64,000 bases of DNA from Saccharibacillus brassicae. Lineage in GTDB: Bacteria; Bacillota; Bacilli; Paenibacillales; Paenibacillaceae. Below are positions 1-64,000 of this stretch, one piece after another. The stretch covers positions 2,031,501-2,095,500 of the forward strand of contig NZ_CP041217.1 in the NCBI RefSeq assembly GCF_006542275.1, read 5' to 3'. The notes under the pieces are model-generated. The model was not told the origin of the DNA, did no database searches, and saw nothing but the letters and a program-made list of their open reading frames with translations. The position numbers and the translations under genes are program-made. The first letter of the stretch is position 1, and every line of letters begins with the position of its first letter.

Positions 1-422
1 AAGGGCGGCGCAGCGGGGAGCGCGGCGGCCGGGCGTTGGGGGAGCCGCGGGCAGAGCGCGAGAAGCCGCGGGCCCGAGGGGCGGGGCGAAACCTGATTTC
101 CCTAAAGCTAACGAATCGTCAGCACGCTAAAGGGTCGTTTTTCGCTCTTCTCGATTTCTAACGAATCGTCAGACTGTTATTCGGCGTTATCGGCTGCAAA
201 AACCTGTTTTGCGCCCAAATAGCGTGACTAGGATTCGTTAAAATCGGAAAAACGCCAAAAACCCTCAAATAGCGCGCTGAGGGTTCGTTAGGATTTGTCG
301 GCGTACTGTTGGAGGCGTCGGAGCGGGTTGGACCGCCTCGAACTTTGGAGGAAGCAGTTGGTGGCTGTCCGTTCGGCGATTAGCAGTTAGCATTTGGTGA
401 TTGCCGGTTGGCGGCTGCCGCG
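1..422. other. Intergenic region with repeat units; possible 3' end of a plus-strand reading frame
   Basis: No recognisable gene. A plus-strand frame is open from base 1 to the TGA at 94-96 and reads as a Gly/Ala/Arg/Ser-rich tail; it could be the end of a gene lying outside the window, but this cannot be decided from 31 codons. Bases 109-290 hold four copies of a short dispersed repeat described separately. Bases 300-422 show nothing I can name. Confidence 0.4.
109..290. repeat. Cluster of four 24-bp dispersed intergenic repeat units
   Basis: Four related units: 109-129 and 159-173 run on the minus strand (begin TAACGAATCGTCAG), while 217-240 and 267-290 run on the plus strand (begin AAATAGCG, end TTCGTTA). 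The same unit occurs four more times at 27152-27334. The two orientations alternate, so a transcript could fold one unit on another. No coding content overlaps them. Confidence 0.75.
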
Positions 423-1010
423 TTACGGCCTGCTTTCGTTTTGCAGCTTGTCGAGCAGGCGGTCGAGCGCCGCGCGGATCTCGGCGGCCGTCGATTCGTA
501 CTCGTCGCGTGAGCCGCCGAACGGATCGGAGATATCGAACTGCGGAATGCGCTGGCGCAGCTCGATCATCCGCTGGCGCGCCGAAGCTTCCGGAGCTTCC
601 CCGAGCGCACGGGACAGTTCGGCGGACGCCGTCAGGCTGTCGAACTCTTCGAGATCGCCCAACACGTTGGGATCGTCTTCCACGTATTCTTTGAGCGTGA
701 ACGTGCGTTCGAACGCGTGCGGAAAATGGCGCAGTACGTGACTCTTGTGCGAACCGGTCAGCGTGAGAATAAGATCGGCCCACTCCACCAGATCCGCGTC
801 GAGCGGAGAAGAAGTCAACCGGTCGTCGATACTGTGGTCGCGCAGCACCGCTTCGGCCTGACGGGAGATCGGAACGCCCCGCGAGGCGGCCACGCCCGCC
901 GAACGCACTTCGACTGTCACCCCGCGCTGCCGCGCCATCTGCCGCAGCAGCGCTTCGGCCATCGGACTGCGGCACGTATTGCCCGTGCATACGAATAAAA
1001 TATGTGTCAT
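423..1010 (-). CDS. ywlE: Low-molecular-weight phosphatase, protein-arginine phosphatase YwlE type
   Basis: 195-residue cytoplasmic LMW phosphatase. The P-loop CTGNTCRS (Cys8 to Arg14) opens the protein and a DPFGGS segment near the C-terminus supplies the general-acid Asp. Thr12 in the P-loop is the residue type known to favour phospho-arginine over phospho-tyrosine in Bacillus YwlE, where the enzyme reverses McsB protein-arginine phosphorylation; assigning that role here is inference. The ATG at 1010 is chosen over an upstream start because AGGAG lies 8 bases before it. It is last in a block with ywlC, as in Bacillus, 69 bases after ywlC. Confidence 0.85.
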   Translation of the reverse strand: MTHILFVCTGNTCRSPMAEALLRQMARQRGVTVEVRSAGVAASRGVPISRQAEAVLRDHSIDDRLTSSPLDADLVEWADLILTLTGSHKSHVLRHFPHAFERTFTLKEYVEDDPNVLGDLEEFDSLTASAELSRALGEAPEASARQRMIELRQRIPQFDISDPFGGSRDEYESTAAEIRAALDRLLDKLQNESRP

Positions 1011-1079
1011 GGGAACCGTCTCCTTTGCCTGAAAATGAAATTCGATCGAGTGCAAGCCGTTTGGCGCATACGTCTAAAT

Positions 1080-2492
1080 CTAAAGTCGGTGAATCCGGCC
1101 GCCGGCGGCTTTCTCCATGCGGTTCATGACGGCCGCGCCGATCCCTTCCTCGCCGCAGCCTTCGGCCAGCATGTACGTCGTGCCTTCGTCGTCGAAACGC
1201 CGCAGCGCCGCGTACAGCCGCGCGGCGGCCTGCCGCAGGTCGCTGCGGCTGCCGAGCGTCAGCGCGACGTCCGCGAAGTCGCGGACGTGCTCCAGATGCT
1301 CGTCGAACACGAGCACGCCGGTCCGCTCGCCGCGGGCCTGCGCGGCGGCGAGTAGCTCGCGGATCTTGTCCGCGACCGCGCTTTCGGCGCCGAGCACCAG
1401 TTCGAGCCGGCCGCTCGGCGCGTAGTGCGCGTACTTCATACCCGGCGAACGCGGCGCTTCGTCCGCGCCTTCGGCAGCGGAAGCGGCCGCAGACGGGTCC
1501 GCCGGCCCGGCGCCGAGCGCCGCTTCGGCTCCCGTGTCGCCCGGCCCCGCGCTGCCTTCGCGCCCGGCAGCTCCAGCTCCGCCCGGCTCTACGCCGCTTT
1601 CGCCCGCACTGCCTTCGCTCCCGCCGCCGGCCCGACCCGGCCCTACGCCGCCTTCGCTCCCGGCAGCGCCAGCTCCGCCCGGCCCTACGCCGCTTTCGCC
1701 CGCGCCGCCGCCGCCCCGCCCCATCGCGGCGGAACGCTCCCCGGCCGCAGCCGCCGGGTCAATGTCCGCGCCTTCGGCCGCGGACACGGCGCGCACTTCC
1801 GCGCCGAGTACCCGGCCGAGTGCCTCGGCCGGGATGCCGCCCGGGCGCAGCACGGTCGCCCCGCCTGCGGCGTTCGTCCGCACGACGGTCGACTCGACGC
1901 CCACGCCGGCCGGCCCGCCGTCGACGATGCCGTCGATCCGGCCGTCCAGATCTTCCCGCACGTGGCTCGCGAGAGTCGGGCTCGGGCGTCCCGACCGGTT
2001 CGCGCTGGGCGCCGCGAGCGGACAGCCCGACGCTCGGATCAGCGCCAGGGCGATGCCGTGGTCCGGCATGCGAACCGCTACCGTGTCGAGCCCCGCCGTC
2101 ACTTTCGGCGACAAAGCGCCCGGCCGTACCGGCAGGACGAGCGTCAGCGCCCCCGGCCAGAACGCGTCCATCAGCTTCGAGTCCGCTGCGGTCACTTCAA
2201 GCACGAGCGCGTCCAGTTCCGCGCGGTCGGCGATATGCACGATCAGCGGATTGTCCGACGGGCGCCCTTTGGCGGCGAAGATGCCTTCGACCGCCGCCGT
2301 GTTCCGGGCGTCCGCGCCGAGGCCGTACACGGTCTCGGTCGGAAAAGCGATCAGGGCTCCGTCTGACAGCAGCTGCGCGGCTTCCGCGATGCTGGCCTGC
2401 TCCTGCGCCGAATTGTTCCCCGTGGAACCGTGCCCGGCCGGCCCGACGGTCCAAATACGTGTATATGCTTGTCCTTCAACGCCTGCGTTCAT
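1080..2492 (-). CDS. ywlC: L-threonylcarbamoyladenylate synthase (Sua5/YwlC) with a long low-complexity insertion
   Basis: Makes threonylcarbamoyl-AMP from threonine, bicarbonate and ATP for the t6A37 modification of ANN-decoding tRNAs. The YrdC domain spans about residues 33-230 (FPTETVYGLGADA, KGRPSDNPL, APSANRSGRPSPT). The Sua5 C-terminal domain starts at SPGMKYAHYAP (about 349) and runs to the end. Between them, residues about 236-347 form a Gly/Ala/Ser/Glu-rich stretch that the family lacks; usual length is near 350, here 470. The underlying DNA holds an imperfect direct repeat about 96 bases apart (1565 and 1661). The ATG at 2492 has a GAGG-type ribosome site. Followed by ywlE. Confidence 0.88.
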   Translation of the reverse strand: MNAGVEGQAYTRIWTVGPAGHGSTGNNSAQEQASIAEAAQLLSDGALIAFPTETVYGLGADARNTAAVEGIFAAKGRPSDNPLIVHIADRAELDALVLEVTAADSKLMDAFWPGALTLVLPVRPGALSPKVTAGLDTVAVRMPDHGIALALIRASGCPLAAPSANRSGRPSPTLASHVREDLDGRIDGIVDGGPAGVGVESTVVRTNAAGGATVLRPGGIPAEALGRVLGAEVRAVSAAEGADIDPAAAAGERSAAMGRGGGGAGESGVGPGGAGAAGSEGGVGPGRAGGGSEGSAGESGVEPGGAGAAGREGSAGPGDTGAEAALGAGPADPSAAASAAEGADEAPRSPGMKYAHYAPSGRLELVLGAESAVADKIRELLAAAQARGERTGVLVFDEHLEHVRDFADVALTLGSRSDLRQAAARLYAALRRFDDEGTTYMLAEGCGEEGIGAAVMNRMEKAAGGRIHRL

Positions 2493-2624
2493 GTTTTAAC
2501 CTCTTTCTTCCGCTTGAATCAACCGTTTCGAACAGGCAAAAGCCGGCACCTTTCGGAGACGGCCCTTGCTTTTATTTTTGCTTTTATTTTCGCTCCGGCT
2601 CGCCCTTATCGGGATCGCAACGCG

Positions 2625-3890
2625 TTATTCGCTTTCCCCGCGCGAAGCTCTCGTACGGTTGGCGCCAAAAGACGGAAGCTTGAAGCCCCGCTCTTTGCGG
2701 CCCGCTTTTTTGTCGGCTTCGTCCAAATGGTCGGTCTGCAGCCGGTCTTCCATCTCGATCACTTCCTGGTTGTGCACGTGAATGCTCATAACGATGCCCA
2801 TGCTGGCCATATTGATCAGCAGGGACGTGCCTCCGTAGCTGATAAACGGCAGCGTGATACCGGTGATCGGCATGATGCCGATGTTCATGCCCACATTTTC
2901 GAAAATCTGATACAGGAACATCGCCACGATGCCCACGATAATGAACGGACCGGCGCGGTCGCGGCATTCCAGGGCGATCACGATCATGCGGTGAATCAAG
3001 ATGAAGTACAGCAGCAGCAGAAACGCCATGCCGACAAAGCCGAACTCTTCGCCGACCACCGTGATGATGGAATCGGCATACGTATACGGCACTTTTTTCG
3101 ACAGATCGCCGTTCATATACCCTTTGCCCAGCATGCCTCCGCTCGCAATCGCTTCAAGCGCGTTTTTGGCATGGTAGCTGTCTTCGGCCGCGTCGGGCAG
3201 CAGAATCGGATCGAGACGCGTCAGGTAGTGACTCTGCTCCGGCATGTTTTTCTCCATAAAAGTCACGATGTCCGCATGGTACGTCTGATACGCCGTCGTC
3301 CCTCCGTACAGACCGCCTCCGGCCAGCACGATAAAGATCAGCGCATGCGTATACTTCACGTTGCCGATCCACAGCAGCGCCGCCACGATGATCGCGTAGC
3401 AGAGGGCGTTGCCGAGGTCGTTTTGCACGATGACGATCATGAACGGAATGAGCGCGACCAGCCCGATCGGCACGACGTCTTTCCAAAAGCGCAGCTTCTC
3501 CCGCTGTTTGCGGACGAGAAAAGCGCCGATACCGATAATGAGGACGAGCTTGAACACTTCGGCCGGCTGGATGCTGACCCCGACGTTGATCCAGCCGCGC
3601 GCTCCGTTGATGACGACGCCGAGCGGCGACCAGACGAGCATCAGCATGCCAATCCCGAACACGTACAAATAAGGCGCGTACTTGATCAACAGACGGTAAT
3701 TGAAAAAAGTCATCGCGACCACGAGCAGGAAGCCTAGCACGTAGTACGGAACCATTTTGGTGGCGGAATTGACGATATTGGCATCGGACGAGTCCACGAC
3801 CGCACTGTGAATGACCGCAATCGAAATGCCCGCGAACATCAGCAGAATGACGATGATCGTCCAATCGATGTTTTTGATCTTGCCCAGCAT
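2625..3890 (-). CDS. SEDS-family peptidoglycan glycosyltransferase (FtsW/RodA/SpoVE), copy 2
   Basis: Polytopic membrane protein of 421 residues with about ten hydrophobic segments. Family signatures are visible: QPAEVFK, NDLGNA, GEEFGFVG and LPFISYGGTSLL. SEDS proteins polymerise lipid II into glycan strands together with a class B PBP. The C-terminal 45 residues are charged and cytoplasmic (DRLQTDHLDEADKKAGRKERG). It follows a close relative at 3998-5254, separated by 107 bases, so this is a tandem duplication; the two differ mainly in the extracytoplasmic loop before GGGMTGQG/SGGMLGKG. The ATG at 3890 follows a GAGG site. I cannot tell RodA, FtsW or SpoVE function by reading alone. Confidence 0.85.
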   Translation of the reverse strand: MLGKIKNIDWTIIVILLMFAGISIAVIHSAVVDSSDANIVNSATKMVPYYVLGFLLVVAMTFFNYRLLIKYAPYLYVFGIGMLMLVWSPLGVVINGARGWINVGVSIQPAEVFKLVLIIGIGAFLVRKQREKLRFWKDVVPIGLVALIPFMIVIVQNDLGNALCYAIIVAALLWIGNVKYTHALIFIVLAGGGLYGGTTAYQTYHADIVTFMEKNMPEQSHYLTRLDPILLPDAAEDSYHAKNALEAIASGGMLGKGYMNGDLSKKVPYTYADSIITVVGEEFGFVGMAFLLLLYFILIHRMIVIALECRDRAGPFIIVGIVAMFLYQIFENVGMNIGIMPITGITLPFISYGGTSLLINMASMGIVMSIHVHNQEVIEMEDRLQTDHLDEADKKAGRKERGFKLPSFGANRTRASRGESE

Positions 3891-3997
3891 TGCCGCAGCC
3901 TCCCCGTTAACACGCCCGGGCCGGTTGGGGCGCCGCGTGTCGGTAGATTTCAGAACCGTTGATCGCCTTGCACGTTCACGTCATGCGGACTTCGCGC

Positions 3998-5254
3998 TTA
4001 CGCTTTGCCCGAACGTCCCATTCTCGACAGCGCGCCGCGCATGGCCTGCATGCCGCCGCCGTCGTCGTTTTTGGAATCTTTGATGTCCGAGAACTCGTCC
4101 TTGGCGGCGTCTTCCCGCGTGCACGCCCGGATGCTCATAACGACGCCGATGCTCGCCATATTGATCAGCAGCGACGTGCCGCCGTAGCTGATAAACGGCA
4201 GCGTGATTCCCGTCAGCGGCATCAGGCCGATAAACATGCCGATATTTTCGAAAATCTGGTACATGAACATCGCCACGATGCCCACGATAATGTACGACCC
4301 GACCCGGTTCCGGCATTCCAGCGCGATGACGATCATCCGATGGATCATAATAAAGTACAGGACGAGCAGCAGCGAGATGCCGACGAAGCCGAATTCCTCG
4401 CCGATCACGACGATGATGGAGTCCGAATACGTATACGGCACGAGCGACCCGTTCGGGTTCTGCACCATTTCGCCCTGCTTGAAGCCCTGCCCGGTCATGC
4501 CTCCGCCCGCAATCGCGTATTTGCCGTTCTTGGTCTGCCACGAAGCGTCGCGGCTTGCCTCTTCGGGCATCAGCCACGGATCGATCCGGTCGAGCCAGTG
4601 GGCACGGTCCAGCGTATTCGTCATGAAGTCCGAGACTTCGTCATGGTAGGTGACATACCCTTTGATGCCGCCGAACAACAGACCCGCGCCGAGCACGAAG
4701 ATGATGAACGCGTGCAGGAACTTCAGGTTGCCGATCCACAGCAGGCCGAGCAGGATCAGGACGTAGCTGAGCGCGTTGCCCAGATCGTTCTGCGCCATGA
4801 CGACCGCGAACGGGACAAACGCGACGAGCCCGATCGGGACGACGTCGGCAAAAAAGCCCAGTTTGTCTTTGTTCTTGCGGGCCAGCAGCGAAGCGATCGT
4901 AATCACGAGCGCCAGCTTGAACAGCTCCGCCGGCTGCATGCCGACCGGGCCGAGCTTCAGCCAGCCCTGCGCGCCGTTCTGCGTCTGGCCCAGCGGGGTC
5001 AGCGTCAGCAGAAGCAGCAGCATGCCGAGCGCGTAGACCGCCCAGAAATATTTGGTGTAGAGGCGGTAGTCGACCAGCGTCATCAGGAAGACGACGCCGA
5101 AGCCGAGAATGTAATAAAAGATCATCTGCGTATCCAGCCCCGCGAACTTGTCGCCGTTCGAGACCGCGCTGTGCACGACGGGAATGCAGATGCCCATCAT
5201 CATCATCAAGATGATAACGAGGGTCCAATCGGTGTGTTTCCATTTCGTCAGCAT
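3998..5254 (-). CDS. SEDS-family peptidoglycan glycosyltransferase (FtsW/RodA/SpoVE), copy 1
   Basis: 418 residues, about ten membrane segments, with QPAELFKLAL, NDLGNALSY, GEEFGFVG and LPFISYGGTSLL as in RodA/FtsW. Predicted to polymerise lipid II at the membrane. The large external loop (about residues 200-250) contains RIDPWLMPEEASRD, the region that carries the catalytic Asp in RodA. The ATG at 5254 follows GGAGG with 10-base spacing. It lies between prmC and its own paralogue at 2625-3890, where Bacillus subtilis carries ywlA and spoIIR, so the pair has entered an otherwise conserved gene order. Confidence 0.85.
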   Translation of the reverse strand: MLTKWKHTDWTLVIILMMMMGICIPVVHSAVSNGDKFAGLDTQMIFYYILGFGVVFLMTLVDYRLYTKYFWAVYALGMLLLLLTLTPLGQTQNGAQGWLKLGPVGMQPAELFKLALVITIASLLARKNKDKLGFFADVVPIGLVAFVPFAVVMAQNDLGNALSYVLILLGLLWIGNLKFLHAFIIFVLGAGLLFGGIKGYVTYHDEVSDFMTNTLDRAHWLDRIDPWLMPEEASRDASWQTKNGKYAIAGGGMTGQGFKQGEMVQNPNGSLVPYTYSDSIIVVIGEEFGFVGISLLLVLYFIMIHRMIVIALECRNRVGSYIIVGIVAMFMYQIFENIGMFIGLMPLTGITLPFISYGGTSLLINMASIGVVMSIRACTREDAAKDEFSDIKDSKNDDGGGMQAMRGALSRMGRSGKA

Positions 5255-5491
5255 GCTTTGCGTTTCCTCCGAAAAGCCTGTTCAAGGCCGGTTATTCCCT
5301 CTGTCGGCGCATGGATATGCGTCTTCTCTATTCTTCTCTATATTGTAGGCGATAATAAACCCCTTGTCATGTGGACGAAGTCCCGCCTGCCGACCCCTGC
5401 GGCGGCAGCAAGAAGGCGAGGCGCGGCGGAAGCATTCCGTTCGCGTTCCTCGCCCTCTTGGCCCAGCCGCTCCCGGACGGCGTCCCTGGCG

Positions 5492-6397
5492 TCAGGCGAT
5501 CCCGATCACGTGCCGGCCGATACCGGCCAGATCGAACACGGTCTCGATCGTACGCCAGCTGCCGCGCGATCGCAGCATCTCTTCGACAGCGTCCGCCTGG
5601 CCCATGCCCAGCTCAAACGCGATCAGCTTCGGATCGCGCTCCAGCAGGCCGAGCTGCTTCATGATCTCGCGGTACGGCCACAGTCCGTCCGGACCGCCGT
5701 CCAGCGCGCCGCGCGGTTCGAAGTCCCGCACTTCCGGCTGAAGTTCCTCGATGTCGGCCGCCGGAATGTACGGCGGATTCGACACCAGAATATCGAAAGC
5801 CCGGCCCGCGAACGGCTCCAGCAGGCTGCCTTCGCGGAATTCCACGTCCGCGCCCAGCCGCTGGGCGTTGCGCTGCGCCACGCCCAGCGCCCCTTCGGAA
5901 ATATCGCTCGCCGTGACGACGAGCTCCGGCCGCAGCAGCTTCAGGCTGATTGCGATCGCGCCGCTGCCCGTGCCGACGTCGAGCACCGCAGGCGAACCTT
6001 GCGGCCACAGCGCCTTGGCCCGGGTCAGCACCGCTTCGACGAGCAATTCCGTTTCCGGGCGCGGAATAAGCACTTCCGGCGTCACTTCGAACGTAAAGCC
6101 GTAAAATTCCTGATCGCCCAAAATGTACTGCGCCGGCTCGCCGTCGCCTTTGCGGGTAATCGCGTTCTCGCAGCGTTCCCCGAATTCGTACGGGAACGGA
6201 TCGCGCAGCGCCATGACGTACTGCGCGCCCGACAGGCCCAATATTTCCTTCAACAGCAGCCGCGTATTGTCGTCGGCTTCTTCCACGCCCCGTTCCCGCA
6301 AAAAAGAAGAAGCCCCCGCAAAGGCTTCCCGGAGCGTCAAGCCTTCGCGCAAATGAAAGCCGCCCCGGCCCGAACGTACCCTGTTCAACAGAATCAA
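5492..6397 (-). CDS. prmC: Peptide chain release factor N5-glutamine methyltransferase
   Basis: Methylates the glutamine of the GGQ motif in release factors, using S-adenosylmethionine. The N-terminal helical domain (1-110) is followed by a Rossmann methyltransferase domain with [11 protein letters not shown] (140-150) and the catalytic NPPY (207-210). 301 residues, a little over the usual 280-290. The start codon overlaps the prfA stop by 4 bases (6394-6397), so it is translationally coupled to its own substrate gene, the standard arrangement. Confidence 0.93.
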
Positions 6398-7464
6398 ACT
6401 CCCTTTTCGTCGATCAGGTCGGTCTGTTCGGCGATCGTCAGCGCGGATACGATCTCCTGGATGTCGCCGTTCATGATCTGGTCGAGCTTGTGCATGGTCA
6501 GGCCGATGCGGTGGTCGGTGACGCGGCTTTGCGGGAAGTTATAGGTCCGGATGCGTTCGCTGCGGTCGCCCGTTCCGACTTTGCTTTTGCGTTCGCCGGC
6601 ATATTTCGCTTCTTCTTCCTGGCGCATCACGTCGTAGATCCGCGAGCGAAGCACCTGAAGCGCTTTTTCCTTGTTTGAGTTCTGCGATTTGCCGTCCTGG
6701 CACGTCGCCACGATGCCGGTCGGCACGTGCGTGACGCGCACGGCCGATTTGGTCGTGTTGACGGACTGGCCGCCCGCTCCGCTGGAGCAGAACGTATCGA
6801 CGCGGATGTCTTTGTCGCTGATGATGATGTCTACCGCTTCGACTTCCGGCAGCACGGCTACCGTCGAGGTCGACGTATGGATACGGCCGCCCGATTCCGT
6901 CGCCGGAATCCGCTGGACGCGGTGCGCGCCGCTCTCGTATTTCATTTTGCTGTAGGCGCCGCGTCCGTTGATCATGAAGATGACTTCCTTGAAGCCGCCC
7001 AGATCGCTTTCGTTCACGTCCATCAGCTCGACTTTCCAGCCCTGCGTGTCGGCATAGCGGCTGTACATGCGGTACAGGTCCGCCGCGAACAGCGCCGCTT
7101 CGTCGCCGCCGGCCGCGCCGCGGATCTCGACGATGACGTTCTTCTCGTCGTTCGGATCTTTCGGCAGCAGCAGGACGCGAATCATCTCTTCCAGCTCGTT
7201 GCGGCGCGTCGACAGTTCGTCGATTTCCATTTTGACCATTTCGCGCATCTCGTCGTCCAGCTTTTCGCCCTGCATTTCCTTGGCGGCTTCGAGGTCTGCG
7301 ACGACTCGTTTGTATTCGGTGTAGGCTTCGTACGACGGCTGCAGATCGGACTGCTCTTTGGAGTAGTCGCGCAGCTTCTTGGAGTCGCTGGCTACGTCGG
7401 GGTCGCACAGCAGTTCGCTCAGTTTGTCGTAACGGTCTACCAGGGCTTGCAATTTATCCAACAA
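6394..7464 (-). CDS. prfA: Peptide chain release factor 1
   Basis: Recognises UAA and UAG in the ribosomal A site and triggers release of the finished protein. 356 residues, the normal RF1 length. The codon-reading tripeptide PAT is at 187-189 and the peptidyl-transferase motif GGQ at 231-233 ([14 protein letters not shown]). First gene of the prfA-prmC pair; the downstream prmC product methylates the GGQ glutamine. Confidence 0.95.
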
Positions 7465-7709
7465 GGCCGTTCACCTCTTTATCGATAATAGTGTTTGTCT
7501 GAAGAAGAATAGGAACCCTTGGTCTAGATCAAAAAGCCGTTCACACAAGACTGTGGTGACGACTCATAATTATAGCATGAATTCCCACTTTTTCATATCC
7601 CGAATTCCGCGAGCGGCGCGGGACGTGGCCCTTTCGACGGAGCCGGTTAGAGCCAGGGCGAAATCGGGTATTAAGCGGTGAAACGCAAACGACGAGGAGG
7701 CTTCCGCAA

Positions 7710-8696
<987 letters not shown>

Positions 8697-8769
8697 GCTT
8701 TTCCGAATACCGCCGAGAGCGGTACCGTTCGCGGGCCGTTCTTCGCTTGTCCTTCTTCTCGCGCTTCCC

Positions 8770-8806
8770 GCCTCCTGACCGCCTTCGTGCGGGCAGGGGG
8801 CTTTTT
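8770..8806 (+). terminator. Intrinsic terminator after the aldo/keto reductase
   Basis: A GC-rich hairpin (GCCTCCTGACCGC pairing with GCGGGCAGGGGGC around a 6-base loop) is followed by TTTTT. Confidence 0.65.
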
Positions 8807-8855
8807 GCATATCCGCTTTTCCGCCAAACAAACAAAATACAATATCGTTTAGCTT

Positions 8856-8886
8856 TTGACAAACAAAAGTGTGATGTGTTTATATA
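8856..8886 (+). promoter_or_regulatory. Sigma-A type promoter of the DUF2087-like/GIY-YIG gene
   Basis: TTGACA at 8856-8861, 17 bases, then TTTATA at 8879-8884; a TATATA two bases further on is an alternative -10. It lies about 60 bases before the chosen start codon in an AT-rich stretch unlike its surroundings. Confidence 0.7.
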
Positions 8887-8942
8887 TAGATAAAAATCAT
8901 CTTGTCTGTGCGCAAGCAAACAAAAGAAGGAAGTGTCTATTC

Positions 8943-10112
8943 ATGAGCTGGACTGATCTCTTGGCGACCGCTTCGGTCGAAGAACTGAAGCGGGGCTATA
9001 TCGAACAAAATGAAATATTGACCTGCCTGTTCTGTGGAACTTCGGCGGAGACGGGCATCGTGTATGCGGAAGACGGCGTGTTTTACGAAGCGCGCAAGTT
9101 CATGCAGCGCCATATCGAAGCGTCGCACGCTTCGCCGTTCGGCGCGTTGATCGCTCTCGGCAAGAAGGCGACCGGCCTGACCGATCACCAGAACGCGCTG
9201 CTGCGGCTTTTTTATGCGCACAAAAGCGATACGCAGATCAAGGATGAACTCGGTATCGGCAGCGCTTCGACGATTCGCAACCACCGCTTCGCCCTCAAGG
9301 AAAAAGAGCGGCAGGCCCGGATCTTCCTCGCGCTGATGGAACTGCTGAAAGAGCAGGATACGCGGGCGCCGGCCGTGATCGATCCGCATCCGCAGGCCCG
9401 CCTGGTCGACGATCGCTACAACATGACGGCGGAGGAAGAAGCAGCGATCGTGCGCCACGTGTTCCCGGACGGTCCGGACGGCCCGCTGAAGACGTTCGAC
9501 CTGCGGGAAAAGCAGCGGCTCGCCGTTCTGCGGCAGATCGTGCGCCGTTTCGGGGACGGAATCCTGTACAGCGAAAAAGAAGTCAACGCCAAGCTCGAAC
9601 CGATCTATGCCGATTACGCGATCCTGCGCCGTTTCCTGATCGAATACGGTTTTCTGGACCGCGAACCCGGCGGCAGCGCCTACTGGACGACGCGCGGCGG
9701 ACGACCGACGGCGGAACGCAAGCGCGAGCCCAATCCCGAACAGGAGGATCTTCCCGTGAACCGAAAAAAAGAACTGCAGCAGATGTACAAAGAAATCAAG
9801 CCGGAAGCCGGCGTATATCGCATCGTCCACACGCGCAGCGGCAAATGTTACGTCGCCGCGCTGCCCAATCTCAAATCGATCAGCGGACGGCGCTTCGAGC
9901 TGAACAACGGCAGCTTCCGCAATTCCGGCCTGCAGCAGGATTGGAACGAATACGGCGAGGACGCTTTCGAATTCGAAGTGCTTGAAGTGCTGGAACCGTC
10001 CGAGAACGTCTACGTGACGCTCAAGGAGCAGCTCGCCGAACTGGAATCGAGATGGCTGGCCGAGCTGCGGCCTTACGGAGAGCGCGGCTACAATCGCCCG
10101 CCGAGTCAATAA
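8943..10112 (+). CDS. DUF2087-like HTH protein fused to a GIY-YIG nuclease domain
   Basis: 389 residues with three parts. The N-terminal part (1-90) has a CLFCGTSAETG pair of cysteines and a His-rich segment. At about 88-135 a LuxR-type helix-turn-helix (SDTQIKDELGIGSASTIRNH) precedes the DUF2087-type region (FDLREKQRLAVLRQIVRRF, YADYAILRRFLIEYGFLDR). From about 285 a GIY-YIG-like domain follows (GVYRIVHTRSGKCYV, LQQDWNEYGEDAFEFEVLE). The classical GIY/YIG strands are altered to VYR/CYV, so nuclease activity is open. The ATG at 8943 is preferred because AAGGAAG precedes it; the frame is open 29 codons further up. Function unknown; DNA or RNA processing or regulation is inference. Confidence 0.75.
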   Translation: MSWTDLLATASVEELKRGYIEQNEILTCLFCGTSAETGIVYAEDGVFYEARKFMQRHIEASHASPFGALIALGKKATGLTDHQNALLRLFYAHKSDTQIKDELGIGSASTIRNHRFALKEKERQARIFLALMELLKEQDTRAPAVIDPHPQARLVDDRYNMTAEEEAAIVRHVFPDGPDGPLKTFDLREKQRLAVLRQIVRRFGDGILYSEKEVNAKLEPIYADYAILRRFLIEYGFLDREPGGSAYWTTRGGRPTAERKREPNPEQEDLPVNRKKELQQMYKEIKPEAGVYRIVHTRSGKCYVAALPNLKSISGRRFELNNGSFRNSGLQQDWNEYGEDAFEFEVLEVLEPSENVYVTLKEQLAELESRWLAELRPYGERGYNRPPSQ

Positions 10113-10171
10113 CGGCCGACAAGACGGCCGACGGTTACGCTGAAAGCCGGTGCGTTGACGACGCTCCCGCA

Positions 10172-10213
10172 GCAAAAAGACCCCGATTCCGCCCAGGCGG
10201 AATCGGGGTCTTG
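10172..10213. terminator. Intrinsic terminator between convergent genes
   Basis: A near-perfect inverted repeat with GACCCCGATTCCGCC pairing with GGCGGAATCGGGGTC around a 3-base loop, with A-rich and T-rich flanks. It lies between the plus-strand GIY-YIG gene and minus-strand ychF and can serve both. Confidence 0.8.
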
Positions 10214-10311
10214 CTTATAGGCGCACGGAACGCGGATCGCGTTCGGCAGGCCGGATGCGGGCTGCCGAAGCGACGTGTGCCGGCGGCGATTTTTTTATGC
10301 GAAGAAAGCTT

Positions 10312-11412
10312 TTAGACGTTGAAACGGAAATGCATGACGTCGCCGTCCTGCACGAGGTATTCTTTGCCTTCGAGGCGCAGTTGGCCGCGCTCTTTGGCTC
10401 CGTTCATCGAACCCGCGTTCACGAGGTCGTCGTAGCCCACCACTTCGGCGCGGATAAAGCCGCGTTCGAAGTCGGAGTGGATCACGCCTGCGGCGCCCGG
10501 CGCCTTGGTGCCTCTGCGAATCGTCCAGGCGCGCACTTCCTGCACGCCGGCCGTGAAGTACGTGTACAGGCCGAGCAGCTTGTAAGCCGCTTTGATCAGC
10601 AGGTTGAGGCCCGACTCTTCGATGCCCAGTTCTTCGAGGAACATCTGCTTGTCTTCGCCTTCAAGCTCCGCGATTTCTTCTTCGACTTTTGCGCTGACCG
10701 GAACGACTTCCGCATTCTCGGCCGCCGCGAAATCGCGTACCTGCTGTACGTAAGCGTTGTTCGCCACGTCGGCGATCTCGTGTTCGGCCACGTTGGCCGC
10801 GTACAGTACAGGCTTCAGCGTCAGCAGATGCAGTTCGCGGATGATCTGAAGCTCGTCTTCCGTCAGGTCGATGCTGCGGGCAGGTTGGTCGTTGTACAGC
10901 GCTTCCTTGACCTTCTCCAGCACTTCGACTTCCTGCGCGGACTGTTTGTTGCCGCCTTTGAGATTCTTCTTGGAGCGTTCGATTCTTTTGTCGACGCTCT
11001 CGATGTCGGCGAGAATCAGCTCCAGGTTGATCGTCTGGATATCGCTCACGGGATCGATCTTGCCGTCGACGTGCGTAATGTTCTCGTCGACGAAGCAGCG
11101 AACGACGTGCACGATCGCGTCCACTTCGCGGATATGCGCCAGGAATTTGTTGCCCAGACCTTCGCCTTTGCTCGCGCCGCGCACGAGACCGGCAATATCG
11201 ACGAATTCGAATGCCGTCGGTACGGTCTTCTTCGGCACGACCATTTCGGTCAGCTTATCGAGGCGCTCGTCCGGTACTTCGACGATCCCGACGTTCGGGT
11301 CGATCGTACAAAACGGATAGTTGGCGGACTCCGCGCCCGCCTGCGTGATTGCGTTGAACAACGTGGACTTGCCGACGTTCGGCAGTCCTACGATACCGGC
11401 TTTCAATGCCAT
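10312..11412 (-). CDS. ychF: Redox-regulated ATPase YchF (Obg-family P-loop protein)
   Basis: 366 residues, the family norm. P-loop GLPNVGKST at 9-17; the usual NKxD guanine motif is replaced by NVAE, the feature that gives YchF its ATP preference. The TGS domain closes the protein (LYTYFTAG, DFERGFIRAEVVGYDDLV, VQDGDVMHFRF). YchF binds ribosomes and influences stress responses in other bacteria. The start is set at the canonical MALKAGIVG with AGGAG 12 bases upstream; a TTG four codons earlier is too close to that site. Confidence 0.93.
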   Translation of the reverse strand: MALKAGIVGLPNVGKSTLFNAITQAGAESANYPFCTIDPNVGIVEVPDERLDKLTEMVVPKKTVPTAFEFVDIAGLVRGASKGEGLGNKFLAHIREVDAIVHVVRCFVDENITHVDGKIDPVSDIQTINLELILADIESVDKRIERSKKNLKGGNKQSAQEVEVLEKVKEALYNDQPARSIDLTEDELQIIRELHLLTLKPVLYAANVAEHEIADVANNAYVQQVRDFAAAENAEVVPVSAKVEEEIAELEGEDKQMFLEELGIEESGLNLLIKAAYKLLGLYTYFTAGVQEVRAWTIRRGTKAPGAAGVIHSDFERGFIRAEVVGYDDLVNAGSMNGAKERGQLRLEGKEYLVQDGDVMHFRFNV

Positions 11413-11564
11413 ATGAATACACAACTCCTCTGAGTTTGATCTTAAAATAACGTGTCCGTACGAAAAAAGAAGGAGATGACTCCCTTAAAATAAGCATCAC
11501 CGCATATTATAACAGGAAATCATCGGGAGCGATACGGGAGGCCGGGGAACTCTTTATGCAGCGT

Positions 11565-11852
11565 TCAATCGATAGCATCATCCCAGATGGAGTAAGGAAA
11601 ATGCAGCGAAAAATGATCGAACACGGCAGCGGATTCCAGACTTAAGACACGAATTTTTCCAAGCGGGTCGATGAAGTCTTTCATATTATTCGTAATAAGA
11701 AGGTCGATACCGTGAACAAGAGCGGCCGCCATAATGGGAAAATCATCTTCGTCGCGCAGCCCCAGCGTTTCGGGCGAATGCAATAAACGATTTTCCATGT
11801 AAGCCCGCCCCGCATCTGTCCATCCGTACTCTTCTTCAATCGTGTTCCCCAT
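11565..11852 (-). pseudogene. PIN-domain toxin remnant lacking the N-terminal half
   Basis: About 95 residues matching only the C-terminal half of a PIN ribonuclease: an acidic RDEDDFPIMAAALVHGIDLLITNNMKDF segment supplies the late catalytic aspartates and the LLITNN strand. The N-terminal strand with the first invariant Asp of PIN domains is missing. Upstream in this frame the sequence is simply the antitoxin gene read out of frame. The likely ATG at 11852 has no good ribosome site and overlaps the antitoxin end by 17 bases. I read it as an inactivated toxin left by an internal deletion; a short functional protein is the alternative. Confidence 0.6.
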
Positions 11853-12378
11853 CCCGAAACACTTCAGTAGAGTTTTCCAACTCAAGCCTATCTTTGCCAA
11901 ACAACGTGGTCCGGCGCTCCAAAAACGCTTCAATTTGATTCGTTTTAGGCTTGAATTGTGCTTTGGGAATGAGGTAGCCTTTGCGTCTGCCTTGTTCGGG
12001 AGACACATATTCGATTTTGCCCGCATCAATCCACTTGTGAACCGCCTGTGGCGTTACATGAAAAAGTTCGGACACTTCCTTGATCGTATAATAAGCTTCG
12101 TCCCGCGGCAGCTCGTATCGAACGTCTTTTCGAGACAAGCGGCTCTGCGCGCTTGCCGTCGCCGAAAGGCGGCGGGAGATGATCGGCGTGCCGCGCCGAA
12201 ACGCGTTCGAAAAACGCGGGGATGCCGCAAGCGAAATCCGAACATGGATAGAATCTTCCCATTTTCCGCCTGCTGTACTCCCTTGTTCGTCCAACAAAGC
12301 TTTCAACTTTTCGGCAGCGGCTTCCGCCGGACCTTCCGCGATTTCCCTGAGCTGTTTTTCGAGTTGTTGAGAAATCAT
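11836..12378 (-). CDS. Helix-turn-helix antitoxin-like protein upstream of the PIN remnant
   Basis: 180 residues. A MerR/excisionase-type helix-turn-helix lies at about 95-140 (YTIKEVSELFHVTPQAVHKWIDAG then KGYLIPKAQF). The N-terminal 90 residues are helical and charged with no family I recognise. Its position immediately upstream of, and overlapping, a PIN-domain fragment suggests the DNA-binding antitoxin of a toxin-antitoxin pair whose toxin has decayed. It could now act only as an autoregulator. The start ATG has GGAAGAGGTG before it. Confidence 0.6.
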   Translation of the reverse strand: MISQQLEKQLREIAEGPAEAAAEKLKALLDEQGSTAGGKWEDSIHVRISLAASPRFSNAFRRGTPIISRRLSATASAQSRLSRKDVRYELPRDEAYYTIKEVSELFHVTPQAVHKWIDAGKIEYVSPEQGRRKGYLIPKAQFKPKTNQIEAFLERRTTLFGKDRLELENSTEVFRDGEHD

Positions 12379-12488
12379 GACGTCACCTCTTCCTTTTTTG
12401 ATTATTTCAACAACCTTTTTTGAACTTATACTAAACTTATTCTAAACCTTCCCGCTTGATTTGCAAACAAAAAAAGCGTCCAGCCCGC

Positions 12489-13538
12489 CTATCGGCGAAC
12501 CAAACGCTCCGTACCCTGAAGTTCCCCCAAGCTGCCGACGCCGATCCCGAACATGACCGTGCGCAGTTCGAACTCGGCCTGTTCCATGGCCTGCGCCGCG
12601 CTTTCGGCCGAATCGACGGCCGGGCCCAGCAGCGCGCGGCCGAAGCCGGCCAGGTCCGCGCCCAGCGCGATCGCTTTGGCCGCGTCGACGCCGCCGGTCA
12701 GGCCGCCGCTGCCGATCAGCGGCAGGTCCGGCAGTTCGCGGCGGATCTCCGCGATGCAGTCCGCCGTGCCGGTGCCCCAGCCGGCGAACGCTTCGGCCGC
12801 CGCCCGGCGCATGGCGTCCGAGCTGCGGAACTTCTCGACCTGGCTCCACGACGTGCCGCCCGCGCCCGCCGCGTCGATAAACGCGATGCCGGCGTCCGCA
12901 AGCCGCGCCGCCGTCTCGCCGTCGATGCCCCAGCCGACTTCCTTCACCCCGACCGGCACGTCCAGATCGCGGCACAGCCGCGCGATCTTCGGCAGCAGGC
13001 CGGCAAAGTTCGTGTTGCCTTCGGGCTGGAACACTTCCTGCAGGCTGTTCAGGTGCAGCACCAGCGCGTCGGCTTCCGCGATGTCCACCGCGCGCCGGCA
13101 CTCGTCCGCGCCGAACCCGTAGTTCAGCTGGACCGCACCCAGATTGGCGATAACCGGAATGTCCGGCGCCTTGTGCCGGACTTTGAACGTCTCCGCCAGT
13201 TCCCCCCGCTCGACAGCGGCGCGGACCGAACCGAGCCCCATCGCCCAGCCGCGCGCCTGCGCCGCTTCGGCCAGACGTTCATTGATCCGGCCCGTGCCGG
13301 CGCTGCCGCCGGTCATCGAGCTGATCAGCAGCGGCGCCCGCAGCGCCCGCCCGAGAAAAGACGTGCCCAGCTCGATCTGTTCAAAATCGATTTCCGGCAG
13401 CGCGTTGTGGCGGAACGCGTACCGTTCGAATCCGGTCGTGACGCCTACCCCCGCCACCTGCTCTTCGAGACACAGGCGGACATGCTCGCTTTTGCGGTCT
13501 CCGGTCGACGGACCGGGCCGTTTGATTTGTTCCGTCAT
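12489..13538 (-). CDS. fni: Type 2 isopentenyl-diphosphate delta-isomerase (FMN-dependent)
   Basis: Interconverts isopentenyl and dimethylallyl diphosphate, balancing precursors for carotenoid and other isoprenoid synthesis. 349 residues, usual for IDI-2. Visible signatures: RKSEHVRL near the start, SSMTGGSAGTGRINERLAEAA for FMN/substrate binding, NLGAVQLNYG, HLNSLQEVFQPEGNTNF, VGVKEVGWG and GSGGLTGGVDAAKAIALGADLAGFGRALL. The ATG at 13538 (GGGAG five bases before) is used instead of an earlier in-frame ATG. It closes the carotenoid cluster on the same strand. Confidence 0.92.
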   Translation of the reverse strand: MTEQIKRPGPSTGDRKSEHVRLCLEEQVAGVGVTTGFERYAFRHNALPEIDFEQIELGTSFLGRALRAPLLISSMTGGSAGTGRINERLAEAAQARGWAMGLGSVRAAVERGELAETFKVRHKAPDIPVIANLGAVQLNYGFGADECRRAVDIAEADALVLHLNSLQEVFQPEGNTNFAGLLPKIARLCRDLDVPVGVKEVGWGIDGETAARLADAGIAFIDAAGAGGTSWSQVEKFRSSDAMRRAAAEAFAGWGTGTADCIAEIRRELPDLPLIGSGGLTGGVDAAKAIALGADLAGFGRALLGPAVDSAESAAQAMEQAEFELRTVMFGIGVGSLGELQGTERLVRR

Positions 13539-13728
13539 GGCCGCTCCCCTCTTCTCCTTCAAACTGCTTGCGCCCTCGAATGCACGCCGGAACGCATGGA
13601 GCCCCGCGATCGCGCCCGGTCTGCGATCAGACCGATAGCGCGATTTGCCCACGCGCTTCAGCTTGCCCCCGAGCCCCGCTCTTTAGGCGGCGAATTCCGG
13701 CGGCTTCGGCGGCTGCATCTTGATTTCT

Positions 13729-14868
13729 TTACCCGTAATGCCGGCCTTTCCAGGCCGAGCCTTTGCCGCTCAGACTGCCGAACGCGCTGGACAGCGCGAT
13801 CGCGATCGTGCAGACGATCGTCGCGAACACGAACACGCCGTGCCAGGCCGGCTGGCCGCCTCTGGCTCCGCAGACCGCTTTAATAGCCATGCCGATCAGC
13901 ATCGCCAGAGCGCTGAACGCCGCCAGATGCGGATTGCCGCCGAATAGCCCGATCAGCAGCGCGATCGGCGGCAGCACGTACAGCGCCGTATACCACGCCA
14001 GCAGCAACAGCAGCAGCGCGTAATTGCGGCCGAGCCCTGCGAACAGGTTCTTGCTGAAGCCTTCCCACACTTCGCGGGTGCCGTGGTACATCCGCATTTC
14101 GGCATGTTTGCTCATATCGGCCAGCATCATTTTGTAGCCGGCTTTTTTGACCGCGCGGGCCATCGCGATATCGTCCACCATCTCGTTTTTGACCGCTTCG
14201 TAGCCGCCGACGGATTCGTAGGCGGAACGCTTGATCAGCATATAGGCGCCGTGCGCCGTGACGAACATGCTTTTGCGCGCGCGATACACGAGCGGAATCG
14301 GCACGTGGCACAAGATGGCGAATTCCATCATCGGCACGACCAGCTTCTCCATCCACGTCACGGTCACCTGCTTCGGAAATCCGGTCAGCAGGCCGACCTT
14401 TTTCTTCATCGCGGAACGCAGCGTGTCGCGAATCGCCAGTCTACCGAGCTTGACGTCGGCATCGAGCATCAGATACCAGCTGCCGTTAGCCTGTTCGGCC
14501 AGACGGTGGCAGGCGTAGCATTTGCCCTGCCACCCTTCGGGCAGTTCGTCGCCGTGCATCAGCCGGATGCGATGGTCTTCCATCGCCATCCGGCGCACGA
14601 TGCCGCCGGTATCGTCGCTTGAATCGTCGTCGTAGACGATGACCTCAAGCCGGTATTCCGAATCGTCGGAGTCCAGCACATGCCGCAGACAGTCCGCGAT
14701 ATTGCGCTCTTCGTCGCGGGCCGGAATGAGCACCGATACCAGCGGACGATTCTCGATCGTGCGCGTGCGCCGGCCGGGGACCGGCAGCGAGCGTCCGTTC
14801 ATCAGCGCGAAGACCAACTGCGCGGCGAGCAGCACGCAGACGGTCGTCAAGATCCAAGTCAGAATCAA
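13729..14868 (-). CDS. GT2 glycosyltransferase, CrtQ-like, of the carotenoid cluster
   Basis: 379 residues. An N-terminal membrane anchor (4-22) is followed by a GT-A domain: VSVLIPARDEERNI, YDDDSSDDT, the DXD-like LMLDADVKL and a later EMVDDIAMARAVKKAGYK. C-terminal hydrophobic segments lie at about 290-365. The ending AWKGRHYG resembles the WKGRxY end of staphylococcal CrtQ, which glucosylates 4,4'-diaponeurosporenoate, so a role in glycosylating a carotenoid acid is inferred from both motif and neighbours. The start is a TTG with GGGAGG nine bases before it. Confidence 0.75.
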   Translation of the reverse strand: MILTWILTTVCVLLAAQLVFALMNGRSLPVPGRRTRTIENRPLVSVLIPARDEERNIADCLRHVLDSDDSEYRLEVIVYDDDSSDDTGGIVRRMAMEDHRIRLMHGDELPEGWQGKCYACHRLAEQANGSWYLMLDADVKLGRLAIRDTLRSAMKKKVGLLTGFPKQVTVTWMEKLVVPMMEFAILCHVPIPLVYRARKSMFVTAHGAYMLIKRSAYESVGGYEAVKNEMVDDIAMARAVKKAGYKMMLADMSKHAEMRMYHGTREVWEGFSKNLFAGLGRNYALLLLLLAWYTALYVLPPIALLIGLFGGNPHLAAFSALAMLIGMAIKAVCGARGGQPAWHGVFVFATIVCTIAIALSSAFGSLSGKGSAWKGRHYG

Positions 14869-14933
14869 CGTGCCGTCCTCCCTTTTCGACGAATCGGATC
14901 GTATTCTTCAGCCTATTGTTAAGTGTATGTTCA

Positions 14934-14976
14934 TTAAAGCAAAGTTCCGTACGCAGAAGCAAAATTCCGTGCGCAG
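14934..14976. repeat. Imperfect 20-bp direct repeat
   Basis: Two adjacent copies of AAGCAAAGTTCCGTACGCAG-like sequence (second copy AAGCAAAATTCCGTGCGCAG) in the gap between the glycosyltransferase and the CrtM-like gene. Purpose unknown. Confidence 0.6.
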
Positions 14977-15005
14977 CCTCTGCCCGGGAGCGCCGGCCGG
15001 GCCGG

Positions 15006-15878
15006 TTAAGACACGGCGGCGTTGTCCGCCGAGTCGCCCGGCGCGCCGAATTGAGCCAGCACGTGCCGCAGCAGCACGCCTTTTTCTTCGTCCGGCACGA
15101 TCGCGCGGCGGCCGAACACGTCGTAGCCGTTGCGGCGCACCTGATCGAAGATCGCGCCGTAGAACGCCGCGGCAAGCGCGACCGACAACCCGCTGCGCTT
15201 CGGGTAGCTGTCGAGATTCGACAAGCCCTGCTCCAGCCAGATCGCGGCCTGCGCGTGCAGTTCGTCGATCATCGCGACGAACCGCGCGTCGATGACGCCG
15301 CGGGACAGATCTTCGTCCGTATAGCCGTGGCGCAGCATCAGTTCCGCCGGAATGTACCGGCGGCCCCGGCCCAGGTCTTCGCCGACGTCGCGGATGATAT
15401 TGACGATCTGCATCCCCTTGCCGAGAGCGATGCCGGCTTCGGCCGCTTCGGCGTGCAGGTCGTCGCGCAGAACGGGCAGCAGCATCTCGCCGACCGTGCC
15501 GGCCACGAGATAGCAGTACCGCTCAAGCTGCTCCATCGTATCGTAGTGCAGCAGGGTCAGATCGGACAGCTGGCCGTCCATCTGGTTGAGAAACGGCTGC
15601 CGGTCCAGGTTCGGGAAGCCGTCGAACAGCCAGCGCAGGGCGGGCCAGATAAAATGGCCGTCGGCCCGATCCAGATCGACGAAGCGCTCGCGCAGCTCGT
15701 GAATGGTGAACGGCGACGTGTCCGGCTCGTCGACGCTGTCGTCGATCAACCGGCAGAACGCGTAGATGACGTAGACCGCGTGACGCCTCGGCTCCGGCAG
15801 ATCCCGGAAGGCGTGGTAAAACGAGGACGAGCCCCGTCGCATCGAATCCTCGCACTGCTGCATGATATGTTCGTTCAT
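15006..15878 (-). CDS. crtM: Phytoene/squalene synthase family, CrtM/CrtB-like
   Basis: Condenses two prenyl diphosphates head-to-head to give dehydrosqualene (C30) or phytoene (C40). 290 residues. The aspartate-rich motifs are DDSVD (46-50) and DVGED (in NIIRDVGEDLGRGRRYIP). The ATG at 15878 has GGAG eight bases upstream; the frame continues upstream only as a shadow of the desaturase gene. The stop-start overlap of 4 bases with the upstream desaturase shows translational coupling. The CrtQ-like and CrtN/CrtP-like neighbours favour C30 chemistry; this is not proved by sequence reading. Confidence 0.87.
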   Translation of the reverse strand: MNEHIMQQCEDSMRRGSSSFYHAFRDLPEPRRHAVYVIYAFCRLIDDSVDEPDTSPFTIHELRERFVDLDRADGHFIWPALRWLFDGFPNLDRQPFLNQMDGQLSDLTLLHYDTMEQLERYCYLVAGTVGEMLLPVLRDDLHAEAAEAGIALGKGMQIVNIIRDVGEDLGRGRRYIPAELMLRHGYTDEDLSRGVIDARFVAMIDELHAQAAIWLEQGLSNLDSYPKRSGLSVALAAAFYGAIFDQVRRNGYDVFGRRAIVPDEEKGVLLRHVLAQFGAPGDSADNAAVS

Positions 15879-17350
15879 GGATTCCACTCCTTCAAAAGCT
15901 GATTTACGGCCATTCTCGCCCCCTGCATCACGATCGGCACCCCGCCGCCCGGATGCACCGAAGCGCCCGCCGCATACAATCCGTCGATACTTTTGAACGG
16001 CTTCGGCTGCGGCCGGTACGGACCGGACTGCGTCAGGATCGGCGCGATGCCGAAGCTGCCCCCGACGTAATTGCCGTCTTGGCGCGAGTCTTCGGGCGTT
16101 CGAAGCTTGATCCATTTGATCGATTCCCGCAGTCCCGGGAAGCCCCGGCGTTCGGCGGCCTGAAGCACTTTGCGCGCCAGCCGGCGGCCTTCCTTGGACC
16201 AGGCCGTGCTCGAAGCGTCGGGCGCCGGAATAAGGAAATACAGCACGCTCTCCCCTTCGGGAGCGGCCTGCGGATCAAGCTCGATCGGGTTAAACACGTA
16301 GAAGGACGGATTGGCGGGAATCATCCCCCGCTCGAACACGGTCTTCAGGCTGTCGGTCAGGCTGTCCGGCAAAAAGAATTGATGCGCCGCCGTATCGGTC
16401 CAGCGCTTGGACGTGCCGAGATACACCATCACGCAGCCCGACGAAGGACGGTACGGATTTTTGCGTTTCGCTTCCGGCTGTCCTTCGAGCAGCGGCAGCA
16501 GGTTCGGGAAGTCGCCGTTGAACAGTACCGCGTCGTACGTCTCGGGCATGCCGCCCGTCACGATTCCCCGGCAGCGTCCCTGCTCGACCGTCAGACGTTC
16601 GACCCGCGTGTTCAAGCGGATCTCGATGCCGCGCGAACGCAGCTCCTGTTCCAGGATGACCGGCAGGCGGGCATAGCCGCCCTCGATCATCCAGATGCCG
16701 AAATCGTGCTCCGCGTACGGCAGGATCGAATAGACGCCCGGCGTTCCCGCGGGCTGGCCGCCGATATAGAGCGATTGCAGCGAATACGCGTCGATCAAAT
16801 CTTCGTGCTTGAAATAACGCGAAGCCGCCGCGCGCACGCTGCGATGCGCCTGCAGCCTGCCGAGCATGCGCACCTGGCGCGGCGCGAAGAAATCGCGCTT
16901 GCGGGGAAACGTCCGCTCCAGCACCGAAGCTTTGGCGCCCGGATACATTTCCCGCATTTGGTTCATATACCGGATATACCCTTCCGACTCCCCGGGAAAC
17001 AGCCGTTCGATTTCTTTGGCCTGATCTTCCGGCTTGCGGCGCTTCGTCATCGTCCGGCCGTCCGAATAATGAATCCGGTACAGCGGGTCGGCTTCGATCA
17101 GCTTGATCCGCTCGCGCTCGACGCCGCCTTCTTCGAGAATCGACAGCAGCATCTCCGGCAGCAGCACGATTGTCGGCCCCTGATCGATCCGGCGGCCGTC
17201 TTCTTCGTTGCGCTCGAACGCGATCCGGCCTCCGAGCCGGTCGCGGCCTTCGATCAGCGTGACCTGCGCGCCCTGGCGGCTGAGCAGCAGCGCGGCCGTC
17301 AGCCCGCCGATGCCGCCGCCCACGATGGCGACTTTCGGTCCGCGGCTCAT
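15875..17350 (-). CDS. CrtN/CrtP-type carotenoid desaturase or oxidase (second)
   Basis: FAD-dependent amine-oxidase-fold enzyme of 491 residues. The Rossmann motif VAIVGGGIGGLTAALLLS lies at 7-24, followed by GRDRLGGRI; the C-terminal FAD/substrate segment is GLYAAGASVHPGGGVPIVMQGARMA. Family members successively dehydrogenate diapophytoene or oxidise terminal methyl groups. It overlaps both neighbours by 4 bases (ATGA type), so three genes are coupled. With two such enzymes in the operon, one is expected to desaturate and the other to oxidise; which does which cannot be read from motifs. Confidence 0.85.
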   Translation of the reverse strand: MSRGPKVAIVGGGIGGLTAALLLSRQGAQVTLIEGRDRLGGRIAFERNEEDGRRIDQGPTIVLLPEMLLSILEEGGVERERIKLIEADPLYRIHYSDGRTMTKRRKPEDQAKEIERLFPGESEGYIRYMNQMREMYPGAKASVLERTFPRKRDFFAPRQVRMLGRLQAHRSVRAAASRYFKHEDLIDAYSLQSLYIGGQPAGTPGVYSILPYAEHDFGIWMIEGGYARLPVILEQELRSRGIEIRLNTRVERLTVEQGRCRGIVTGGMPETYDAVLFNGDFPNLLPLLEGQPEAKRKNPYRPSSGCVMVYLGTSKRWTDTAAHQFFLPDSLTDSLKTVFERGMIPANPSFYVFNPIELDPQAAPEGESVLYFLIPAPDASSTAWSKEGRRLARKVLQAAERRGFPGLRESIKWIKLRTPEDSRQDGNYVGGSFGIAPILTQSGPYRPQPKPFKSIDGLYAAGASVHPGGGVPIVMQGARMAVNQLLKEWNP

Positions 17351-18900
17351 TCGCTTCCTCCCGCGGCGCCCAGCGGCTGCGGTGCAGGTCGGGCCTGCTT
17401 GGCGCGATCGGTTTTTTCGATCAGGTCCACGCTGATGCGCGCCGATTCGAAAATGGTCGGCAGGCCGCTGCCCGGATGCGTGCCGCCGCCCACCAGCCAG
17501 ACGCGATCGACTTCCTCGAACTTGTTGTGCGGACGGAACGCCATCATCTGCCCGAGGTTATGCGACAGGTTGAATGTCGCTCCGCGGTAGACGTCGAGCG
17601 AATCCTGCCAATCCAGCGGCGTGAAGAACGCTTCCTGTTCGATGCGTCCGCGCAGCCCTTTGAGCTGGTCGATCGCCTCTACCCGGTCGAGCATCCACTC
17701 TTTGAGTTCCTCGCGGCGGCCGCTCCAATCGGCGTCGCCTTTGAGATTCGGCACCGGCATCAGCACGTAAATCGCCGATTTCCCGGCCGGCGCGAGCGTC
17801 GGATCGAGCTTGGACGGGTTATGCACATAGATGGAAGGGTCTTCCGACAGCTTCTGGCTGCCGGTGATCTCTTCGACGTTTTTGGGATAGTCGTTCGCGA
17901 AATGGACCGAGTGGTGCGGAAGATCGATCTCGCCGTCGATGCCCAGATACAGCATGGCCGTCGAGCACGAATATTTTTTCGCTTCAAGCTTTTCCGGCGT
18001 ATACTTTTTGAGCACGCCCGGTTCGAACAGCCCGTTCATCGCCGTAGCGAAGTCCGCCCCGATCACGACATGGTCGGCCGTCCGCCGCTCGCCGCCCTGG
18101 ACGCTCACGCCGACGGCGCGCCCTTTTTCCGTCAGGATGCGTTCTACCGGAGTGCCGAGATGGAAGCGCACGCCGTGTTCTTCCGCGACCCGGACCATCG
18201 CGTCCCACAGCGCGGAGATGCCACCCTTCGGATGCAGCAGGCCGTAACGGTGCTCCATGAACGAGAGAATGGTAAACGTACCCGGACATTCCCAGGCCGA
18301 CATGCCCAAATATTTCGACTGGAACGTAAAAGCATATTTAAGCCGCTCGTCCTTGAAGTAACGGGACAATTGGCCGTAGACGGTATCGGTTATTTTCAGG
18401 TGAGGCAGCGCTTTGATCGCGTCCGCTTTCATGTAATCGCCGAAGCCGCCGAAAGGCCGGCGCAGCAGCGGTTCCACATGCGCGTACTTGACTGACTCAT
18501 CGGTCATAAATCGGTAAAATCCGGCTTCTTCTCCCGGGAACAGCGCCTGGATGCGTCTGGCCGTCTCTTCGTTGTCGCTCGAAGGCATCAGCACGGTGCG
18601 TCCTTGGTCGAAGTACAGTCCGTACAGCGGGTCAAGCTTGTGAAGTTCCACGTAATTATGCACGGAACGTCCCGCCTGCTCGAACAATTCCTCCAGCAGC
18701 TGCGGCATCATCAGGAAAGTCGCGCCCCGATCAAACGTGTAGTCGCCGAGCTTCAGCCTGCCGGAACGTCCGCCGGGGACGGGCTGTTTTTCGTACACGT
18801 CGACTTCGTACCCCTTCGCGCCAAGCAGCATCGCCGCGGCCAATCCTCCGGGTCCCGCGCCTACGATCACTGCGGTCTTGCTGTTTTCATTTCGCCCCAT
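17347..18900 (-). CDS. CrtN/CrtP-type carotenoid desaturase or oxidase (first gene of operon)
   Basis: 517-residue FAD enzyme. Dinucleotide-binding motif AVIVGAGPGGLAAAMLLGAKG at 9-29, then PVPGGRSGRL and TFDRGATFLMMP; the C-terminal signature is RVWLVGGGTHPGSGLPTIFESARIS. First gene of the operon, with AGGAAAGG before the ATG, and it overlaps the next desaturase by 4 bases. Bacterial homologues are annotated as phytoene desaturase, diapolycopene oxygenase or CrtN; the exact step is not assigned here. The product pathway would give a membrane pigment. Confidence 0.85.
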   Translation of the reverse strand: MGRNENSKTAVIVGAGPGGLAAAMLLGAKGYEVDVYEKQPVPGGRSGRLKLGDYTFDRGATFLMMPQLLEELFEQAGRSVHNYVELHKLDPLYGLYFDQGRTVLMPSSDNEETARRIQALFPGEEAGFYRFMTDESVKYAHVEPLLRRPFGGFGDYMKADAIKALPHLKITDTVYGQLSRYFKDERLKYAFTFQSKYLGMSAWECPGTFTILSFMEHRYGLLHPKGGISALWDAMVRVAEEHGVRFHLGTPVERILTEKGRAVGVSVQGGERRTADHVVIGADFATAMNGLFEPGVLKKYTPEKLEAKKYSCSTAMLYLGIDGEIDLPHHSVHFANDYPKNVEEITGSQKLSEDPSIYVHNPSKLDPTLAPAGKSAIYVLMPVPNLKGDADWSGRREELKEWMLDRVEAIDQLKGLRGRIEQEAFFTPLDWQDSLDVYRGATFNLSHNLGQMMAFRPHNKFEEVDRVWLVGGGTHPGSGLPTIFESARISVDLIEKTDRAKQARPAPQPLGAAGGSE

Positions 18901-19201
18901 GCCGATTCACCTTTCCTCATTTCAGACTTGCCCCATCGTCTTTTATTACCCAACAACCGGCCGAATTTCTCGCTTTGCGAATGGCGTATTGTGTAAAATC
19001 GGTGCGAACGCGATCTTTTTGTATCAAATTTTAATTTTCAAAGCCTAAGATTCTCTCTTTAGCCTATCACAGCAACCATCATCCCACAAACGTCTTTTCG
19101 GGGCTTTCCGGCATGCAAAAAGAAAAGAACGCGCCGCGGCGGCACTTCCTCTTCTTTTTGAGAGCTGCAATTTTTTTCCGGTGATATGCCAGGTCTCCCA
19201 T
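18901..19201. other. Gap between carotenoid operon and cls
   Basis: AT-rich stretch at 18995-19060 probably holds the minus-strand promoter of the carotenoid operon, but I found no convincing -35/-10 pair. The other end holds the cls terminator at 19116-19160. No open frame of note. Confidence 0.5.
19116..19160 (-). terminator. Intrinsic terminator after cls
   Basis: Inverted repeat with arms CAAAAAGAA and TTCTTTTTG around a GC-rich inner stem; on the minus strand it ends in a T-run, placing it just after the cls stop. Confidence 0.6.
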
Positions 19202-20713
19202 TTACAGCAGGGGAGACAGCAAACGCGCGGCCGATTCCATAAAACGCAAAGCGATTCGTTTGCTGCCGAACGCGGCCGGATCGATCATCGTCGTGTTCAG
19301 CAGATCGCGCTCGAAATCGGCCGTAATCCGCGCCACGCTGGCATTGTTCATCAGCAGCGCGTTGACTTCGAAGTTGAGGTGGAAGCTGCGCATGTCCATG
19401 TTCGCCGTTCCGATGCTCGCCGTCTCCCCGTCCACGATCAGCAGCTTGGAGTGCAGGAATCCTTTTTCGTATTCGTAAATCTTCACCCCGGCATCGAGCA
19501 GGATCGGAAAATACGAATGCGACGCCCAAAACGGCAGCTTTTTGTCGGGCTTCGCCGGGAACAGCAGCCGCACGTCCAGCCCCGACAAGGCGGCGGTGCG
19601 CAGCGCGGTCAAAATGTCTTCGTCCGGGATAAAATACGGCGTCGCGATCCAGACCGAACGTTTGGCCGTCGTGATCATCGTGAAAAAGATATGCTTGAGC
19701 GTCCGGCGATCGTTGTCGGGGCCGCTTGCGATGATCTGCACGGCGCCGAGTTCGGGGTCGGGTTTGCTTTTGGATTGAAAATAACCCGGTCCCGTCGGCT
19801 GCTCGTTCGTCATATGCCGCCAGTCCCGCAGGAAAATACGCTGCAGCGTGCTGACCGCGTCGCCTTCGATCCGCATATGCGTATCGCGCCAGAACCCGTA
19901 CGTCTTGCTGCGGCTGAGGTATTCGTCGCCTACGTTCAGCCCGCCGATGAACCCGATACTTTTGTCGATGACGACGATCTTGCGGTGGTTGCGGTAATTG
20001 ACCCGGCTCGTCGCGAGCAGGAACTTCGTCGCGCCGAACAGCGCCACCTTCACGCCCGCCGCCCGCATCTCGTCCAGAAATTTGCGCGGGAGCTGGATGC
20101 TGCCGACGGCGTCGACCATGAAGCGGACTTCCACGCCTTCGCGCGCTTTTTGGATCAGCAGCTTCTGGATCTGCGTGCCGATCTCGTCCGCGCGGTAAAT
20201 GTAGTATTCCATATGGATATGGTGGCGCGCTGCGCGCATCGCGTCGAGCAGCGCCGAGAACGTGCTGCCTCCGTTCGTCAGGACCGCGGTCGGGCTCGAA
20301 TACGAGACCGGCGTCAGCGACAAACGGCGCGACAAGCGCAGGATACGCTGCTGTTCGTCGCTGAAATGCGCCGTGTTCTCGATGCCGGCCAGCGTGTCTT
20401 TTTCGCTCCATTCGTAGATGCGGCGGTCCCACTGGGCTTTTTTGTCGTACTTGCGGCGGCGGAAATAATTTTGCCCGAACAGGAAATAGAAGATCAGCCC
20501 GACGACCGGCAGCAGGCCGAGCACCAGAATCCATGACAGCGTGCTCGACGGATTGCGGTTGTCCATAAAGATGACGAACGCGATCGAGACGACGGTCAGG
20601 GTGGAAAAAATGCTCATGACAGCGGCGGCGGTCGTGCCAAACAAATCGACGCCGAAATAATAGAAGACGAACAGCAGTGCGGCGAGCAAAAATACGATCA
20701 ACCCGCGTCTCAT
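19202..20713 (-). CDS. cls: Cardiolipin synthase
   Basis: Membrane phospholipase-D-type synthase joining two phosphatidylglycerols into cardiolipin. 503 residues, the family norm. Two N-terminal membrane helices with the PLDc_N signature (SSTLSWILVLGLLPVVGLIFYFLFG) precede two HKD motifs: NHRKIVVIDKSIGFIGG and HSKLLIVDGETASIGTAN. The C-terminus ESAARLLSPLL is typical. The ATG at 20713 follows AGGGGG. Expressed alone, with its own terminator. Confidence 0.93.
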   Translation of the reverse strand: MRRGLIVFLLAALLFVFYYFGVDLFGTTAAAVMSIFSTLTVVSIAFVIFMDNRNPSSTLSWILVLGLLPVVGLIFYFLFGQNYFRRRKYDKKAQWDRRIYEWSEKDTLAGIENTAHFSDEQQRILRLSRRLSLTPVSYSSPTAVLTNGGSTFSALLDAMRAARHHIHMEYYIYRADEIGTQIQKLLIQKAREGVEVRFMVDAVGSIQLPRKFLDEMRAAGVKVALFGATKFLLATSRVNYRNHRKIVVIDKSIGFIGGLNVGDEYLSRSKTYGFWRDTHMRIEGDAVSTLQRIFLRDWRHMTNEQPTGPGYFQSKSKPDPELGAVQIIASGPDNDRRTLKHIFFTMITTAKRSVWIATPYFIPDEDILTALRTAALSGLDVRLLFPAKPDKKLPFWASHSYFPILLDAGVKIYEYEKGFLHSKLLIVDGETASIGTANMDMRSFHLNFEVNALLMNNASVARITADFERDLLNTTMIDPAAFGSKRIALRFMESAARLLSPLL

Positions 20714-20876
20714 ATCAAAACCCCCTCTTGCGGCGAAATGCCGGACGGAATGCGGGTGGATACCCGAAAGTGCCCATCCATACGGTCTTTGTCGTTACGG
20801 TCATTACGCGACGCGCGCGCCGCGGTTTCATTCCTGCGCAAATCCGCGGCGTACTCCGCTCTGCTTCTCCCTGCAA

Positions 20877-20924
20877 TTGACATTCCGAACTCTTCATGTT
20901 AGGTTTTAACCTACCGATCGTTAG
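20877..20924 (+). promoter_or_regulatory. Promoter and TetR-type operators of the SMR efflux operon
   Basis: TTGACA at 20877-20882, 17 bases, then TAGGTT at 20900-20905 as a weak -10. Two palindromes overlap or follow it: TAGGTT-TT-AACCTA at 20900-20913 and CTACCGATCGTTAG at 20911-20924 (12 of 14 positions symmetric). Both sit where a TetR repressor would block initiation, 55-80 bases before the tetR start. Confidence 0.6.
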
Positions 20925-20979
20925 TTTTTCCTTATATGAAAACGACGAATCGACCGAGCACGCCAGAGGAGGCCCCCGA

Positions 20980-21597
20980 ATGACACGCAAACCGGCTATT
21001 GAAGATATCGCGCTGGACCTGTTCGCAAGCGAAGGCTTCGAAGGCGCTTCGCTCGGCCGGATCGCGGACGAAGTCGGTATTCGCAAGCCTTCGATCTATG
21101 CCCATTTCCGCAGCAAAGAAGAACTGTTCCTGTCCGTATTCGAACAGGCGCTGCGCCGCAAGAAGCGGGCGCTGTTTCGCTTCGTGGGCGAACGGCGGTC
21201 CGATCCGTTCGACGACGTGCTGCGCGGGCTGGCCGAACGATTGATGGACGATTACGAACAGGACGCGGAGACGCGTTTCCTGCTGCGCATGTCGTATTTC
21301 CCGCCGAGTTCGCTGCACGACCGGGTGATGGACCTCGTCAATCCGTTTTTCGAACAGGGCGAACGCGGGCTGACCCGGCTGCTGCGGCGGCCGGGCAGCG
21401 CCGAGCGCCTGTATCCGGACGGCGCACGCGAAGCGGCACTTGCCTATCTGACGATCCTCGACGGCGTGCTCGCCGAAGCGATCTACAGCAGCCGCGCCAA
21501 CGCGGCGCGGCGCTTCGAAGCCGTCTGGCCGGTCTACTGCCGCGGCGTACTTCGTCCGGTGAGGCCGGACAAACCGATTCACACACAAGGAGAGTGA
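20980..21597 (+). CDS. TetR/AcrR family repressor of the SMR operon
   Basis: 205 residues. The N-terminal helix-turn-helix is clear at about 10-55 (ASLGRIADEVGIRKPSIYAHFRSKEELF); the remaining alpha-helical domain would bind an inducer and dimerise. The ATG at 20980 is set by AGAGGAGG seven bases upstream; an earlier in-frame start lies within the promoter. The stop codon lies five bases before the first SMR gene, so it is the first gene of a regulator-pump operon and probably represses it through the palindromes at its own promoter. Confidence 0.85.
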   Translation: MTRKPAIEDIALDLFASEGFEGASLGRIADEVGIRKPSIYAHFRSKEELFLSVFEQALRRKKRALFRFVGERRSDPFDDVLRGLAERLMDDYEQDAETRFLLRMSYFPPSSLHDRVMDLVNPFFEQGERGLTRLLRRPGSAERLYPDGAREAALAYLTILDGVLAEAIYSSRANAARRFEAVWPVYCRGVLRPVRPDKPIHTQGE

Positions 21598-21602
21598 ACG
21601 CC

Positions 21603-21974
21603 ATGAGCCGCACGAATCGCGGATGGCTGTACGTATTGATCGGAGGAGTGTTCGAAGTGGCCTGGGTATCCGGGCTCAAGCACTCCTCGAATATTTGGGA
21701 ATGGCTGCTGACGGTAATGGGCATCGCCATCAGCTTCCGGCTGATGATCGGCGCTTCGAAAGTGCTGCCGATCGGCAGCGTCTACGCCGTCTTCACCGGC
21801 CTCGGCACGGCGGGCACTGTCGTGGCCGAGACGCTGCTGTTCGGCGAGCCGTTCAGCCTGGCCAAGACGCTGCTCATTCTGCTGCTGCTGTCGGGCGTTG
21901 TCGGCCTGAAGCTCGTGACCGACGCTTCGCCGGCGGAAACGCCGCCGGCTATCGATGGAAAGGGGGCGGTGTAA
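21603..21974 (+). CDS. Small multidrug resistance (SMR) transporter subunit 1
   Basis: 123 residues with four transmembrane helices. The conserved membrane Glu is in GGVFEVAWVSGLK (about residue 16), and the GSVYAVFTGLGTAGTV helix-3 signature is typical of SugE/Gdx-YkkC-type proteins. The C-terminal 15 residues are polar. Its stop is one base before the ATG of a second SMR gene, an arrangement typical of heterodimeric pumps such as YkkCD or EbrAB. Substrate (guanidinium-like compounds or lipophilic cations) is inference. Confidence 0.87.
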   Translation: MSRTNRGWLYVLIGGVFEVAWVSGLKHSSNIWEWLLTVMGIAISFRLMIGASKVLPIGSVYAVFTGLGTAGTVVAETLLFGEPFSLAKTLLILLLLSGVVGLKLVTDASPAETPPAIDGKGAV

Positions 21975-21975
21975 T

Positions 21976-22290
21976 ATGCCGTGGATCGCTCTCGTTCTGG
22001 CCGGATGCTGCGAAGTGTTCGGCGTCATCGGCTTGAAGCAGGTCTCGCTGCGCAAAGGACTGCCGGCCTACGCTCTGCTGATCGCCGCTTTCGCGGGCAG
22101 CTTCTCGCTGCTTACCTACGCGATGCAGCATATCCCGATGGGCACAGCTTACGCGATCTGGACCGGCATCGGCACGGTCGGCGGCGCGCTCGTCGGCATG
22201 TTCCTGTACGGCGAGCCGAAAGAGACCCGGCGCATTCTCTTCATCTCGATGATTTTGGCCGCTGCGGTCGGACTCAAGCTGATTTCCTAA
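21976..22290 (+). CDS. Small multidrug resistance (SMR) transporter subunit 2
   Basis: 104 residues, four transmembrane helices. Glu in GCCEVFGVIGLKQ, and MGTAYAIWTGIGTVGGALVG in helix 3 as in the YkkD/SugE branch. The ATG at 21976 follows AGGGGGCGG. It is probably the partner of the preceding SMR protein in an antiparallel heterodimer exchanging protons for cations, under the TetR gene at the head of the operon. Confidence 0.88.
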   Translation: MPWIALVLAGCCEVFGVIGLKQVSLRKGLPAYALLIAAFAGSFSLLTYAMQHIPMGTAYAIWTGIGTVGGALVGMFLYGEPKETRRILFISMILAAAVGLKLIS

Positions 22291-22358
22291 AGCAACTGCT
22301 TTTTTCGACCCTTTTTCTCCACCGAACGGACGCTTTCGACCCCGGTTTTCCGGTAAAG

Positions 22359-22407
22359 TTGAGGCGGCCGTTTTTTTCGTTTATACTACGTTTGACTCTA
22401 CAGTCGA
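22359..22407 (+). promoter_or_regulatory. Promoter and operator-like palindrome of the second tetR gene
   Basis: TTGAGG at 22359-22364, 17 bases, TATACT at 22382-22387. The expected transcription start falls in the imperfect palindrome TTGACTCTACAGTCGA (22392-22407, 12 of 16 positions symmetric), a plausible autoregulatory operator. Confidence 0.6.
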
Positions 22408-22446
22408 TTACGGAACCCAATGGTCAAAAAAGAAAGGGGATTTCGC

Positions 22447-23397
22447 TTGCTGATCGATAAATCCGCGGAACGCAGACAAACCATTTTCACGGTCGCTCTC
22501 GGTTTGTTTTCGGAACGGGGCATTCAAGAAACGTCCATGCAGGACATCGCGGAACGCTGCGGCTTTTCCAAAGGGACGCTGTACCAGCATTTTCGTTCCA
22601 AAGAAGAACTGATCGGCGCGATTCACCAGTATGCGCTCGGTACGCTGCACGAGAAGCTGGAGCTTGCCGCTTCGGCCAATCTTCCGGCGCGCGAAGCGTT
22701 CTATGCCCAGATCGAAGTGCTGCTGCACTCGCTGATCGAATTCAAGGCGTTCATGATGATGCAGATCCGCGAACGCGAATTCAGCGGCATCGGCGAAGAA
22801 CGCACCGACGGCCGCGGAGACCCGGCCTGCGGGCCCGCGGGACACCATCCGATCCTGTCTTCGGCGTTCGTCCAGATCCGCCGCAGCCTGATCGGGATCT
22901 ACGGACCAGAGATCGATCCGTATTCCGGCGATTTCGCGATCGTCGTCGGCGGCCTCGTCTTCTCGTATTTGCAGCTGACCGATTGGGGCATGCCGGAGAT
23001 TCCGATTCCGCAAGCGCTGCGCCATCTCGAACTGATGCTCGACGCGACCGCCGAACGGGTGCTGGATCGCAAGCCCGAACCGCTGATCGCGCCGGCGCTG
23101 TGGACGACCTGGGTCGAAGACGCTCCGGAAGATCCGTCCGCGTCCAAGCGCCCGTTCATCCTGATGCGCCAAATGCGCGACACGCTCGCCTGGAGCCCGA
23201 TCGGGCGCAGCGAACGCGAAGACGCCCTGGAGACGCTCGACGTGCTGGAAGAAGAACTGTCCGCCGAAGCGCCGCGCCGCTCCGTCGTCCGGGGCATGCT
23301 GGGCAATCTCAAAGACGTGCATGTGCTGCACGGGGCGCTGGAACAGCTGTCCCCGCTCGTGCTGTACCGGCTGGACGAACTTCATTCCCGCCGATAA
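22447..23397 (+). CDS. TetR family regulator with long C-terminal domain, next to the RND pump
   Basis: 316 residues from the TTG at 22447, which has AAAGGGG seven bases before it; an in-frame ATG at 22420 lacks a ribosome site. HTH at about 25-55 (TSMQDIAERCGFSKGTLYQHFRSKEELI). After a usual TetR core the protein continues about 100 residues beyond family length, with a helical tail (DTLAWSPIGRSEREDALETLDVLEEEL). It precedes the RND pump by 231 bases on the same strand, so local control of efflux is likely. Confidence 0.8.
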   Translation: MLIDKSAERRQTIFTVALGLFSERGIQETSMQDIAERCGFSKGTLYQHFRSKEELIGAIHQYALGTLHEKLELAASANLPAREAFYAQIEVLLHSLIEFKAFMMMQIREREFSGIGEERTDGRGDPACGPAGHHPILSSAFVQIRRSLIGIYGPEIDPYSGDFAIVVGGLVFSYLQLTDWGMPEIPIPQALRHLELMLDATAERVLDRKPEPLIAPALWTTWVEDAPEDPSASKRPFILMRQMRDTLAWSPIGRSEREDALETLDVLEEELSAEAPRRSVVRGMLGNLKDVHVLHGALEQLSPLVLYRLDELHSRR

Positions 23398-23628
23398 GCC
23401 GAAGCGGAAACGGAAGCCGCCCGTACGCCCGGCGCCAAACGCTGCGCGGCCGAGCGGTTACGCGATCGAACGCTTTATTTTTCCGAATCCTTCAACCCGC
23501 CGTTACAGATCGCCGTTACAGAGACAAGGAAAGTCCGCCGCGCGTGGGCCGCATGAAAGTTCAGGCTGCCGAACGCGGCCGATGCGCCGGACGGATCTAT
23601 CCCATTTAGAGGAGTGGAGAATCTTTTT

Positions 23629-26600
23629 ATGAAAAGTATCATCGGCTTTTCCCTGCGGAACAAGCTCGCCATCTGGTTCCTGACGATCGTCATTACCGCG
23701 GCCGGCATCTACGCCGGCCTTACCATGAAGCAGGAAACGATTCCCGATATCAACGTCCCGTTTCTGAGCATCACCGCCGTCGATCCGGGCGCCGCTCCCG
23801 AGACGGTCATGAACGAAGTCGCCATTCCGCTGGAGCAGATGCTCCGCAACGTGGCCGGCGTGCAGAACGTCACGTCCACGTCGATGGAGAACGTCGCCTC
23901 GATCGCCGTCGAACTCGACTTCGGCGCCAATCTGGACGAAGCGACCGCGCAGATTCGCGAAGGCCTGAACCAGGTCACGCTGCCGGAAGGCGTCGAGCGG
24001 CCGCAGATTACCCGCTTCAGCCTGAACTCGTTCCCGGTCATCTCGCTGAGCGCGTCCGCCAAAGAAGGCACGGACGATCTCGAAGAGCTGTCCCGGATCG
24101 CCCAGGAACAGGTGCTGCCGGAGCTTGAGAAGATCGAAGGCATCGCCTCCGTCCAGCTGTCCGGCCAATACGTCCGCGAAGTACAGCTGACCTTCGACGC
24201 GGAGAAGATGGCACAGTCCGGCCTGACGCAGGAGACGGTGCAGAACATCGTGAACGCTTCGGCCGTTCGCGCGCCGCTCGGCTTGTTCACGCTGGACGAT
24301 TCGCAGTCCGCGGTCGTCGTGGACGGCAACGTCACGACGCTCGAAGATCTCGAAGCGCTTGAGATCCCGGTCGTGCCCGCGCAGAGCGGCACGGCCGCAG
24401 GCGCCGGCGCGGCGGGTGCCGGCATGGAAGGCGGTGGCGCGGCAGATGCGCCGGGCGGAGCGCCGGGCGCAGCCGCGGAAGCGCCGGCGGCCGGCGGTAC
24501 GGCCGCCGGCCAGGACGCGGCAGCGGCGGGTTCCGCCGATGCCGAAGGCGCGCAAGGCAGCGCCGAGTCCGCCGCCGAAGCGCAGGGCGCGGCAGCGGCC
24601 GGCGCGCAGGGCACGGAGGGCGCCGCGGCTGCGGCTGCCGCAGCCGGCCTGCCGACGGTGAAGCTGAGCGACATCGCCAAGATCGAAGTCGTCGGCAGCT
24701 CCGAGTCCGTCTCGCGCACGAACGGCCTGGAGTCGATCGGTATCCAGATCGTCAAGACGAACGACGCCAACACGGTCGACGTCGTCAACGCGGTCAAAGA
24801 CCGCATCGCCGAACTGGAAGACCAATATTCCGGTCTTAACCTGACCGTCATGCTCGACCAGGGCAAGCCGATCGAAGATTCGGTCCGGACCATGCTGGAA
24901 AAAGCGATCTTCGGCGCGCTGTTCGCCGTCCTGATCATCCTGCTGTTCCTGCGCGATTTCCGCTCGACGATCATCTCGATCATCTCGATTCCGCTGTCGC
25001 TGCTGATCGCGGTGCTGCTGCTCAAGCAGATGAACGTCACCTTGAACATGATGACGCTCGGCGCGATGACCGTCGCGATCGGCCGGGTCGTCGACGACTC
25101 GATCGTCGTCATCGAGAACATCTACCGGCGCATGTCGCTCGATACCGAGAAGCTGCGCGGCCGCCAGCTGATCAGCGCGGCCACGCGCGAGATGTTCCTG
25201 CCGATCATGTCTTCGACGATCGTCACGCTCGCCGTATTCGTCCCGCTCGCTTTCGTCAGCGGCATGGTCGGCGAACTGTTCATGCCGTTCGCGCTGACGA
25301 TGGTGTTCGCGCTGCTGGCCTCGCTGCTGATCGCGATTACGATCGTGCCGATGCTGGCGCATACGCTGTTCCGCGGCGGCCTCAAGAAGAAAACGTCGCA
25401 CGACAAGCCGGGCCGCATGTCCGAAGGGTACAAGCGCATCCTGAACTGGTCGCTGTCGCATAAGCTGATCACGTTCCTGATCGCCGTCTTCCTGCTTGTC
25501 GGAAGTCTGTTCACGATTCCTTATGTGGGAACGAGCTTCCTGCCGGAGCAGGAAGACAAAACGTTTACGTTCACGTACGCGCCGGAAGCCGGCGCCACCG
25601 ACGAGCAGGCGCAGGATCGCATGCTCGAAGCGGAGAAATTCGTCCGCGAACAGCCGAACCTGACGAATATGCAGTATTCGATCGGCGGATCGAATCCGCT
25701 CGGGTTCGGTTCGGCGAACTCCGCCCTGTTCTACACGGAGTTCAACAGTGACACGGAAAACTTCGACACGGTCAAGGAAGACCTGCTCGCCGGTCTCCAG
25801 GAACGCGTGCCGGAAGGCGAATGGAGCCAGATGGACATCGGCGGCGGCCTGGGCGGAAGCCAGCTGAGCGTCAGCGTCTACGGCGACAGCACCGAAGACC
25901 TGAAGCCGGTCGCCGACCAGATCCTCAAGCTGATCCAGGCCGACCCGAACTTCGAGGAAGCCGAGAGCGGCCTCGAAGAAGGCTACAGCCAGTACACGCT
26001 GGTCGCCGACCAGCAGAAACTCAGCTCCTACGGCCTGACCGCCGGACAGATCGCGATGGCGCTTGCGCCGGTCACGCAGCGTCCGGTATTGACCGAAGTC
26101 GATCTTGACGGCCAAAGCCATAAGGTCTATATCGAAACGGAAAGCAAGACGTTCACCGCTTTGTCGGAGATCGAAGACACCGAGCTGACGTCGCCGCTCG
26201 GCATCCAGGTTCCGATCTCGGACGTGGTCGAAGTGCAGGAAGGCATCGCGCCGGACACGATCTCCCGTTCGGACGGCAAGACCGTCGCCCAGCTGTCGGC
26301 CAATATCGTCTCGTCCGACGTGGGCGGCGCTTCGACGACGCTTGAAGACAAGATCAACGCGCTGGACCTGCCGGACGGCATCACCGTCGAATTCGGCGGC
26401 GTGACCGAGCAGATCAACGATACGTTCTCGCAGCTCGGCCTTGCGATGCTCGCTGCGATCGCCATCGTCTACTTCGTGCTCGTCGTGACGTTCGGCGGCG
26501 GCCTCGCGCCGTTCGCCATCCTGTTCTCGCTGCCGTTTATCGCGATCGGCGCCTTGATCGGCCTGCTGATCGGCGGCGAATCGCTCAGCGTCTCGGCGCT

Positions 26601-26973
26601 CATGGGCGTGCTGATGCTGATCGGCATCGTCGTCACCAACGCGATCGTCCTCATCGACCGCGTTATTCACAAAGAGCGCGAAGGACTGTCGACCCGCGAA
26701 GCGCTGCTGGAAGCCGGTTCGACCCGTCTGCGTCCGATCCTGATGACGGCGCTTGCGACAATCGGCGCCCTGATCCCGCTCGTCGCGGGCTGGGAAGGCG
26801 GCGCCGGCATCATCTCCAAAGGTCTCGGCATCACCGTTATCGGCGGCCTGATCAGCTCCACGCTGCTCACGCTCGTCATCGTGCCGGTCGTGTACGAGTT
26901 CCTGATGAAGATCAGTTCCAAATCGCGCGCCCGCCGCGCCGAAATGGAAAAGCTGGAAACCCCGCTGGATTAA
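23629..26973 (+). CDS. RND-family efflux pump (AcrB/SwrC-like) with Ala/Gly-rich insertion
   Basis: Proton-driven inner-membrane exporter of 1114 residues with the two-fold repeat of six membrane helices and large external loops. Signatures: the N-terminal FSLRNKLAIWFLT helix, IPDINVPFLSI, GRVVDDSIVVIENIYRR (relay Asp pair), FVPLAFVSGMVGELF and, in the second half, GIVVTNAIVLIDRV. The closest Gram-positive model is Bacillus SwrC. Residues about 250-343 form an Ala/Gly-rich low-complexity stretch in the first external domain. The ATG at 23629 is preferred to a GTG five codons earlier that abuts the ribosome site. No membrane-fusion partner gene is adjacent. Confidence 0.9.
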   Translation: MKSIIGFSLRNKLAIWFLTIVITAAGIYAGLTMKQETIPDINVPFLSITAVDPGAAPETVMNEVAIPLEQMLRNVAGVQNVTSTSMENVASIAVELDFGANLDEATAQIREGLNQVTLPEGVERPQITRFSLNSFPVISLSASAKEGTDDLEELSRIAQEQVLPELEKIEGIASVQLSGQYVREVQLTFDAEKMAQSGLTQETVQNIVNASAVRAPLGLFTLDDSQSAVVVDGNVTTLEDLEALEIPVVPAQSGTAAGAGAAGAGMEGGGAADAPGGAPGAAAEAPAAGGTAAGQDAAAAGSADAEGAQGSAESAAEAQGAAAAGAQGTEGAAAAAAAAGLPTVKLSDIAKIEVVGSSESVSRTNGLESIGIQIVKTNDANTVDVVNAVKDRIAELEDQYSGLNLTVMLDQGKPIEDSVRTMLEKAIFGALFAVLIILLFLRDFRSTIISIISIPLSLLIAVLLLKQMNVTLNMMTLGAMTVAIGRVVDDSIVVIENIYRRMSLDTEKLRGRQLISAATREMFLPIMSSTIVTLAVFVPLAFVSGMVGELFMPFALTMVFALLASLLIAITIVPMLAHTLFRGGLKKKTSHDKPGRMSEGYKRILNWSLSHKLITFLIAVFLLVGSLFTIPYVGTSFLPEQEDKTFTFTYAPEAGATDEQAQDRMLEAEKFVREQPNLTNMQYSIGGSNPLGFGSANSALFYTEFNSDTENFDTVKEDLLAGLQERVPEGEWSQMDIGGGLGGSQLSVSVYGDSTEDLKPVADQILKLIQADPNFEEAESGLEEGYSQYTLVADQQKLSSYGLTAGQIAMALAPVTQRPVLTEVDLDGQSHKVYIETESKTFTALSEIEDTELTSPLGIQVPISDVVEVQEGIAPDTISRSDGKTVAQLSANIVSSDVGGASTTLEDKINALDLPDGITVEFGGVTEQINDTFSQLGLAMLAAIAIVYFVLVVTFGGGLAPFAILFSLPFIAIGALIGLLIGGESLSVSALMGVLMLIGIVVTNAIVLIDRVIHKEREGLSTREALLEAGSTRLRPILMTALATIGALIPLVAGWEGGAGIISKGLGITVIGGLISSTLLTLVIVPVVYEFLMKISSKSRARRAEMEKLETPLD

Positions 26974-27047
26974 TCCCGCGCAGCCTGTCATGCTAGGCAG
27001 AATCGGGCCGCCCGTGCGGCCCGGTCGCTGCTGCGGCCTAAGTATGG

Positions 27048-27082
27048 AAAAAAGCCGCTCCCCTTGGGGGAGCGGCTTTTTT
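27048..27082 (+). terminator. Intrinsic terminator after the RND pump
   Basis: Perfect hairpin AAAAAAGCCGCTCCCC / GGGGAGCGGCTTTTTT with a 3-base loop and T-run. Confidence 0.9.
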
Positions 27083-27151
27083 GTGTAGGGTACAGGACTT
27101 TTTCGTTCGCCACCCAGCTTTTGCAAAAATCTCACCCTTCTAACCGCACGT

Positions 27152-27334
27152 CTAACGAACCCTGGTATCGCTATTCTCCCCTATTTGGCCTTTTCGGCAA
27201 ACTAACCAATCGTCGTAGCCTTATCCGGCCGAATTGGGACGTTTGAGGCCATTTTGGAGCAAATAGCGTGCTGACGATTCGTTAATAGGCGAAAAAGCGT
27301 GCTGGAGCGCAAATCGCGTGATACGGATTCGTCA
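27152..27334. repeat. Second cluster of four 24-bp dispersed repeat units
   Basis: Units at 27152-27174 and about 27201-27220 lie on the minus strand; those at 27261-27284 and 27311-27334 lie on the plus strand, beginning AAATAGCGTG or AAATCGCGTG and ending GATTCGT(T/C)A. They fill the gap between the RND terminator and the gluconokinase stop. The third unit and the unit at 109-129 share a 21-base identical core in opposite orientation. Confidence 0.75.
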
Positions 27335-27344
27335 AAATCCCCGC

Positions 27345-28940
27345 TCAAGCCGAAGACCCTTGCGATTCCGGCTTCGCTTCGCCTTCTTTGCTCTCGTCTT
27401 CGTGGTTGATGCCCGTTCCGCGCTGAAGCTGCGCGATCTCGGGGAAGACCGGCTCCAGCTGGTCGTACACCCGCTTGAACAGCGAATAATAACGTTCGTA
27501 CGTATGGAAGCGTCCGGCATCCGGTTCGTGCGTGCGCAGAATACCGATCGCGTCTTTGACTTCGCCCAGATCGCCGATCGCGCCGGTCGCCAGCATGGCG
27601 ACAGAGGCCGCGCCGAAAGCGGACGCTTCGTACGTATCGGGCACGACGACCTGCGTGCCGGAGAGATCGGCCAGCATCTGCGTCCAGATTTCGCTTTTGG
27701 CGAATCCACCCGACGCCAGCAGCGAACGGCTCGGGCCGCCGATCTGCGTCAAGGCGTCCGACACCGTGCGTATGGCGAACAGCACGCCTTCCATCGTGGC
27801 GCGGCCAAAATGCTCCCGCCCGTGATGCAGCGTCGCCCCGAAGTACGTGCCGCGGGCGTCCGCGTTCCAGTACGGCGCCCGCTCCCCGCTCAGATACGGC
27901 AGGAACAGCAGGCCTTCCGAACCCGGCGGCACCGAATCGGCCAACTGCATGATGCGGTCCAGCGCCTCTTTTTCTTTGAGATCCGCGCTTTCGCCTTCGC
28001 CGATCACGAACTTCTCCAAATACCAGCGCAGCGCGATGCCGCCGTTATTCGTCGGCCCGCCGATCAGCCAGCGCTTCGGTTCGAACGCGTAGCAGAACGT
28101 CCGGCCCGCTTTGTCCGTACTCGGCTCCTCGGCAAAAGAACGCACTGCGCCGCTCGTGCCGATCGTCACGGCCGTCTCGCCGCGTTCGAGCGCGCCCACG
28201 CCGACGTTTGCGAGCGCGCCGTCGCTTGCGCCCGCGATCCACGGCGTATCGGGATGCAGTCCCATCCGCTCCGCAAGCGTGCGGTCCATGCCGCTGAAGC
28301 GCTCGGTGATCGGCACGATCTCGCCGAGCCGATCGGGAGACAGGCCGATCAAACGCAGCGCCGACTCGTTCCAGTCCAGCGTATGCAGATCGAGCATCCC
28401 CGTCGCCGAAGCGAGCGAGACGTCGATCGCGTAGCGGCCGAACAGCCGGTGCAGCAAATATTCCTTGAACGAGACGAACTTGGCCGCCCGCTTGAACAGC
28501 TCCGGCTGGCGCTCGGCGAGCCAGAGCAGCTTCGTCAGCGGCGACATCGGATGCACGGGCGTGCCGGTGGCCGCATACAGCCTCCGCGCTTCGCCGGTTC
28601 GATGCAGTTCGTTCGACTGCCCGATGCTCCGGTTGTCCGCCCACGTCATGACGGCCGTCAGCGGCTTGCCTTCGCCGTCTACCGCCATCAGGCTGTGCAT
28701 CGCCGCGCTGATCCCGACGGCCGAGATGTCTCCGGCCTGCGCGTTCGCTTCCTTCATCGCGCCGCGGATCGCGTCCGCCACCGCGTCCATCAGCTCTTCC
28801 GGACGCTGTTCGGCCCGGCCCGCTTCCGGCACCAGCAGCGCGTACGCCGCCTGCGAGCCTCCGCGGATCTGTCCTTTTTCATCGTATAAAAAGGCTTTGG
28901 TGCTGGTCGTGCCGATATCGAGTCCGATATACAGTCCCAT
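27345..28940 (-). CDS. gntK: Gluconokinase-like FGGY carbohydrate kinase
   Basis: Phosphorylates gluconate (or a related sugar acid) with ATP. 531 residues; FGGY family normal is about 510. ATP-site signature LDIGTTSTKAFLYD at the start; GISAAMHSLMAVD, TWADNRS, GASDGALANVG, IGTSGAVRSF and LPYLSGERAPYWNADARGTYFGATLHH are gluconokinase-type segments. The ATG follows AAGGAGG. No gluconate permease or regulator is adjacent. The C-terminal 20 residues are acidic and variable. Confidence 0.85.
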   Translation of the reverse strand: MGLYIGLDIGTTSTKAFLYDEKGQIRGGSQAAYALLVPEAGRAEQRPEELMDAVADAIRGAMKEANAQAGDISAVGISAAMHSLMAVDGEGKPLTAVMTWADNRSIGQSNELHRTGEARRLYAATGTPVHPMSPLTKLLWLAERQPELFKRAAKFVSFKEYLLHRLFGRYAIDVSLASATGMLDLHTLDWNESALRLIGLSPDRLGEIVPITERFSGMDRTLAERMGLHPDTPWIAGASDGALANVGVGALERGETAVTIGTSGAVRSFAEEPSTDKAGRTFCYAFEPKRWLIGGPTNNGGIALRWYLEKFVIGEGESADLKEKEALDRIMQLADSVPPGSEGLLFLPYLSGERAPYWNADARGTYFGATLHHGREHFGRATMEGVLFAIRTVSDALTQIGGPSRSLLASGGFAKSEIWTQMLADLSGTQVVVPDTYEASAFGAASVAMLATGAIGDLGEVKDAIGILRTHEPDAGRFHTYERYYSLFKRVYDQLEPVFPEIAQLQRGTGINHEDESKEGEAKPESQGSSA

Positions 28941-29184
28941 TAAGGCATCCTCCTTCGCTTTGCGCCCGGCTCTCGGGACAGGGGCCCCGTTACACGAAGC
29001 TTGCCCGGTCTATGCCCTTTTGGACAGTCGGCAGGCAAACGAAACAAAAAAAGCCGATCGCGTTTTTCCGGCTCGGAAAAACAGGTTCGGCGGTTCACTT
29101 TTTTTCGCTCGGCTCGGCATACGGTCTTCCCCTTGCGTCGGCATGCACAGAGGCTTCGATCCGCATCCGGCTTCATCTTAACAA

Positions 29185-29853
29185 TCAATCCCCGACCCGG
29201 GCCGACAGCCACGCGCGGTCGAACAGAAGCACCGCTTCCAGCATGGCGCACAGGTTCAGGTACAGCGGACTGACCGTGCCGGCGCGCATTTCTTCGCAGA
29301 ACGAAGGAATCCACGTCAGCAGATGCCGCTGCACGAATTCCAGCTGCATCCGCGCCAGCCGCTCGCGTTCCCCGCGGGAGCGCACGCCTTCGATCATCCG
29401 CTCGGCCAGCACGGCCATGAATTCCAGCTCCACGCTCAACTCGTCGTCTTTTTCCCCGGACGTCCGGTTCAGCGTGACGCCCGCCCGGTCGTACGCCGCA
29501 CCGGCGCGGCAGGCCGCGAGACCGGCTTCGACGCGCACATAGCCCGATTCGCGCAGCGGGATACCGCTGCCCCGGCGGCGGCAGATTAGACGCTCGTATT
29601 CGCGGGCCTGCGCCGTGCAGTACGGCCGCAGCGAAGACGGTTCCAGTTCCGCAAGGATCGAACGGAAGCGCAGGAACGCGCCGTCGTTCCAAAGGGTATG
29701 TTCCAATTTCCGGCGCCATTTCATCGTCAAATGCACGCTCGGTTTATAAATGATAAATTCGCTCAGCAGTTGGTACAGCGTCAATCGGGTCTGCGCCCAG
29801 TGCTCGTCTCCGTGCACGGCCGATCCTTGCTTCTCCATCATCGCGGTCGTCAT
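29185..29853 (-). CDS. TorD/DmsD-family molybdoenzyme chaperone
   Basis: 222-residue all-helical protein. The start reads like Paenibacillus TorD-type chaperones (WAQTRLTLYQLLSEFIIYKPS), with a later YERLICRRRG, AYDRAGVTLNR, DDELSVELEFMAVLAERM and QRHLLTWIPSFCEEM, the last two being the typical helices. Such proteins guard apo-molybdoenzymes during cofactor loading and Tat export. The client is not adjacent; the only molybdopterin enzyme in view is YoaE-like at 36678. The ATG at 29853 is set by GGAGG eight bases upstream. Confidence 0.7.
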   Translation of the reverse strand: MTTAMMEKQGSAVHGDEHWAQTRLTLYQLLSEFIIYKPSVHLTMKWRRKLEHTLWNDGAFLRFRSILAELEPSSLRPYCTAQAREYERLICRRRGSGIPLRESGYVRVEAGLAACRAGAAYDRAGVTLNRTSGEKDDELSVELEFMAVLAERMIEGVRSRGERERLARMQLEFVQRHLLTWIPSFCEEMRAGTVSPLYLNLCAMLEAVLLFDRAWLSARVGD

Positions 29854-30245
29854 CAGCTTGAACCTCCTTGCGGAAATGGGCGCCCGGGAAGTTCCGTCCG
29901 AACGGAGAAACCGGCCGCCGAAAAAGATGCAACTCAAGTCCATGGGTCATCCGGCAGGATTGCTTACGCTTACAACCTAAGTATACCGCCGTTTCCGCTC
30001 CGCTGCGGAGGACGATGTGACAAAATGGTTGCAGTTCGTGGGTCCTTTGGATCAGGAGCCTTTTAAGACGCTTTTCCTCTTTTTACCGTGAACGCGGTGC
30101 ATTATTTTGTTGTAATCTGTCTTGGGAAGGACTATATTGTCGATTAAGGACCCTACTGTCCGGCTGGCTTCAAGGCCAGAATCTCACACAAGATGAAAGC
30201 CCTTACTTCAAAAAAGACCGACTACTCGCAAGGGGTGTGCCCGAA
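29854..30245. other. Divergent intergenic region before the MFS gene
   Basis: Holds the upstream end of the TorD-like gene and the promoter at 30110-30138 of the MFS gene. A small hairpin CTGGC-TTCAAG-GCCAG lies at about 30163-30178 in the MFS leader. No other open frame worth naming. Confidence 0.5.
30110..30138 (+). promoter_or_regulatory. Sigma-A type promoter of the MFS gene
   Basis: TTGTAA at 30110-30115, 17 bases, TATATT at 30133-30138; leader of about 100 bases before the start codon. Confidence 0.65.
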
Positions 30246-31487
30246 TTGTCCGACCGACCATCCAATCCATCGCAATCGTTATCCTCCGATACGAACCGCG
30301 CAGCCTTCTTCCCGCTCAAAGCCTTCAATTTTTTCCTGTACGGCGCCATCGCGGTGTTTGCCAGCTTTTTCCCGCTGTATTTGCAGGACGCCGGCATGAA
30401 CAAGCTGACGATCGGAACGTTGATGGCTATCGGTCCGTTCGTTTCGCTGATCGCGAATCCGTTCTGGGGGTACCTCGGCGACCGGCTCGAAAATACGCGG
30501 CGCATGCTGATCCTGATGCTGGCCGGTACGCTGGTACTGGCACAGTTCGTTTTCCACGTGCAGTCGTACGCCATGATCTATGTGGCGATGATCGCCTTTT
30601 TCTTTTTCCAGAGTCCGATGTTCGCGCAGAGCAATACGATGATTCTCGGCTATATCGACGGCAGCGGCCGCAAATTCGGCGGATTCCGTCTCTGGGGCTC
30701 GCTCGGCTGGGCGTTGACGGCGGCCGCGGCCGGCTTCGTGATCGACCGTACCGGCACTTCGCCGGGTGTCCCGTGGCTGTTCACCGGCCTGCTCGGCCTG
30801 ACGCTGCTGTGTGCGATCGCCCTGCCTTCGCTGCGCCGGGCGACCGCCACGTCGATCGTGGCGCCGGGCGGCTTCCGCAAAGTGCTGACGAACCCGACAT
30901 TCTCCGCTTTTCTGCTGCTCGGCGTGCTCGTCTCGATCCCGAACGCGATGAACGGCACGTTCATGACGCTGTATATTACGGATCTCGGCGGCTCCCGCGA
31001 GCTGGTCGGTTGGGCGGTTTTCTCCGCGTCGATTCTCGAAGCCGTTTTCTTCCTGATCTTCGACCGCTTTTTCCGCCGCCGGCTCGGATTCATGATGATC
31101 TGCCTGACCGCCGTAAGCGCGCTGTTCGCGCTGCGCTGGTACCTGATGTCGGTCGTGAGCGACCCGATGCATATCGTCTACATCCAGATGCTGCACAGCG
31201 TCACGTACGCGGGCTACTTCTACGTCGGCACCCAGATGACCAGCATGTTCGTGCCGGACGCGTACCGCGGCACGGGACAGGCGCTGTTCACACTCTCCTG
31301 GAGCGGCTTGTCCGGCGTCTTCGCGGGCATCGTCGGCGGCTGGATGTTCGACAACTTCGGCGCCCCGATGATGTACCAGAGCGGTGCGGCGCTGTCGGTG
31401 ATCGGAACGGTCGGCTTCGCCGCGATGGGTTATACGCTTTATCGCAGCCGCCAGCCCGATCCGGTCCCGGTACAGGGCAAATCGTAG
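30246..31487 (+). CDS. MFS transporter (LacY/HcaT-like)
   Basis: 413 residues with twelve membrane segments. The N-terminal half has FFLYGAIAVFASFFPLYLQDAG and the loop-2/3 motif GYLGDRLENTRR; GGFRLWGSLGWALTAAAAG in helix 5 is typical of the MFS_1-like (LacY/phenylpropionate) group. The start is probably the TTG at 30246 with AAGGGG ten bases before; a GTG at 30237 is too close to that site. Substrate unknown. Monocistronic between its promoter and the terminator at 31552. Confidence 0.8.
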   Translation: MSDRPSNPSQSLSSDTNRAAFFPLKAFNFFLYGAIAVFASFFPLYLQDAGMNKLTIGTLMAIGPFVSLIANPFWGYLGDRLENTRRMLILMLAGTLVLAQFVFHVQSYAMIYVAMIAFFFFQSPMFAQSNTMILGYIDGSGRKFGGFRLWGSLGWALTAAAAGFVIDRTGTSPGVPWLFTGLLGLTLLCAIALPSLRRATATSIVAPGGFRKVLTNPTFSAFLLLGVLVSIPNAMNGTFMTLYITDLGGSRELVGWAVFSASILEAVFFLIFDRFFRRRLGFMMICLTAVSALFALRWYLMSVVSDPMHIVYIQMLHSVTYAGYFYVGTQMTSMFVPDAYRGTGQALFTLSWSGLSGVFAGIVGGWMFDNFGAPMMYQSGAALSVIGTVGFAAMGYTLYRSRQPDPVPVQGKS

Positions 31488-31551
31488 CGTGCCGTTTCCT
31501 GACCCGATCTTATGCGGCCGGCTCTCAGGGAACATTGCGCGAATATTAAAA

Positions 31552-31591
31552 ACACCCCCGTTCCTCCGCACGCTGCGGAGAATCGGGGGTA
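31552..31591 (+). terminator. Intrinsic terminator after the MFS gene
   Basis: Hairpin with ACCCCCG and CGGGGGT outer arms and CTCCGCA/TGCGGAG inner arms; a T-rich end follows. Confidence 0.7.
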
Positions 31592-31745
31592 TTTGTGCAG
31601 GTGGATTCGCTTCAGAACAACAAATGCTCATCGCGCTCTTGCTTCGGCAAACCGCAAAATTCGCCGGGAAACGGAATCGCGTCCGAGGGTTCTTTAGGCA
31701 GTTCTTTAGGTGGTTCGTTAGCTCATTCGTGCGTTGAGCGATTCG

Positions 31746-31976
31746 TTAGTCGTTTTTGCGGGCTTGTCCGCCTTTGCGGCCCGCTTCTTCGCGGCTCATC
31801 TTGCCGTCGCTGCTGTCGTCGGAGTCCGAACCGCCGCGCGCTTCGCCGCCTTTTTTGCCGATTTCCTGATAAAATTCTTTGTCGTGATTGTTCGAGGTGG
31901 CTTCGCCGCCCATTCGACCAGCTTCTTCGCGGGACATTTTGCCGTTGTTGTTCTGGTTGTCATTGTTGCTTGCCAT
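31746..31976 (-). CDS. Small KGG-motif stress protein (GsiB-like hydrophilin)
   Basis: 76 residues, strongly hydrophilic. Three KGG-type modules: MSREEAGRMGGEAT, EFYQEIGKKGGEAR and MSREEAGRKGGQAR, separated by Ser/Asp/Asn-rich linkers. GsiB and its relatives are abundant desiccation or heat stress proteins, presumably protecting the cytoplasm without enzymatic activity. The ATG follows AGGAG. The upstream promoter resembles the sigma-B class, in keeping with the family. Not followed by another gene on this strand. Confidence 0.85.
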   Translation of the reverse strand: MASNNDNQNNNGKMSREEAGRMGGEATSNNHDKEFYQEIGKKGGEARGGSDSDDSSDGKMSREEAGRKGGQARKND

Positions 31977-32028
31977 GATTAATCACTCCTCTGATATTTT
32001 TGAGAAATCTGTGCGTTACAGCTTTATT

Positions 32029-32053
32029 TTACCCGATCCGACAATAGTTAAAC
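32029..32053 (-). promoter_or_regulatory. Sigma-B-like promoter of the KGG gene
   Basis: Read on the minus strand: GTTTAA, 13 bases, GGGTAA, against the Bacillus sigma-B consensus GTTTAA-N12-14-GGGTAT. About 55 bases upstream of the start codon. Whether this organism has sigma-B, or another factor of that branch (sigma-F/G) reads it, is unknown. Confidence 0.6.
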
Positions 32054-32327
32054 ATTTCTTAAAAAGGATTCTAAAACCATTTATAGACACAGTAAAATCG
32101 CTGCCGCACGTTCGGACGAGAAGCGAAAATTCCGATCTGCTCGCGCCGCTGCATAGCGTCGCATGTCAGGTTCGCCTCTCTCCACGCTTTATTTTTAACC
32201 TCTTATTTTCGTTTTAAACACCCCTTAAATTCCTTTTTCTTGCTGCTTGGCTGCCTCATCTTCGCCTTGTAAATCCCTGTCTTGACCCGGTAAAAAGCCC
32301 CTCCTTATGCCGTTTGAACGCACCAAA

Positions 32328-32352
32328 AAACCGCTTCGAAACGAAGCGGTTT
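32328..32352 (-). terminator. Intrinsic terminator after glnS
   Basis: Perfect 11-bp stem AAACCGCTTCG / CGAAGCGGTTT with a 3-base loop; T-run on the minus strand. Confidence 0.85.
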
Positions 32353-32384
32353 GTCGGCTAACGAGGCTGGGATTCGCCCCTGTT

Positions 32385-34088
32385 TTATTTTTTCGGCATT
32401 TTGAACGAACTCTTCATCGACACGATGCGGCCGAATACCGGCTTGCCCGGCTCCGACAGCTGCGGATCGACGTTGAAGTACCCGTGACGGAAAAATTGGA
32501 ATTTGTCCTGCGCCGCGGCGTCTTTCATCTGCGGTTCCACGAAGCCCTGCACGATCTCCAGCGAATCTTTGTTGACCTTCTTGAGGAAATCGTCCACTTC
32601 GTCCGCGGAGACGTCGTTCGTCTCGTCGGTCGCCAGTTCTTCCGATTCTTCGTCTTCGCCGAGCAGCGGCTCGTACAGACGGAATTCGGCCGGCACGGCG
32701 GCGGAAGCGTCCACCCAGTGAATCGTGCCTTTGACTTTGCGGGCGTTGAAGTCGCTGCCGCTCTTCGTCTCCGGATCGTACGTGCAGTGGATCTCGACCA
32801 CTTCGCCGTTCTCGTCCTTGATGAAGTCATGGCACTTGATGAAATACGCGTGCTTCAGACGCACTTCGTTGCCCGGGAACAGGCGGAAATATTTGCTGAC
32901 CGGCTCTTCCATGAAATCGTCCTGCTCGATGTAGATCTCGCGCGAGAACGGAATTTGGCGAACGCCCATTTCTTCGTTCTCCGTATTGTTCTCGGCCGGC
33001 AGCAGCTCGCTCTCGCCTTCCGGGTAGTTCGTGATGACGACTTTGAGCGGACGCAGCACGGCCATCGTTCTCATCGCTTTCATCTTCAGGTCTTCGCGGA
33101 CGAAATGCTCCAGCGTCTGGATATCGACCAGCCCCTGGCTTCTCGAAATGCCCGTCTCATAGATGAAATCCTTGATCGCGTCCGGCGTATAGCCGCGGCG
33201 GCGCAGTCCGGAAATCGTCGGCATGCGGGGATCGTCCCAGCCGTCGACCAGATTCTCTTCGACCAGCTTGCGCAGTTTGCGCTTGCTCGTCACCATCGTG
33301 GACACGTTCAGGCGGCCGAATTCGTACTGGCGCGGCTGTGCCTCCATCTCGCATTGGCTGACGACCCAGTCGTAGAACGGACGCTGATCTTCGAACTCCA
33401 GCGAGCAGAGGGAGTGGGTCACGCCTTCGATGGCGTCTTCGAGCGGATGCGCGAACGTGTACATCGGGTAGATGCACCATTTGTCGCCCGTGTTGTGGTG
33501 CGTCGTATGCGAAATACGGTAGATAACCGGATCGCGCAGATTGATGTTGGGCGAAGCCATGTCGATCTTCGCGCGCAGCACGCGTTCGCCGTTCTTGAAC
33601 TCGCCGTCTCTCATACGCGTGAACAAATCGAGATTTTCTTCGACGGAACGGTCGCGGTACGGGCTGTTATGGCCGGGTTCCGTCAGCGTGCCGCGGTTCT
33701 CGCGAATCTCGTCGGCCGATTGGTCGTCGACGTACGCGAGACCTTTGTTGATGAGCAGCACGGCGCGGTTATACATTTCGTCGAAATAATCCGAAGCGTA
33801 ATATTGGTTGTCCCATTCGAAGCCGAGCCATTTGATGTCTTCCTTGATCGAGTTGACGTATTCGACGTCTTCCTTCACCGGGTTCGTGTCGTCGAAGCGC
33901 AGGTTGGTGCGTCCGCCGAATTCGTCCGCCAGCGCGAAATCGATAAAGATCGCGCGCACGTGGCCGATATGCATATAGCCGTTCGGCTCCGGAGGGAAGC
34001 GCGTGACGACCTCTTTGACTTTGCCGCTCTTGAGGTCTTCTTCAATAATCGTTTTGATAAAATTCGGTGGGGTCTTGGCATTGTCCAC
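32385..34088 (-). CDS. glnS: Glutaminyl-tRNA synthetase
   Basis: Charges tRNA-Gln directly with glutamine. 567 residues from the GTG at 34088 (AAAGG nine bases before); the frame is open 33 codons further but without a ribosome site. Class I motifs: [13 protein letters not shown] (HIGH at 40-43) and VTSKRKL as the KMSKS loop; C-terminal beta-barrel anticodon-binding domains follow. An acidic insertion lies near the end ([26 protein letters not shown]). Most Bacillota use GluRS plus GatCAB instead, so this gene is probably an ancient acquisition in the lineage. Confidence 0.92.
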
Positions 34089-34168
34089 GGATATCAACCT
34101 TTCGTTATTCCCAGATTCTGTGATTCGCATTCCAAAAGCGTCGTTCCTCGTCAAACCTTCTGCTTCTA

Positions 34169-34197
34169 AATATAACGCAAGCGGCACAACCGTTCAA
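34169..34197 (-). promoter_or_regulatory. Sigma-A type promoter of glnS
   Basis: On the minus strand TTGAAC, 17 bases, TATATT. It gives a leader of only about 75 bases, too short for a T-box. Confidence 0.65.
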
Positions 34198-34309
34198 TCG
34201 AAACGGCTCTGCCGGCGCGCATCCAAGGCGTCTTATCCGCCTTTTGACGGCCTGCCTGCGATCGGGTAGCATAAAGTCCATCATCCCGCCGAAAAAGGAG
34301 CGTGTCCCC

Positions 34310-34867
34310 ATGTTCGTTTTCCCGTTAAAAGACTCCCTCATCCTGAAACCGCTGCGCAGCGGCCATGCCCCGGAATTGTTCGAGCTGATCGAACATTCGC
34401 GCCCGACCCTGCGCCCGTGGATGCCCTGGACCGCGCAGATGCAAAGCACGGCCGACGCCGAGGAATTCATCGCCACGGCCGCCCGGCTGTACGCCGACAA
34501 CGACGCCGTCACCGCCGGTCTGTGGGAAGGCGAACGGCTCGCCGGCGTTATCGGCTTCCACGAGATCAACTGGCGCAGCCGCTCCGCGCAGATCGGCTAC
34601 TGGCTCGGCGCGTCTTTTGAAGGCCGGGGCATCATGTCGCTCGCCGTTCGGGCTTTCGTCGACTATGCCTTCATCGAACTGGATCTCAACCGCATCGAGA
34701 TCCGCTGCGCTACCCCGAACCGCCGCAGCCGCGCCGTGCCGGAGCGGATGGGCTTCGTACTCGAAGGCGTGCTGAGGCAGGCCGAGAAGCTGGACGACGG
34801 CTACGTCGACCATGCCGTCTACGGCATGCTCTCGGAAGAATGGAGCGCCAAGCGGCCGCTGCTGTAG
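34310..34867 (+). CDS. GNAT acetyltransferase, RimJ/RimL type
   Basis: 185 residues. N-terminal LKPLRSGHAPELFELIEHSRPTLRPWMPW is the RimL/YdaF-type opening; IGYWLGASFEGRGIMSLAVRAFVDYAF holds the acetyl-CoA pyrophosphate loop (Q/RxxGxG/A form, here EGRGIM); NRIEIRC and RAVPERMGFVLEG close the fold. Likely acetylates a protein N-terminus or small amine; substrate unknown. AAGGAG ten bases before the ATG. Divergent from glnS. Confidence 0.85.
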   Translation: MFVFPLKDSLILKPLRSGHAPELFELIEHSRPTLRPWMPWTAQMQSTADAEEFIATAARLYADNDAVTAGLWEGERLAGVIGFHEINWRSRSAQIGYWLGASFEGRGIMSLAVRAFVDYAFIELDLNRIEIRCATPNRRSRAVPERMGFVLEGVLRQAEKLDDGYVDHAVYGMLSEEWSAKRPLL

Positions 34868-34896
34868 ACTCCTTGCGCGTCCACGCGCCTGCGCGG

Positions 34897-35397
34897 CTAC
34901 AGCAGCCAGAAGCCCATCAGAATATCGTCGACGTAGCGGTCTTCGATATAATACTCGCGCTCCAGGCAGCCTTCCTGCTTGAAGCCGCAGCGCACATAGA
35001 AAGCGATCGCCCGCTCGTTGGTCGACAGCACGCGCAGCCGCAGCTTTTTGATCCCCCGGCGCCGCGTATGCAGCTTGACGCTCTCGATCAACTTGCGGCC
35101 GACGCCGAGCCCCTGGTAGGCCGGGTGCACGGCGACGTAGATCTCGGCCGCGTGCGCGTTCGCGAACATCATCGTCGGCGGACGCCAACCGACGCAGCCG
35201 ACGACGATCCCGTCGCATTCGGCCACGAGCTGGTTGTCCGGCGGACAGCTGCGCAAATAATGCGTGCGTGATTTCCAGACCGGAATCTGCGGCGAGTTGC
35301 GCGCGTTCCAGACCAGTTTGTCGATCTTCATGAGCGGCTTGGCATCTTTGATCTGCGATTCCCGAATCACCACTTCGTTTTCGATCACCCGCTTCAT
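34897..35397 (-). CDS. GNAT N-acetyltransferase
   Basis: 166 residues. Acetyl-CoA-binding motif A is AAEIYVAVHPAYQGLGVGRKLIESVK; the C-terminal LRVLSTNERAIAFYVRCGFKQEGCLEREYYIEDRYVDDILMGFWL is characteristic of YhhY/RimI-like proteins. Strong GGAGGAG site before the ATG. Convergent with the preceding acetyltransferase and 51 bases downstream of the MFS gene at 35449 on the other side; substrate unknown. Confidence 0.85.
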   Translation of the reverse strand: MKRVIENEVVIRESQIKDAKPLMKIDKLVWNARNSPQIPVWKSRTHYLRSCPPDNQLVAECDGIVVGCVGWRPPTMMFANAHAAEIYVAVHPAYQGLGVGRKLIESVKLHTRRRGIKKLRLRVLSTNERAIAFYVRCGFKQEGCLEREYYIEDRYVDDILMGFWLL

Positions 35398-35448
35398 TCT
35401 CGCTCCTCCTCGGCCCGTCGTTCTTTTTCGCGCGATCGCCCTGCCGGT

Positions 35449-36669
35449 CTACGCTTCGCCCGCCGCTCCGTCTCCGGCGTTGCGAGAACGCTGGAGCCGG
35501 TGATTGAGAGCGAAGAACCCGAACGACAGGACGGCCGCCGCCACCGCAAGCCACGCGACCGGCTCAAGGCCGCCGCGGTCGTACAAAATGCCCATGATAT
35601 AAGGTCCGATCACCCGTCCGCCCTGCCCGATCCCGCCCGATACCCCGAGATAGAACGGCGCGTTGGCGCTCGTCCGCTCGGAGATGAAAGCCGGCATCGC
35701 CGGCTGGAACAAAATTTCGCCGATCGTCGCCAGAAACATCGCCGCGACCATCGCCCCGTACTGCGGGAACAGCAGAATCACGGTGTACCCCGCCAGATAG
35801 AACAGGCTGCCCGCCGTCATCTGCGTCTCCGGCTTGCGGGCGAACGTCCGCTTCATCCACGAGATGAGCGGCTGCAGCGCGAAGATCAGGACGCCGTTCA
35901 TCGTCCACAAAATGCTGTAATGCGAAGCCGGCTGGCCTTCCGACAAAATGGACGGCGAGACGCCCCCGTTCCAGATGCAGTTGCCCAGCCACAGAAACAG
36001 CGCGCCGAGGCCCATGTAGAGATACACGCGCGTATTCAGAAGCAGCGGCAGCGCCTTCTGCTGCCGCTTCGACGTCTTCGCTTCGATCTGCAGGCCGCCG
36101 GAGCGGTCTACCCGGTTCAGGTAGACGAAGAAGTATCCGGCGAACAGCAGGCAGGTTACGCCGTTCAGCACGAACGTCAGCGGAAACGACAGATCCGCCA
36201 GCGGTCCGCTGATCGCCGTCCCGAGCGCCACGCCGATATTGTTGCCGACGTAGATCGTATTGAAGATCTCGCCGCGCCTTGCCGCGAAGCGGAAGCCGAT
36301 AAACGCCTGGATCGCCGGCAGCGTCATGGCGTTGCTGAAGCCGACGACGAGCATCGTCAGCATGTAGAGATGCCAGTGCGAGCTGACGACCGGCAGCGCG
36401 AACAGCGACAGCGCATTGATCAGCAGCGAGCCGACCAGCAGCTTTTTGACGCCGATGCGGTGATACATCGCCCCGCCGACCAGCTGTCCGCCGATGCCGC
36501 CGAGCGATTGCAGCAGGATGACCAGACCGGCATCCTGCATGCTGCGGCCGAGTTCGCCGAAGACGTACATCGTCGTCAGCGGCCACATGAGCGCGCTGCC
36601 GGTCGAGTTGATGAGACTCGCCAGCAGCAGCGCCTGGATTTCTTTGGGATATCTGTGAAGCCAACTCAT
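35449..36669 (-). CDS. MFS transporter downstream of the YoaE-like molybdoenzyme
   Basis: 406 residues, twelve membrane segments. Start MSWLHRYPKEIQALLLASLINSTGSALMWPLTTMYVFGELG; MYHRIGVKKLL is the loop-2/3 motif. Resembles the YttB/YfkF group of drug/metabolite exporters. It starts 8 bases after the molybdoenzyme stop, so the two are co-transcribed; a shared substrate or product is possible but not shown. The longer upstream frame is a shadow of the enzyme gene. Confidence 0.82.
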   Translation of the reverse strand: MSWLHRYPKEIQALLLASLINSTGSALMWPLTTMYVFGELGRSMQDAGLVILLQSLGGIGGQLVGGAMYHRIGVKKLLVGSLLINALSLFALPVVSSHWHLYMLTMLVVGFSNAMTLPAIQAFIGFRFAARRGEIFNTIYVGNNIGVALGTAISGPLADLSFPLTFVLNGVTCLLFAGYFFVYLNRVDRSGGLQIEAKTSKRQQKALPLLLNTRVYLYMGLGALFLWLGNCIWNGGVSPSILSEGQPASHYSILWTMNGVLIFALQPLISWMKRTFARKPETQMTAGSLFYLAGYTVILLFPQYGAMVAAMFLATIGEILFQPAMPAFISERTSANAPFYLGVSGGIGQGGRVIGPYIMGILYDRGGLEPVAWLAVAAAVLSFGFFALNHRLQRSRNAGDGAAGEA

Positions 36670-36677
36670 GAGGTTCC

Positions 36678-38816
36678 TTATCCTTCTTTCGTTGCCCCGG
36701 TCGGGGATGTTGAATCGGCTGCCGCTTCGGCCCGCCTGATCTCGACCGTCGTCGAGAAGAACGTCGCGCCGCCGCCCATGTCGGCGATCCGCGAAGAGGT
36801 CAGCGCATTGGCCAGCCGTTTCGAATGTCCGGCTGCGCCCGGGCTGTCCGGCCCGGCCCACCACAGCCCCTGGCTGACGACCGTGCCCGGCAGCATGAGG
36901 TCGGTCACGACCGCTTTGAGCCGGTAGACGCCGCGGTCGTTATACGCTTCGACGACCTCGCCGTCTTCGATCCCGCGCCGCTCGGCGTCGACGGGATGGA
37001 TCTGGAGCAGAGGCTCCTTTTCCATCGCCTGATGCTTGCCGACGTTCGCGAACGTAGAGTTGAGGAAGTTATGGTTGGGCGGACTGATGAACATGAGCGG
37101 ATAACGGCCCTGCCGCTCCGGTCTGTTCTCGCCGTCGAAGCCTTCTTCAAGCGGCAGGTACGTCGGCAGCGCCGGCAGGCCGAGGTCTTGAAGCTGCCGC
37201 GAATACAGCTCGATCTTGCCCGAAGGCGTCGTCAGGCGCTTGAGGTAATCGGCTTTGGGCGCCATATCGAGTTCGACGAACCGTTCCTGTTCGAGACGTT
37301 CCAGCGTGACCCCGTTCAGGTACGGATTGTCCGGATTGTCCAGCGCGGCCGCGATGACCGCCTCTTCGCTCTCGCGGAACGCTTCTTCTTCGAAGCCCAT
37401 CGCTTCGGCGAGCAGCTTGAACGTATCGAAATTGCTTTTGCTCTCGCCGGCCGGCTCGATTACCGGCTGCTGAAGCTGGACGTAATGGTGCCAATACGAG
37501 GTGTACAGATCGGTATTCTCGAAGCTCGACGTGGCCGGCAGCACGATATCGGCATATTTGGCCGTATCGGTCAGGAACAGCTCGTGCACGACCGTGAACA
37601 GATCTTCGCGCCGGAGCCCTTCGCGCACGCGGCCCGATTCGGGCGCCACGACGGCCGGATTGCTGCCGAACACGAACAGTCCGCGCACTTTGGGCTCAAG
37701 CGTGAGCAGCGCGTCGGCCAGAGCGTTCATATTGATCTTCCGCACGCCCGGATCGGGGCGCAGATCGGGCCGCTGAAGCGCGTCGTCGTTCAGCGACGCA
37801 TAGGCGCCGTTGGACTTGAACGCGCCGCCGCCCCGGCTCCACTGGCCGGTCAGCGCCGGCAGGCAGGATACGGTCCGCACGGCCATGCCGCCGTTGTCGT
37901 GGTGCTGAAGCCCGTTGCCGATATGGATATGGCTCGGGGAGGTCTCGCCGTACATCAGCGCGAGCCGGACGATGTCTTCGGCCGGCACGCCCGTAATGCG
38001 CGAGACCCGCTCCGGCGTATACGCCCGCACGTGCTCGCGCAGTTCCGCGTGCCCGACCGTATGCTCCCGCAGGAAATCCACGTCGGTCAGCCCGCGTTCG
38101 AACAGCACGTGCATCAAGCCGAGCGCGAGCGCCGTATCGGTGCCCGGATGCAGCGGAACGAACCAGTCCGCGCGGCGCCCGGTCAGGTTCTTGTGCACGT
38201 CGATCACGACGACGGTCGCGCCGTTCTTGCGGGCCTGCTCCATAAGCACGGCCTGGTGCATGCTCGTGCTGACGATGTTGCCGCCCCAGACGATGAACAG
38301 CTTCGCGTTCAGCGTGTCCTGCGGGCTTGATCCGCCGCCGAAGCCCATCGTGTAGCGCCAGCCGGCATTGCCCGCCGAATTGCAGATCGTATACTCGAGC
38401 TTCGAAGCGCCGAGGCGCCCGAAAAAGCGGCGGTCCATGCCTTCGGCGTTGAGCACGCCCATATTGCCGTAGAAACTGTAGGGCAGGATGCTCTGCGGTC
38501 CGTGCTCCGCGGACAATGCCTGGAACCGGTCCGCGATTTCCGAAATCGCTTCCGGCCAGGAGATGCGGACAAATTCCCCGGACCCTTTGGGGCCGGAACG
38601 CCGCATCGGATATAGAAGGCGCTGCGGATGATGCACCCGCTCGGCCATGTTTCTCACTTTGTTGCAGATCGCTCCCTTGGTCTCGGGATGCGCGGGATTG
38701 CCCGTGACTTTGACGATTTTGCCGTTTTCCTTGTGCAGCAGCAGGCCGCAGGCGTCCGGGCAGTCAAGCGGGCAGACTGCCGGAAAGACGCCGCTCGGCC
38801 GTTCGGTCATGTTCAT
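36678..38816 (-). CDS. Molybdopterin oxidoreductase, YoaE-like, with a [4Fe-4S] site
   Basis: 712 residues. Four cysteines C15-x3-C19-x3-C23-x27-C51 (CPLDCPDACG ... GAICNK) bind a [4Fe-4S] cluster; molybdopterin-guanine-dinucleotide contacts include IVWGGNIVSTSMHQ, GTDTALALGLMHVL and the C-terminal molydop-binding domain (FISPPNHNFLNSTFANV). No Tat signal, so cytoplasmic. The B. subtilis relative YoaE has no firm reaction. The ATG at 38816 follows GGAG. Heads an operon with an MFS transporter. A TorD-like chaperone lies 7 kb away. Confidence 0.85.
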   Translation of the reverse strand: MNMTERPSGVFPAVCPLDCPDACGLLLHKENGKIVKVTGNPAHPETKGAICNKVRNMAERVHHPQRLLYPMRRSGPKGSGEFVRISWPEAISEIADRFQALSAEHGPQSILPYSFYGNMGVLNAEGMDRRFFGRLGASKLEYTICNSAGNAGWRYTMGFGGGSSPQDTLNAKLFIVWGGNIVSTSMHQAVLMEQARKNGATVVVIDVHKNLTGRRADWFVPLHPGTDTALALGLMHVLFERGLTDVDFLREHTVGHAELREHVRAYTPERVSRITGVPAEDIVRLALMYGETSPSHIHIGNGLQHHDNGGMAVRTVSCLPALTGQWSRGGGAFKSNGAYASLNDDALQRPDLRPDPGVRKINMNALADALLTLEPKVRGLFVFGSNPAVVAPESGRVREGLRREDLFTVVHELFLTDTAKYADIVLPATSSFENTDLYTSYWHHYVQLQQPVIEPAGESKSNFDTFKLLAEAMGFEEEAFRESEEAVIAAALDNPDNPYLNGVTLERLEQERFVELDMAPKADYLKRLTTPSGKIELYSRQLQDLGLPALPTYLPLEEGFDGENRPERQGRYPLMFISPPNHNFLNSTFANVGKHQAMEKEPLLQIHPVDAERRGIEDGEVVEAYNDRGVYRLKAVVTDLMLPGTVVSQGLWWAGPDSPGAAGHSKRLANALTSSRIADMGGGATFFSTTVEIRRAEAAADSTSPTGATKEG

Positions 38817-39227
38817 GACGGACGGCTCCTTTCGGTGTTCGAATCGTAATTTCTTGCCGGCCTTTATTGTAGCATAATTTGTCCGCAAAATATTTTGTCC
38901 GATCGGGTGCGGCAGTGTTTCAATGCGGCGGACTACGGGGTATTAAAAAGCATTGGCAATTAGGCAGTAAATGATGTCCCCTTCATAAGCTGTTCCTGCT
39001 GCCATATCATGGACCACTCCCGAAAATTAGCCTTCACAAGCTCCTTCCCCCGGACTTGTGAAGGCTAATTTGTTATGTCCGCCTCTTTTTACGACCCGGG
39101 GCCTTTTTTTGATTTAATGCCTTTTTTTATTTAATGCCTTTTTTATCCAACTTTTTTGCCGGCCCGAACGTCTACTCTGCATACCCGGGATTGCCCGACA
39201 CCTCGGATCAACAAGGAGGGGAAGACT
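38817..39227. other. Divergent intergenic region with an orphan perfect hairpin
   Basis: Between two divergent genes, so neither should need a terminator here, yet it carries a 17-bp perfect hairpin (39024-39071). A short T-rich direct repeat (TTTAATGCCTTTTTT) occurs at about 39113-39145. No convincing frame. Confidence 0.5.
39024..39071. repeat. Perfect 17-bp inverted repeat with 14-base loop
   Basis: AAATTAGCCTTCACAAG at 39024-39040 and its exact complement at 39055-39071. No T-run follows on either strand, and no gene ends here. On the minus strand the loop contains GGGGGAAGGAG, a ribosome-site-like sequence. Confidence 0.8.
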
Positions 39228-40046
39228 GTGTCCAGAAAAAAAGCGTGGATGCCCGCGGCCGTCTGCCTGCTGGCGCTCACCGCCTGCTCGCCGAACGAAT
39301 GGGCCGGCCAAGTGCTCGAAGACCGTATTATTCAGGTCAAGCGGTACCCCGACCAGCAGAAGCCGTACGTCGGTTACGCTTCGGCGTTCAAAGGCTACAC
39401 TTGGAAAAAAGGCGGCGAGACCGAACTGCGCCAAGCGTGGGACAAGGTGCCGGAAGCGAAATCGATGGGCGATCCTGACGAAGTGGATCTGACCGGTAAC
39501 ATAAGCATTCTCGTCCGGCAAAAAACGATAGCCGCTTCTTCGCTCGAAGAGATCGTCGAGCAGGCGGCCGCCTACGAATACAAGCACGACGTCAGCGGCA
39601 TCCGGATCGACTCCGAGATCGTCCAGGGCGATTGGGTGCTGGCTTCGTTTCCTTACCGTTACCGAGGCGTGCCTTATACCGGCAAGGTACTGGCCAGGCT
39701 CAAAGGTCATACGTACATCTACCACAGCCTGAACTTCTCCCCCGAACTGACCGACGAAGGCAAACGACTGCCGTTTGTGCCGGGCAACGGTTTCATGGGC
39801 GTAGGCGAAAAAGAAGACCGTGAAGCCATCGACTTCTCCTACTTCGACGGCTCCGTCAACGACGAACGGATCGAACAGATCGTCATACATGACGAAAACG
39901 GCAGCGAAGTGATCCCGATCGAAGCGGACCAGCTCAGCTATGTGATCTCCGACGATCGCGACGCAAACGGCGGTGCCGCCCGGGATATTCAATACATCGA
40001 AGCGCTCGACCGGGCAGGCAGGACCGTCTATACCTGGCAGTATTGA
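39228..40046 (+). CDS. Predicted lipoprotein of unknown function
   Basis: 272 residues from a GTG with GGAGGGG upstream. An N-terminal lipoprotein signal (KKAWMPAAVCLLALTAC) has the lipobox Cys at 19, so the product should be lipid-anchored outside the membrane. The rest is soluble, acidic and beta-rich by composition, with no family I recognise. Stands alone between the divergent molybdoenzyme and the LOG gene. Confidence 0.7.
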   Translation: MSRKKAWMPAAVCLLALTACSPNEWAGQVLEDRIIQVKRYPDQQKPYVGYASAFKGYTWKKGGETELRQAWDKVPEAKSMGDPDEVDLTGNISILVRQKTIAASSLEEIVEQAAAYEYKHDVSGIRIDSEIVQGDWVLASFPYRYRGVPYTGKVLARLKGHTYIYHSLNFSPELTDEGKRLPFVPGNGFMGVGEKEDREAIDFSYFDGSVNDERIEQIVIHDENGSEVIPIEADQLSYVISDDRDANGGAARDIQYIEALDRAGRTVYTWQY

Positions 40047-40178
40047 CGCACGATGACCCCTTGCGCCCGGCGGCAGGGGTTGGATAATCGACAGGATTTA
40101 CCGTCTGTTTACCCGGCGTTCGGGGCTGGGCGCTTGTCGGCCTCCGTGCTATGATTAGAGGAAAAGGAGATTTGCATC

Positions 40179-40763
40179 ATGCCAAACAGCATTGCGGTAT
40201 TCTGCGGTTCGAGAGAAGGCGCTTCGCCGGCTTACATGGACAGCGCGCGGGCGCTCGGCCGCGAGATGGCGGCTCGGGGAATCACGCTCGTCTACGGCGG
40301 TTCGCGCATGGGCCTGATGGGCGCCGTTGCCGACGCCGTGCTCGCAGGCGGCGGCCGGGCGATCGGCGTGCTGCCGGACTTCATGCAGGGCCGGGAGATC
40401 GCCCATACGGGCCTCACCGAGCTGATCATGGTCAAATCCATGCATGAACGCAAAGCCAAAATGGCCGAGCTGGCCGAAGGGTTCGTCACGCTGCCCGGCG
40501 GCTCCGGCACGATGGAAGAATATTTCGAGATTTTCACCTGGGCGCAGCTCGGGCTGCATACGAAGCCGACCGGCGTGCTGAATTCGGCCGGCTATTACGA
40601 TCCGCTGATCGCGCTGTTCGACCGGATGACCGGCGAAGGCTTCGTCATGCCGCATCACCGGGCGATGATGCTGACGGCGGAAGACCCGGCCGAACTGCTG
40701 GACCGCATGGAAGCTTACCGCGCGCCCGGCGTGCCGCAGGTGCTGACCGAAGAACGCACCTAG
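40179..40763 (+). CDS. LOG family protein (cytokinin riboside phosphoribohydrolase-like, YvdD)
   Basis: 194 residues with the LOG signature PGGSGTMEEYFE and the upstream VYGGSRMGLMGAVADAVL. LOG enzymes cleave nucleoside 5'-monophosphates to base and ribose 5-phosphate; in bacteria the true substrate is often a purine nucleotide. AAGGAG precedes the ATG. Followed by the 51-bp repeat array. Confidence 0.88.
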   Translation: MPNSIAVFCGSREGASPAYMDSARALGREMAARGITLVYGGSRMGLMGAVADAVLAGGGRAIGVLPDFMQGREIAHTGLTELIMVKSMHERKAKMAELAEGFVTLPGGSGTMEEYFEIFTWAQLGLHTKPTGVLNSAGYYDPLIALFDRMTGEGFVMPHHRAMMLTAEDPAELLDRMEAYRAPGVPQVLTEERT

Positions 40764-40810
40764 AGCGGACAGCTGCGAAGCTTTGTGACGCTTTGCCGAC
40801 CGCTTAATCC

Positions 40811-40995
40811 GGACCAAAAGTCAGCATTTTATTCGAACAAGCCGCTCAAACAGCAAAAAGCGGACCGGAAGTCAGCATTTCACTTCGATTCCGCCTGCCA
40901 AAAGCGAATTTCGAACAAATTGTGGATTGCAGGTCAGCATTTTATCCGAACAAGCCGCTCAAACAGCAACATGTGGATTGCAGGTCAGCATCAGG
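40811..40995. repeat. Four-unit intergenic repeat, about 51-bp period
   Basis: GTCAGCAT recurs at 40820, 40871, 40933 and 40984 (steps of 51, 62 and 51). Units 1 and 3 share GTCAGCATTTTAT followed by CGAACAAGCCGCTCAAAC almost identically; units 3 and 4 share GTGGATTGCAGGTCAGCAT. Not CRISPR: there are no unique spacers of constant length. Confidence 0.75.
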
Positions 40996-41029
40996 TGGTC
41001 GAGACTTTCCGGCAGCCATGCCCTATGAC

Positions 41030-41063
41030 AAAAGCGGCTTCGCCACAAGGCGAAGCCGCTTTT
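41030..41063. terminator. Bidirectional intrinsic terminator
   Basis: AAAAGCGGCTTCGCC / GGCGAAGCCGCTTTT, a perfect 15-bp stem with a 4-base loop, between the convergent LOG gene and the small gene at 41075. Confidence 0.85.
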
Positions 41064-41074
41064 ATTATGCCGTG

Positions 41075-41251
41075 CTACAACGTGCGGGGCACGTCGCCGC
41101 GCCTCGCCGATGCCGGCCGTCTCCAGACCCATCTCCAGACCCGGCTTCTTGGTGTTCGCTCCAACCGCTCTTTTTGCCAATGATTCCGGTCGATGTCGTC
41201 GATCTGCCGGTTATGTTCCTCCAGCAATTTTTCCATCAAATATGGATGCAC
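41075..41251 (-). CDS. Small hypothetical protein (58 residues)
   Basis: A GTG start with GGAGG seven bases upstream leads into HPYLMEKLLEEHNRQIDDIDR, an amphipathic helix of protein-like composition, then a basic Arg/Trp-rich tail. The frame ends 12 bases before a strong terminator. Starts of this kind (xHPYLxEKLxxEH) recur in small Bacillota proteins as far as I recall; function unknown. The C-terminal half may be degenerate. The call rests mainly on the ribosome site and terminator. Confidence 0.45.
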   Translation of the reverse strand: MHPYLMEKLLEEHNRQIDDIDRNHWQKERLERTPRSRVWRWVWRRPASARRGDVPRTL

Positions 41252-41497
41252 TTCTATTCCTCCCCGCCGCTTCGAACGCCGCCCCGCAAGGCGTACATTC
41301 GTTCGCTTATGGGGCAAGTATAGGCGCCCGACCCGGACAGCTGTATGTCCGGGTCGACGGCGGCCGATCCAAAGGGCAGGATCGAGGAGCCGCCGGACAC
41401 GGCCGCGGCTTTGCCCACCTGCGGCCGTTCGACCCGGCCGCGGCCGCGCGCTATAGCGAGCGCAAAAGCGCGCACGCTCAGGCGCGGCTTGGGCAGA

Positions 41498-42355
41498 TCA
41501 AGCGTGCTTCTGCAGCTCCGGCTTGCCGTAGTCGGCTTGAGCAGCAAGCGCGGCCTGCGCCGGTTCAGCCTGGGGCCGGGGCTCGCCGGTCCGGCGCAGG
41601 TACGTGCCCCAGTAAGCGGCGGCGACGAAGATCGCGCCTCCGGTCAGATTGCCGAGCCAGACCGGCACGAAGTTGCCGAGATATTGGCCCCAAGTGAAAT
41701 GGCCTTCGAAAATGGCGGCCGGAATCAGGAACATGTTGGCCACGACGTGCTGGAAGCCGATCGCCACGAACGCCATCGTCGGGAACCAGATGCCGATAAT
41801 TTTGCCGCTCATGTTATCCGCCCCGTAGCTGAGCCAGACGGCCAGCGCCACCAGCCAGTTGCAGCCGATCCCGGAGACGAACGATTGCAGGAACGTGCTG
41901 TCGATCTTGTGTCCGGCCATGTCGACCAGCTTGTCCAGATAAGGGCCGGAAGCGGTCAGCCCGACGATATGGCCGAAGAAATAGGCGACGAAGATCGCGC
42001 CGGCAAAGTTCGCGAGCGTGATCAGGATCAGGTTCTTGATCATCTCGCCTGTCGAGATGCGCCGCGCCAGGCGTGCCAGCGGCACGGCCATCATGTTGCC
42101 GGTGAGTAGCTCGCCGCCGGCCAGCAGCACGAGCACGAGGCCGACCGGGAACACGGCTGCGCCGACGAAATTGGCCATGCTGCCCCATTCGGCAGGCGTA
42201 TTCGCGATCACGCGAATATCGAGCAGGAAGCCGAGCGCGATAAACGCCCCGGCCAGAAATCCGAGGATCAATACGGAAGAGAGCGGACTGTGCGCTTTTT
42301 TGACGCCGTTCTCAACGGTGACTTCCGCGATTTGCGGCGGTTTGCAATAAGCCAT
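41498..42355 (-). CDS. Formate/nitrite transporter (FNT) family channel
   Basis: 285 residues, six membrane helices. Signatures: GFLAGAFIALGFLL, GLVLVLLAGGELLTGN, GIGCNWLVALAVWLSYGADNMSGKI and AFVAIGFQHVVANMFLIPAAI with the central His. Moves formate, nitrite or hydrosulfide; which one is not settled by motifs. A minus-strand palindrome at 42462-42479 matches the operators before the NADH oxidase, suggesting shared redox control. GGAG before the ATG. Confidence 0.88.
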   Translation of the reverse strand: MAYCKPPQIAEVTVENGVKKAHSPLSSVLILGFLAGAFIALGFLLDIRVIANTPAEWGSMANFVGAAVFPVGLVLVLLAGGELLTGNMMAVPLARLARRISTGEMIKNLILITLANFAGAIFVAYFFGHIVGLTASGPYLDKLVDMAGHKIDSTFLQSFVSGIGCNWLVALAVWLSYGADNMSGKIIGIWFPTMAFVAIGFQHVVANMFLIPAAIFEGHFTWGQYLGNFVPVWLGNLTGGAIFVAAAYWGTYLRRTGEPRPQAEPAQAALAAQADYGKPELQKHA

Positions 42356-42461
42356 GGTTGATGTCTCCTTTGATAGCTAAAATTTGAACCTTCCCTTGTC
42401 GTACTCATTTTAGCTCAGGCACTCGCCGGAGTACGTGACAAATCTCATACCGAAATGTATA

Positions 42462-42479
42462 AAGTGAATCTTTTCACTT
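42462..42479. promoter_or_regulatory. Rex/Fnr-like operator upstream of the FNT gene
   Basis: AAGTGAA-TCTT-TTCACTT, perfect 7-bp arms with a 4-base centre, 107 bases upstream of the FNT start. Core GTGAA-N4-TTCAC is identical to two boxes before the NADH oxidase at 45402-45453. Confidence 0.6.
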
Positions 42480-42625
42480 ATTTTTCTTGTCCTATTTTCC
42501 GTTTCTTCTTCGGGTCTTCTTTTCCCCGTTTCATCGCTCGGCATTTCCCCGCTTTCCGCCTCCCGTTTCCCCTATTTATGGCCGGGCTGCCCGTGCTATC
42601 ATACAGGGAAAGGCGGTGAACCTTC

Positions 42626-43597
42626 ATGATCGATTTTTTTGCAAAAGAACCCGGTATTCCCCGCTGGATGAACGTTATCCCCGGATCGAACGGCTGGGCG
42701 GCGGCCGAGCCGGTCGACAAAGGCTGGTCCGCGGATCGCAAATACCGTATCCGGACCCGAGACGGGCAGCTGCTTCTGCTTCGGCTGTCCGATCCGGGGC
42801 TGGCCGAAGCCAAGCGCGAAGAATTCGAACGGGTACGCCAGGCTTCGAAGCTCGGCATTCCGATGTCGCTCCCGATCGAGTTCGGCATCTGCGAAGGAGC
42901 GGCGGATCGGACGTTCCCCGAAGCCGGCGCACCCTTCGTCTATTCGCTGCTGAGCTGGATCGAAGGCGAAGACGCGCAGGAGATGCTGCCGGGGCTCTCC
43001 GGCGCAGAAGCTTACGCCCGGGGCCGGGACGCCGGCACCTGGCTGCGCCGCATGCACGGCTTGAGCGTTCCGGCCGGTGCGGAAGCGCCGGCGAATACCG
43101 TGCGCCGCGAGGTGACGCGCAAAATTCAGGCTTACGAGAACGGAAGCTACCGGCTTCCGTTCGGCGCCGAACTGCTTGCGCGGATCGAAGCCCGGCTGCC
43201 GCTGCTTGAAGGCGTGCCGGCCGGGTTCCGGCACGGCGATTATCATCCCGGCAATATGATCCTCGGACCGGACGGCGGCTTGAACGTGATCGATTTCAAC
43301 CGTTCCGGCACCGGCGATCCGCTGCGCGACTTCAACCGGATGGAGACGTTCACGAGCGGCATCAGTCCTTCTTTTGCCCGGGGCCAACTGCGCGGTTATA
43401 GAGAGAGCGGCCCCCGCGATCCCGACTTCTGGGGCAGAGTCTCCCTGTACTGCGCGATAGAGTGTCTGTTCGCGATCGTCTGGGCGATTCCGTTCGGCGA
43501 ACCGGAAATTACGGATACGCTGAGCCGGTCGCGGATCATCTGGGACGACTTCGACGGATTCCGGCGCGATACGCCGAAATGGCTGGACGAAAGCTAG
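42626..43597 (+). CDS. Aminoglycoside phosphotransferase (APH) family kinase
   Basis: 323 residues with the kinase-like fold. Catalytic HGDYHPGNM and metal-binding IDFNRSGTGDPLRDF are clear; the N-lobe reads RKYRIRTRDGQLLLLRLSD. Resembles family members acting on small molecules rather than antibiotics; true substrate unknown. AGGCGG before the ATG. Transcribed alone, divergent from the FNT gene. Confidence 0.82.
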   Translation: MIDFFAKEPGIPRWMNVIPGSNGWAAAEPVDKGWSADRKYRIRTRDGQLLLLRLSDPGLAEAKREEFERVRQASKLGIPMSLPIEFGICEGAADRTFPEAGAPFVYSLLSWIEGEDAQEMLPGLSGAEAYARGRDAGTWLRRMHGLSVPAGAEAPANTVRREVTRKIQAYENGSYRLPFGAELLARIEARLPLLEGVPAGFRHGDYHPGNMILGPDGGLNVIDFNRSGTGDPLRDFNRMETFTSGISPSFARGQLRGYRESGPRDPDFWGRVSLYCAIECLFAIVWAIPFGEPEITDTLSRSRIIWDDFDGFRRDTPKWLDES

Positions 43598-43703
43598 GCT
43601 GCAGCCTCGTCTTCAGACCGGCGCTCTGGCGGCAGACCGGGCCGACTATACAAATCCCTCCAAATCTGCGGCATGAACCGAGCGCCCAACACTGACGACG
43701 CCT

Positions 43704-43788
43704 AACAAACGGCATACAATGAACCGCGTACAATGAACCACCTACCATGAACCGCTTACTAACGAACCGCGTATAACAAACGGCGCAA
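43704..43788. repeat. Degenerate 14-bp tandem repeat, six units
   Basis: Units such as AATGAACCGCGTAC, AATGAACCACCTAC, CATGAACCGCTTACT and AACGAACCGCGTAT follow each other without gaps, just before the terminator of the NADH oxidase. Confidence 0.65.
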
Positions 43789-43791
43789 GCC

Positions 43792-43820
43792 GAAAAGCCC
43801 GCCGAATCGGCGGGCTTTTC
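43792..43820. terminator. Intrinsic terminator between convergent genes
   Basis: GAAAAGCCCGCCG / CGGCGGGCTTTTC perfect stem with a 3-base loop; serves the NADH oxidase on the minus strand and possibly the kinase on the plus strand. Confidence 0.85.
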
Positions 43821-43861
43821 GATAGGGTCTATTCTTTTTTAACACCCAAGACTCAGGCGAT

Positions 43862-45256
43862 TTACGCCTGGGTCTGTTTTTGCACGGAACGGGCCGCTTT
43901 TTCTTCGCGTTCTTCGACCGGCTGGGCTTCCATCGCGGCAAAGCCGAGGGAGTTCAGGTAGTTCCAAGGCTTGTTGTAATGCGGTTGGAAGAAGAAGTCG
44001 ACGAAGGCCAATTCTTCGACCGTCATCTTGTTCTGGATGCAGACCGACAGCGTGTTGATCGACTGGGTCAGGTCCACTTTGGACATCAGCTGCGCACCGA
44101 CGATGCGGCGGCTGTCTTTTTCGAACACGATCTTGAATGTCGCTTTCTCGAATTCCGGCATGAACTCCGGACGGTAGTTGTCTTCGAACGTCGCGGTCGC
44201 GATATCGAGGCCCGCTTCCCGCGCCGCTGTCTCGGTCATGCCTGTCGCTGCGATGTTGTCTTCATAGATCTTGATGCCGCTCGTGCCCTGGGTGCCCATG
44301 TAGGCGATTTTCTTCTCGACCAGATTCATCGCGACGAGCGTACCCATACGCACCGCGTTCGTAGCGAGCGGAATGTAAGCGGCTTTGCCGGTCGGGTTGT
44401 AACGGATCGCGCAGCTGTCGCCGGCCGCGTACACGTCTTTGACGCTGGTCTCCATATAGTTGTCGACGAGGATCGCGCCGTTCGGCAGCATGTCGACCTG
44501 GTCTTTGAGCAGTTCGGTGTTCGGACGGAAACCGATACACAAGATGACAAGGTCCGCTTCGTGTTCGCCTTTTGTCGTGATGATTTTTTGCACTTTGCCG
44601 TCTTTGCCTTCGAACCGCTCGACTTTTTCGTCCAGAGCCAGCGTGATCCCTTTTTCGGTCAGGGAATCTTCGATGCGATCGGTAAACTCGGCGTCCAGGT
44701 ATTTGCTCAGAATCCGTTTCTCCGCATCGATCAGCGTCACTTCTTTGCCGTTCATCTCGAACGCTTCGACCAGCTCGACACCGATATAGCCCGCGCCGAT
44801 GACGACGACGTTTTTGGCCGTTTTCGCTTTTTCGATGATCGTGTTGGAATGGTTGAAGTTTTTGGACAAAATGATGTTCTCAAGCTCGATGCCTTCGAAC
44901 TTCGGAATGATCGGCCACGAGCCGGTCGTTACGATCAGCTTGTCGAACGTATCGCCGAATTCTTCGCCCGTTTCCAGGTTGCGCACGGTGAGCGTCTTGC
45001 CGGCCGCGTCGACGTTCAGCACTTCATGGCGCATCCGGGTCTGTACGCCGAGAGCGGCCAAATGTTCCGGGGAGGAATAGAAGAGGCCGTTCGGGTCTTT
45101 GACCACTCCGCCGACGTACAGCGCGATGCCGCACGAGAGGAAGGAGATGTTGTCGTTGCGTTCGTACACCGTGATCTCGGCGTCCGGGTACAGCTTGGCG
45201 GTGCGGACGATAGCGGCGGTTCCTGCGTGCGTACAACCGATAACTGCGATCTTCAT
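43862..45256 (-). CDS. nox: NADH oxidase / CoA-disulfide reductase family flavoprotein
   Basis: 464 residues. The FAD motif IAVIGCTHAGTAA opens the protein; redox-active Cys42 (SFLSCGIALYVGG) and His10 are those of H2O-forming NADH oxidases; the NADH motif VVVIGAGYIGVELVEAF and DVYAAGDSCAI follow, then the dimerisation domain. Oxidises NADH with O2, probably to water. Start ATG at 45256 with GGAGG eight bases upstream. The promoter region carries three redox-type operators, consistent with NADH-dependent control. Confidence 0.88.
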   Translation of the reverse strand: MKIAVIGCTHAGTAAIVRTAKLYPDAEITVYERNDNISFLSCGIALYVGGVVKDPNGLFYSSPEHLAALGVQTRMRHEVLNVDAAGKTLTVRNLETGEEFGDTFDKLIVTTGSWPIIPKFEGIELENIILSKNFNHSNTIIEKAKTAKNVVVIGAGYIGVELVEAFEMNGKEVTLIDAEKRILSKYLDAEFTDRIEDSLTEKGITLALDEKVERFEGKDGKVQKIITTKGEHEADLVILCIGFRPNTELLKDQVDMLPNGAILVDNYMETSVKDVYAAGDSCAIRYNPTGKAAYIPLATNAVRMGTLVAMNLVEKKIAYMGTQGTSGIKIYEDNIAATGMTETAAREAGLDIATATFEDNYRPEFMPEFEKATFKIVFEKDSRRIVGAQLMSKVDLTQSINTLSVCIQNKMTVEELAFVDFFFQPHYNKPWNYLNSLGFAAMEAQPVEEREEKAARSVQKQTQA

Positions 45257-45401
45257 GAGTAATTCCTCCAGTAGAATATTTTTTATGGGATAACGCTTTT
45301 GCATCCGACAGTGATGTGAAAACTTGTACATACTACGTTAAAAAAAAGGTTTTGTAAGAACTACCCGGTATGGGGGACGTTGACTCGGCAATCATTTAAG
45401 A

Positions 45402-45453
45402 TTGTGAATCTCTTCACCTTGCTGTCCAGGTTAGCTTGTGAATTCGTTCACCT
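45402..45453. promoter_or_regulatory. Two Rex/Fnr-like operators in the NADH oxidase leader
   Basis: TTGTGAATCTCTTCACCT at 45402-45419 and TTGTGAATTCGTTCACCT at 45436-45453, each matching the Rex consensus TTGTGAA-N4-TTCACAA except for the last two bases. Centres are 34 bases apart, and 33 from the promoter box, about three helical turns each. Confidence 0.65.
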
Positions 45454-45462
45454 GATACTCTT

Positions 45463-45491
45463 ATTATAGTGTGACATATTTCACATTGCAA
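45463..45491 (-). promoter_or_regulatory. Promoter of the NADH oxidase with an operator filling the spacer
   Basis: On the minus strand TTGCAA, 17 bases, TATAAT. The spacer is the palindrome ATGTGAAATATGTCACAC (45469-45486), a Rex/Fnr-like site, so a bound protein would exclude RNA polymerase; this favours a repressor such as Rex. Confidence 0.7.
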
Positions 45492-45780
45492 GAGGTAAAC
45501 ACAACTTTGCACCCATATTCACATAGTTGTCACAAACGGTACGCTCTTCTGCCCCTTTGCTCCGCCATGGTCGTAAGATTTGTCACAGCGTACGCCGGTG
45601 CCTGTGTTCGAACCGGACGACTTCTTCTTGGCCATGCCAAAAACCGTACCCCGGCAGGCGGCCGGAATACGGTTGGGAATGCGGTTGGACATATCGTTGA
45701 AAATACGGCTAATCCTGCGATTCGAATCAAGCTTCGGACGGCGCCGCGTTCGGCAGCGCAAGGCGGCGAATACGGCAGGC

Positions 45781-46656
45781 TTACTGCGAAGCGGTACGCC
45801 GCGCGTCCACGCCGCTCTGCGGAGTCAGCGGAAGCATGCCTCCCGGCAGCGGATCGCGCTTGCCTTCCGACAGCGCGTACAGCGCGTACGGCAGGCACAG
45901 CGGCACGCCGGTGCGCGGATCGGTCACGATATCGGCTTCGATGCCGAACACTTCGTGCATGACGAGCGGGCACATGACTTCCAGCGGCGAGCCGGACGCG
46001 AGCGCTTCGCCGTTCTTGATCGCGATCATATGCTGGGCGAACCGCGAAGCGTGATTGAGGTCGTGCACGACCATGACGATCGTCCGGCCTTCGGTCTTGT
46101 TCAGGTCATGCAGCAGCTGCAGCACTTCGAGCTGATGCGCCATGTCCAGGTACGTGGTCGGTTCGTCGAGGAACAGAATGTCCGTCTCCTGGGCGAGCGC
46201 CATCGCGATCCAGGCCCGCTGACGCTGGCCGCCCGAGAGCTGGTCGATCGGACGATCGTGGAATTCGCGCATGCCGGTCACGTCGAGCGCCCACTCCACG
46301 ACCTTCTTGTCTTCCGCCTTCAGCGCGCCGAAGCCTTTTTGATGCGGAAAACGGCCGTAAGATACGAGCTCGGTCACGGTCAGTCCTTCCGGGGCGGTCG
46401 GCGTCTGCGGCAAAATGGCCAACTGCTTGGCAACGTCGCGCGTGGACTGCTTGTGGATCGACTTGCCGTCGAGCAGCACGCTGCCGCTCTTGGGACGCAT
46501 GAGGCGGGCCATCGTCTTGAGGATGGTCGACTTGCCGGAGCCGTTCGCTCCGACCAGCGCGGTAATCTTGCCCTGCGGAATTTCGATATTGAGATCCTTG
46601 ACGATCAGACGGTCTTCGTAGGCGATATCAAGGTTGGATGTGCTTAAACGGAACAT
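45781..46656 (-). CDS. Iron-siderophore ABC transporter ATP-binding protein, YusV-like
   Basis: 291 residues of the FecE/FepC class. Walker [10 protein letters not shown] (34-42), signature [17 protein letters not shown], Walker B ILFLDEPT, switch His in [13 protein letters not shown]. No permease or binding protein is adjacent; in Bacillus the orphan ATPase YusV serves several siderophore permeases, a fair model here. The C-terminus is about 30 residues longer than usual. Second ATG at 46656 is chosen because the first abuts the ribosome site. The promoter carries a consensus Fur box. Confidence 0.85.
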
Positions 46657-46816
46657 AGAACAAATCATTCCTTTCCGAAAGGTCTTGGGCCGCTGGTTGC
46701 GACTCGGCTCGCAAGCCTTCATAAAACTCGAAAAAAACGTCGGTCTGCCAAAATGTGCTCGTAAAAGAGCATTCGTTGAACATTATCGGATCTTCATCGG
46801 TTCTTCATTACTGTTT

Positions 46817-46846
46817 AAGATACTGATAATCATTATCAAATGTCAA
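46817..46846 (-). promoter_or_regulatory. Fur-controlled promoter of the YusV-like gene
   Basis: Minus strand: TTGACA (46841-46846), 18 bases, TATCTT (46817-46822). The spacer contains TGATAATCATTATCA (46824-46838), an exact match to the 7-1-7 Fur box TGATAATNATTATCA. Iron repression is expected. Confidence 0.85.
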
Positions 46847-46880
46847 GTTAAATTTATCGCCGCCCACCTCCGAATAACAC

Positions 46881-46918
46881 AAAAAGGCCCGAAAGCCCCC
46901 TTGGCTTTCCGACCTTTT
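46881..46918 (-). terminator. Intrinsic terminator after the AbrB-type gene
   Basis: AAAAGG-N3-GAAAGCC pairs with GGCTTTC-N3-CCTTTT; ends in a T-run on the minus strand, 47 bases after the stop codon. Confidence 0.7.
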
Positions 46919-46964
46919 CGCTTGACGTACTCTGCGCTGCTTCTTGCTCGCAAACGATTTCGAA

Positions 46965-47411
46965 TCAGGATTTATACTTGAGCTGTTTCTTGAGCTGGCT
47001 GACCCGGCTCTGGCTGATGCCCAACATCTGGGCAATTTCGCTCTGGCTGGCTTCCGGGTGATCGATCAACGCCTGCTCCAGGCGAGGCAGCATGTCCGAT
47101 ACGCGAATCCGCTTCTTGGAAGTGGACTCTTCGATCGGTGCCGCCTGCTGAACCGGAACGACCGGCGCATGCTTCAATTCCTGCAGGCATGCCCCGCATA
47201 CGAATTGATCCTTGTAATAAACTACACTATCCAACGTACGACAGAACGCACATTCCGTCGACTTGTACTTGCGCATCACAAGCATTCCGTCGTCAGTTAC
47301 GAAAAATTCCAACGAATCGCCAATCTCGATATTTCGTGTTCCCCGAATCTCGCTGGGAATGACGATCCGTCCGAGACTGTCCAAGCTACGAATCATACCA
47401 GTATCCTTCAT
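46965..47411 (-). CDS. AbrB/SpoVT-type regulator with zinc-ribbon-like and HTH segments
   Basis: 148 residues in three parts. Residues 1-50 form the AbrB swapped-hairpin DNA-binding domain (MIRSLDSLGRIVIPSEIRGTRNIEIGDSLEFFV). Residues 54-80 hold two CxxC pairs (CAFC, CGAC), a probable zinc site. The C-terminal 45 residues contain a helix-turn-helix (SEIAQMLGISQSRVSQLKKQL). Classical AbrB is about 95 residues with no such extension. Likely a transition-state or sporulation-linked regulator. GAGG before the ATG; own terminator. Confidence 0.8.
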   Translation of the reverse strand: MKDTGMIRSLDSLGRIVIPSEIRGTRNIEIGDSLEFFVTDDGMLVMRKYKSTECAFCRTLDSVVYYKDQFVCGACLQELKHAPVVPVQQAAPIEESTSKKRIRVSDMLPRLEQALIDHPEASQSEIAQMLGISQSRVSQLKKQLKYKS

Positions 47412-47878
47412 TTTATATTCCTCTCTATGTTGAGTTAGCGTTTAGCAAAAGATTAAGTTAATACGTAGTATAGCATATTTCGGATAAATTGCTACTTTTT
47501 GTCCGAAAAATTATAAATTATTAGCTAAAAAATATCCTGCTTTTGTATCGAAAGGTTTCGAATATTTCCGATTTCGCAAAACGAACCTAAAAGGTCGGTA
47601 TTCCGCTTGCATCCCGTAAATACGGGCAAAATCGCACTAAACTTATTGTAACGGTAAAGTGTAGCTACATCAAGATAACAAAAAAATAAAAAAATAAAAT
47701 ATGTAAACAAGGCGGTCCGGTTTTTAGCATATGGAAAAAAACCGTCTAATCAAAAGATGGATCGGTGGGGCCGGAATCCATTCATTTGATCAAACGGTTT
47801 TCATGAGGTTGCTTGTACGGCTTCAGCATCATTCATAAGTCGTAATTATAAGAATATACGTTGGATACCGGCCGACTT
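47412..47878. other. AT-rich gap between regulator genes
   Basis: Contains the upstream region of the AbrB-type gene (very AT-rich, 47450-47530 and 47650-47705) and the terminator at 47734-47801. I see no gene; an apparent 61-residue frame on the minus strand has no ribosome site and low-complexity content. Confidence 0.5.
47734..47801 (-). terminator. Terminator-like long imperfect hairpin after the Spo0E-like gene
   Basis: Arms AAACCGTCTAATCAAAAGAT and its near-complement at 47778-47801, with a run of Ts at the end on the minus strand, 78 bases after the Spo0E-like stop. Confidence 0.6.
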
Positions 47879-48094
47879 CTAATAAGCGGTCTGCTGCAAA
47901 CTGCCTGATTCCGCTTGCGGGCGTTGTGACTTCTGTCGCTGCGCGAGTACAATGTAAGCATCCAACCGCTGGCTTAACTCGACAACATCCCGGTCGCAAA
48001 AGCTTTTATGCTCCGTGATCTTCAGCAGTTCGTGCCTCAAGTACTCGATCATGGTGTACAACGGTTCTTCGCTGCGGTAAGCGTTGTAAGCCAA
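47879..48094 (-). CDS. Spo0E-like aspartyl-phosphate phosphatase family protein
   Basis: About 71 residues. The family core is clear: IEYLRHELLKITEHKSFCDRDVVELSQRLDAYIVLA, containing the SQxLD signature. Spo0E proteins dephosphorylate Spo0A-P and delay sporulation. The start is uncertain: a TTG at 48094 has AAGGTGA five bases before it; the frame is open to 48154 but with no ribosome site; an internal ATG before IEYLRH would give a shorter classic-size protein. The tail RQKSQRPQAESGSLQQTAY is polar. Confidence 0.8.
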   Translation of the reverse strand: MAYNAYRSEEPLYTMIEYLRHELLKITEHKSFCDRDVVELSQRLDAYIVLAQRQKSQRPQAESGSLQQTAY

Positions 48095-48250
48095 TACGGT
48101 CACCTTCTTTCTCGTGCTTACTTTGTAATGATAGGCTCTGATACTGAAAAACAATTCTTGCTAAAATAACATAAAAAATCACTTTTCATGGGGTAGATTT
48201 ATGCCGAATTCCGCGAGAAAAAGCGAAGAGAAAACCTTTAGGGAAAACTT

Positions 48251-48290
48251 AAAAAAACGAGCCTCCGGACAATCCCCGGGGCTCGTTTTG
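48251..48290 (-). terminator. Intrinsic terminator after the DEAD-box helicase
   Basis: AAAACGAGCC-T-CCGG pairs with CCGGGGCTCGTTTT; T-run on the minus strand. Confidence 0.8.
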
Positions 48291-48353
48291 TCGTCACTTC
48301 ATTCTATCCGGCCGGACTGACCCGGCGCGGGCAGAGCCGGCAGCTATCGCCGC

Positions 48354-50078
48354 TTAGCGGCGCCGACCGCGGCTGCCCGAGTCGGACCCGCGACCGCCGC
48401 CGCTGCTGCGTCCGCCGTTACCGCTGCCGCCGCCTTCCGGACGGCCTCCGCCGCTGCGGCCGGAACCGCCCTTGCCGCCGCGGCTTTGACCGCCGCGGTC
48501 GGGACTTCCGCCGCGCGAAGGTCCTGCGCTGCGCTCCGTATCGGCGCCGCGCGAGTACCCGCCGCTGCCGCGGCCCGGCTCGCCGCCGGTGCGCCCTGCG
48601 CGGCCGGCTCCCGCGGAGCCGCTGCCTTCGCTGCGCGCTCCGCCCCGGCCCGCGCTCTCGCCGCGGGCACTGCCGCCGCGGCGGTTGGCTCCCGCGCCGT
48701 CGCGTCCGGCGCGGTCTTCGCCGCCGGCTACGCGGCGCGCGGCGCCGCGCGAAGCTTCGCCGCGTCCGCCGGCGCTCTCGCTGCCCCGGCGCCCCCGGCC
48801 GCCTTCCTGATTGCTGCGGCCTCCGCCCGAGCCGCGCCGGGCGCCGCCCTTGACGGAGCCTTCGCGGCCTTCGCGTTCTTCACGGCCTTCGCCGCCCGTG
48901 CGGCGCGAAGCGTCGGCGACGCGAATAACGCCGCCGTTCTGGAAAGCGACGCGTTCCGGCCGCTGCCGGGTCGCCTGTTCGATCAGATCCAGGATGCCGT
49001 GGTCGCGCTGCGCGACGAACGTGTACGCCAGACCTTTATCGCCGGCGCGGCCGGTCCGGCCGATCCGGTGGATATAGCTGTCCGTATCCTGCGGAATATC
49101 GAAGTTGAAGACGTGCGAGACGCCTTCGACGTCGAGGCCGCGCGCCGCAACGTCCGTCGCGACGAGGATTTGCAGACGTGCTTCGCGGAACGCGCGCATA
49201 ACCTGCTCGCGCTTGTTCTGCGACAAGTCACCGTGCAGCTCGGCGGAGTTGAAGCCTTCGAGCTGCAGGTCTTCGTTCAGCTTGGAAGCGCGGCGCTTCG
49301 TCCGGCAGAAGACGACTGCCAGATAAGGATTGTCGCGGTTGATCAGGAACTTGAGCGCATCGTATTTGTTGCGATCCGTGCATTCGAGCGCGATCTGGCG
49401 AATATTGCGCGCCGGAATCTTCTCGGTCGGCGTAATGCTGATCTGCTCGGCGTCTTTGGTGTACGCGCCGGCCAGATGGCGCACCGTGTCCGGCAGCGTT
49501 GCCGAGAACAGCATCGTCTGGCGGGACGGCGGCGTCGCTTCGATGATCGCCTGAACTTCTTTGAGGAAGCCCATATGCAGCATTTGGTCCGCTTCGTCGA
49601 GGACGAGCGTCTTGACCTTGCCGAGCTTCAGCGTCTCGCGGCGAATATGGTCCAGCAGGCGTCCCGGCGTGCCGATGACGAGGTCGCAGCCGCTTTTGAG
49701 CTTATGCAGCTGCGCTTCGACGTCCTGGCCGCCGTATACGGACAGGATGCGCATTTCCGGTCCGGCCATCTTGCGGGCTTCGACCGTGATCTGCAGCGCC
49801 AGTTCGCGCGTCGGTGCCACGACGAGCGCGGGCGGAAGGCCCATGCCTTCCGAGCGGCCGCCGTCGTTCCATTCGCGTCCGGCTGCGATCTTGTCCAGAA
49901 TCGGCAGGATGAAGGCCAGCGTCTTGCCGGTGCCTGTCTGCGCCTGAACCATCAGGTCGCGTCCGGCCAAAGCGAGCGGAAGCGAAGCCTGCTGTACCGG
50001 AGTCGGTACGGTAATGCCCTGTGCCTGCAAACGGTCCAGCACCTCGGGAGCGATCCCCAAATCTTTAAATGTTTTCAT
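48354..50078 (-). CDS. DEAD-box RNA helicase with long RGG-rich tail (CshA/DeaD-like)
   Basis: 574 residues. Q motif (FKDLGIAPEVLDRLQAQGITVPTPVQQASLP), Walker A AQTGTGKT, PTRELA, TPGRL, DEAD (VLDEADQML), SAT, and HRIGRTGRAG all lie in the first 380 residues. Residues from about 405 to the end are almost only Arg, Gly, Ser, Ala and Glu with RGG/RRG motifs, an RNA-binding tail of unusual length (about 170 residues). Such enzymes remodel mRNA and ribosome intermediates, often in the cold. The ATG at 50078 has GGAGG ten bases upstream. Confidence 0.92.
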   Translation of the reverse strand: MKTFKDLGIAPEVLDRLQAQGITVPTPVQQASLPLALAGRDLMVQAQTGTGKTLAFILPILDKIAAGREWNDGGRSEGMGLPPALVVAPTRELALQITVEARKMAGPEMRILSVYGGQDVEAQLHKLKSGCDLVIGTPGRLLDHIRRETLKLGKVKTLVLDEADQMLHMGFLKEVQAIIEATPPSRQTMLFSATLPDTVRHLAGAYTKDAEQISITPTEKIPARNIRQIALECTDRNKYDALKFLINRDNPYLAVVFCRTKRRASKLNEDLQLEGFNSAELHGDLSQNKREQVMRAFREARLQILVATDVAARGLDVEGVSHVFNFDIPQDTDSYIHRIGRTGRAGDKGLAYTFVAQRDHGILDLIEQATRQRPERVAFQNGGVIRVADASRRTGGEGREEREGREGSVKGGARRGSGGGRSNQEGGRGRRGSESAGGRGEASRGAARRVAGGEDRAGRDGAGANRRGGSARGESAGRGGARSEGSGSAGAGRAGRTGGEPGRGSGGYSRGADTERSAGPSRGGSPDRGGQSRGGKGGSGRSGGGRPEGGGSGNGGRSSGGGRGSDSGSRGRRR

Positions 50079-50135
50079 TCTGTATATTCCTCCGTGTGGG
50101 GACTTCTTCCGCGATGCTGGCATTCGCTTGATGCG

Positions 50136-50180
50136 AATTCCAAAAGAAAGGGCATCCGTCCAAGCGGATCGCCCCTTTTC
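50136..50180 (-). terminator. Intrinsic terminator after sulP
   Basis: AAAGGGCATCCG (50147-50158) pairs with CGGATCGCCCCTTT (50165-50178) with one bulge; T-rich end on the minus strand. Confidence 0.6.
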
Positions 50181-50185
50181 CGAAA

Positions 50186-51634
50186 TCAATGGCCCGAAGG
50201 CGCGGAAAGTCCCGTTTTTTCAATCGTTGCGCGGCTCTCGTCGTTCAGTCCGCGAATGTCTGCCTGCTTACCCAACTTGTAATACTCGAATTTGACTCGG
50301 GAGACCGCCGAAGCGGCCGAGTGGTCCCAGATATGCGAATGTGAAAAGTCGATCACGACCCGGTCCGGATCGTTCGCCGGCGTAAAATGTTCCACGAAAT
50401 GCGACGCCGTTCCGAAAAACATCTGGCCGCGCACTTCGTATACTTTGGCTCCGTCTTCCGCCCCGACATTCGCCGTCACTTTAAGCTTCGCGATTTTCCA
50501 ACCGAAATGCAAGGTGCACAGCACGACGCCGACCCCTACGCCGATCGACAGATTGTCGGTCGCCACGACGATGCCGACTACGACCAGCATGACGATCGTA
50601 TCGGCGATCGGAATCTTGTTCGCCCGGTACAGCGAGCTCCAGTCGAACGTGCCGATCGAGACCATGATCATGACGCCGACCAGCGCCGCCAGAGGAATCC
50701 GGCTGACGATATCGCCCAGCAGCACGAGCAGGACCAGCAGGAACGCGCCGGCCGTAAAGGTCGACAGCCGGCCGCGGCCGCCCGACTTGATATTGATGAC
50801 GGACTGCCCGATCATCGCGCAGCCGGCCATGCCGCCGAAAAATCCGTTGACGATGTTGGCGATGCCCTGACCGCGGGCTTCGACGTTTTTGCTGCTCTTC
50901 GTCTCGGTCATGTCGTCCACGATCGTGGCCGTCAGCAGCGATTCGAGCAGACCGACCAGCGCCAGCGAGATCGACACCGGCAGAATGACCCTGAACATAT
51001 TCCAGGTCAGCTCGATCTGCGGGATATGGAACATCGGCGGCGTATTGCCGAGTTCGCCCATTTCCCCGACCGTTTTGACGTCCAGGTTCAACCAGACGGC
51101 GATCAGCGACATGACGACGATCGCCACGAGCGGCGCCGGAACGGCTTTGGTAAACCGCGGCAGGACGTAGATAATCGCGAGCGTGCCCGCTACCACGATA
51201 TACATCGCCGGTCCCGCCCCGACGAACTGCGGAAGCTGCGCCATGAAGATAATGATCGCAAGCGCGTTAACGAAGCCCGTCATGACGGGCTTCGGGATAA
51301 ACGTAATAAAGCGCCCGATGCCGAAAGCGCCGAGCAGAACCTGAATGATGCCGGCCAGCACGCCTGCCGCCAACAAATACTCCATCCCGTAATCGCGGTA
51401 CAGGCTGCCCATCAGCACCGCCATTGCGCCCGTCGCCGCCGAGATCATGCCCGCTCGCCCGCCGACGAACGCGATCACGATCGCGATGACGATCGACGCA
51501 TGCAAACCGACGATGGGATCGACGCCCGCCACGATCGAGAATCCGATCGCTTCCGGGATCAGCGCCAACGCCACCGTGATGCCGGACAGGACATCGCCCC
51601 GCACATTGCCGAACCATTGTTGTCTGAACTCCAT
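50186..51634 (-). CDS. SulP-family anion transporter with STAS domain
   Basis: 482 residues. Transport domain of about eleven to fourteen membrane helices opens with [66 protein letters not shown] is the SulP signature. A STAS domain closes the protein ([35 protein letters not shown]). Sulfate or bicarbonate are likely substrates. The mRNA has a leader of about 190 bases with two hairpins. Confidence 0.88.
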
Positions 51635-51954
51635 AATCCTCTCGCTTTCCGTATCTCACTGTTGTAATACCTTGTCAACACTAAAGGTAAGGTTACGCTC
51701 CCCTGAATCGCACCTAAAGCGTGTGCGTTTCAGGAAAACGTAAACCTGTGATTAAGCGTTGAAAGGGTAGTAGTCGTGGCGTTTTCCCCTTTCAGAAAAA
51801 CCCGGGTCCGTTGTCGTCAAGACCCTCATTATACAGAATTCGAACAGGCACGGCTACAGCAGCAAAATCGCAAAACAAAGAGCCAGAAGGCGATTTCCTA
51901 ACCTTTTCGCCGTCTGACCCGTTTATTTCCGCTTTTTTCATGAATTTGCACCCG
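51635..51954 (-). promoter_or_regulatory. Structured leader and promoter of sulP
   Basis: A TATAAT (minus strand, 51829-51834) with a weak -35 starts a leader of about 190 bases. It contains an 8-bp stem (51761-51768 with 51788-51795) and a larger hairpin: CCTGAATCGCAC (51703-51714) pairs with GTGCGTTTCAGG (51724-51735) with one mismatch, extended by AGGTTACG with CGTAAACCT. No known riboswitch recognised. The remaining part towards 51954 has only the end region of the UbiB gene. Confidence 0.5.
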
Positions 51955-53628
51955 CTAGAAACGACCCGACTTGAAAATGGACAGCAGCAGGAGCAGCACC
52001 ATCAGCACCGCCACGACCAGTCCCATCTCGATGATCGGATAATTCCAGATGACGGTCTCTTTCTGGGCCAGCGAAGCGCCGACCACGAGGCCGGCCATGA
52101 CGATGCTGAACGCGAGCAGCACGATGCTGAACGCCAGCCGGTTGACGAGCCGGTCGACGCCCTTGGACGCCCGCCGAAGCTCCGGCATCTCCAGTTCGAC
52201 CTTGACCCGGCCTCCGCTGATGAAGGACGTCAGATGGCGCAGCCGGTCCGGCAGCCCCGCCAGCGAATCGGCCAGGCCGAGCGCCCCGCTGACCGTTTTG
52301 CGCCGCAGCCGGTCGGGCCCGAACTTCTCCCGGGCAAGCTTGCGGCCGAACGGTTCGGCCAGCGTCACGATGCTCAGCGACGGATCGAGCTGCTCCACCA
52401 TGCCTTCCGTCGTGATCAGCGCTTTGCCCAGCATCAGCAGATCCGGCGGAATGCCGATACCGTGCTGGCGGGCCGTGGAGAAGAAATCGTTGATGACCTG
52501 CCCGAGATTGACGTCGGAAAAAGCCACGTCGTAATATCTCTCCCTGAGCCGTTCCAGATCGCGCTTGAGCGCGCCCACGTCCGTCTCTTCGTGGATCATG
52601 CCCATCCGTTCGATCGCCCGTACCATCGCCGGCGTATCCTGCCGCATCAGCGCAATAACAAGCGACGACAGGTACTCCCGCATATCCGGACTGAGCCGGC
52701 CGACCATGCCGAAATCGAGAAACGTGATCGATCCGTCCTTCATGATCAGCAGATTGCCCGGATGCGGGTCCGCATGGAAAAAGCCGGCGATAAAAATCTG
52801 GTTCAGCACGGCGTTCACGATCCGCGATGCGATGGTCTTCACGTCGTAGCCGCGATGTTCGAGGTACTGCCGGTCCGTCGGCTTGATGCCTTCGATGTAG
52901 CTCATCGTCAGCACGCGTTCGGACGTACAGGCCCATATCACGTCGGGCACGTGGATATGGGGGTCCTGATTGAACTGCGCGGAGATCCGCTCCATGTTGC
53001 GCGCTTCCGACGTATAGTCCAGCTCCGCTTCCATCGAGCGCGCAAATTCGTCCACGAGCTGCGTCACCTGGTAGCGGGTTACCCACTCCCAGCGTTTCTC
53101 GCCGAGCGCGACCAGATCGTGCAAAATTTCCAGATCCCGCGTGACCAGCCGCTTGACGCCGGGCCGCTGCACTTTGACCGCGACCCGCTGCCCTCCTTCG
53201 ATCAGGCGGGCGCTGTGCACCTGCCCGATCGAAGCGGCGGCGATCGGCTCTTCCGAAAAATCGGTCATGAAGCTCTCGATCGAACCGCCGAGTTCCAGCT
53301 CCACGATCTGCCTCGCTTCTTCCGCCCCGAACGGGGGCACGTCGTCTTGAAGCTTGGACAGTTCCAGCACGACGGACGCCGGCAGCAGGTCCGAGCGGGT
53401 GCTCGCCAGCTGCCCCAGCTTGATGAACGTAGGCCCGAGCGCTTCCATGACGAGACGGATACGCTCGCCGAGCGTTTTCGTTTCCGGCGCCTCGCGCCGA
53501 ATCCAGCGGATAGGCAGCCGCAGAACGCGCGTCAGTCCCATCTCCTCGACCATATAGCCGAAGCCGTGCCGGATCAATGCGACCGCGATTTCCCGGTAGC
53601 GGCCGGCATGCCGGATATGGACCGCCAT
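51955..53628 (-). CDS. AarF/UbiB (ABC1) family atypical kinase
   Basis: 557 residues. KxGQ motif FIKLGQLASTRSDLLP, AASIGQVHSARL, VAVKVQRPGV (Lys), FHADPHPGNLL and DFGMVGRLS (metal Asp) are the UbiB marks. Two hydrophobic helices form the C-terminus. Function in menaquinone-using Bacillota is not established; lipid or quinone transport is suggested for the family. The phasin-like gene ends one base before this gene starts. Confidence 0.85.
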   Translation of the reverse strand: MAVHIRHAGRYREIAVALIRHGFGYMVEEMGLTRVLRLPIRWIRREAPETKTLGERIRLVMEALGPTFIKLGQLASTRSDLLPASVVLELSKLQDDVPPFGAEEARQIVELELGGSIESFMTDFSEEPIAAASIGQVHSARLIEGGQRVAVKVQRPGVKRLVTRDLEILHDLVALGEKRWEWVTRYQVTQLVDEFARSMEAELDYTSEARNMERISAQFNQDPHIHVPDVIWACTSERVLTMSYIEGIKPTDRQYLEHRGYDVKTIASRIVNAVLNQIFIAGFFHADPHPGNLLIMKDGSITFLDFGMVGRLSPDMREYLSSLVIALMRQDTPAMVRAIERMGMIHEETDVGALKRDLERLRERYYDVAFSDVNLGQVINDFFSTARQHGIGIPPDLLMLGKALITTEGMVEQLDPSLSIVTLAEPFGRKLAREKFGPDRLRRKTVSGALGLADSLAGLPDRLRHLTSFISGGRVKVELEMPELRRASKGVDRLVNRLAFSIVLLAFSIVMAGLVVGASLAQKETVIWNYPIIEMGLVVAVLMVLLLLLSIFKSGRF

Positions 53629-53629
53629 G

Positions 53630-54016
53630 TTACTCGGCCGTCGTTTCGCCCGGCGCGCCTGTCCGGTAGTTGTTCGTCTCCGCAGCCGGGTCTGCCGTTA
53701 CCGCAGGCTTGCCGCCTTCGAGCTGGGCGACGCGCTGTTCCAGCACGGCGATCCGCTGCTCAAGACTGACCACGTCGCTGCCGGACGGAACGTCCAGTTC
53801 CTGCAGCACGCGGCGAACCTGATCCTGCACCATGTTCTTGATCGTCGAACGTTCTTCTTCTCCGCGCTCGATCAGCTTGTTGACGACCGCTTTCGATTCG
53901 GACGGCGCGATCTCGCCTTTTTTCACCAATTCCTCGACCGTTTTCTCCACTTTTTCCTTGCTTGCTACCGTCAGGCCGATTCCGAGAGACAACGCCTTTT
54001 TAAACAGATCGCTCAT
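53630..54016 (-). CDS. Phasin-like coiled-coil protein upstream of UbiB
   Basis: 128 residues. MSDLFKKALSLGIGLTVASKEKVEKTVEELVKKGEIAPSESK is the PhaF/PhaI-type start; a coiled coil with regular Leu/Val spacing follows (DVVSLEQRIAVLEQRVAQLEGG). Commonly paired with UbiB-like kinases in Bacillota as I recall. A structural partner for UbiB rather than a storage-granule protein is my inference. The ATG at 54016 has GGA before it. Confidence 0.75.
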   Translation of the reverse strand: MSDLFKKALSLGIGLTVASKEKVEKTVEELVKKGEIAPSESKAVVNKLIERGEEERSTIKNMVQDQVRRVLQELDVPSGSDVVSLEQRIAVLEQRVAQLEGGKPAVTADPAAETNNYRTGAPGETTAE

Positions 54017-54086
54017 TGAAAGATTCCTCCGTTTATGAAATGGGATACGTTCGCTTGTCCCCTGCAACCTTCAGGAACGCGAAAGC

Positions 54087-54938
54087 TCAAATCGTGCTTT
54101 CTTCTTCCCCGTCTTCCGCCCGTTGTTCGCCGGAAGCCGCGTAATACTTCGCCAATTCCACCATCATGCTGCCCATCCGCTCTTCTTTGGGCGCGATCAC
54201 GCGCTCGATGCCTTCTTCGCGGATCGACTGGGCCGTCACTTTGCCGACCGCCACCGCCACGACCTCTCGCTCGAACGAAGCCCGCAGCGCTTCTTCTTTG
54301 CCCGCCGCGGCCGCATGAGCGATCAGGAAACGCACCTGCGGACCGCTCGTGAACGTCACGGCGTCCACGCGGCGTTCGAGAATGTCGCCCAGCAGCTGTT
54401 CAAGCTGTTCGTCCGGCGGCGCGATATGCTTGTAAGGCAGCACCGTGCGCACCGAAGCCCCGCGGCTCTCCAGCCAGGAGACGAGATGCGGCGCCGGATC
54501 GCCGTGCAGCTGCACCATCACTTTCGTTCCGGACAAATCGTGTCCTTCCAGCTCGCGAATCAATCCTTCCGTGCTGCCGTCGTCGTCGCGGACGACCGGA
54601 GCGATCCCGCGCTTCTTGAGCGCGTTGACCGTCTTGTACCCGCGGGCCGCGACGTTCGAATGGGCCAAAGCTTCCATAAAAGCTTCCGACACTTCCATCT
54701 CCTGCGCCGTATTGATCAGCGCTTCCAGCCCCATCCCGGTCGTCAGCAGAGACCACTCGGGCTTCAGGCGGATCCATTCCGAGATTCCGCCGCCCAGCTC
54801 CGGTTCGTCCAGAAACACCGTTCCCTGCGCCGGGCGCACGAGCGCCGTTCCGCCCATGTTCTGCACGATTTTGCTCAACTCTTCCGCTTTGCGCGGACCG
54901 GTAATCGCGATCCGTTTTCCTTCCAGTCTTTTCGCCAA
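54087..54938 (-). CDS. Uroporphyrinogen-III synthase family protein (HemD-like)
   Basis: 283 residues from the TTG at 54938, which has GGGAGGGG eight bases before it; an upstream in-frame start has none. Reads MAKRLEGKRIAITGPRKAEEL, a HemD fold opening; DAVTFTSGPQVRFLIAHA is the conserved FTS motif of the second lobe and VAVGKVTAQSIREEGI follows. Closes the linear hydroxymethylbilane to uroporphyrinogen III if active. Not in a hem operon, so it may be a second HemD or serve a siroheme/corrinoid branch. Confidence 0.75.
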   Translation of the reverse strand: MAKRLEGKRIAITGPRKAEELSKIVQNMGGTALVRPAQGTVFLDEPELGGGISEWIRLKPEWSLLTTGMGLEALINTAQEMEVSEAFMEALAHSNVAARGYKTVNALKKRGIAPVVRDDDGSTEGLIRELEGHDLSGTKVMVQLHGDPAPHLVSWLESRGASVRTVLPYKHIAPPDEQLEQLLGDILERRVDAVTFTSGPQVRFLIAHAAAAGKEEALRASFEREVVAVAVGKVTAQSIREEGIERVIAPKEERMGSMMVELAKYYAASGEQRAEDGEEESTI

Positions 54939-55379
54939 CCGATTTGCCCCTCCCTTGTCCTTGTAGAAGGCTTTCCATACGGCCGTGCCGCTTTCCACCT
55001 ATTTTCGCTTCCCCGACGCAAAATTGCAACCGCCCGGACCCAAAACACCCCGAATCCCGAAAAGCGCGTCCTTCCCTTCTCTTTTACCCTTAAAAATACT
55101 TATATTCATGTATGGCCAAAATTACTATCATATCTTCCCTTGGCTTTCCGATATATAATCTAACGCACCATCCAAGTCCGTACACGAGCCGATTTTTTCC
55201 TCTAAATGTAAGAAATGCAGCCAACGAATACGCTCCCGGTTCCATCCATTTTTTGCCTGTGCGAAAGTCGTTGACCTTTATTCATTTTGTCCTGTATATT
55301 GTAAATTACTAGTATTAAAAGAATTATATGAGAAGCCTAGACCCGGAATGGACTCTAGCAGCGTAAGCGAGGTGCAGAC
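54939..55379. other. Gap upstream of the receptor-peptide locus
   Basis: Becomes AT-rich from about 55080. Contains the aloR1 promoter at 55271-55300. No gene seen; a 66-codon frame at 55112 has no ribosome site. Confidence 0.5.
55271..55300 (+). promoter_or_regulatory. Sigma-A type promoter of the first HTH-TPR receptor gene
   Basis: TTGACC at 55271-55276, 18 bases, TATATT at 55295-55300; leader about 70 bases to the ATG at 55380. Confidence 0.65.
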
Positions 55380-56762
55380 ATGGAACTAACGAAAACTCTC
55401 CGTTCGGAAATTGAAAACGGCATCGCCGAACTCGGCATGAACTTTTCCAGTTTCGGCGAACGGTCCGGCATTAACCGCGGCATCTTCAGCGCCATCTTGA
55501 ACGGAACCCCGCCGAAGCCGATTTCCCTGAACCAGATGGAAGCGATCACCCGCGCATTCGGCAAACCGGAAGGCTGGATGTTCGACCTGTATATCGAAGA
55601 ATGCTTCTACGACGGCAAGCCCAACCGGCGACGCGTCGAGCCTTTCCTGATTCGCTGCGCCGAACTCGGACGAACCGACTGCATCCGCGAAGTGCTGTCC
55701 CGCCTGCTTGAAGATCTCAAGCACGTCTCGATGATCTTCGACATCGCGGAGACGCTGTTCACGACGGGCCGCAAACAGGAATCGCTCATTTTCTACGAAT
55801 GCGTGGTGGAGAACGAGAAATACCATCATTCGGAGCGGCTGGCGATCAGCCACTATCGGATTTTCCGGGCGGCGATTGGAGAAGATAACGAGCAGAACCT
55901 TCGTGCGGCGCTTCGTTTTGAATCGTTCTGCGGCAAACTTCCCGATCATCATCGTTTGGACGGTCTGCTTCAGTTGACGAACGTTTATTATTCGCTTGAA
56001 CGTTGGAAAACTGCGGAACATTACGCCGACGAGTTGATCGAATTTTCTGCAACCGTATACGAAAATGAAAATGCAAAACGAAAAAAAAGCAAAAAATACG
56101 AACCGTTGATGACCGATCGACCGCTTGTCAAATATTATGGACAAGGTTACTTAGTCAAAGGCGGCATGCTTGAAGCTCAGGAGCATTACGAAGAAGCACG
56201 AGCCTTTATCGATAAATATGCAGACTTGAGTTGGTTTGAAGGACTCGATTCCGATGGGCAAATCGAAGTCGATAAGTTCAAGCTTTTTGCGAAAGCCAAT
56301 AGACTTAATCTTGAAATACTAATGGGCAATACCGAATATCTTGAGGAATACATGCAATTTTTGGAACAACATCCCCAAGAGATCCTCCCGAGTTTTTTAA
56401 CCATCATAGAATCCGCAAACAAGCATTCCTTCTCCATAGATTTTGTGATCCATCATTTTTCCGCTTATTTAAAAGACGAAGAAGACATACCTAAAATCAA
56501 AGACAGTTATTACAGACAAACGACGATAAATCGAATTCTGCCAAACCTTTTCCACGAACTGTCGATTTATTATGCAAAAAAAGAAAATTACGTGCGCGCG
56601 ATCGATTACTCTTTACAATCATTAAAAAAATCAATTAAAATAAGCAATAAGAATGTGTTCATGAAATGCGTTCCTTTTTTTGAAGAATTTAGAACTTTCG
56701 CAACTCTGGAACAGACGAAAAGATACGAAATTCTCATGAAGGAGATGTATCAAAATGCGTAA
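55380..56762 (+). CDS. HTH-TPR peptide receptor, AloR/RRNPP-like (receptor 1)
   Basis: 460 residues. An XRE-type helix-turn-helix lies at about 18-60 (GMNFSSFGERSGINRGIFSAIL then LNQMEAITRAF), followed by helical, TPR-like repeats to the end (for example HYADELIEFSATVYENE, YYGQGYLVKGGMLEAQEHYEEARAFIDKYA, AIDYSLQSLKKS). This is the layout of RRNPP quorum-sensing receptors. Its stop overlaps by 8 bases the start of a secreted-peptide gene (56755). GAGGTG precedes the ATG. From about 56020 on the DNA is far more AT-rich than the rest of the window, suggesting a mosaic origin. AloR assignment is by architecture and resemblance, not by a search. Confidence 0.8.
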   Translation: MELTKTLRSEIENGIAELGMNFSSFGERSGINRGIFSAILNGTPPKPISLNQMEAITRAFGKPEGWMFDLYIEECFYDGKPNRRRVEPFLIRCAELGRTDCIREVLSRLLEDLKHVSMIFDIAETLFTTGRKQESLIFYECVVENEKYHHSERLAISHYRIFRAAIGEDNEQNLRAALRFESFCGKLPDHHRLDGLLQLTNVYYSLERWKTAEHYADELIEFSATVYENENAKRKKSKKYEPLMTDRPLVKYYGQGYLVKGGMLEAQEHYEEARAFIDKYADLSWFEGLDSDGQIEVDKFKLFAKANRLNLEILMGNTEYLEEYMQFLEQHPQEILPSFLTIIESANKHSFSIDFVIHHFSAYLKDEEDIPKIKDSYYRQTTINRILPNLFHELSIYYAKKENYVRAIDYSLQSLKKSIKISNKNVFMKCVPFFEEFRTFATLEQTKRYEILMKEMYQNA

Positions 56763-56877
56763 ATCGGCTAAAGGCCTGATTTTGGTCATGACTGCTTCTT
56801 TTTTGCTCGTTTCTTCACCGGTTTATTCAACGGTAGATTTTGCTTTCAAACTTCTGGTTAACGGTGTAGGTACCTAA
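56755..56877 (+). CDS. AloP/Phr-like secreted signalling peptide precursor (40 residues)
   Basis: Too short for usual gene calling. AAGGAG at 56739-56744 sits ten bases before the ATG, which overlaps the receptor stop by 8 bases. The product has a basic start (MRKSAKG), a hydrophobic core (LILVMTASFLLVSS), a signal-peptidase-like VYS site near residue 25 and a 15-residue remainder TVDFAFKLLVNGVGT. This is the plan of Phr/AloP precursors: export, cleavage, then re-import of a short C-terminal peptide by oligopeptide permease to bind the receptor. An intrinsic terminator follows immediately. The mature sequence is not known. Confidence 0.78.
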   Translation: MRKSAKGLILVMTASFLLVSSPVYSTVDFAFKLLVNGVGT

Positions 56878-56887
56878 AGTTTGACTT

Positions 56888-56936
56888 AAAAAGAGTACAG
56901 CAGTGCGTTCTCGAACGCGCAGTTGTACTCTTTTTT
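56888..56936 (+). terminator. Intrinsic terminator of the receptor-peptide operon
   Basis: AAAAAGAGTAC (56888-56898) pairs with GTACTCTTTTT (56925-56935); an inner stem GCGTTC/GAACGC tops it. Confidence 0.88.
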
Positions 56937-57161
56937 GTTTGAAATCACTTTTTGAAAGCGATGAATTCACTTAAAAAAACCACCTATTCGAGTACAAAAA
57001 TAAGCGAGCCAAGTCCCTCCTTCCACCTCCCCCCAACCCTACACTTTTCTTTATTTAGTTACTAAGATATTAAAGATATGTCACAAACGTTTCGCTATCG
57101 GGGCTTATAATGAATCGATCTATAGAAGAGTACACGTTTTTCTAGCTTGCAATTCAATTTT

Positions 57162-57190
57162 CCGCCCGACATTCGTCGGGTCGGCTTTTT
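57162..57190 (+). terminator. Attenuator-like terminator in the leader of receptor 2
   Basis: CCG-C-CCGAC, loop ATTC, GTCGG-GT-CGG, then CTTTTT; it ends 25 bases before the receptor 2 ATG and just before its GAGGTG site. With the -10 at 57106 it would stop most transcripts after about 70 bases unless bypassed. Confidence 0.6.
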
Positions 57191-57214
57191 CATATTCCTG
57201 ACCGAGGTGCCTAC

Positions 57215-58549
57215 ATGCAGACTTCCAACCAACTTCGATCGGCCATCAAACAGGATATGCGGGAGTTGGGTTACAACTTCTCCGTTTTGTCGGAAAAATC
57301 CGGAATCTCCCGCGGATCGCTCAGCCTCATTCTCGTGGGCGGAGCGTCGCGTCGCAGTCCGATGGCTTTTCATCATTTGAACCAAATCACTTCGGCGCTC
57401 GGGCTCAAGGAAGAAGCTTACTTCGACCTTTACGTCGACGAATGCTTCTTCGACGGCCGTCCGAGCCGAAGCCGAATCAAGCCGTTCCTGACAAGATGTA
57501 TCGAGCTCGGGCAGGCGGCATGCGTCGAACGGATTCTGGCCCGGCTCGAAGGCGATTCCCGTTATTTGCCGCTCCTGTTTGAAATCGCGGAGCATGGTTT
57601 CAAAAAAGAGGGAACCAAAACTCTCGTCGAACGTCTATTTGAGTATATGCTGCTGCATCAGGACGACCGTCATTCCGTGGAAAAAGCGGTCTGCCATTAC
57701 CGCCTCTTCATGCTCCGGCTCAATCAGGACGAAGAGAACAACTCCCGCCAGCTCAATGCTTTCTCGCCTTACCGCGATAATCTGCCCGACGAACTCAAGA
57801 TGGAATCGCTGCTGATCATGGCTTACCTGTGCTACAACCGCATGGACGCCGAAGAACTGGAGAAGCTGGGCGACGAACTGATCTCGCTCTGCCTCCGGCT
57901 GTTCGGCACGAAAGAAAAGCCCGGAAGACCGTTCCGCCCGGATTCCCCGCTCGGCCGGACGTTCGTCTTTTATTACGGGCAAGGTTATGTCGTCAAGCAG
58001 ATCGCCCTGTGCGAAAAAGGCGAATTCGAGGCCGCCCAATCGTATTCCCGCTTTTACGAAGACTTGAGCTGGCTGGCCGGCAGCGACGCCGAAGCGCAGC
58101 AGGCCGCCCGGGGCATGACGCTGTTCGCGCACGCCAATCAACTGGGCTGCCGGCTGCTCGGCGGAGAGCTCGAAGTGCTGCCCGATTATATCGACATGCT
58201 CGAACTGCATCCCAAAGAAACGGTATCCGGCCTCATCGTTCTGCTCAAGACCGCGAACCGGTTCGGCATCTCGGTCGACGAATGGCTGCCGCGCTTTCCG
58301 CTCGACCTGGAGCAGATGCTGGCAATGCAGGACAACGCCTACTACAGACAGGTATGCCGCAATCGCTTCGCCCGCCTGCTCTACCAGCTCTCGATCTACC
58401 ACTTCGGCCGGGGCCGGTTCGAAGAGTCGCTTCAAGCGGCGCTGCAAAGCTGGGAGCTCTCGAGTCGATTGAACAATCACCGAATGTTCCGGCTGCTCGC
58501 TTCGCTCACGCTCATGTACAGCGGGCAGTCCGAACCGGAGGACCTCTGA
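57215..58549 (+). CDS. HTH-TPR peptide receptor, AloR/RRNPP-like (receptor 2, no peptide seen)
   Basis: 444 residues, same plan as receptor 1: HTH at about 18-62 (GYNFSVLSEKSGISRGSLSLIL), then TPR-like helices. Shared landmarks include DLYVDECFFDGRPSRSRIKPFLTRC, YYGQGYVVKQIALCEKGEFEAAQSY and LSWLAGSDAE. GC content is that of the chromosome, unlike the 3' half of receptor 1. No secreted-peptide frame precedes or follows it; its stop is 10 bases before receptor 3. It may respond to a peptide encoded elsewhere, or to the peptide of receptor 1. GAGGTG seven bases before the ATG. Confidence 0.75.
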   Translation: MQTSNQLRSAIKQDMRELGYNFSVLSEKSGISRGSLSLILVGGASRRSPMAFHHLNQITSALGLKEEAYFDLYVDECFFDGRPSRSRIKPFLTRCIELGQAACVERILARLEGDSRYLPLLFEIAEHGFKKEGTKTLVERLFEYMLLHQDDRHSVEKAVCHYRLFMLRLNQDEENNSRQLNAFSPYRDNLPDELKMESLLIMAYLCYNRMDAEELEKLGDELISLCLRLFGTKEKPGRPFRPDSPLGRTFVFYYGQGYVVKQIALCEKGEFEAAQSYSRFYEDLSWLAGSDAEAQQAARGMTLFAHANQLGCRLLGGELEVLPDYIDMLELHPKETVSGLIVLLKTANRFGISVDEWLPRFPLDLEQMLAMQDNAYYRQVCRNRFARLLYQLSIYHFGRGRFEESLQAALQSWELSSRLNNHRMFRLLASLTLMYSGQSEPEDL

Positions 58550-58559
58550 GAGGTGCATC

Positions 58560-59915
58560 ATGCAAAAATCGTTTGAACTGCGTTCGGCGATCGAAAAAGA
58601 AATGGCGAGTCAAGGCCTTAACTTCTCGACGTTGAGCGAAAAATCGGGCATTAACCGGGGCGTATTCAGCGCAATCCTGAACAGCACGCCGCCGAAGCCC
58701 GTTTCTTTTCACCAACTGGATACGATCACCCGGGCGCTGGGTATGCCGCCGGGCTGGCTGTTCGACGAATATGTCGGGGAATGCTTCTACGGCGGCAAGC
58801 CGAACCGGCGGCGAATCGAGCCTTTTCTGCTGGCCTGCTCGGAATCGGGACGGACCGATCTCGTGCATGAAGTGCTGCGGCGGCTGCTCGAAGATCTCAA
58901 ATACGTGCCGTTCGTGTTCGAAAAAGGCGAAGAACTGTTCATGAACGGTCATTTTATCCAGTCTATCCCGTTCTACGAGAGCGTCATCGAACACGAGAAA
59001 CACCAGCATTCGCTCCGCTTAGCGGTCAGCCAGTACCGGCTGTTTCGCGCCCGGCTCGGCGAAGACGGCGAAGAAAAGCTCAAAGCCGCTGTCCGGTTCG
59101 AACCTTTTTGCGGCCTGCTTCCGATCCGCCTGAGACTCGACGCGCTTCTGCGCCTCGGCAACCTCTATTACGAGCTGGGCAAGTACGCCGAGATGGAAGC
59201 CGCGGCCGACGAGCTGTTCGAAGCCGCTTCCGGGCTGTACGCCGAGCTGCGCTCCGGCAAGGCGAAGCCGCAGGAAGACGAACCGCCGGTCCGGCCGGTC
59301 AAATCGCTCGTGTTCTATTACGGCAGCGGTCTCCTGCATAAGCAGTTGGCGCTGATCGGGCAGAAGCGCTACGAAGAAGCGCGGCCGTACGGCGAACGCT
59401 ACGGCAATCTGGACGGCTTCGAAGGGTTGGACGACGACGGACGGGCGGAAGTCGAAAATTTCAAGGTGTTCGCGCTCGGCAACATGCTCGATCTGGAGCT
59501 GACGCTCGGCAATTTGTCCGTTCTGCCGGCTTATTCCGCCTACATGCAGCGCCATCCGAACGAAACGGTGAGCGGCCTGGTCAACATCGTCGAAGCGGCG
59601 AACCGTTACGACGCGGACGTCGACCGCCTGCTTGAAGACCATTACGTGCCGCTGGATCGTTACATGGCGCAGAGACCCGATAATTATTATCCGGAACCGA
59701 TCGTACGCAGCAGCTTTGCCAGTCTGCACTTCCATCTGGCCGTCTACCATAACCGACGCGGCCGATGCGCCCAGGCTGCGGAGCATGTGCGGCACTGCTG
59801 GCAGCTGTCGCAGGAATTGAACAATCCGCAGCATTTCCGGCAGCTCGCTTCGCTGCTGTCGCTGCCGCCGATGTTCGTGCCGCTCGTTCCCGAGACGGCC
59901 GGCGAAGCCGAATAG
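58560..59915 (+). CDS. HTH-TPR peptide receptor, AloR/RRNPP-like (receptor 3, no peptide seen)
   Basis: 451 residues. N-terminal HTH nearly matches receptor 1 (GLNFSTLSEKSGINRGVFSAILNSTPPKP; receptor 1 has FSAILNGTPPKP). Shared ECFYGGKPNRRRIEPFLL, RRLLEDLKYV and the TPR-like core YYGSGLLHKQLALIGQKRYEEARPY. Co-transcribed with receptor 2 (10-base gap, GAGGTG site). No peptide gene lies between it and the hairpin at 59935. The near-identical HTH suggests receptors 1 and 3 could read similar operators. Confidence 0.75.
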   Translation: MQKSFELRSAIEKEMASQGLNFSTLSEKSGINRGVFSAILNSTPPKPVSFHQLDTITRALGMPPGWLFDEYVGECFYGGKPNRRRIEPFLLACSESGRTDLVHEVLRRLLEDLKYVPFVFEKGEELFMNGHFIQSIPFYESVIEHEKHQHSLRLAVSQYRLFRARLGEDGEEKLKAAVRFEPFCGLLPIRLRLDALLRLGNLYYELGKYAEMEAAADELFEAASGLYAELRSGKAKPQEDEPPVRPVKSLVFYYGSGLLHKQLALIGQKRYEEARPYGERYGNLDGFEGLDDDGRAEVENFKVFALGNMLDLELTLGNLSVLPAYSAYMQRHPNETVSGLVNIVEAANRYDADVDRLLEDHYVPLDRYMAQRPDNYYPEPIVRSSFASLHFHLAVYHNRRGRCAQAAEHVRHCWQLSQELNNPQHFRQLASLLSLPPMFVPLVPETAGEAE

Positions 59916-59934
59916 CCCGGAACGCCGCGGCCCA

Positions 59935-59988
59935 AACGAACAAGCGCCGCGGAGCAGGGAGATCCCCGTTCCGCGGCGCTTGTTCGTT
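59935..59988. terminator. Perfect 19-bp hairpin between convergent genes
   Basis: AACGAACAAGCGCCGCGGA (59935-59953) and its exact complement (59970-59988). No strong T-run, but the position between the receptor 3 stop and the stop of the gene at 60027 fits a bidirectional terminator. Confidence 0.7.
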
Positions 59989-60026
59989 ATCGGTGTGCGC
60001 GAACGAACTTCGCGCGCGGCAAGGCT

Positions 60027-61478
60027 TTATTCCGCCGAACCGGTCTTGATCCGGATCTCTTTGAGATACGGCTGCGGCTCCGTCACTTCGAGCGACTGCG
60101 CGAACGCGTCGGCAGCCGGCTCGACCGCGACCATCATGCTGCCGCTCAGGTTCTGCATCTCGTAGCCGAGATCGACCGTCTGCGCATCGGCTTCGTCCCC
60201 GCCGCGCTGCACGGTCATCTGCGAGCTGCCTTTGGTCAGCGTCGCGACGACGTCGCCTTTGCGCAGCTTGACGACGCTCGTGCCGTCGAAGCCGAATTCG
60301 GCGCCCAATGCGGCCGCCAGCTCTTTGATCGGCACGAGAATATGGCCTTCGCGCACCTGGGCCGGCACGCTGAATTCCACTTCCTTGTCGTCGACGTAGA
60401 CGAACAGGCTGAACGCTCCGCTGTCCATATCGACCGCCAGATGCGAGAGCTGGCTCTCCAGCTCTTCGTTGAACTTGTCCACGTTGTCCGCGGTCACCAA
60501 ATTTTTGCCTTCCGCGATTTCGCGCACAATCCGTTCGTTGATCGCCTGGCTGTGGTGGGACAAGTCTTTATACTGGCCCAGATCGTACGTGATCGACGAA
60601 TCTTCCTGAAAATCGTACACGCTGACGTTCGAATGCTTGCTGAACTGTTCGAACATATACTTTTTCATCGCGTATTGGTTTTCCGCCCGGACCGGATTCG
60701 TCTCCGCCCACACCTGCTGACGCAAAATGGTGTACGGCGGGTAGTAGAACGTGAATTCCACTTCCGGATGTTCTTCGATCAGGCTCAGCACGTATTTGTT
60801 GAACACGGCTTCCACGTTTTCGAGCGAAAATTCGTTTTTGCCGTAGCCGGCTTCCTTGATTCGGGCTTTCTCCCATGTGTCGAGCACGGCCGCCTGGCTG
60901 TACTTGGCCGATTTGTCCCAGTTGCGCAGCAGATCCAGATTGCGGAACGCTTTGGACTCTTCTTCCGGCGTCGTCAATGCTCTCCACGCATGCTTGACGT
61001 TCGAGATATTGAACAAATATTCGTAATCGTTGAACGGATTGTTGTCGTACATGTACATCGGCATATTCTCCGACTCCGCCCCGACATCCTGGCGCATCGC
61101 GAAGTAATCGAGGCCCCAGAGAACGCGCTTGACCTTGCCGGTATCCAGCGCGGTCCGTCCGACGGCGCTTTGTTCCATCGCCGTCGAACCTTCGATCGAC
61201 AGCTTCATCACTTGGCCGCCCAGCACGCTCTCGACGTACGACGGCACGAAGTTCTGGGTCATCGAACTGCCGAGAATGATCGTATCGTAATCGTAGCTGC
61301 GGGCGAGCCCCGCGTTCTGGTAACGCTCCTGCGACGAATACAGCGGCGGGTACAACGACGACTTGCGGTACATTTGCAGCGGGTCGACGACATACATGAA
61401 CGAACCGACCAGCAGCGCGAACACGAGCACGCTGGCGGTAAATTTAAGCAAAAACTTGCGATAACCTTTGTTATCCAT
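60027..61478 (-). CDS. Membrane-anchored SGNH/DHHW-like protein with copper-amine-oxidase-N-type domain
   Basis: 483 residues. One N-terminal membrane helix (about 10-30), then an extracytoplasmic domain with DTIILGSSMTQNF (SGNH block-I-like Ser), DYFAMR, and a DLSHHSQAINERIV segment as in AlgX/DltD-like partners. The C-terminal 130 residues (VDDKEVEFSVPAQVREGHILVPIKELAAALGAEF) are the stalk domain often called copper amine oxidase N-like, usual in Paenibacillus surface proteins. Lies 32 bases after an MBOAT acyltransferase; together they probably O-acylate a cell-surface polymer. Confidence 0.75.
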   Translation of the reverse strand: MDNKGYRKFLLKFTASVLVFALLVGSFMYVVDPLQMYRKSSLYPPLYSSQERYQNAGLARSYDYDTIILGSSMTQNFVPSYVESVLGGQVMKLSIEGSTAMEQSAVGRTALDTGKVKRVLWGLDYFAMRQDVGAESENMPMYMYDNNPFNDYEYLFNISNVKHAWRALTTPEEESKAFRNLDLLRNWDKSAKYSQAAVLDTWEKARIKEAGYGKNEFSLENVEAVFNKYVLSLIEEHPEVEFTFYYPPYTILRQQVWAETNPVRAENQYAMKKYMFEQFSKHSNVSVYDFQEDSSITYDLGQYKDLSHHSQAINERIVREIAEGKNLVTADNVDKFNEELESQLSHLAVDMDSGAFSLFVYVDDKEVEFSVPAQVREGHILVPIKELAAALGAEFGFDGTSVVKLRKGDVVATLTKGSSQMTVQRGGDEADAQTVDLGYEMQNLSGSMMVAVEPAADAFAQSLEVTEPQPYLKEIRIKTGSAE

Positions 61479-61510
61479 AACCTTCCCCCATGACGAACCG
61501 AATCCTTATC

Positions 61511-62905
61511 TCAGAAGTTGAAGTAGAGGAATTCGCTGATTTGGTTGAAATACAGAAGCGACACGACGAAAAGGGCAGCCGCGAATACGGCCCGGCCGAG
61601 CGTCGGCTTGAAACGTTCCGTCAATTCGATCGAGTTGCGCGCGAACAAAGCGATCAGCAGCGACACCGCGACGAGCGGCAGCCCGGCCGTCAGCAGGTCC
61701 GGAGGCAGGATGACCCCGCTCATGCCGAACATCCCTTTGAGGATGCGCACGCCGTCGGACCAGTGCTGCGCCCGGAAGAACACCCAGGCGATATTGACGA
61801 AGTTGAACGTAATGAACCAGCCGACGTATTTGTTCATCTTGATGCCGGTCAGCTGCCAGAGACGCTGAACGACCTGCGCGGCGCCGTGCATCGCGCCCCA
61901 GATGATAAAGGTCCAGCCCGCTCCGTGCCAGAATCCGCCGATCAGGAAGGTCAGGAACAAGTTGATGTAGGTCCGCGTCGTGCCTTTGCGGTTGCCTCCG
62001 AGCGGGATGTAGATATAATCTTTCAGGAAACGGCTGAGCGTCATATGCCATCTCGCCCAGAAGTCCTTGATACTCGTGCCTTTGTACGGCGAGTTGAAGT
62101 TGACCGGCAGCTTGATGTTGAAGATCAGGCCGAGACCGATCGCCATGTCCGAGTATGCGCTGAAGTCGAAGTACAGCTGCCCGGTATAGGCGAGCGACGT
62201 CGTCCAGGCTTCCACGAAGTGCAGCGCCTGCCCGCTGTCGAAGCCTGCCGTTGCGATCGGCGCAAGCAGGTCCGCGATGATGACCTTTTTGAACAAGCCG
62301 ATGCAGAAAATGAAAATACCGCGCGAAATGTTGTCGGCCCGGATCCGTTTGCCTTCCGGATCGTCGAACTGCGGCATCATTTCCTTGTGGTGCAAAATCG
62401 GACCGGCAATCAAATGCGGGAAAAACGTTACGAACAAAATGTAGTTGGCCACATTGTATTCCTTCACTTTGCCGCGGTAAGCGTCGACCAGGTAGGCGAG
62501 CTGCGTGAACGTGAAGAAACTGATGCCGAGCGGCAGCACGATGTGCAGCAGCGAAGCGTCCTGTCCGAACAATCCGTTGTAATTGTCAATAAAGAAGTCG
62601 GCGTACTTGTAGTAGCCGAGCAGCGCCACGTCGCCGACCACGCCGAGAATCAACAGCCAGCGGCCTTTGTGGTTCACGCCGTTCGCATTGATATGGCTGA
62701 GGCCGCGCCCCACTATGTAGTTGAATGCGATCGAGCCCAGAATGAGCGGCAAATACCGCGTATCCTCATAGGCGTAAAAGAACAGCGAGGCCAACGCCAT
62801 CCAGATCTTGGCCAGATTGTAGAGCTTGAACCGGTTCAAGGCAAAGTAGCCGATAAAGACGACCGGCAAATACGCAAAAATAAACTCGTAAGAATTGAAA
62901 AGCAC
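61511..62905 (-). CDS. MBOAT-family O-acyltransferase (AlgI/PatA-like)
   Basis: 464 residues with about ten membrane helices. Family marks: LPLGISFFTFTQLAYLVD, FFPHLIAGPILHHKEMMPQF, DFWARWHMTLSRFLKDYIYIPLGGNRKG and the catalytic His in GGFWHGAGWTFIIWGAMHG. Transfers acyl groups across the membrane to an SGNH partner for polymer O-acetylation. Start is a GTG with AGGAAGG eight bases upstream. First gene of a two-gene operon. Confidence 0.9.
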   Translation of the reverse strand: MLFNSYEFIFAYLPVVFIGYFALNRFKLYNLAKIWMALASLFFYAYEDTRYLPLILGSIAFNYIVGRGLSHINANGVNHKGRWLLILGVVGDVALLGYYKYADFFIDNYNGLFGQDASLLHIVLPLGISFFTFTQLAYLVDAYRGKVKEYNVANYILFVTFFPHLIAGPILHHKEMMPQFDDPEGKRIRADNISRGIFIFCIGLFKKVIIADLLAPIATAGFDSGQALHFVEAWTTSLAYTGQLYFDFSAYSDMAIGLGLIFNIKLPVNFNSPYKGTSIKDFWARWHMTLSRFLKDYIYIPLGGNRKGTTRTYINLFLTFLIGGFWHGAGWTFIIWGAMHGAAQVVQRLWQLTGIKMNKYVGWFITFNFVNIAWVFFRAQHWSDGVRILKGMFGMSGVILPPDLLTAGLPLVAVSLLIALFARNSIELTERFKPTLGRAVFAAALFVVSLLYFNQISEFLYFNF

Positions 62906-63040
62906 GTCTTCCCTTCCTCTCTTCGCCTGGCGCTCCGCCGGAAGGCGAACGCAAAGCGGCGCGAATGCGAGATTTACCCAGTGGACACATCCAAAAGACC
63001 GCGCGAAAACCGGCGAAAACGCCGTTTAGGCACAACGCCC

Positions 63041-63070
63041 ATTATACCGACTCGACCCATGTCGAAGCAA
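63041..63070 (-). promoter_or_regulatory. Probable promoter of the MBOAT operon
   Basis: Minus strand TTGCTT, 18 bases, TATAAT (63041-63046). Leader of about 130 bases. Confidence 0.5.
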
Positions 63071-63150
63071 CGAAGTTGGGACAAAATTAAAGTTTATTCC
63101 AACTTTTTGTACCTTTTTGCAGCTTTGAAGCCCAAACGCGTTCGCGCATC

Positions 63151-63191
63151 AAAAAAACCGTACCGCAGAAAAAAGAATTCCGCGGTACGGC
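63151..63191 (-). terminator. Intrinsic terminator after the kinase gene
   Basis: CCGTACCGC pairs with GCGGTACGG around a loop; a run of seven Ts follows on the minus strand. Confidence 0.8.
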
Positions 63192-63211
63192 CGCACAGGA
63201 TGCATAAGACG

Positions 63212-64000
63212 CTACAGACTGTTCGTCATGTCCAGCAGCCGCTCCCAGCCATGCTTCAGATTCTGCTGCGCCCATTCCGTATGTTCCGGCCCGAACCCCC
63301 GGTAATCGCATTCCACCCGCATGACCAGATCGAGATACAGCGGGTACAGCGCCCGGCGAACGAGTCGATCGGACGCTTCGCCTTCCAGACCGTAGGCCGT
63401 CTCGTAAGCCGGCGAATCCATGAATTTGCCGAAGACGTATTCCATCAGCGGATCGGCCCACAGCGCGCGTTCGAAGTCGATGATCCCTTCCACCTTTCCG
63501 TCCTTGACCAGCACATTGCCCGGCCAGGAATCCCAGTGGATCAACGTCGGCGTCGTGAATGCCCGCAGCGACGGACGGTGGCGCTCCAACTGCTCGTCCA
63601 ATTCCTCGTAAGACATCGGCAGCTTCACGCCCGCGTCCCGCCCGTCCTGCATCACGTCGCGCATCAGTGCGAGAAAAGCGTCGTCCCAACTCGGAGCATT
63701 CGACGGATGCGGCAGGTAATAGCCGAACTCCGTCCCTTTGATCTCATGGATTTGCCGGAAAAAGCGGCCCAGTTCCGCGTCGATCGCTTCGCGTTCCCCG
63801 GACGGCAGCTCGCCGCGCACCTTGTCGTAGGACGTGCCGGTCAACCGCTCCATCAGAAAATATTCGCACGGCACGATCGTTTTCTCCGCATCGTACGCGT
63901 AAATGTCCGGAACCGGAACCGTGCCGGCTTCCTTCAGCCTGCGCATAACTTCGACTTCGGTCCGCATCAGCCCCCGCTCGCAGCGCATCCGGCCTTCCTC
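63212..64000 (-). CDS. APH/choline-kinase-like phosphotransferase (partial, N-terminus outside the window)
   Basis: The frame stays open to the last base, and the first residues seen (ERGLMRTEVEVMRRLKEAG) belong to the middle of the N-lobe, so about 40-60 residues are missing. Catalytic LIHWDSWPGNVLV and IIDFERALWADPLMEYVFGKF are clear. Homologues phosphorylate small hydroxyl compounds or sugars; antibiotic resistance is not implied. Own terminator downstream. Confidence 0.8.
   Translation of the reverse strand, partial: EEGRMRCERGLMRTEVEVMRRLKEAGTVPVPDIYAYDAEKTIVPCEYFLMERLTGTSYDKVRGELPSGEREAIDAELGRFFRQIHEIKGTEFGYYLPHPSNAPSWDDAFLALMRDVMQDGRDAGVKLPMSYEELDEQLERHRPSLRAFTTPTLIHWDSWPGNVLVKDGKVEGIIDFERALWADPLMEYVFGKFMDSPAYETAYGLEGEASDRLVRRALYPLYLDLVMRVECDYRGFGPEHTEWAQQNLKHGWERLLDMTNSL

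Follow-up and report, generated by a model that had tools for sequence, protein, structure and literature searches.

The gene pair aloR1-aloP1 of Saccharibacillus brassicae is almost certainly an AloR-AloP receptor-peptide pair, and between close strains the sensing half of such a receptor and the peptide gene behind it differ together as one block. The pair lies in a window of 64 kb that was analysed as a whole (G000:C1:2031501-2095500, in a genome of 5.62 Mb) and to which all position numbers refer. A first-pass annotation had read the receptor and the 40-residue frame at its end as a complete signalling cassette; it missed that aloR1 is the first of three tandem receptors (R1, R2 and R3) and that the genome has, at another site, a fourth receptor accompanied by a 54-aa small ORF. 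The locus comprises the following features:

55271-55300, plus strand: predicted sigma-A-type promoter of aloR1, with TTGACC at 55271-55276, an 18-nt spacer and TATATT at 55295-55300 (by-eye comparison of the regions upstream of ten R1 orthologues)
55293-55308, plus strand: candidate AloR operator TGTATATTGTAAATTA, lying over and past the aloR1 -10 (genome-wide 16-mer count)
55380-56762, plus strand: aloR1 (R1), HTH and TPR-like intracellular peptide receptor, 460 aa, ATG start (ORF, profiles, tree, predicted structure)
56739-56744, plus strand: Shine-Dalgarno sequence AAGGAG of aloP1, inside aloR1 and 10 nt before the aloP1 ATG (sequence)
56755-56877, plus strand: aloP1, 40-aa pro-peptide, ATG start (ORF, conservation, codon changes)
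56755-56762, plus strand: aloR1/aloP1 overlap, 8 nt (ORF coordinates)
56888-56935, plus strand: intrinsic terminator after aloR1-aloP1, 23-nt arms, 87% complementary, T-run at its end (inverted repeat)
57065-57111, plus strand: conserved promoter of the R2-R3 operon, with AGATATTAAAGATATG at 57065-57080, GTTTCGCTATCGGGG at 57089-57103 and TATAAT at 57106-57111 (by-eye alignment before R2)
57215-58549, plus strand: R2, AloR-like receptor without a peptide gene (ORF, tree, predicted structure)
58560-59915, plus strand: R3, AloR-like receptor without a peptide gene, 10 nt behind R2 (ORF, tree)
59935-59988, no strand assigned: terminator-type inverted repeat after R3, 26-nt arms, 92% complementary (inverted repeat)

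The 8-base overlap of the receptor stop with the 40-residue frame, the frame's own AAGGAG site and the terminator behind it had all been claimed from the letters alone, and all three were found, with both ORFs present. Six of the eight flanking ORFs scanned match Pfam families (hemD, phasin-like, ABC1 kinase, copper amine oxidase N-domain, MBOAT and APH-type) and none of these six is a phage gene; Rfam gave no match at gathering scores over window positions 54000-61000.

We regard it as highly probable, taking the explanation as a whole, that the two genes are an AloR-AloP pair with an exported peptide, bound by the TPR half of the receptor, and a specificity that resides in the cassette. Given the overlap and the terminator, aloP1 would be translated from the aloR1 message; AloP1 would leave the cell through its N-terminal signal and, following the precedent of SHGRGG, be trimmed outside to about six residues, VNGVGT. 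The peptide would then be re-imported and bound by the TPR half of AloR1, altering the action of the HTH half at DNA, and its likely first target is the aloR1-aloP1 promoter, where the -10 overlaps the 16-mer. Specificity would be carried by the TPR half and aloP, which differ between close strains as a unit, presumably through exchange, while R2 and R3 stand beside the pair as conserved receptors without a peptide gene.

The small frame aloP1

The 40-aa frame next to the receptor is a confirmed observation. A small ORF sits at the identical 8-nt overlap in all ten R1 orthologues (our own genome, G001, G004, G005, G007 and G010-G014), so that the frame, whose conservation the first-pass annotation had named as decisive, is indeed kept, and the secretion-type start that it proposed recurs as a basic and hydrophobic N-terminus in every one of the ten. 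When small ORFs after homologous receptors were listed, as had been suggested, a signal-like one stood at the receptor end in each of the 23 loci examined (receptor identity 47% or more); in the wider receptor set, tandem peptide-less receptors included, 30 of 103 had a small ORF with a Shine-Dalgarno-like site. A strict rule asked for an ATG, a Shine-Dalgarno-like site, a length of 25-80 aa, 11 consecutive residues with a mean hydropathy of at least 2.4 and at least two basic residues ahead of them; its thresholds were chosen after aloP1 had been seen. Over both strands of the 64 kb only the aloP1 start satisfies this rule, and such an ORF stands at one of 40 gene ends, the 40 'genes' having been picked by length and including some wrong-strand ORFs. 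Conservation in the ten orthologues is the more independent test of aloP1.

Judged from basic residues and hydropathy, residues 1-25 of AloP1 would be the signal sequence and TVDFAFKLLVNGVGT the secreted part. Cleavage sites were placed by eye and by analogy with AloP13 SHGRGG (available text of PMC7425212), which gives a predicted mature tail of about VNGVGT, and the mature signal probably lies within the last 5-8 residues. Across the ten orthologues the AloP tails read VNGVGT, VNGIGT, GHGMGS (twice), IHGDVS, SGAGDS, NGAGDS and SNGSGG (three times); [NHS]GxG is present in nine, the exception being IHGDVS, and the tail of G007 has no GxG core. Synonymous changes in the last six codons outnumber amino-acid changes within most tail groups, on small counts: 3 synonymous against 1 non-synonymous between the window and G001, 4 against 1 between G014 and G011, and 3 to 0, 3 to 0 and 4 to 0 in pairs of the SNGSGG group, with G004 and G010 identical; in two pairs of tail group B that involve G007, amino-acid change exceeds synonymous change (5.8 against 1.2). 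As a separate observation, the SNGSGG-type AloP of G005, G012 and G013 (L011, L012 and L013) contains NGSGG twice and the AloP of L072 contains GHGNG twice, which may be tandem pheromone copies in one pro-peptide.

The frame could also encode a small secreted or membrane peptide with another job, such as a hydrophobic toxin or a bacteriocin, which the receptor controls without having it as its ligand. A short, hydrophobic product with a basic N-terminus and a terminator right behind it would suit such a peptide, and yet most tail groups conserve the final six residues, the frame differs together with the TPR half of the receptor, and searches of Pfam, PHROG and NCBIfam gave the protein no match up to E = 1 (of little weight for a protein so short); we think this reading very improbable. 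That the frame is a non-functional or chance ORF is hardly credible at all: it is short, and the overlap with the receptor could dictate a little of its sequence, but against this stand its presence in ten of ten orthologues, its position as the only such start in 64 kb under the strict rule set afterwards, and the synonymous bias of its tail codons. That the small frame goes with the TPR half is best supported, whatever the process behind it, by the fact that the two differ as one block.

AloR1 and its relation to known systems

The description of AloR1 as an HTH and TPR-like receptor is borne out by a confident predicted structure (pLDDT 91.3, pTM 0.86), in which HTH-type helices are followed by an all-helical array, with Pfam hits below cut-off (HTH_26 at 16.6 bits versus 22, TPR_10 at 22.9 versus 27.5) and a SinR-type HTH assigned to the N-terminus by profile search. 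According to the available text of PMC7425212, 14 of the 16 Alo receptors of Voichek et al. likewise went unrecognised initially, mostly with divergent TPR domains below the default threshold. Among the 50 PDB matches listed by fold comparison, none exceeded TM 0.50 and most were generic TPR superhelices; Rap of phage phi3T, solved with its pheromone, was among the 50 at E 0.017. One viral model, S5MC02, reached TM 0.64-0.68. PHROGs and NCBIfam gave no decisive match for the receptors, and RNPP_C (PF18768) had no match in our own genome, a weak test in that the same search in 14 control genomes matched one, and none over cut-off.

The Alo-like reading gains from several sides: R1 is 47% identical to a receptor of the polymyxa-like genome G285 whose adjoining pro-peptide ends in SHGRGG, small ORFs accompany 23 of 23 loci, and the TPR half and the frame change together. 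Gene order in G285 is receptor, pro-peptide ending in VFSHGRGG, Spo0E-like gene and peptide-less receptor; SHGRGG is the published mature AloP13 peptide and this order the published Alo13-Alo14 layout (available text of PMC7425212). A tree of 125 rows (midpoint root, SH-aLRT support only) places R1 in a branch of 103 rows with Alo13/14-type receptors (support 97), separate from a branch of 18 rows with other polymyxa-like Alo receptors. Broken or duplicate receptors and ORFs below 330 aa or 380 aa (in two steps) were excluded before the counts, and the tree lacks some of the receptor matches because receptors below 400 aa, among others, were left out. Sequence comparison thus supports a place for aloR1-aloP1 in the Alo13/14-type branch, with an Alo13-type locus as its closest characterised relative.

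All seven named relatives of R1 returned by the scan are Saccharibacillus proteins, S. alkalitolerans being closest at 84%, and receptor matches occur in 16 of 16 Saccharibacillus genomes; the host belongs to the Paenibacillaceae, as for AloR-AloP. AloR-like proteins are also found on plasmids (36 records) and in two Brevibacillus phages; that of phage SecTim467 (KT151957.1, 67456-68808) covers all of R1 at 35% identity.

With Alo13-Alo14 of Paenibacillus polymyxa (PMC7425212, available text) the locus has in common an HTH and TPR receptor with an overlapping small pro-peptide gene, tails with an HG or NG-x-G core, GTATATTGTAA in the promoters, and peptide-less receptors within one locus. It differs in its tail (VNGVGT against SHGRGG), in its overlap (8 nt against 50 nt) and in its two peptide-less receptors, which share an operon under a conserved promoter of their own. 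AloP1, at 40 aa, fits the P. polymyxa pro-peptides, which have 32-50 aa and lie right behind the receptor. A Spo0E-like gene, which adjoins Alo13-Alo14 and six P. polymyxa Alo systems in all and is thus common rather than defining, is absent beside aloR1-aloP1: the genome has three Spo0E-like matches, none at the Alo locus. The nearest (PF09388, 39.3 bits) lies at window positions 47936-48055 on the minus strand, about 7 kb from the array and not adjacent to it. The second Alo pair of the genome (L002, G000:C1:369290-370624) comprises a receptor 53% identical to R1 and the 54-aa small ORF with a signal-type start, and has the same 16-mer promoter element and third-helix sequence as R1; it differs in its tail, HGPGIGEW, which ends in W, and in a one-base overlap with its receptor.

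Rap-Phr, NprR-NprX and PlcR-PapR follow the general RRNPP plan proposed here for aloR1-aloP1, in which an intracellular TPR receptor binds a peptide that is exported and re-imported (available text of PMC7425212, and in part general knowledge). Membership in Rap-Phr, with its phosphatase-type receptor and no DNA-binding domain, was rejected on the HTH of R1. To our knowledge, Rap proteins have no HTH. AimR-AimP, the arbitrium system of Bacillus phages, has the same receptor-peptide layout, and a structural phylogeny puts AloR and AimR in one clan (PMC12700828, available text); it is a phage-borne lysis-lysogeny module, whereas aloR1-aloP1 is chromosomal, by hemD and other non-phage genes. Membership in AimR-AimP was rejected since no phage gene was found among the Pfam-matching neighbours, and AimR is absent among the 13 matches of the PDB profile search.

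The peptide had been called undescribed. For AloP1 itself this stands within the literature searched, but Saccharibacillus was already among the carriers of AloR-like receptors named in 2020 (available text of PMC7425212). The pair adds to Alo systems already known and gives a concrete predicted signal and receptor in a genus without a described Alo peptide in the literature searched.

Promoter elements and candidate operators

The 5.6 Mb genome holds two exact copies of the 16-mer TGTATATTGTAAATTA, each at an aloR promoter, and two more places match it with two mismatches (one in the reversed control). Sorting 72 Saccharibacillus receptors (L050-L069) by signal ORF gives 17 with an ORF and a Shine-Dalgarno-like site, 8 with a candidate ORF that lacks the site and 47 with no such ORF; because two candidates without a site (L066 and L067) were accepted as real, 19 receptors count as peptide-coupled and 53 as uncoupled. 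Within 260 nt upstream, TTGTAAATTA is found at 12 of the 19 coupled receptors versus none of the 53 uncoupled ones, the seven coupled receptors without it being six with another conserved block and L069. Polymyxa-like Alo13-type promoters have GTATATTGTAATTG or GTATATTGTAATTGTT-type variants of TTGTAAATTA. A looser 13-mer with at most one mismatch matches eight places (three in the reversed control); of the six outside alo, L123 and L127 fall within long ORFs and at least three (L122, L124, L126) are intergenic. A wider regulon of 13-mer-type sites is conceivable.

The third-helix sequence GINRGIFSAILN is common to R1 and the fourth receptor, R3 has GINRGVFSAILN, and R2 differs. We lean towards autoregulation of AloR1 through the 16-mer, with cross-talk at this site by the fourth receptor and R3 possible, whereas R2 would read a different DNA site. 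The core of the R2 promoter, [AC]TATTAAA[GCT]A, lies upstream of 10 of 10 R2 genes and 3 of 43 other uncoupled receptors; a 14-mer core is found exactly once in the genome and with one mismatch at two places, both inside ORFs (control 1). The promoter elements of R1 and R2 were tried as one motif, but the comparison gives no support for this, and we therefore consider it doubtful that R2-R3 is a direct target of AloR1.

Two further elements recur near these promoters. A leader after the promoter, TTACTGGGGCGCAACAA ... GGGGTGTGTTCGG, is very similar in six genomes (L014-L019), and a second TATAAT-type element, GATATATAAT (window 55150-55159, some 220 nt upstream of aloR1), has counterparts, with changes, about as far upstream of the R1 orthologues in a by-eye comparison.

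Divergent blocks and peptide-less receptors

Sliding identity profiles place aloP within the same divergent block as the TPR half. G005 and G011, compared per 100 nt, are 84-100% identical upstream and to nt 500 of aloR1, 39-70% over nt 500-1700 and 58-80% through most of the next receptor ('b'), then 84-99% over the rest of the alignment from 2900 (leaving out the final 100 nt, in which the G011 sequence runs out), so that the downstream edge is near the end of 'b' and this orphan lies inside the block. G002 and G003, per 30 nt, are 90-100% identical to nt 510, 27-77% over the TPR half and aloP and 87-100% from +1590, the wider flanks being at 78-94% downstream and mostly 55-98% upstream, where orphan receptors lie. 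The polymyxa-like genomes G268 and G285 are 90-100% identical to nt 300, 77-87% to nt 480 and 23-80% thereafter, returning to 97-100% from +1500 (the two final windows, which extend beyond the shorter sequence, are excluded). The blocks begin around nt 450-510 of aloR and end 50-110 nt behind aloP or, in G005/G011, close to where the next receptor ends; their borders are sharp on a scale of tens of bases. There are at least three separate cases of block divergence: G003, G005 versus G011, and the polymyxa-like set.

The 21 peptide-coupled receptors give 210 pairs, of which 11 reach an N-half identity of 0.88 and were kept; the borders between the halves (codons 150 and 165 or 175) were placed after the sliding profiles had been seen. 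Because they share genomes, the 11 pairs are not independent. Seven pairs with different tails have a DNA-binding half 88-95% identical and a TPR half at 49-62% (C/N ratio 0.55-0.69), whereas four pairs with equal or similar tails show no such drop, with a TPR half at 84-96%: the C/N ratio is 0.97-1.00 in three pairs with identical last six residues and 0.92 in one pair with similar tails (GHGIGG and GHGTGA). Pairs cannot be ordered by how many of their tail residues match, as 4 of 6 occurs with and without a fall in the C-half. Synonymous differences per site (pS) rise from N-half to C-half where tails differ (G002/G003 0.20 to 0.68, G003/G015 0.21 to 0.64, G005/G011 0.22 to 0.74) and are 0.02/0.14, 0.22/0.17 and 0.28/0.20 in the identical-tail pairs; in nine polymyxa-like different-tail pairs the contrast is weaker, with a rise from 0.41-0.61 to 0.70-0.81. 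The clean case is G005/G011, because R2 and R3 give a background dS of 0.20-0.22. In G002/G003 the pS of the four orphans spans 0.37-0.71, with a rise from 0.40 to 0.70 in one as well, and the C-half value of 0.68 therefore does not exceed background there; what stands out is a C-half pN of 0.37 versus 0.05-0.11 in the orphans' C-halves, and the low N-half pS of 0.20. Nor are C-half falls confined to peptide-coupled receptors, since 7 of 18 close orphan pairs (N-half identity below 0.85 excluded) also have a C/N ratio below 0.75, some of these seven being paralogue comparisons.

R2 and R3 form clades of 10 rows each in the 125-row tree, and neither has an accepted peptide gene in any of its ten genomes; a single weak candidate, at R3 of G013, lacks a Shine-Dalgarno-like site. 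They are 9-10 nt apart in nine genomes and overlap by 17 nt in G014, with guessed starts. With dN/dS at 0.07-0.25 in six R2 pairs and at 0.09-0.16 in five R3 pairs (a sixth having saturated dS), and dS high in several pairs of each, both look to be under purifying selection, and the predicted fold of R2 has a pLDDT of 89.3. N307, N347 and N423 are common to R1, R2 and R3; asparagines of this kind touch the peptide in RRNPP receptors.

Two alternatives bear on these patterns. The blocks could have arisen without any allelic exchange, the TPR half evolving rapidly in place and the DNA-binding half perhaps having been homogenised recently. TPR halves do generally evolve faster (R1 N-half dN 0.04-0.05 versus C-half 0.13-0.21, window against G001, G004 and G007), and the high synonymous background of the G002/G003 orphans, with C-half pS in their range and N-half pS unusually low, takes weight from the cassette reading and adds it to in-place evolution. 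This explanation is nevertheless unlikely, given a pS that jumps from 0.22 to 0.74 inside one gene in G005/G011 where R2/R3 dS is 0.20-0.22, edges sharp to tens of bases, and equal-tail pairs without a comparable jump. R2 and R3, for their part, could be further receptors of AloP1, one signal thus fanning out to three receptors; the lack of an accepted peptide gene in 10 of 10 genomes each, the signs of purifying selection, the confident fold of R2 and the common asparagines would agree with this. In G005/G011, however, AloP tails and R1 TPR halves differ and the C-halves of R2 and R3 do not fall (identity 0.92 and 0.94), so their pockets do not track the AloP1 type; the counterpoint is that one orphan, 'b', does sit in a divergent block. 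We take a fan-out to be rather unlikely, though less so than in-place evolution, and think it more likely that R2 and R3 sense something else or a shared core.

The reading that we prefer is that the sensing half has been replaced together with aloP, and the divergent blocks in Saccharibacillus and polymyxa-like genomes suggest a cassette-type pherotype switching. More tentatively, and a little short of what we would call an even case, Alo13-type loci may be modular, with a fixed DNA-binding half and operator, exchangeable cassettes of sensing half and signal, and peptide-less receptors (R2-R3) that hear signals other than the strain's own; an Alo array would then serve both as an exchangeable address and as a bank of permanent receivers. 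Other systems are already known to show pherotype polymorphism. The cassette-type pattern is what is new for Alo within the literature searched: the available main text of PMC7425212 does not contain 'pherotype', 'polymorphi-' or 'specificity', and no description of cassette exchange in Alo loci was found in the available text of PMC7425212, PMC10075063, PMC9765709, PMC12700828 and PMC13220807, a search with most subscription journals and all supplements outside its scope. The divergent blocks provide natural receptor-peptide pairs with the DNA-binding half in common and the sensing half different, which makes it testable which TPR residues read which tail, and what role conserved peptide-less receptors have in Alo arrays. 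Some peptide-less array receptors of G008 and G009 (L058/L059) show a TPR-half divergence of their own, the AloP tail being the same in both genomes.
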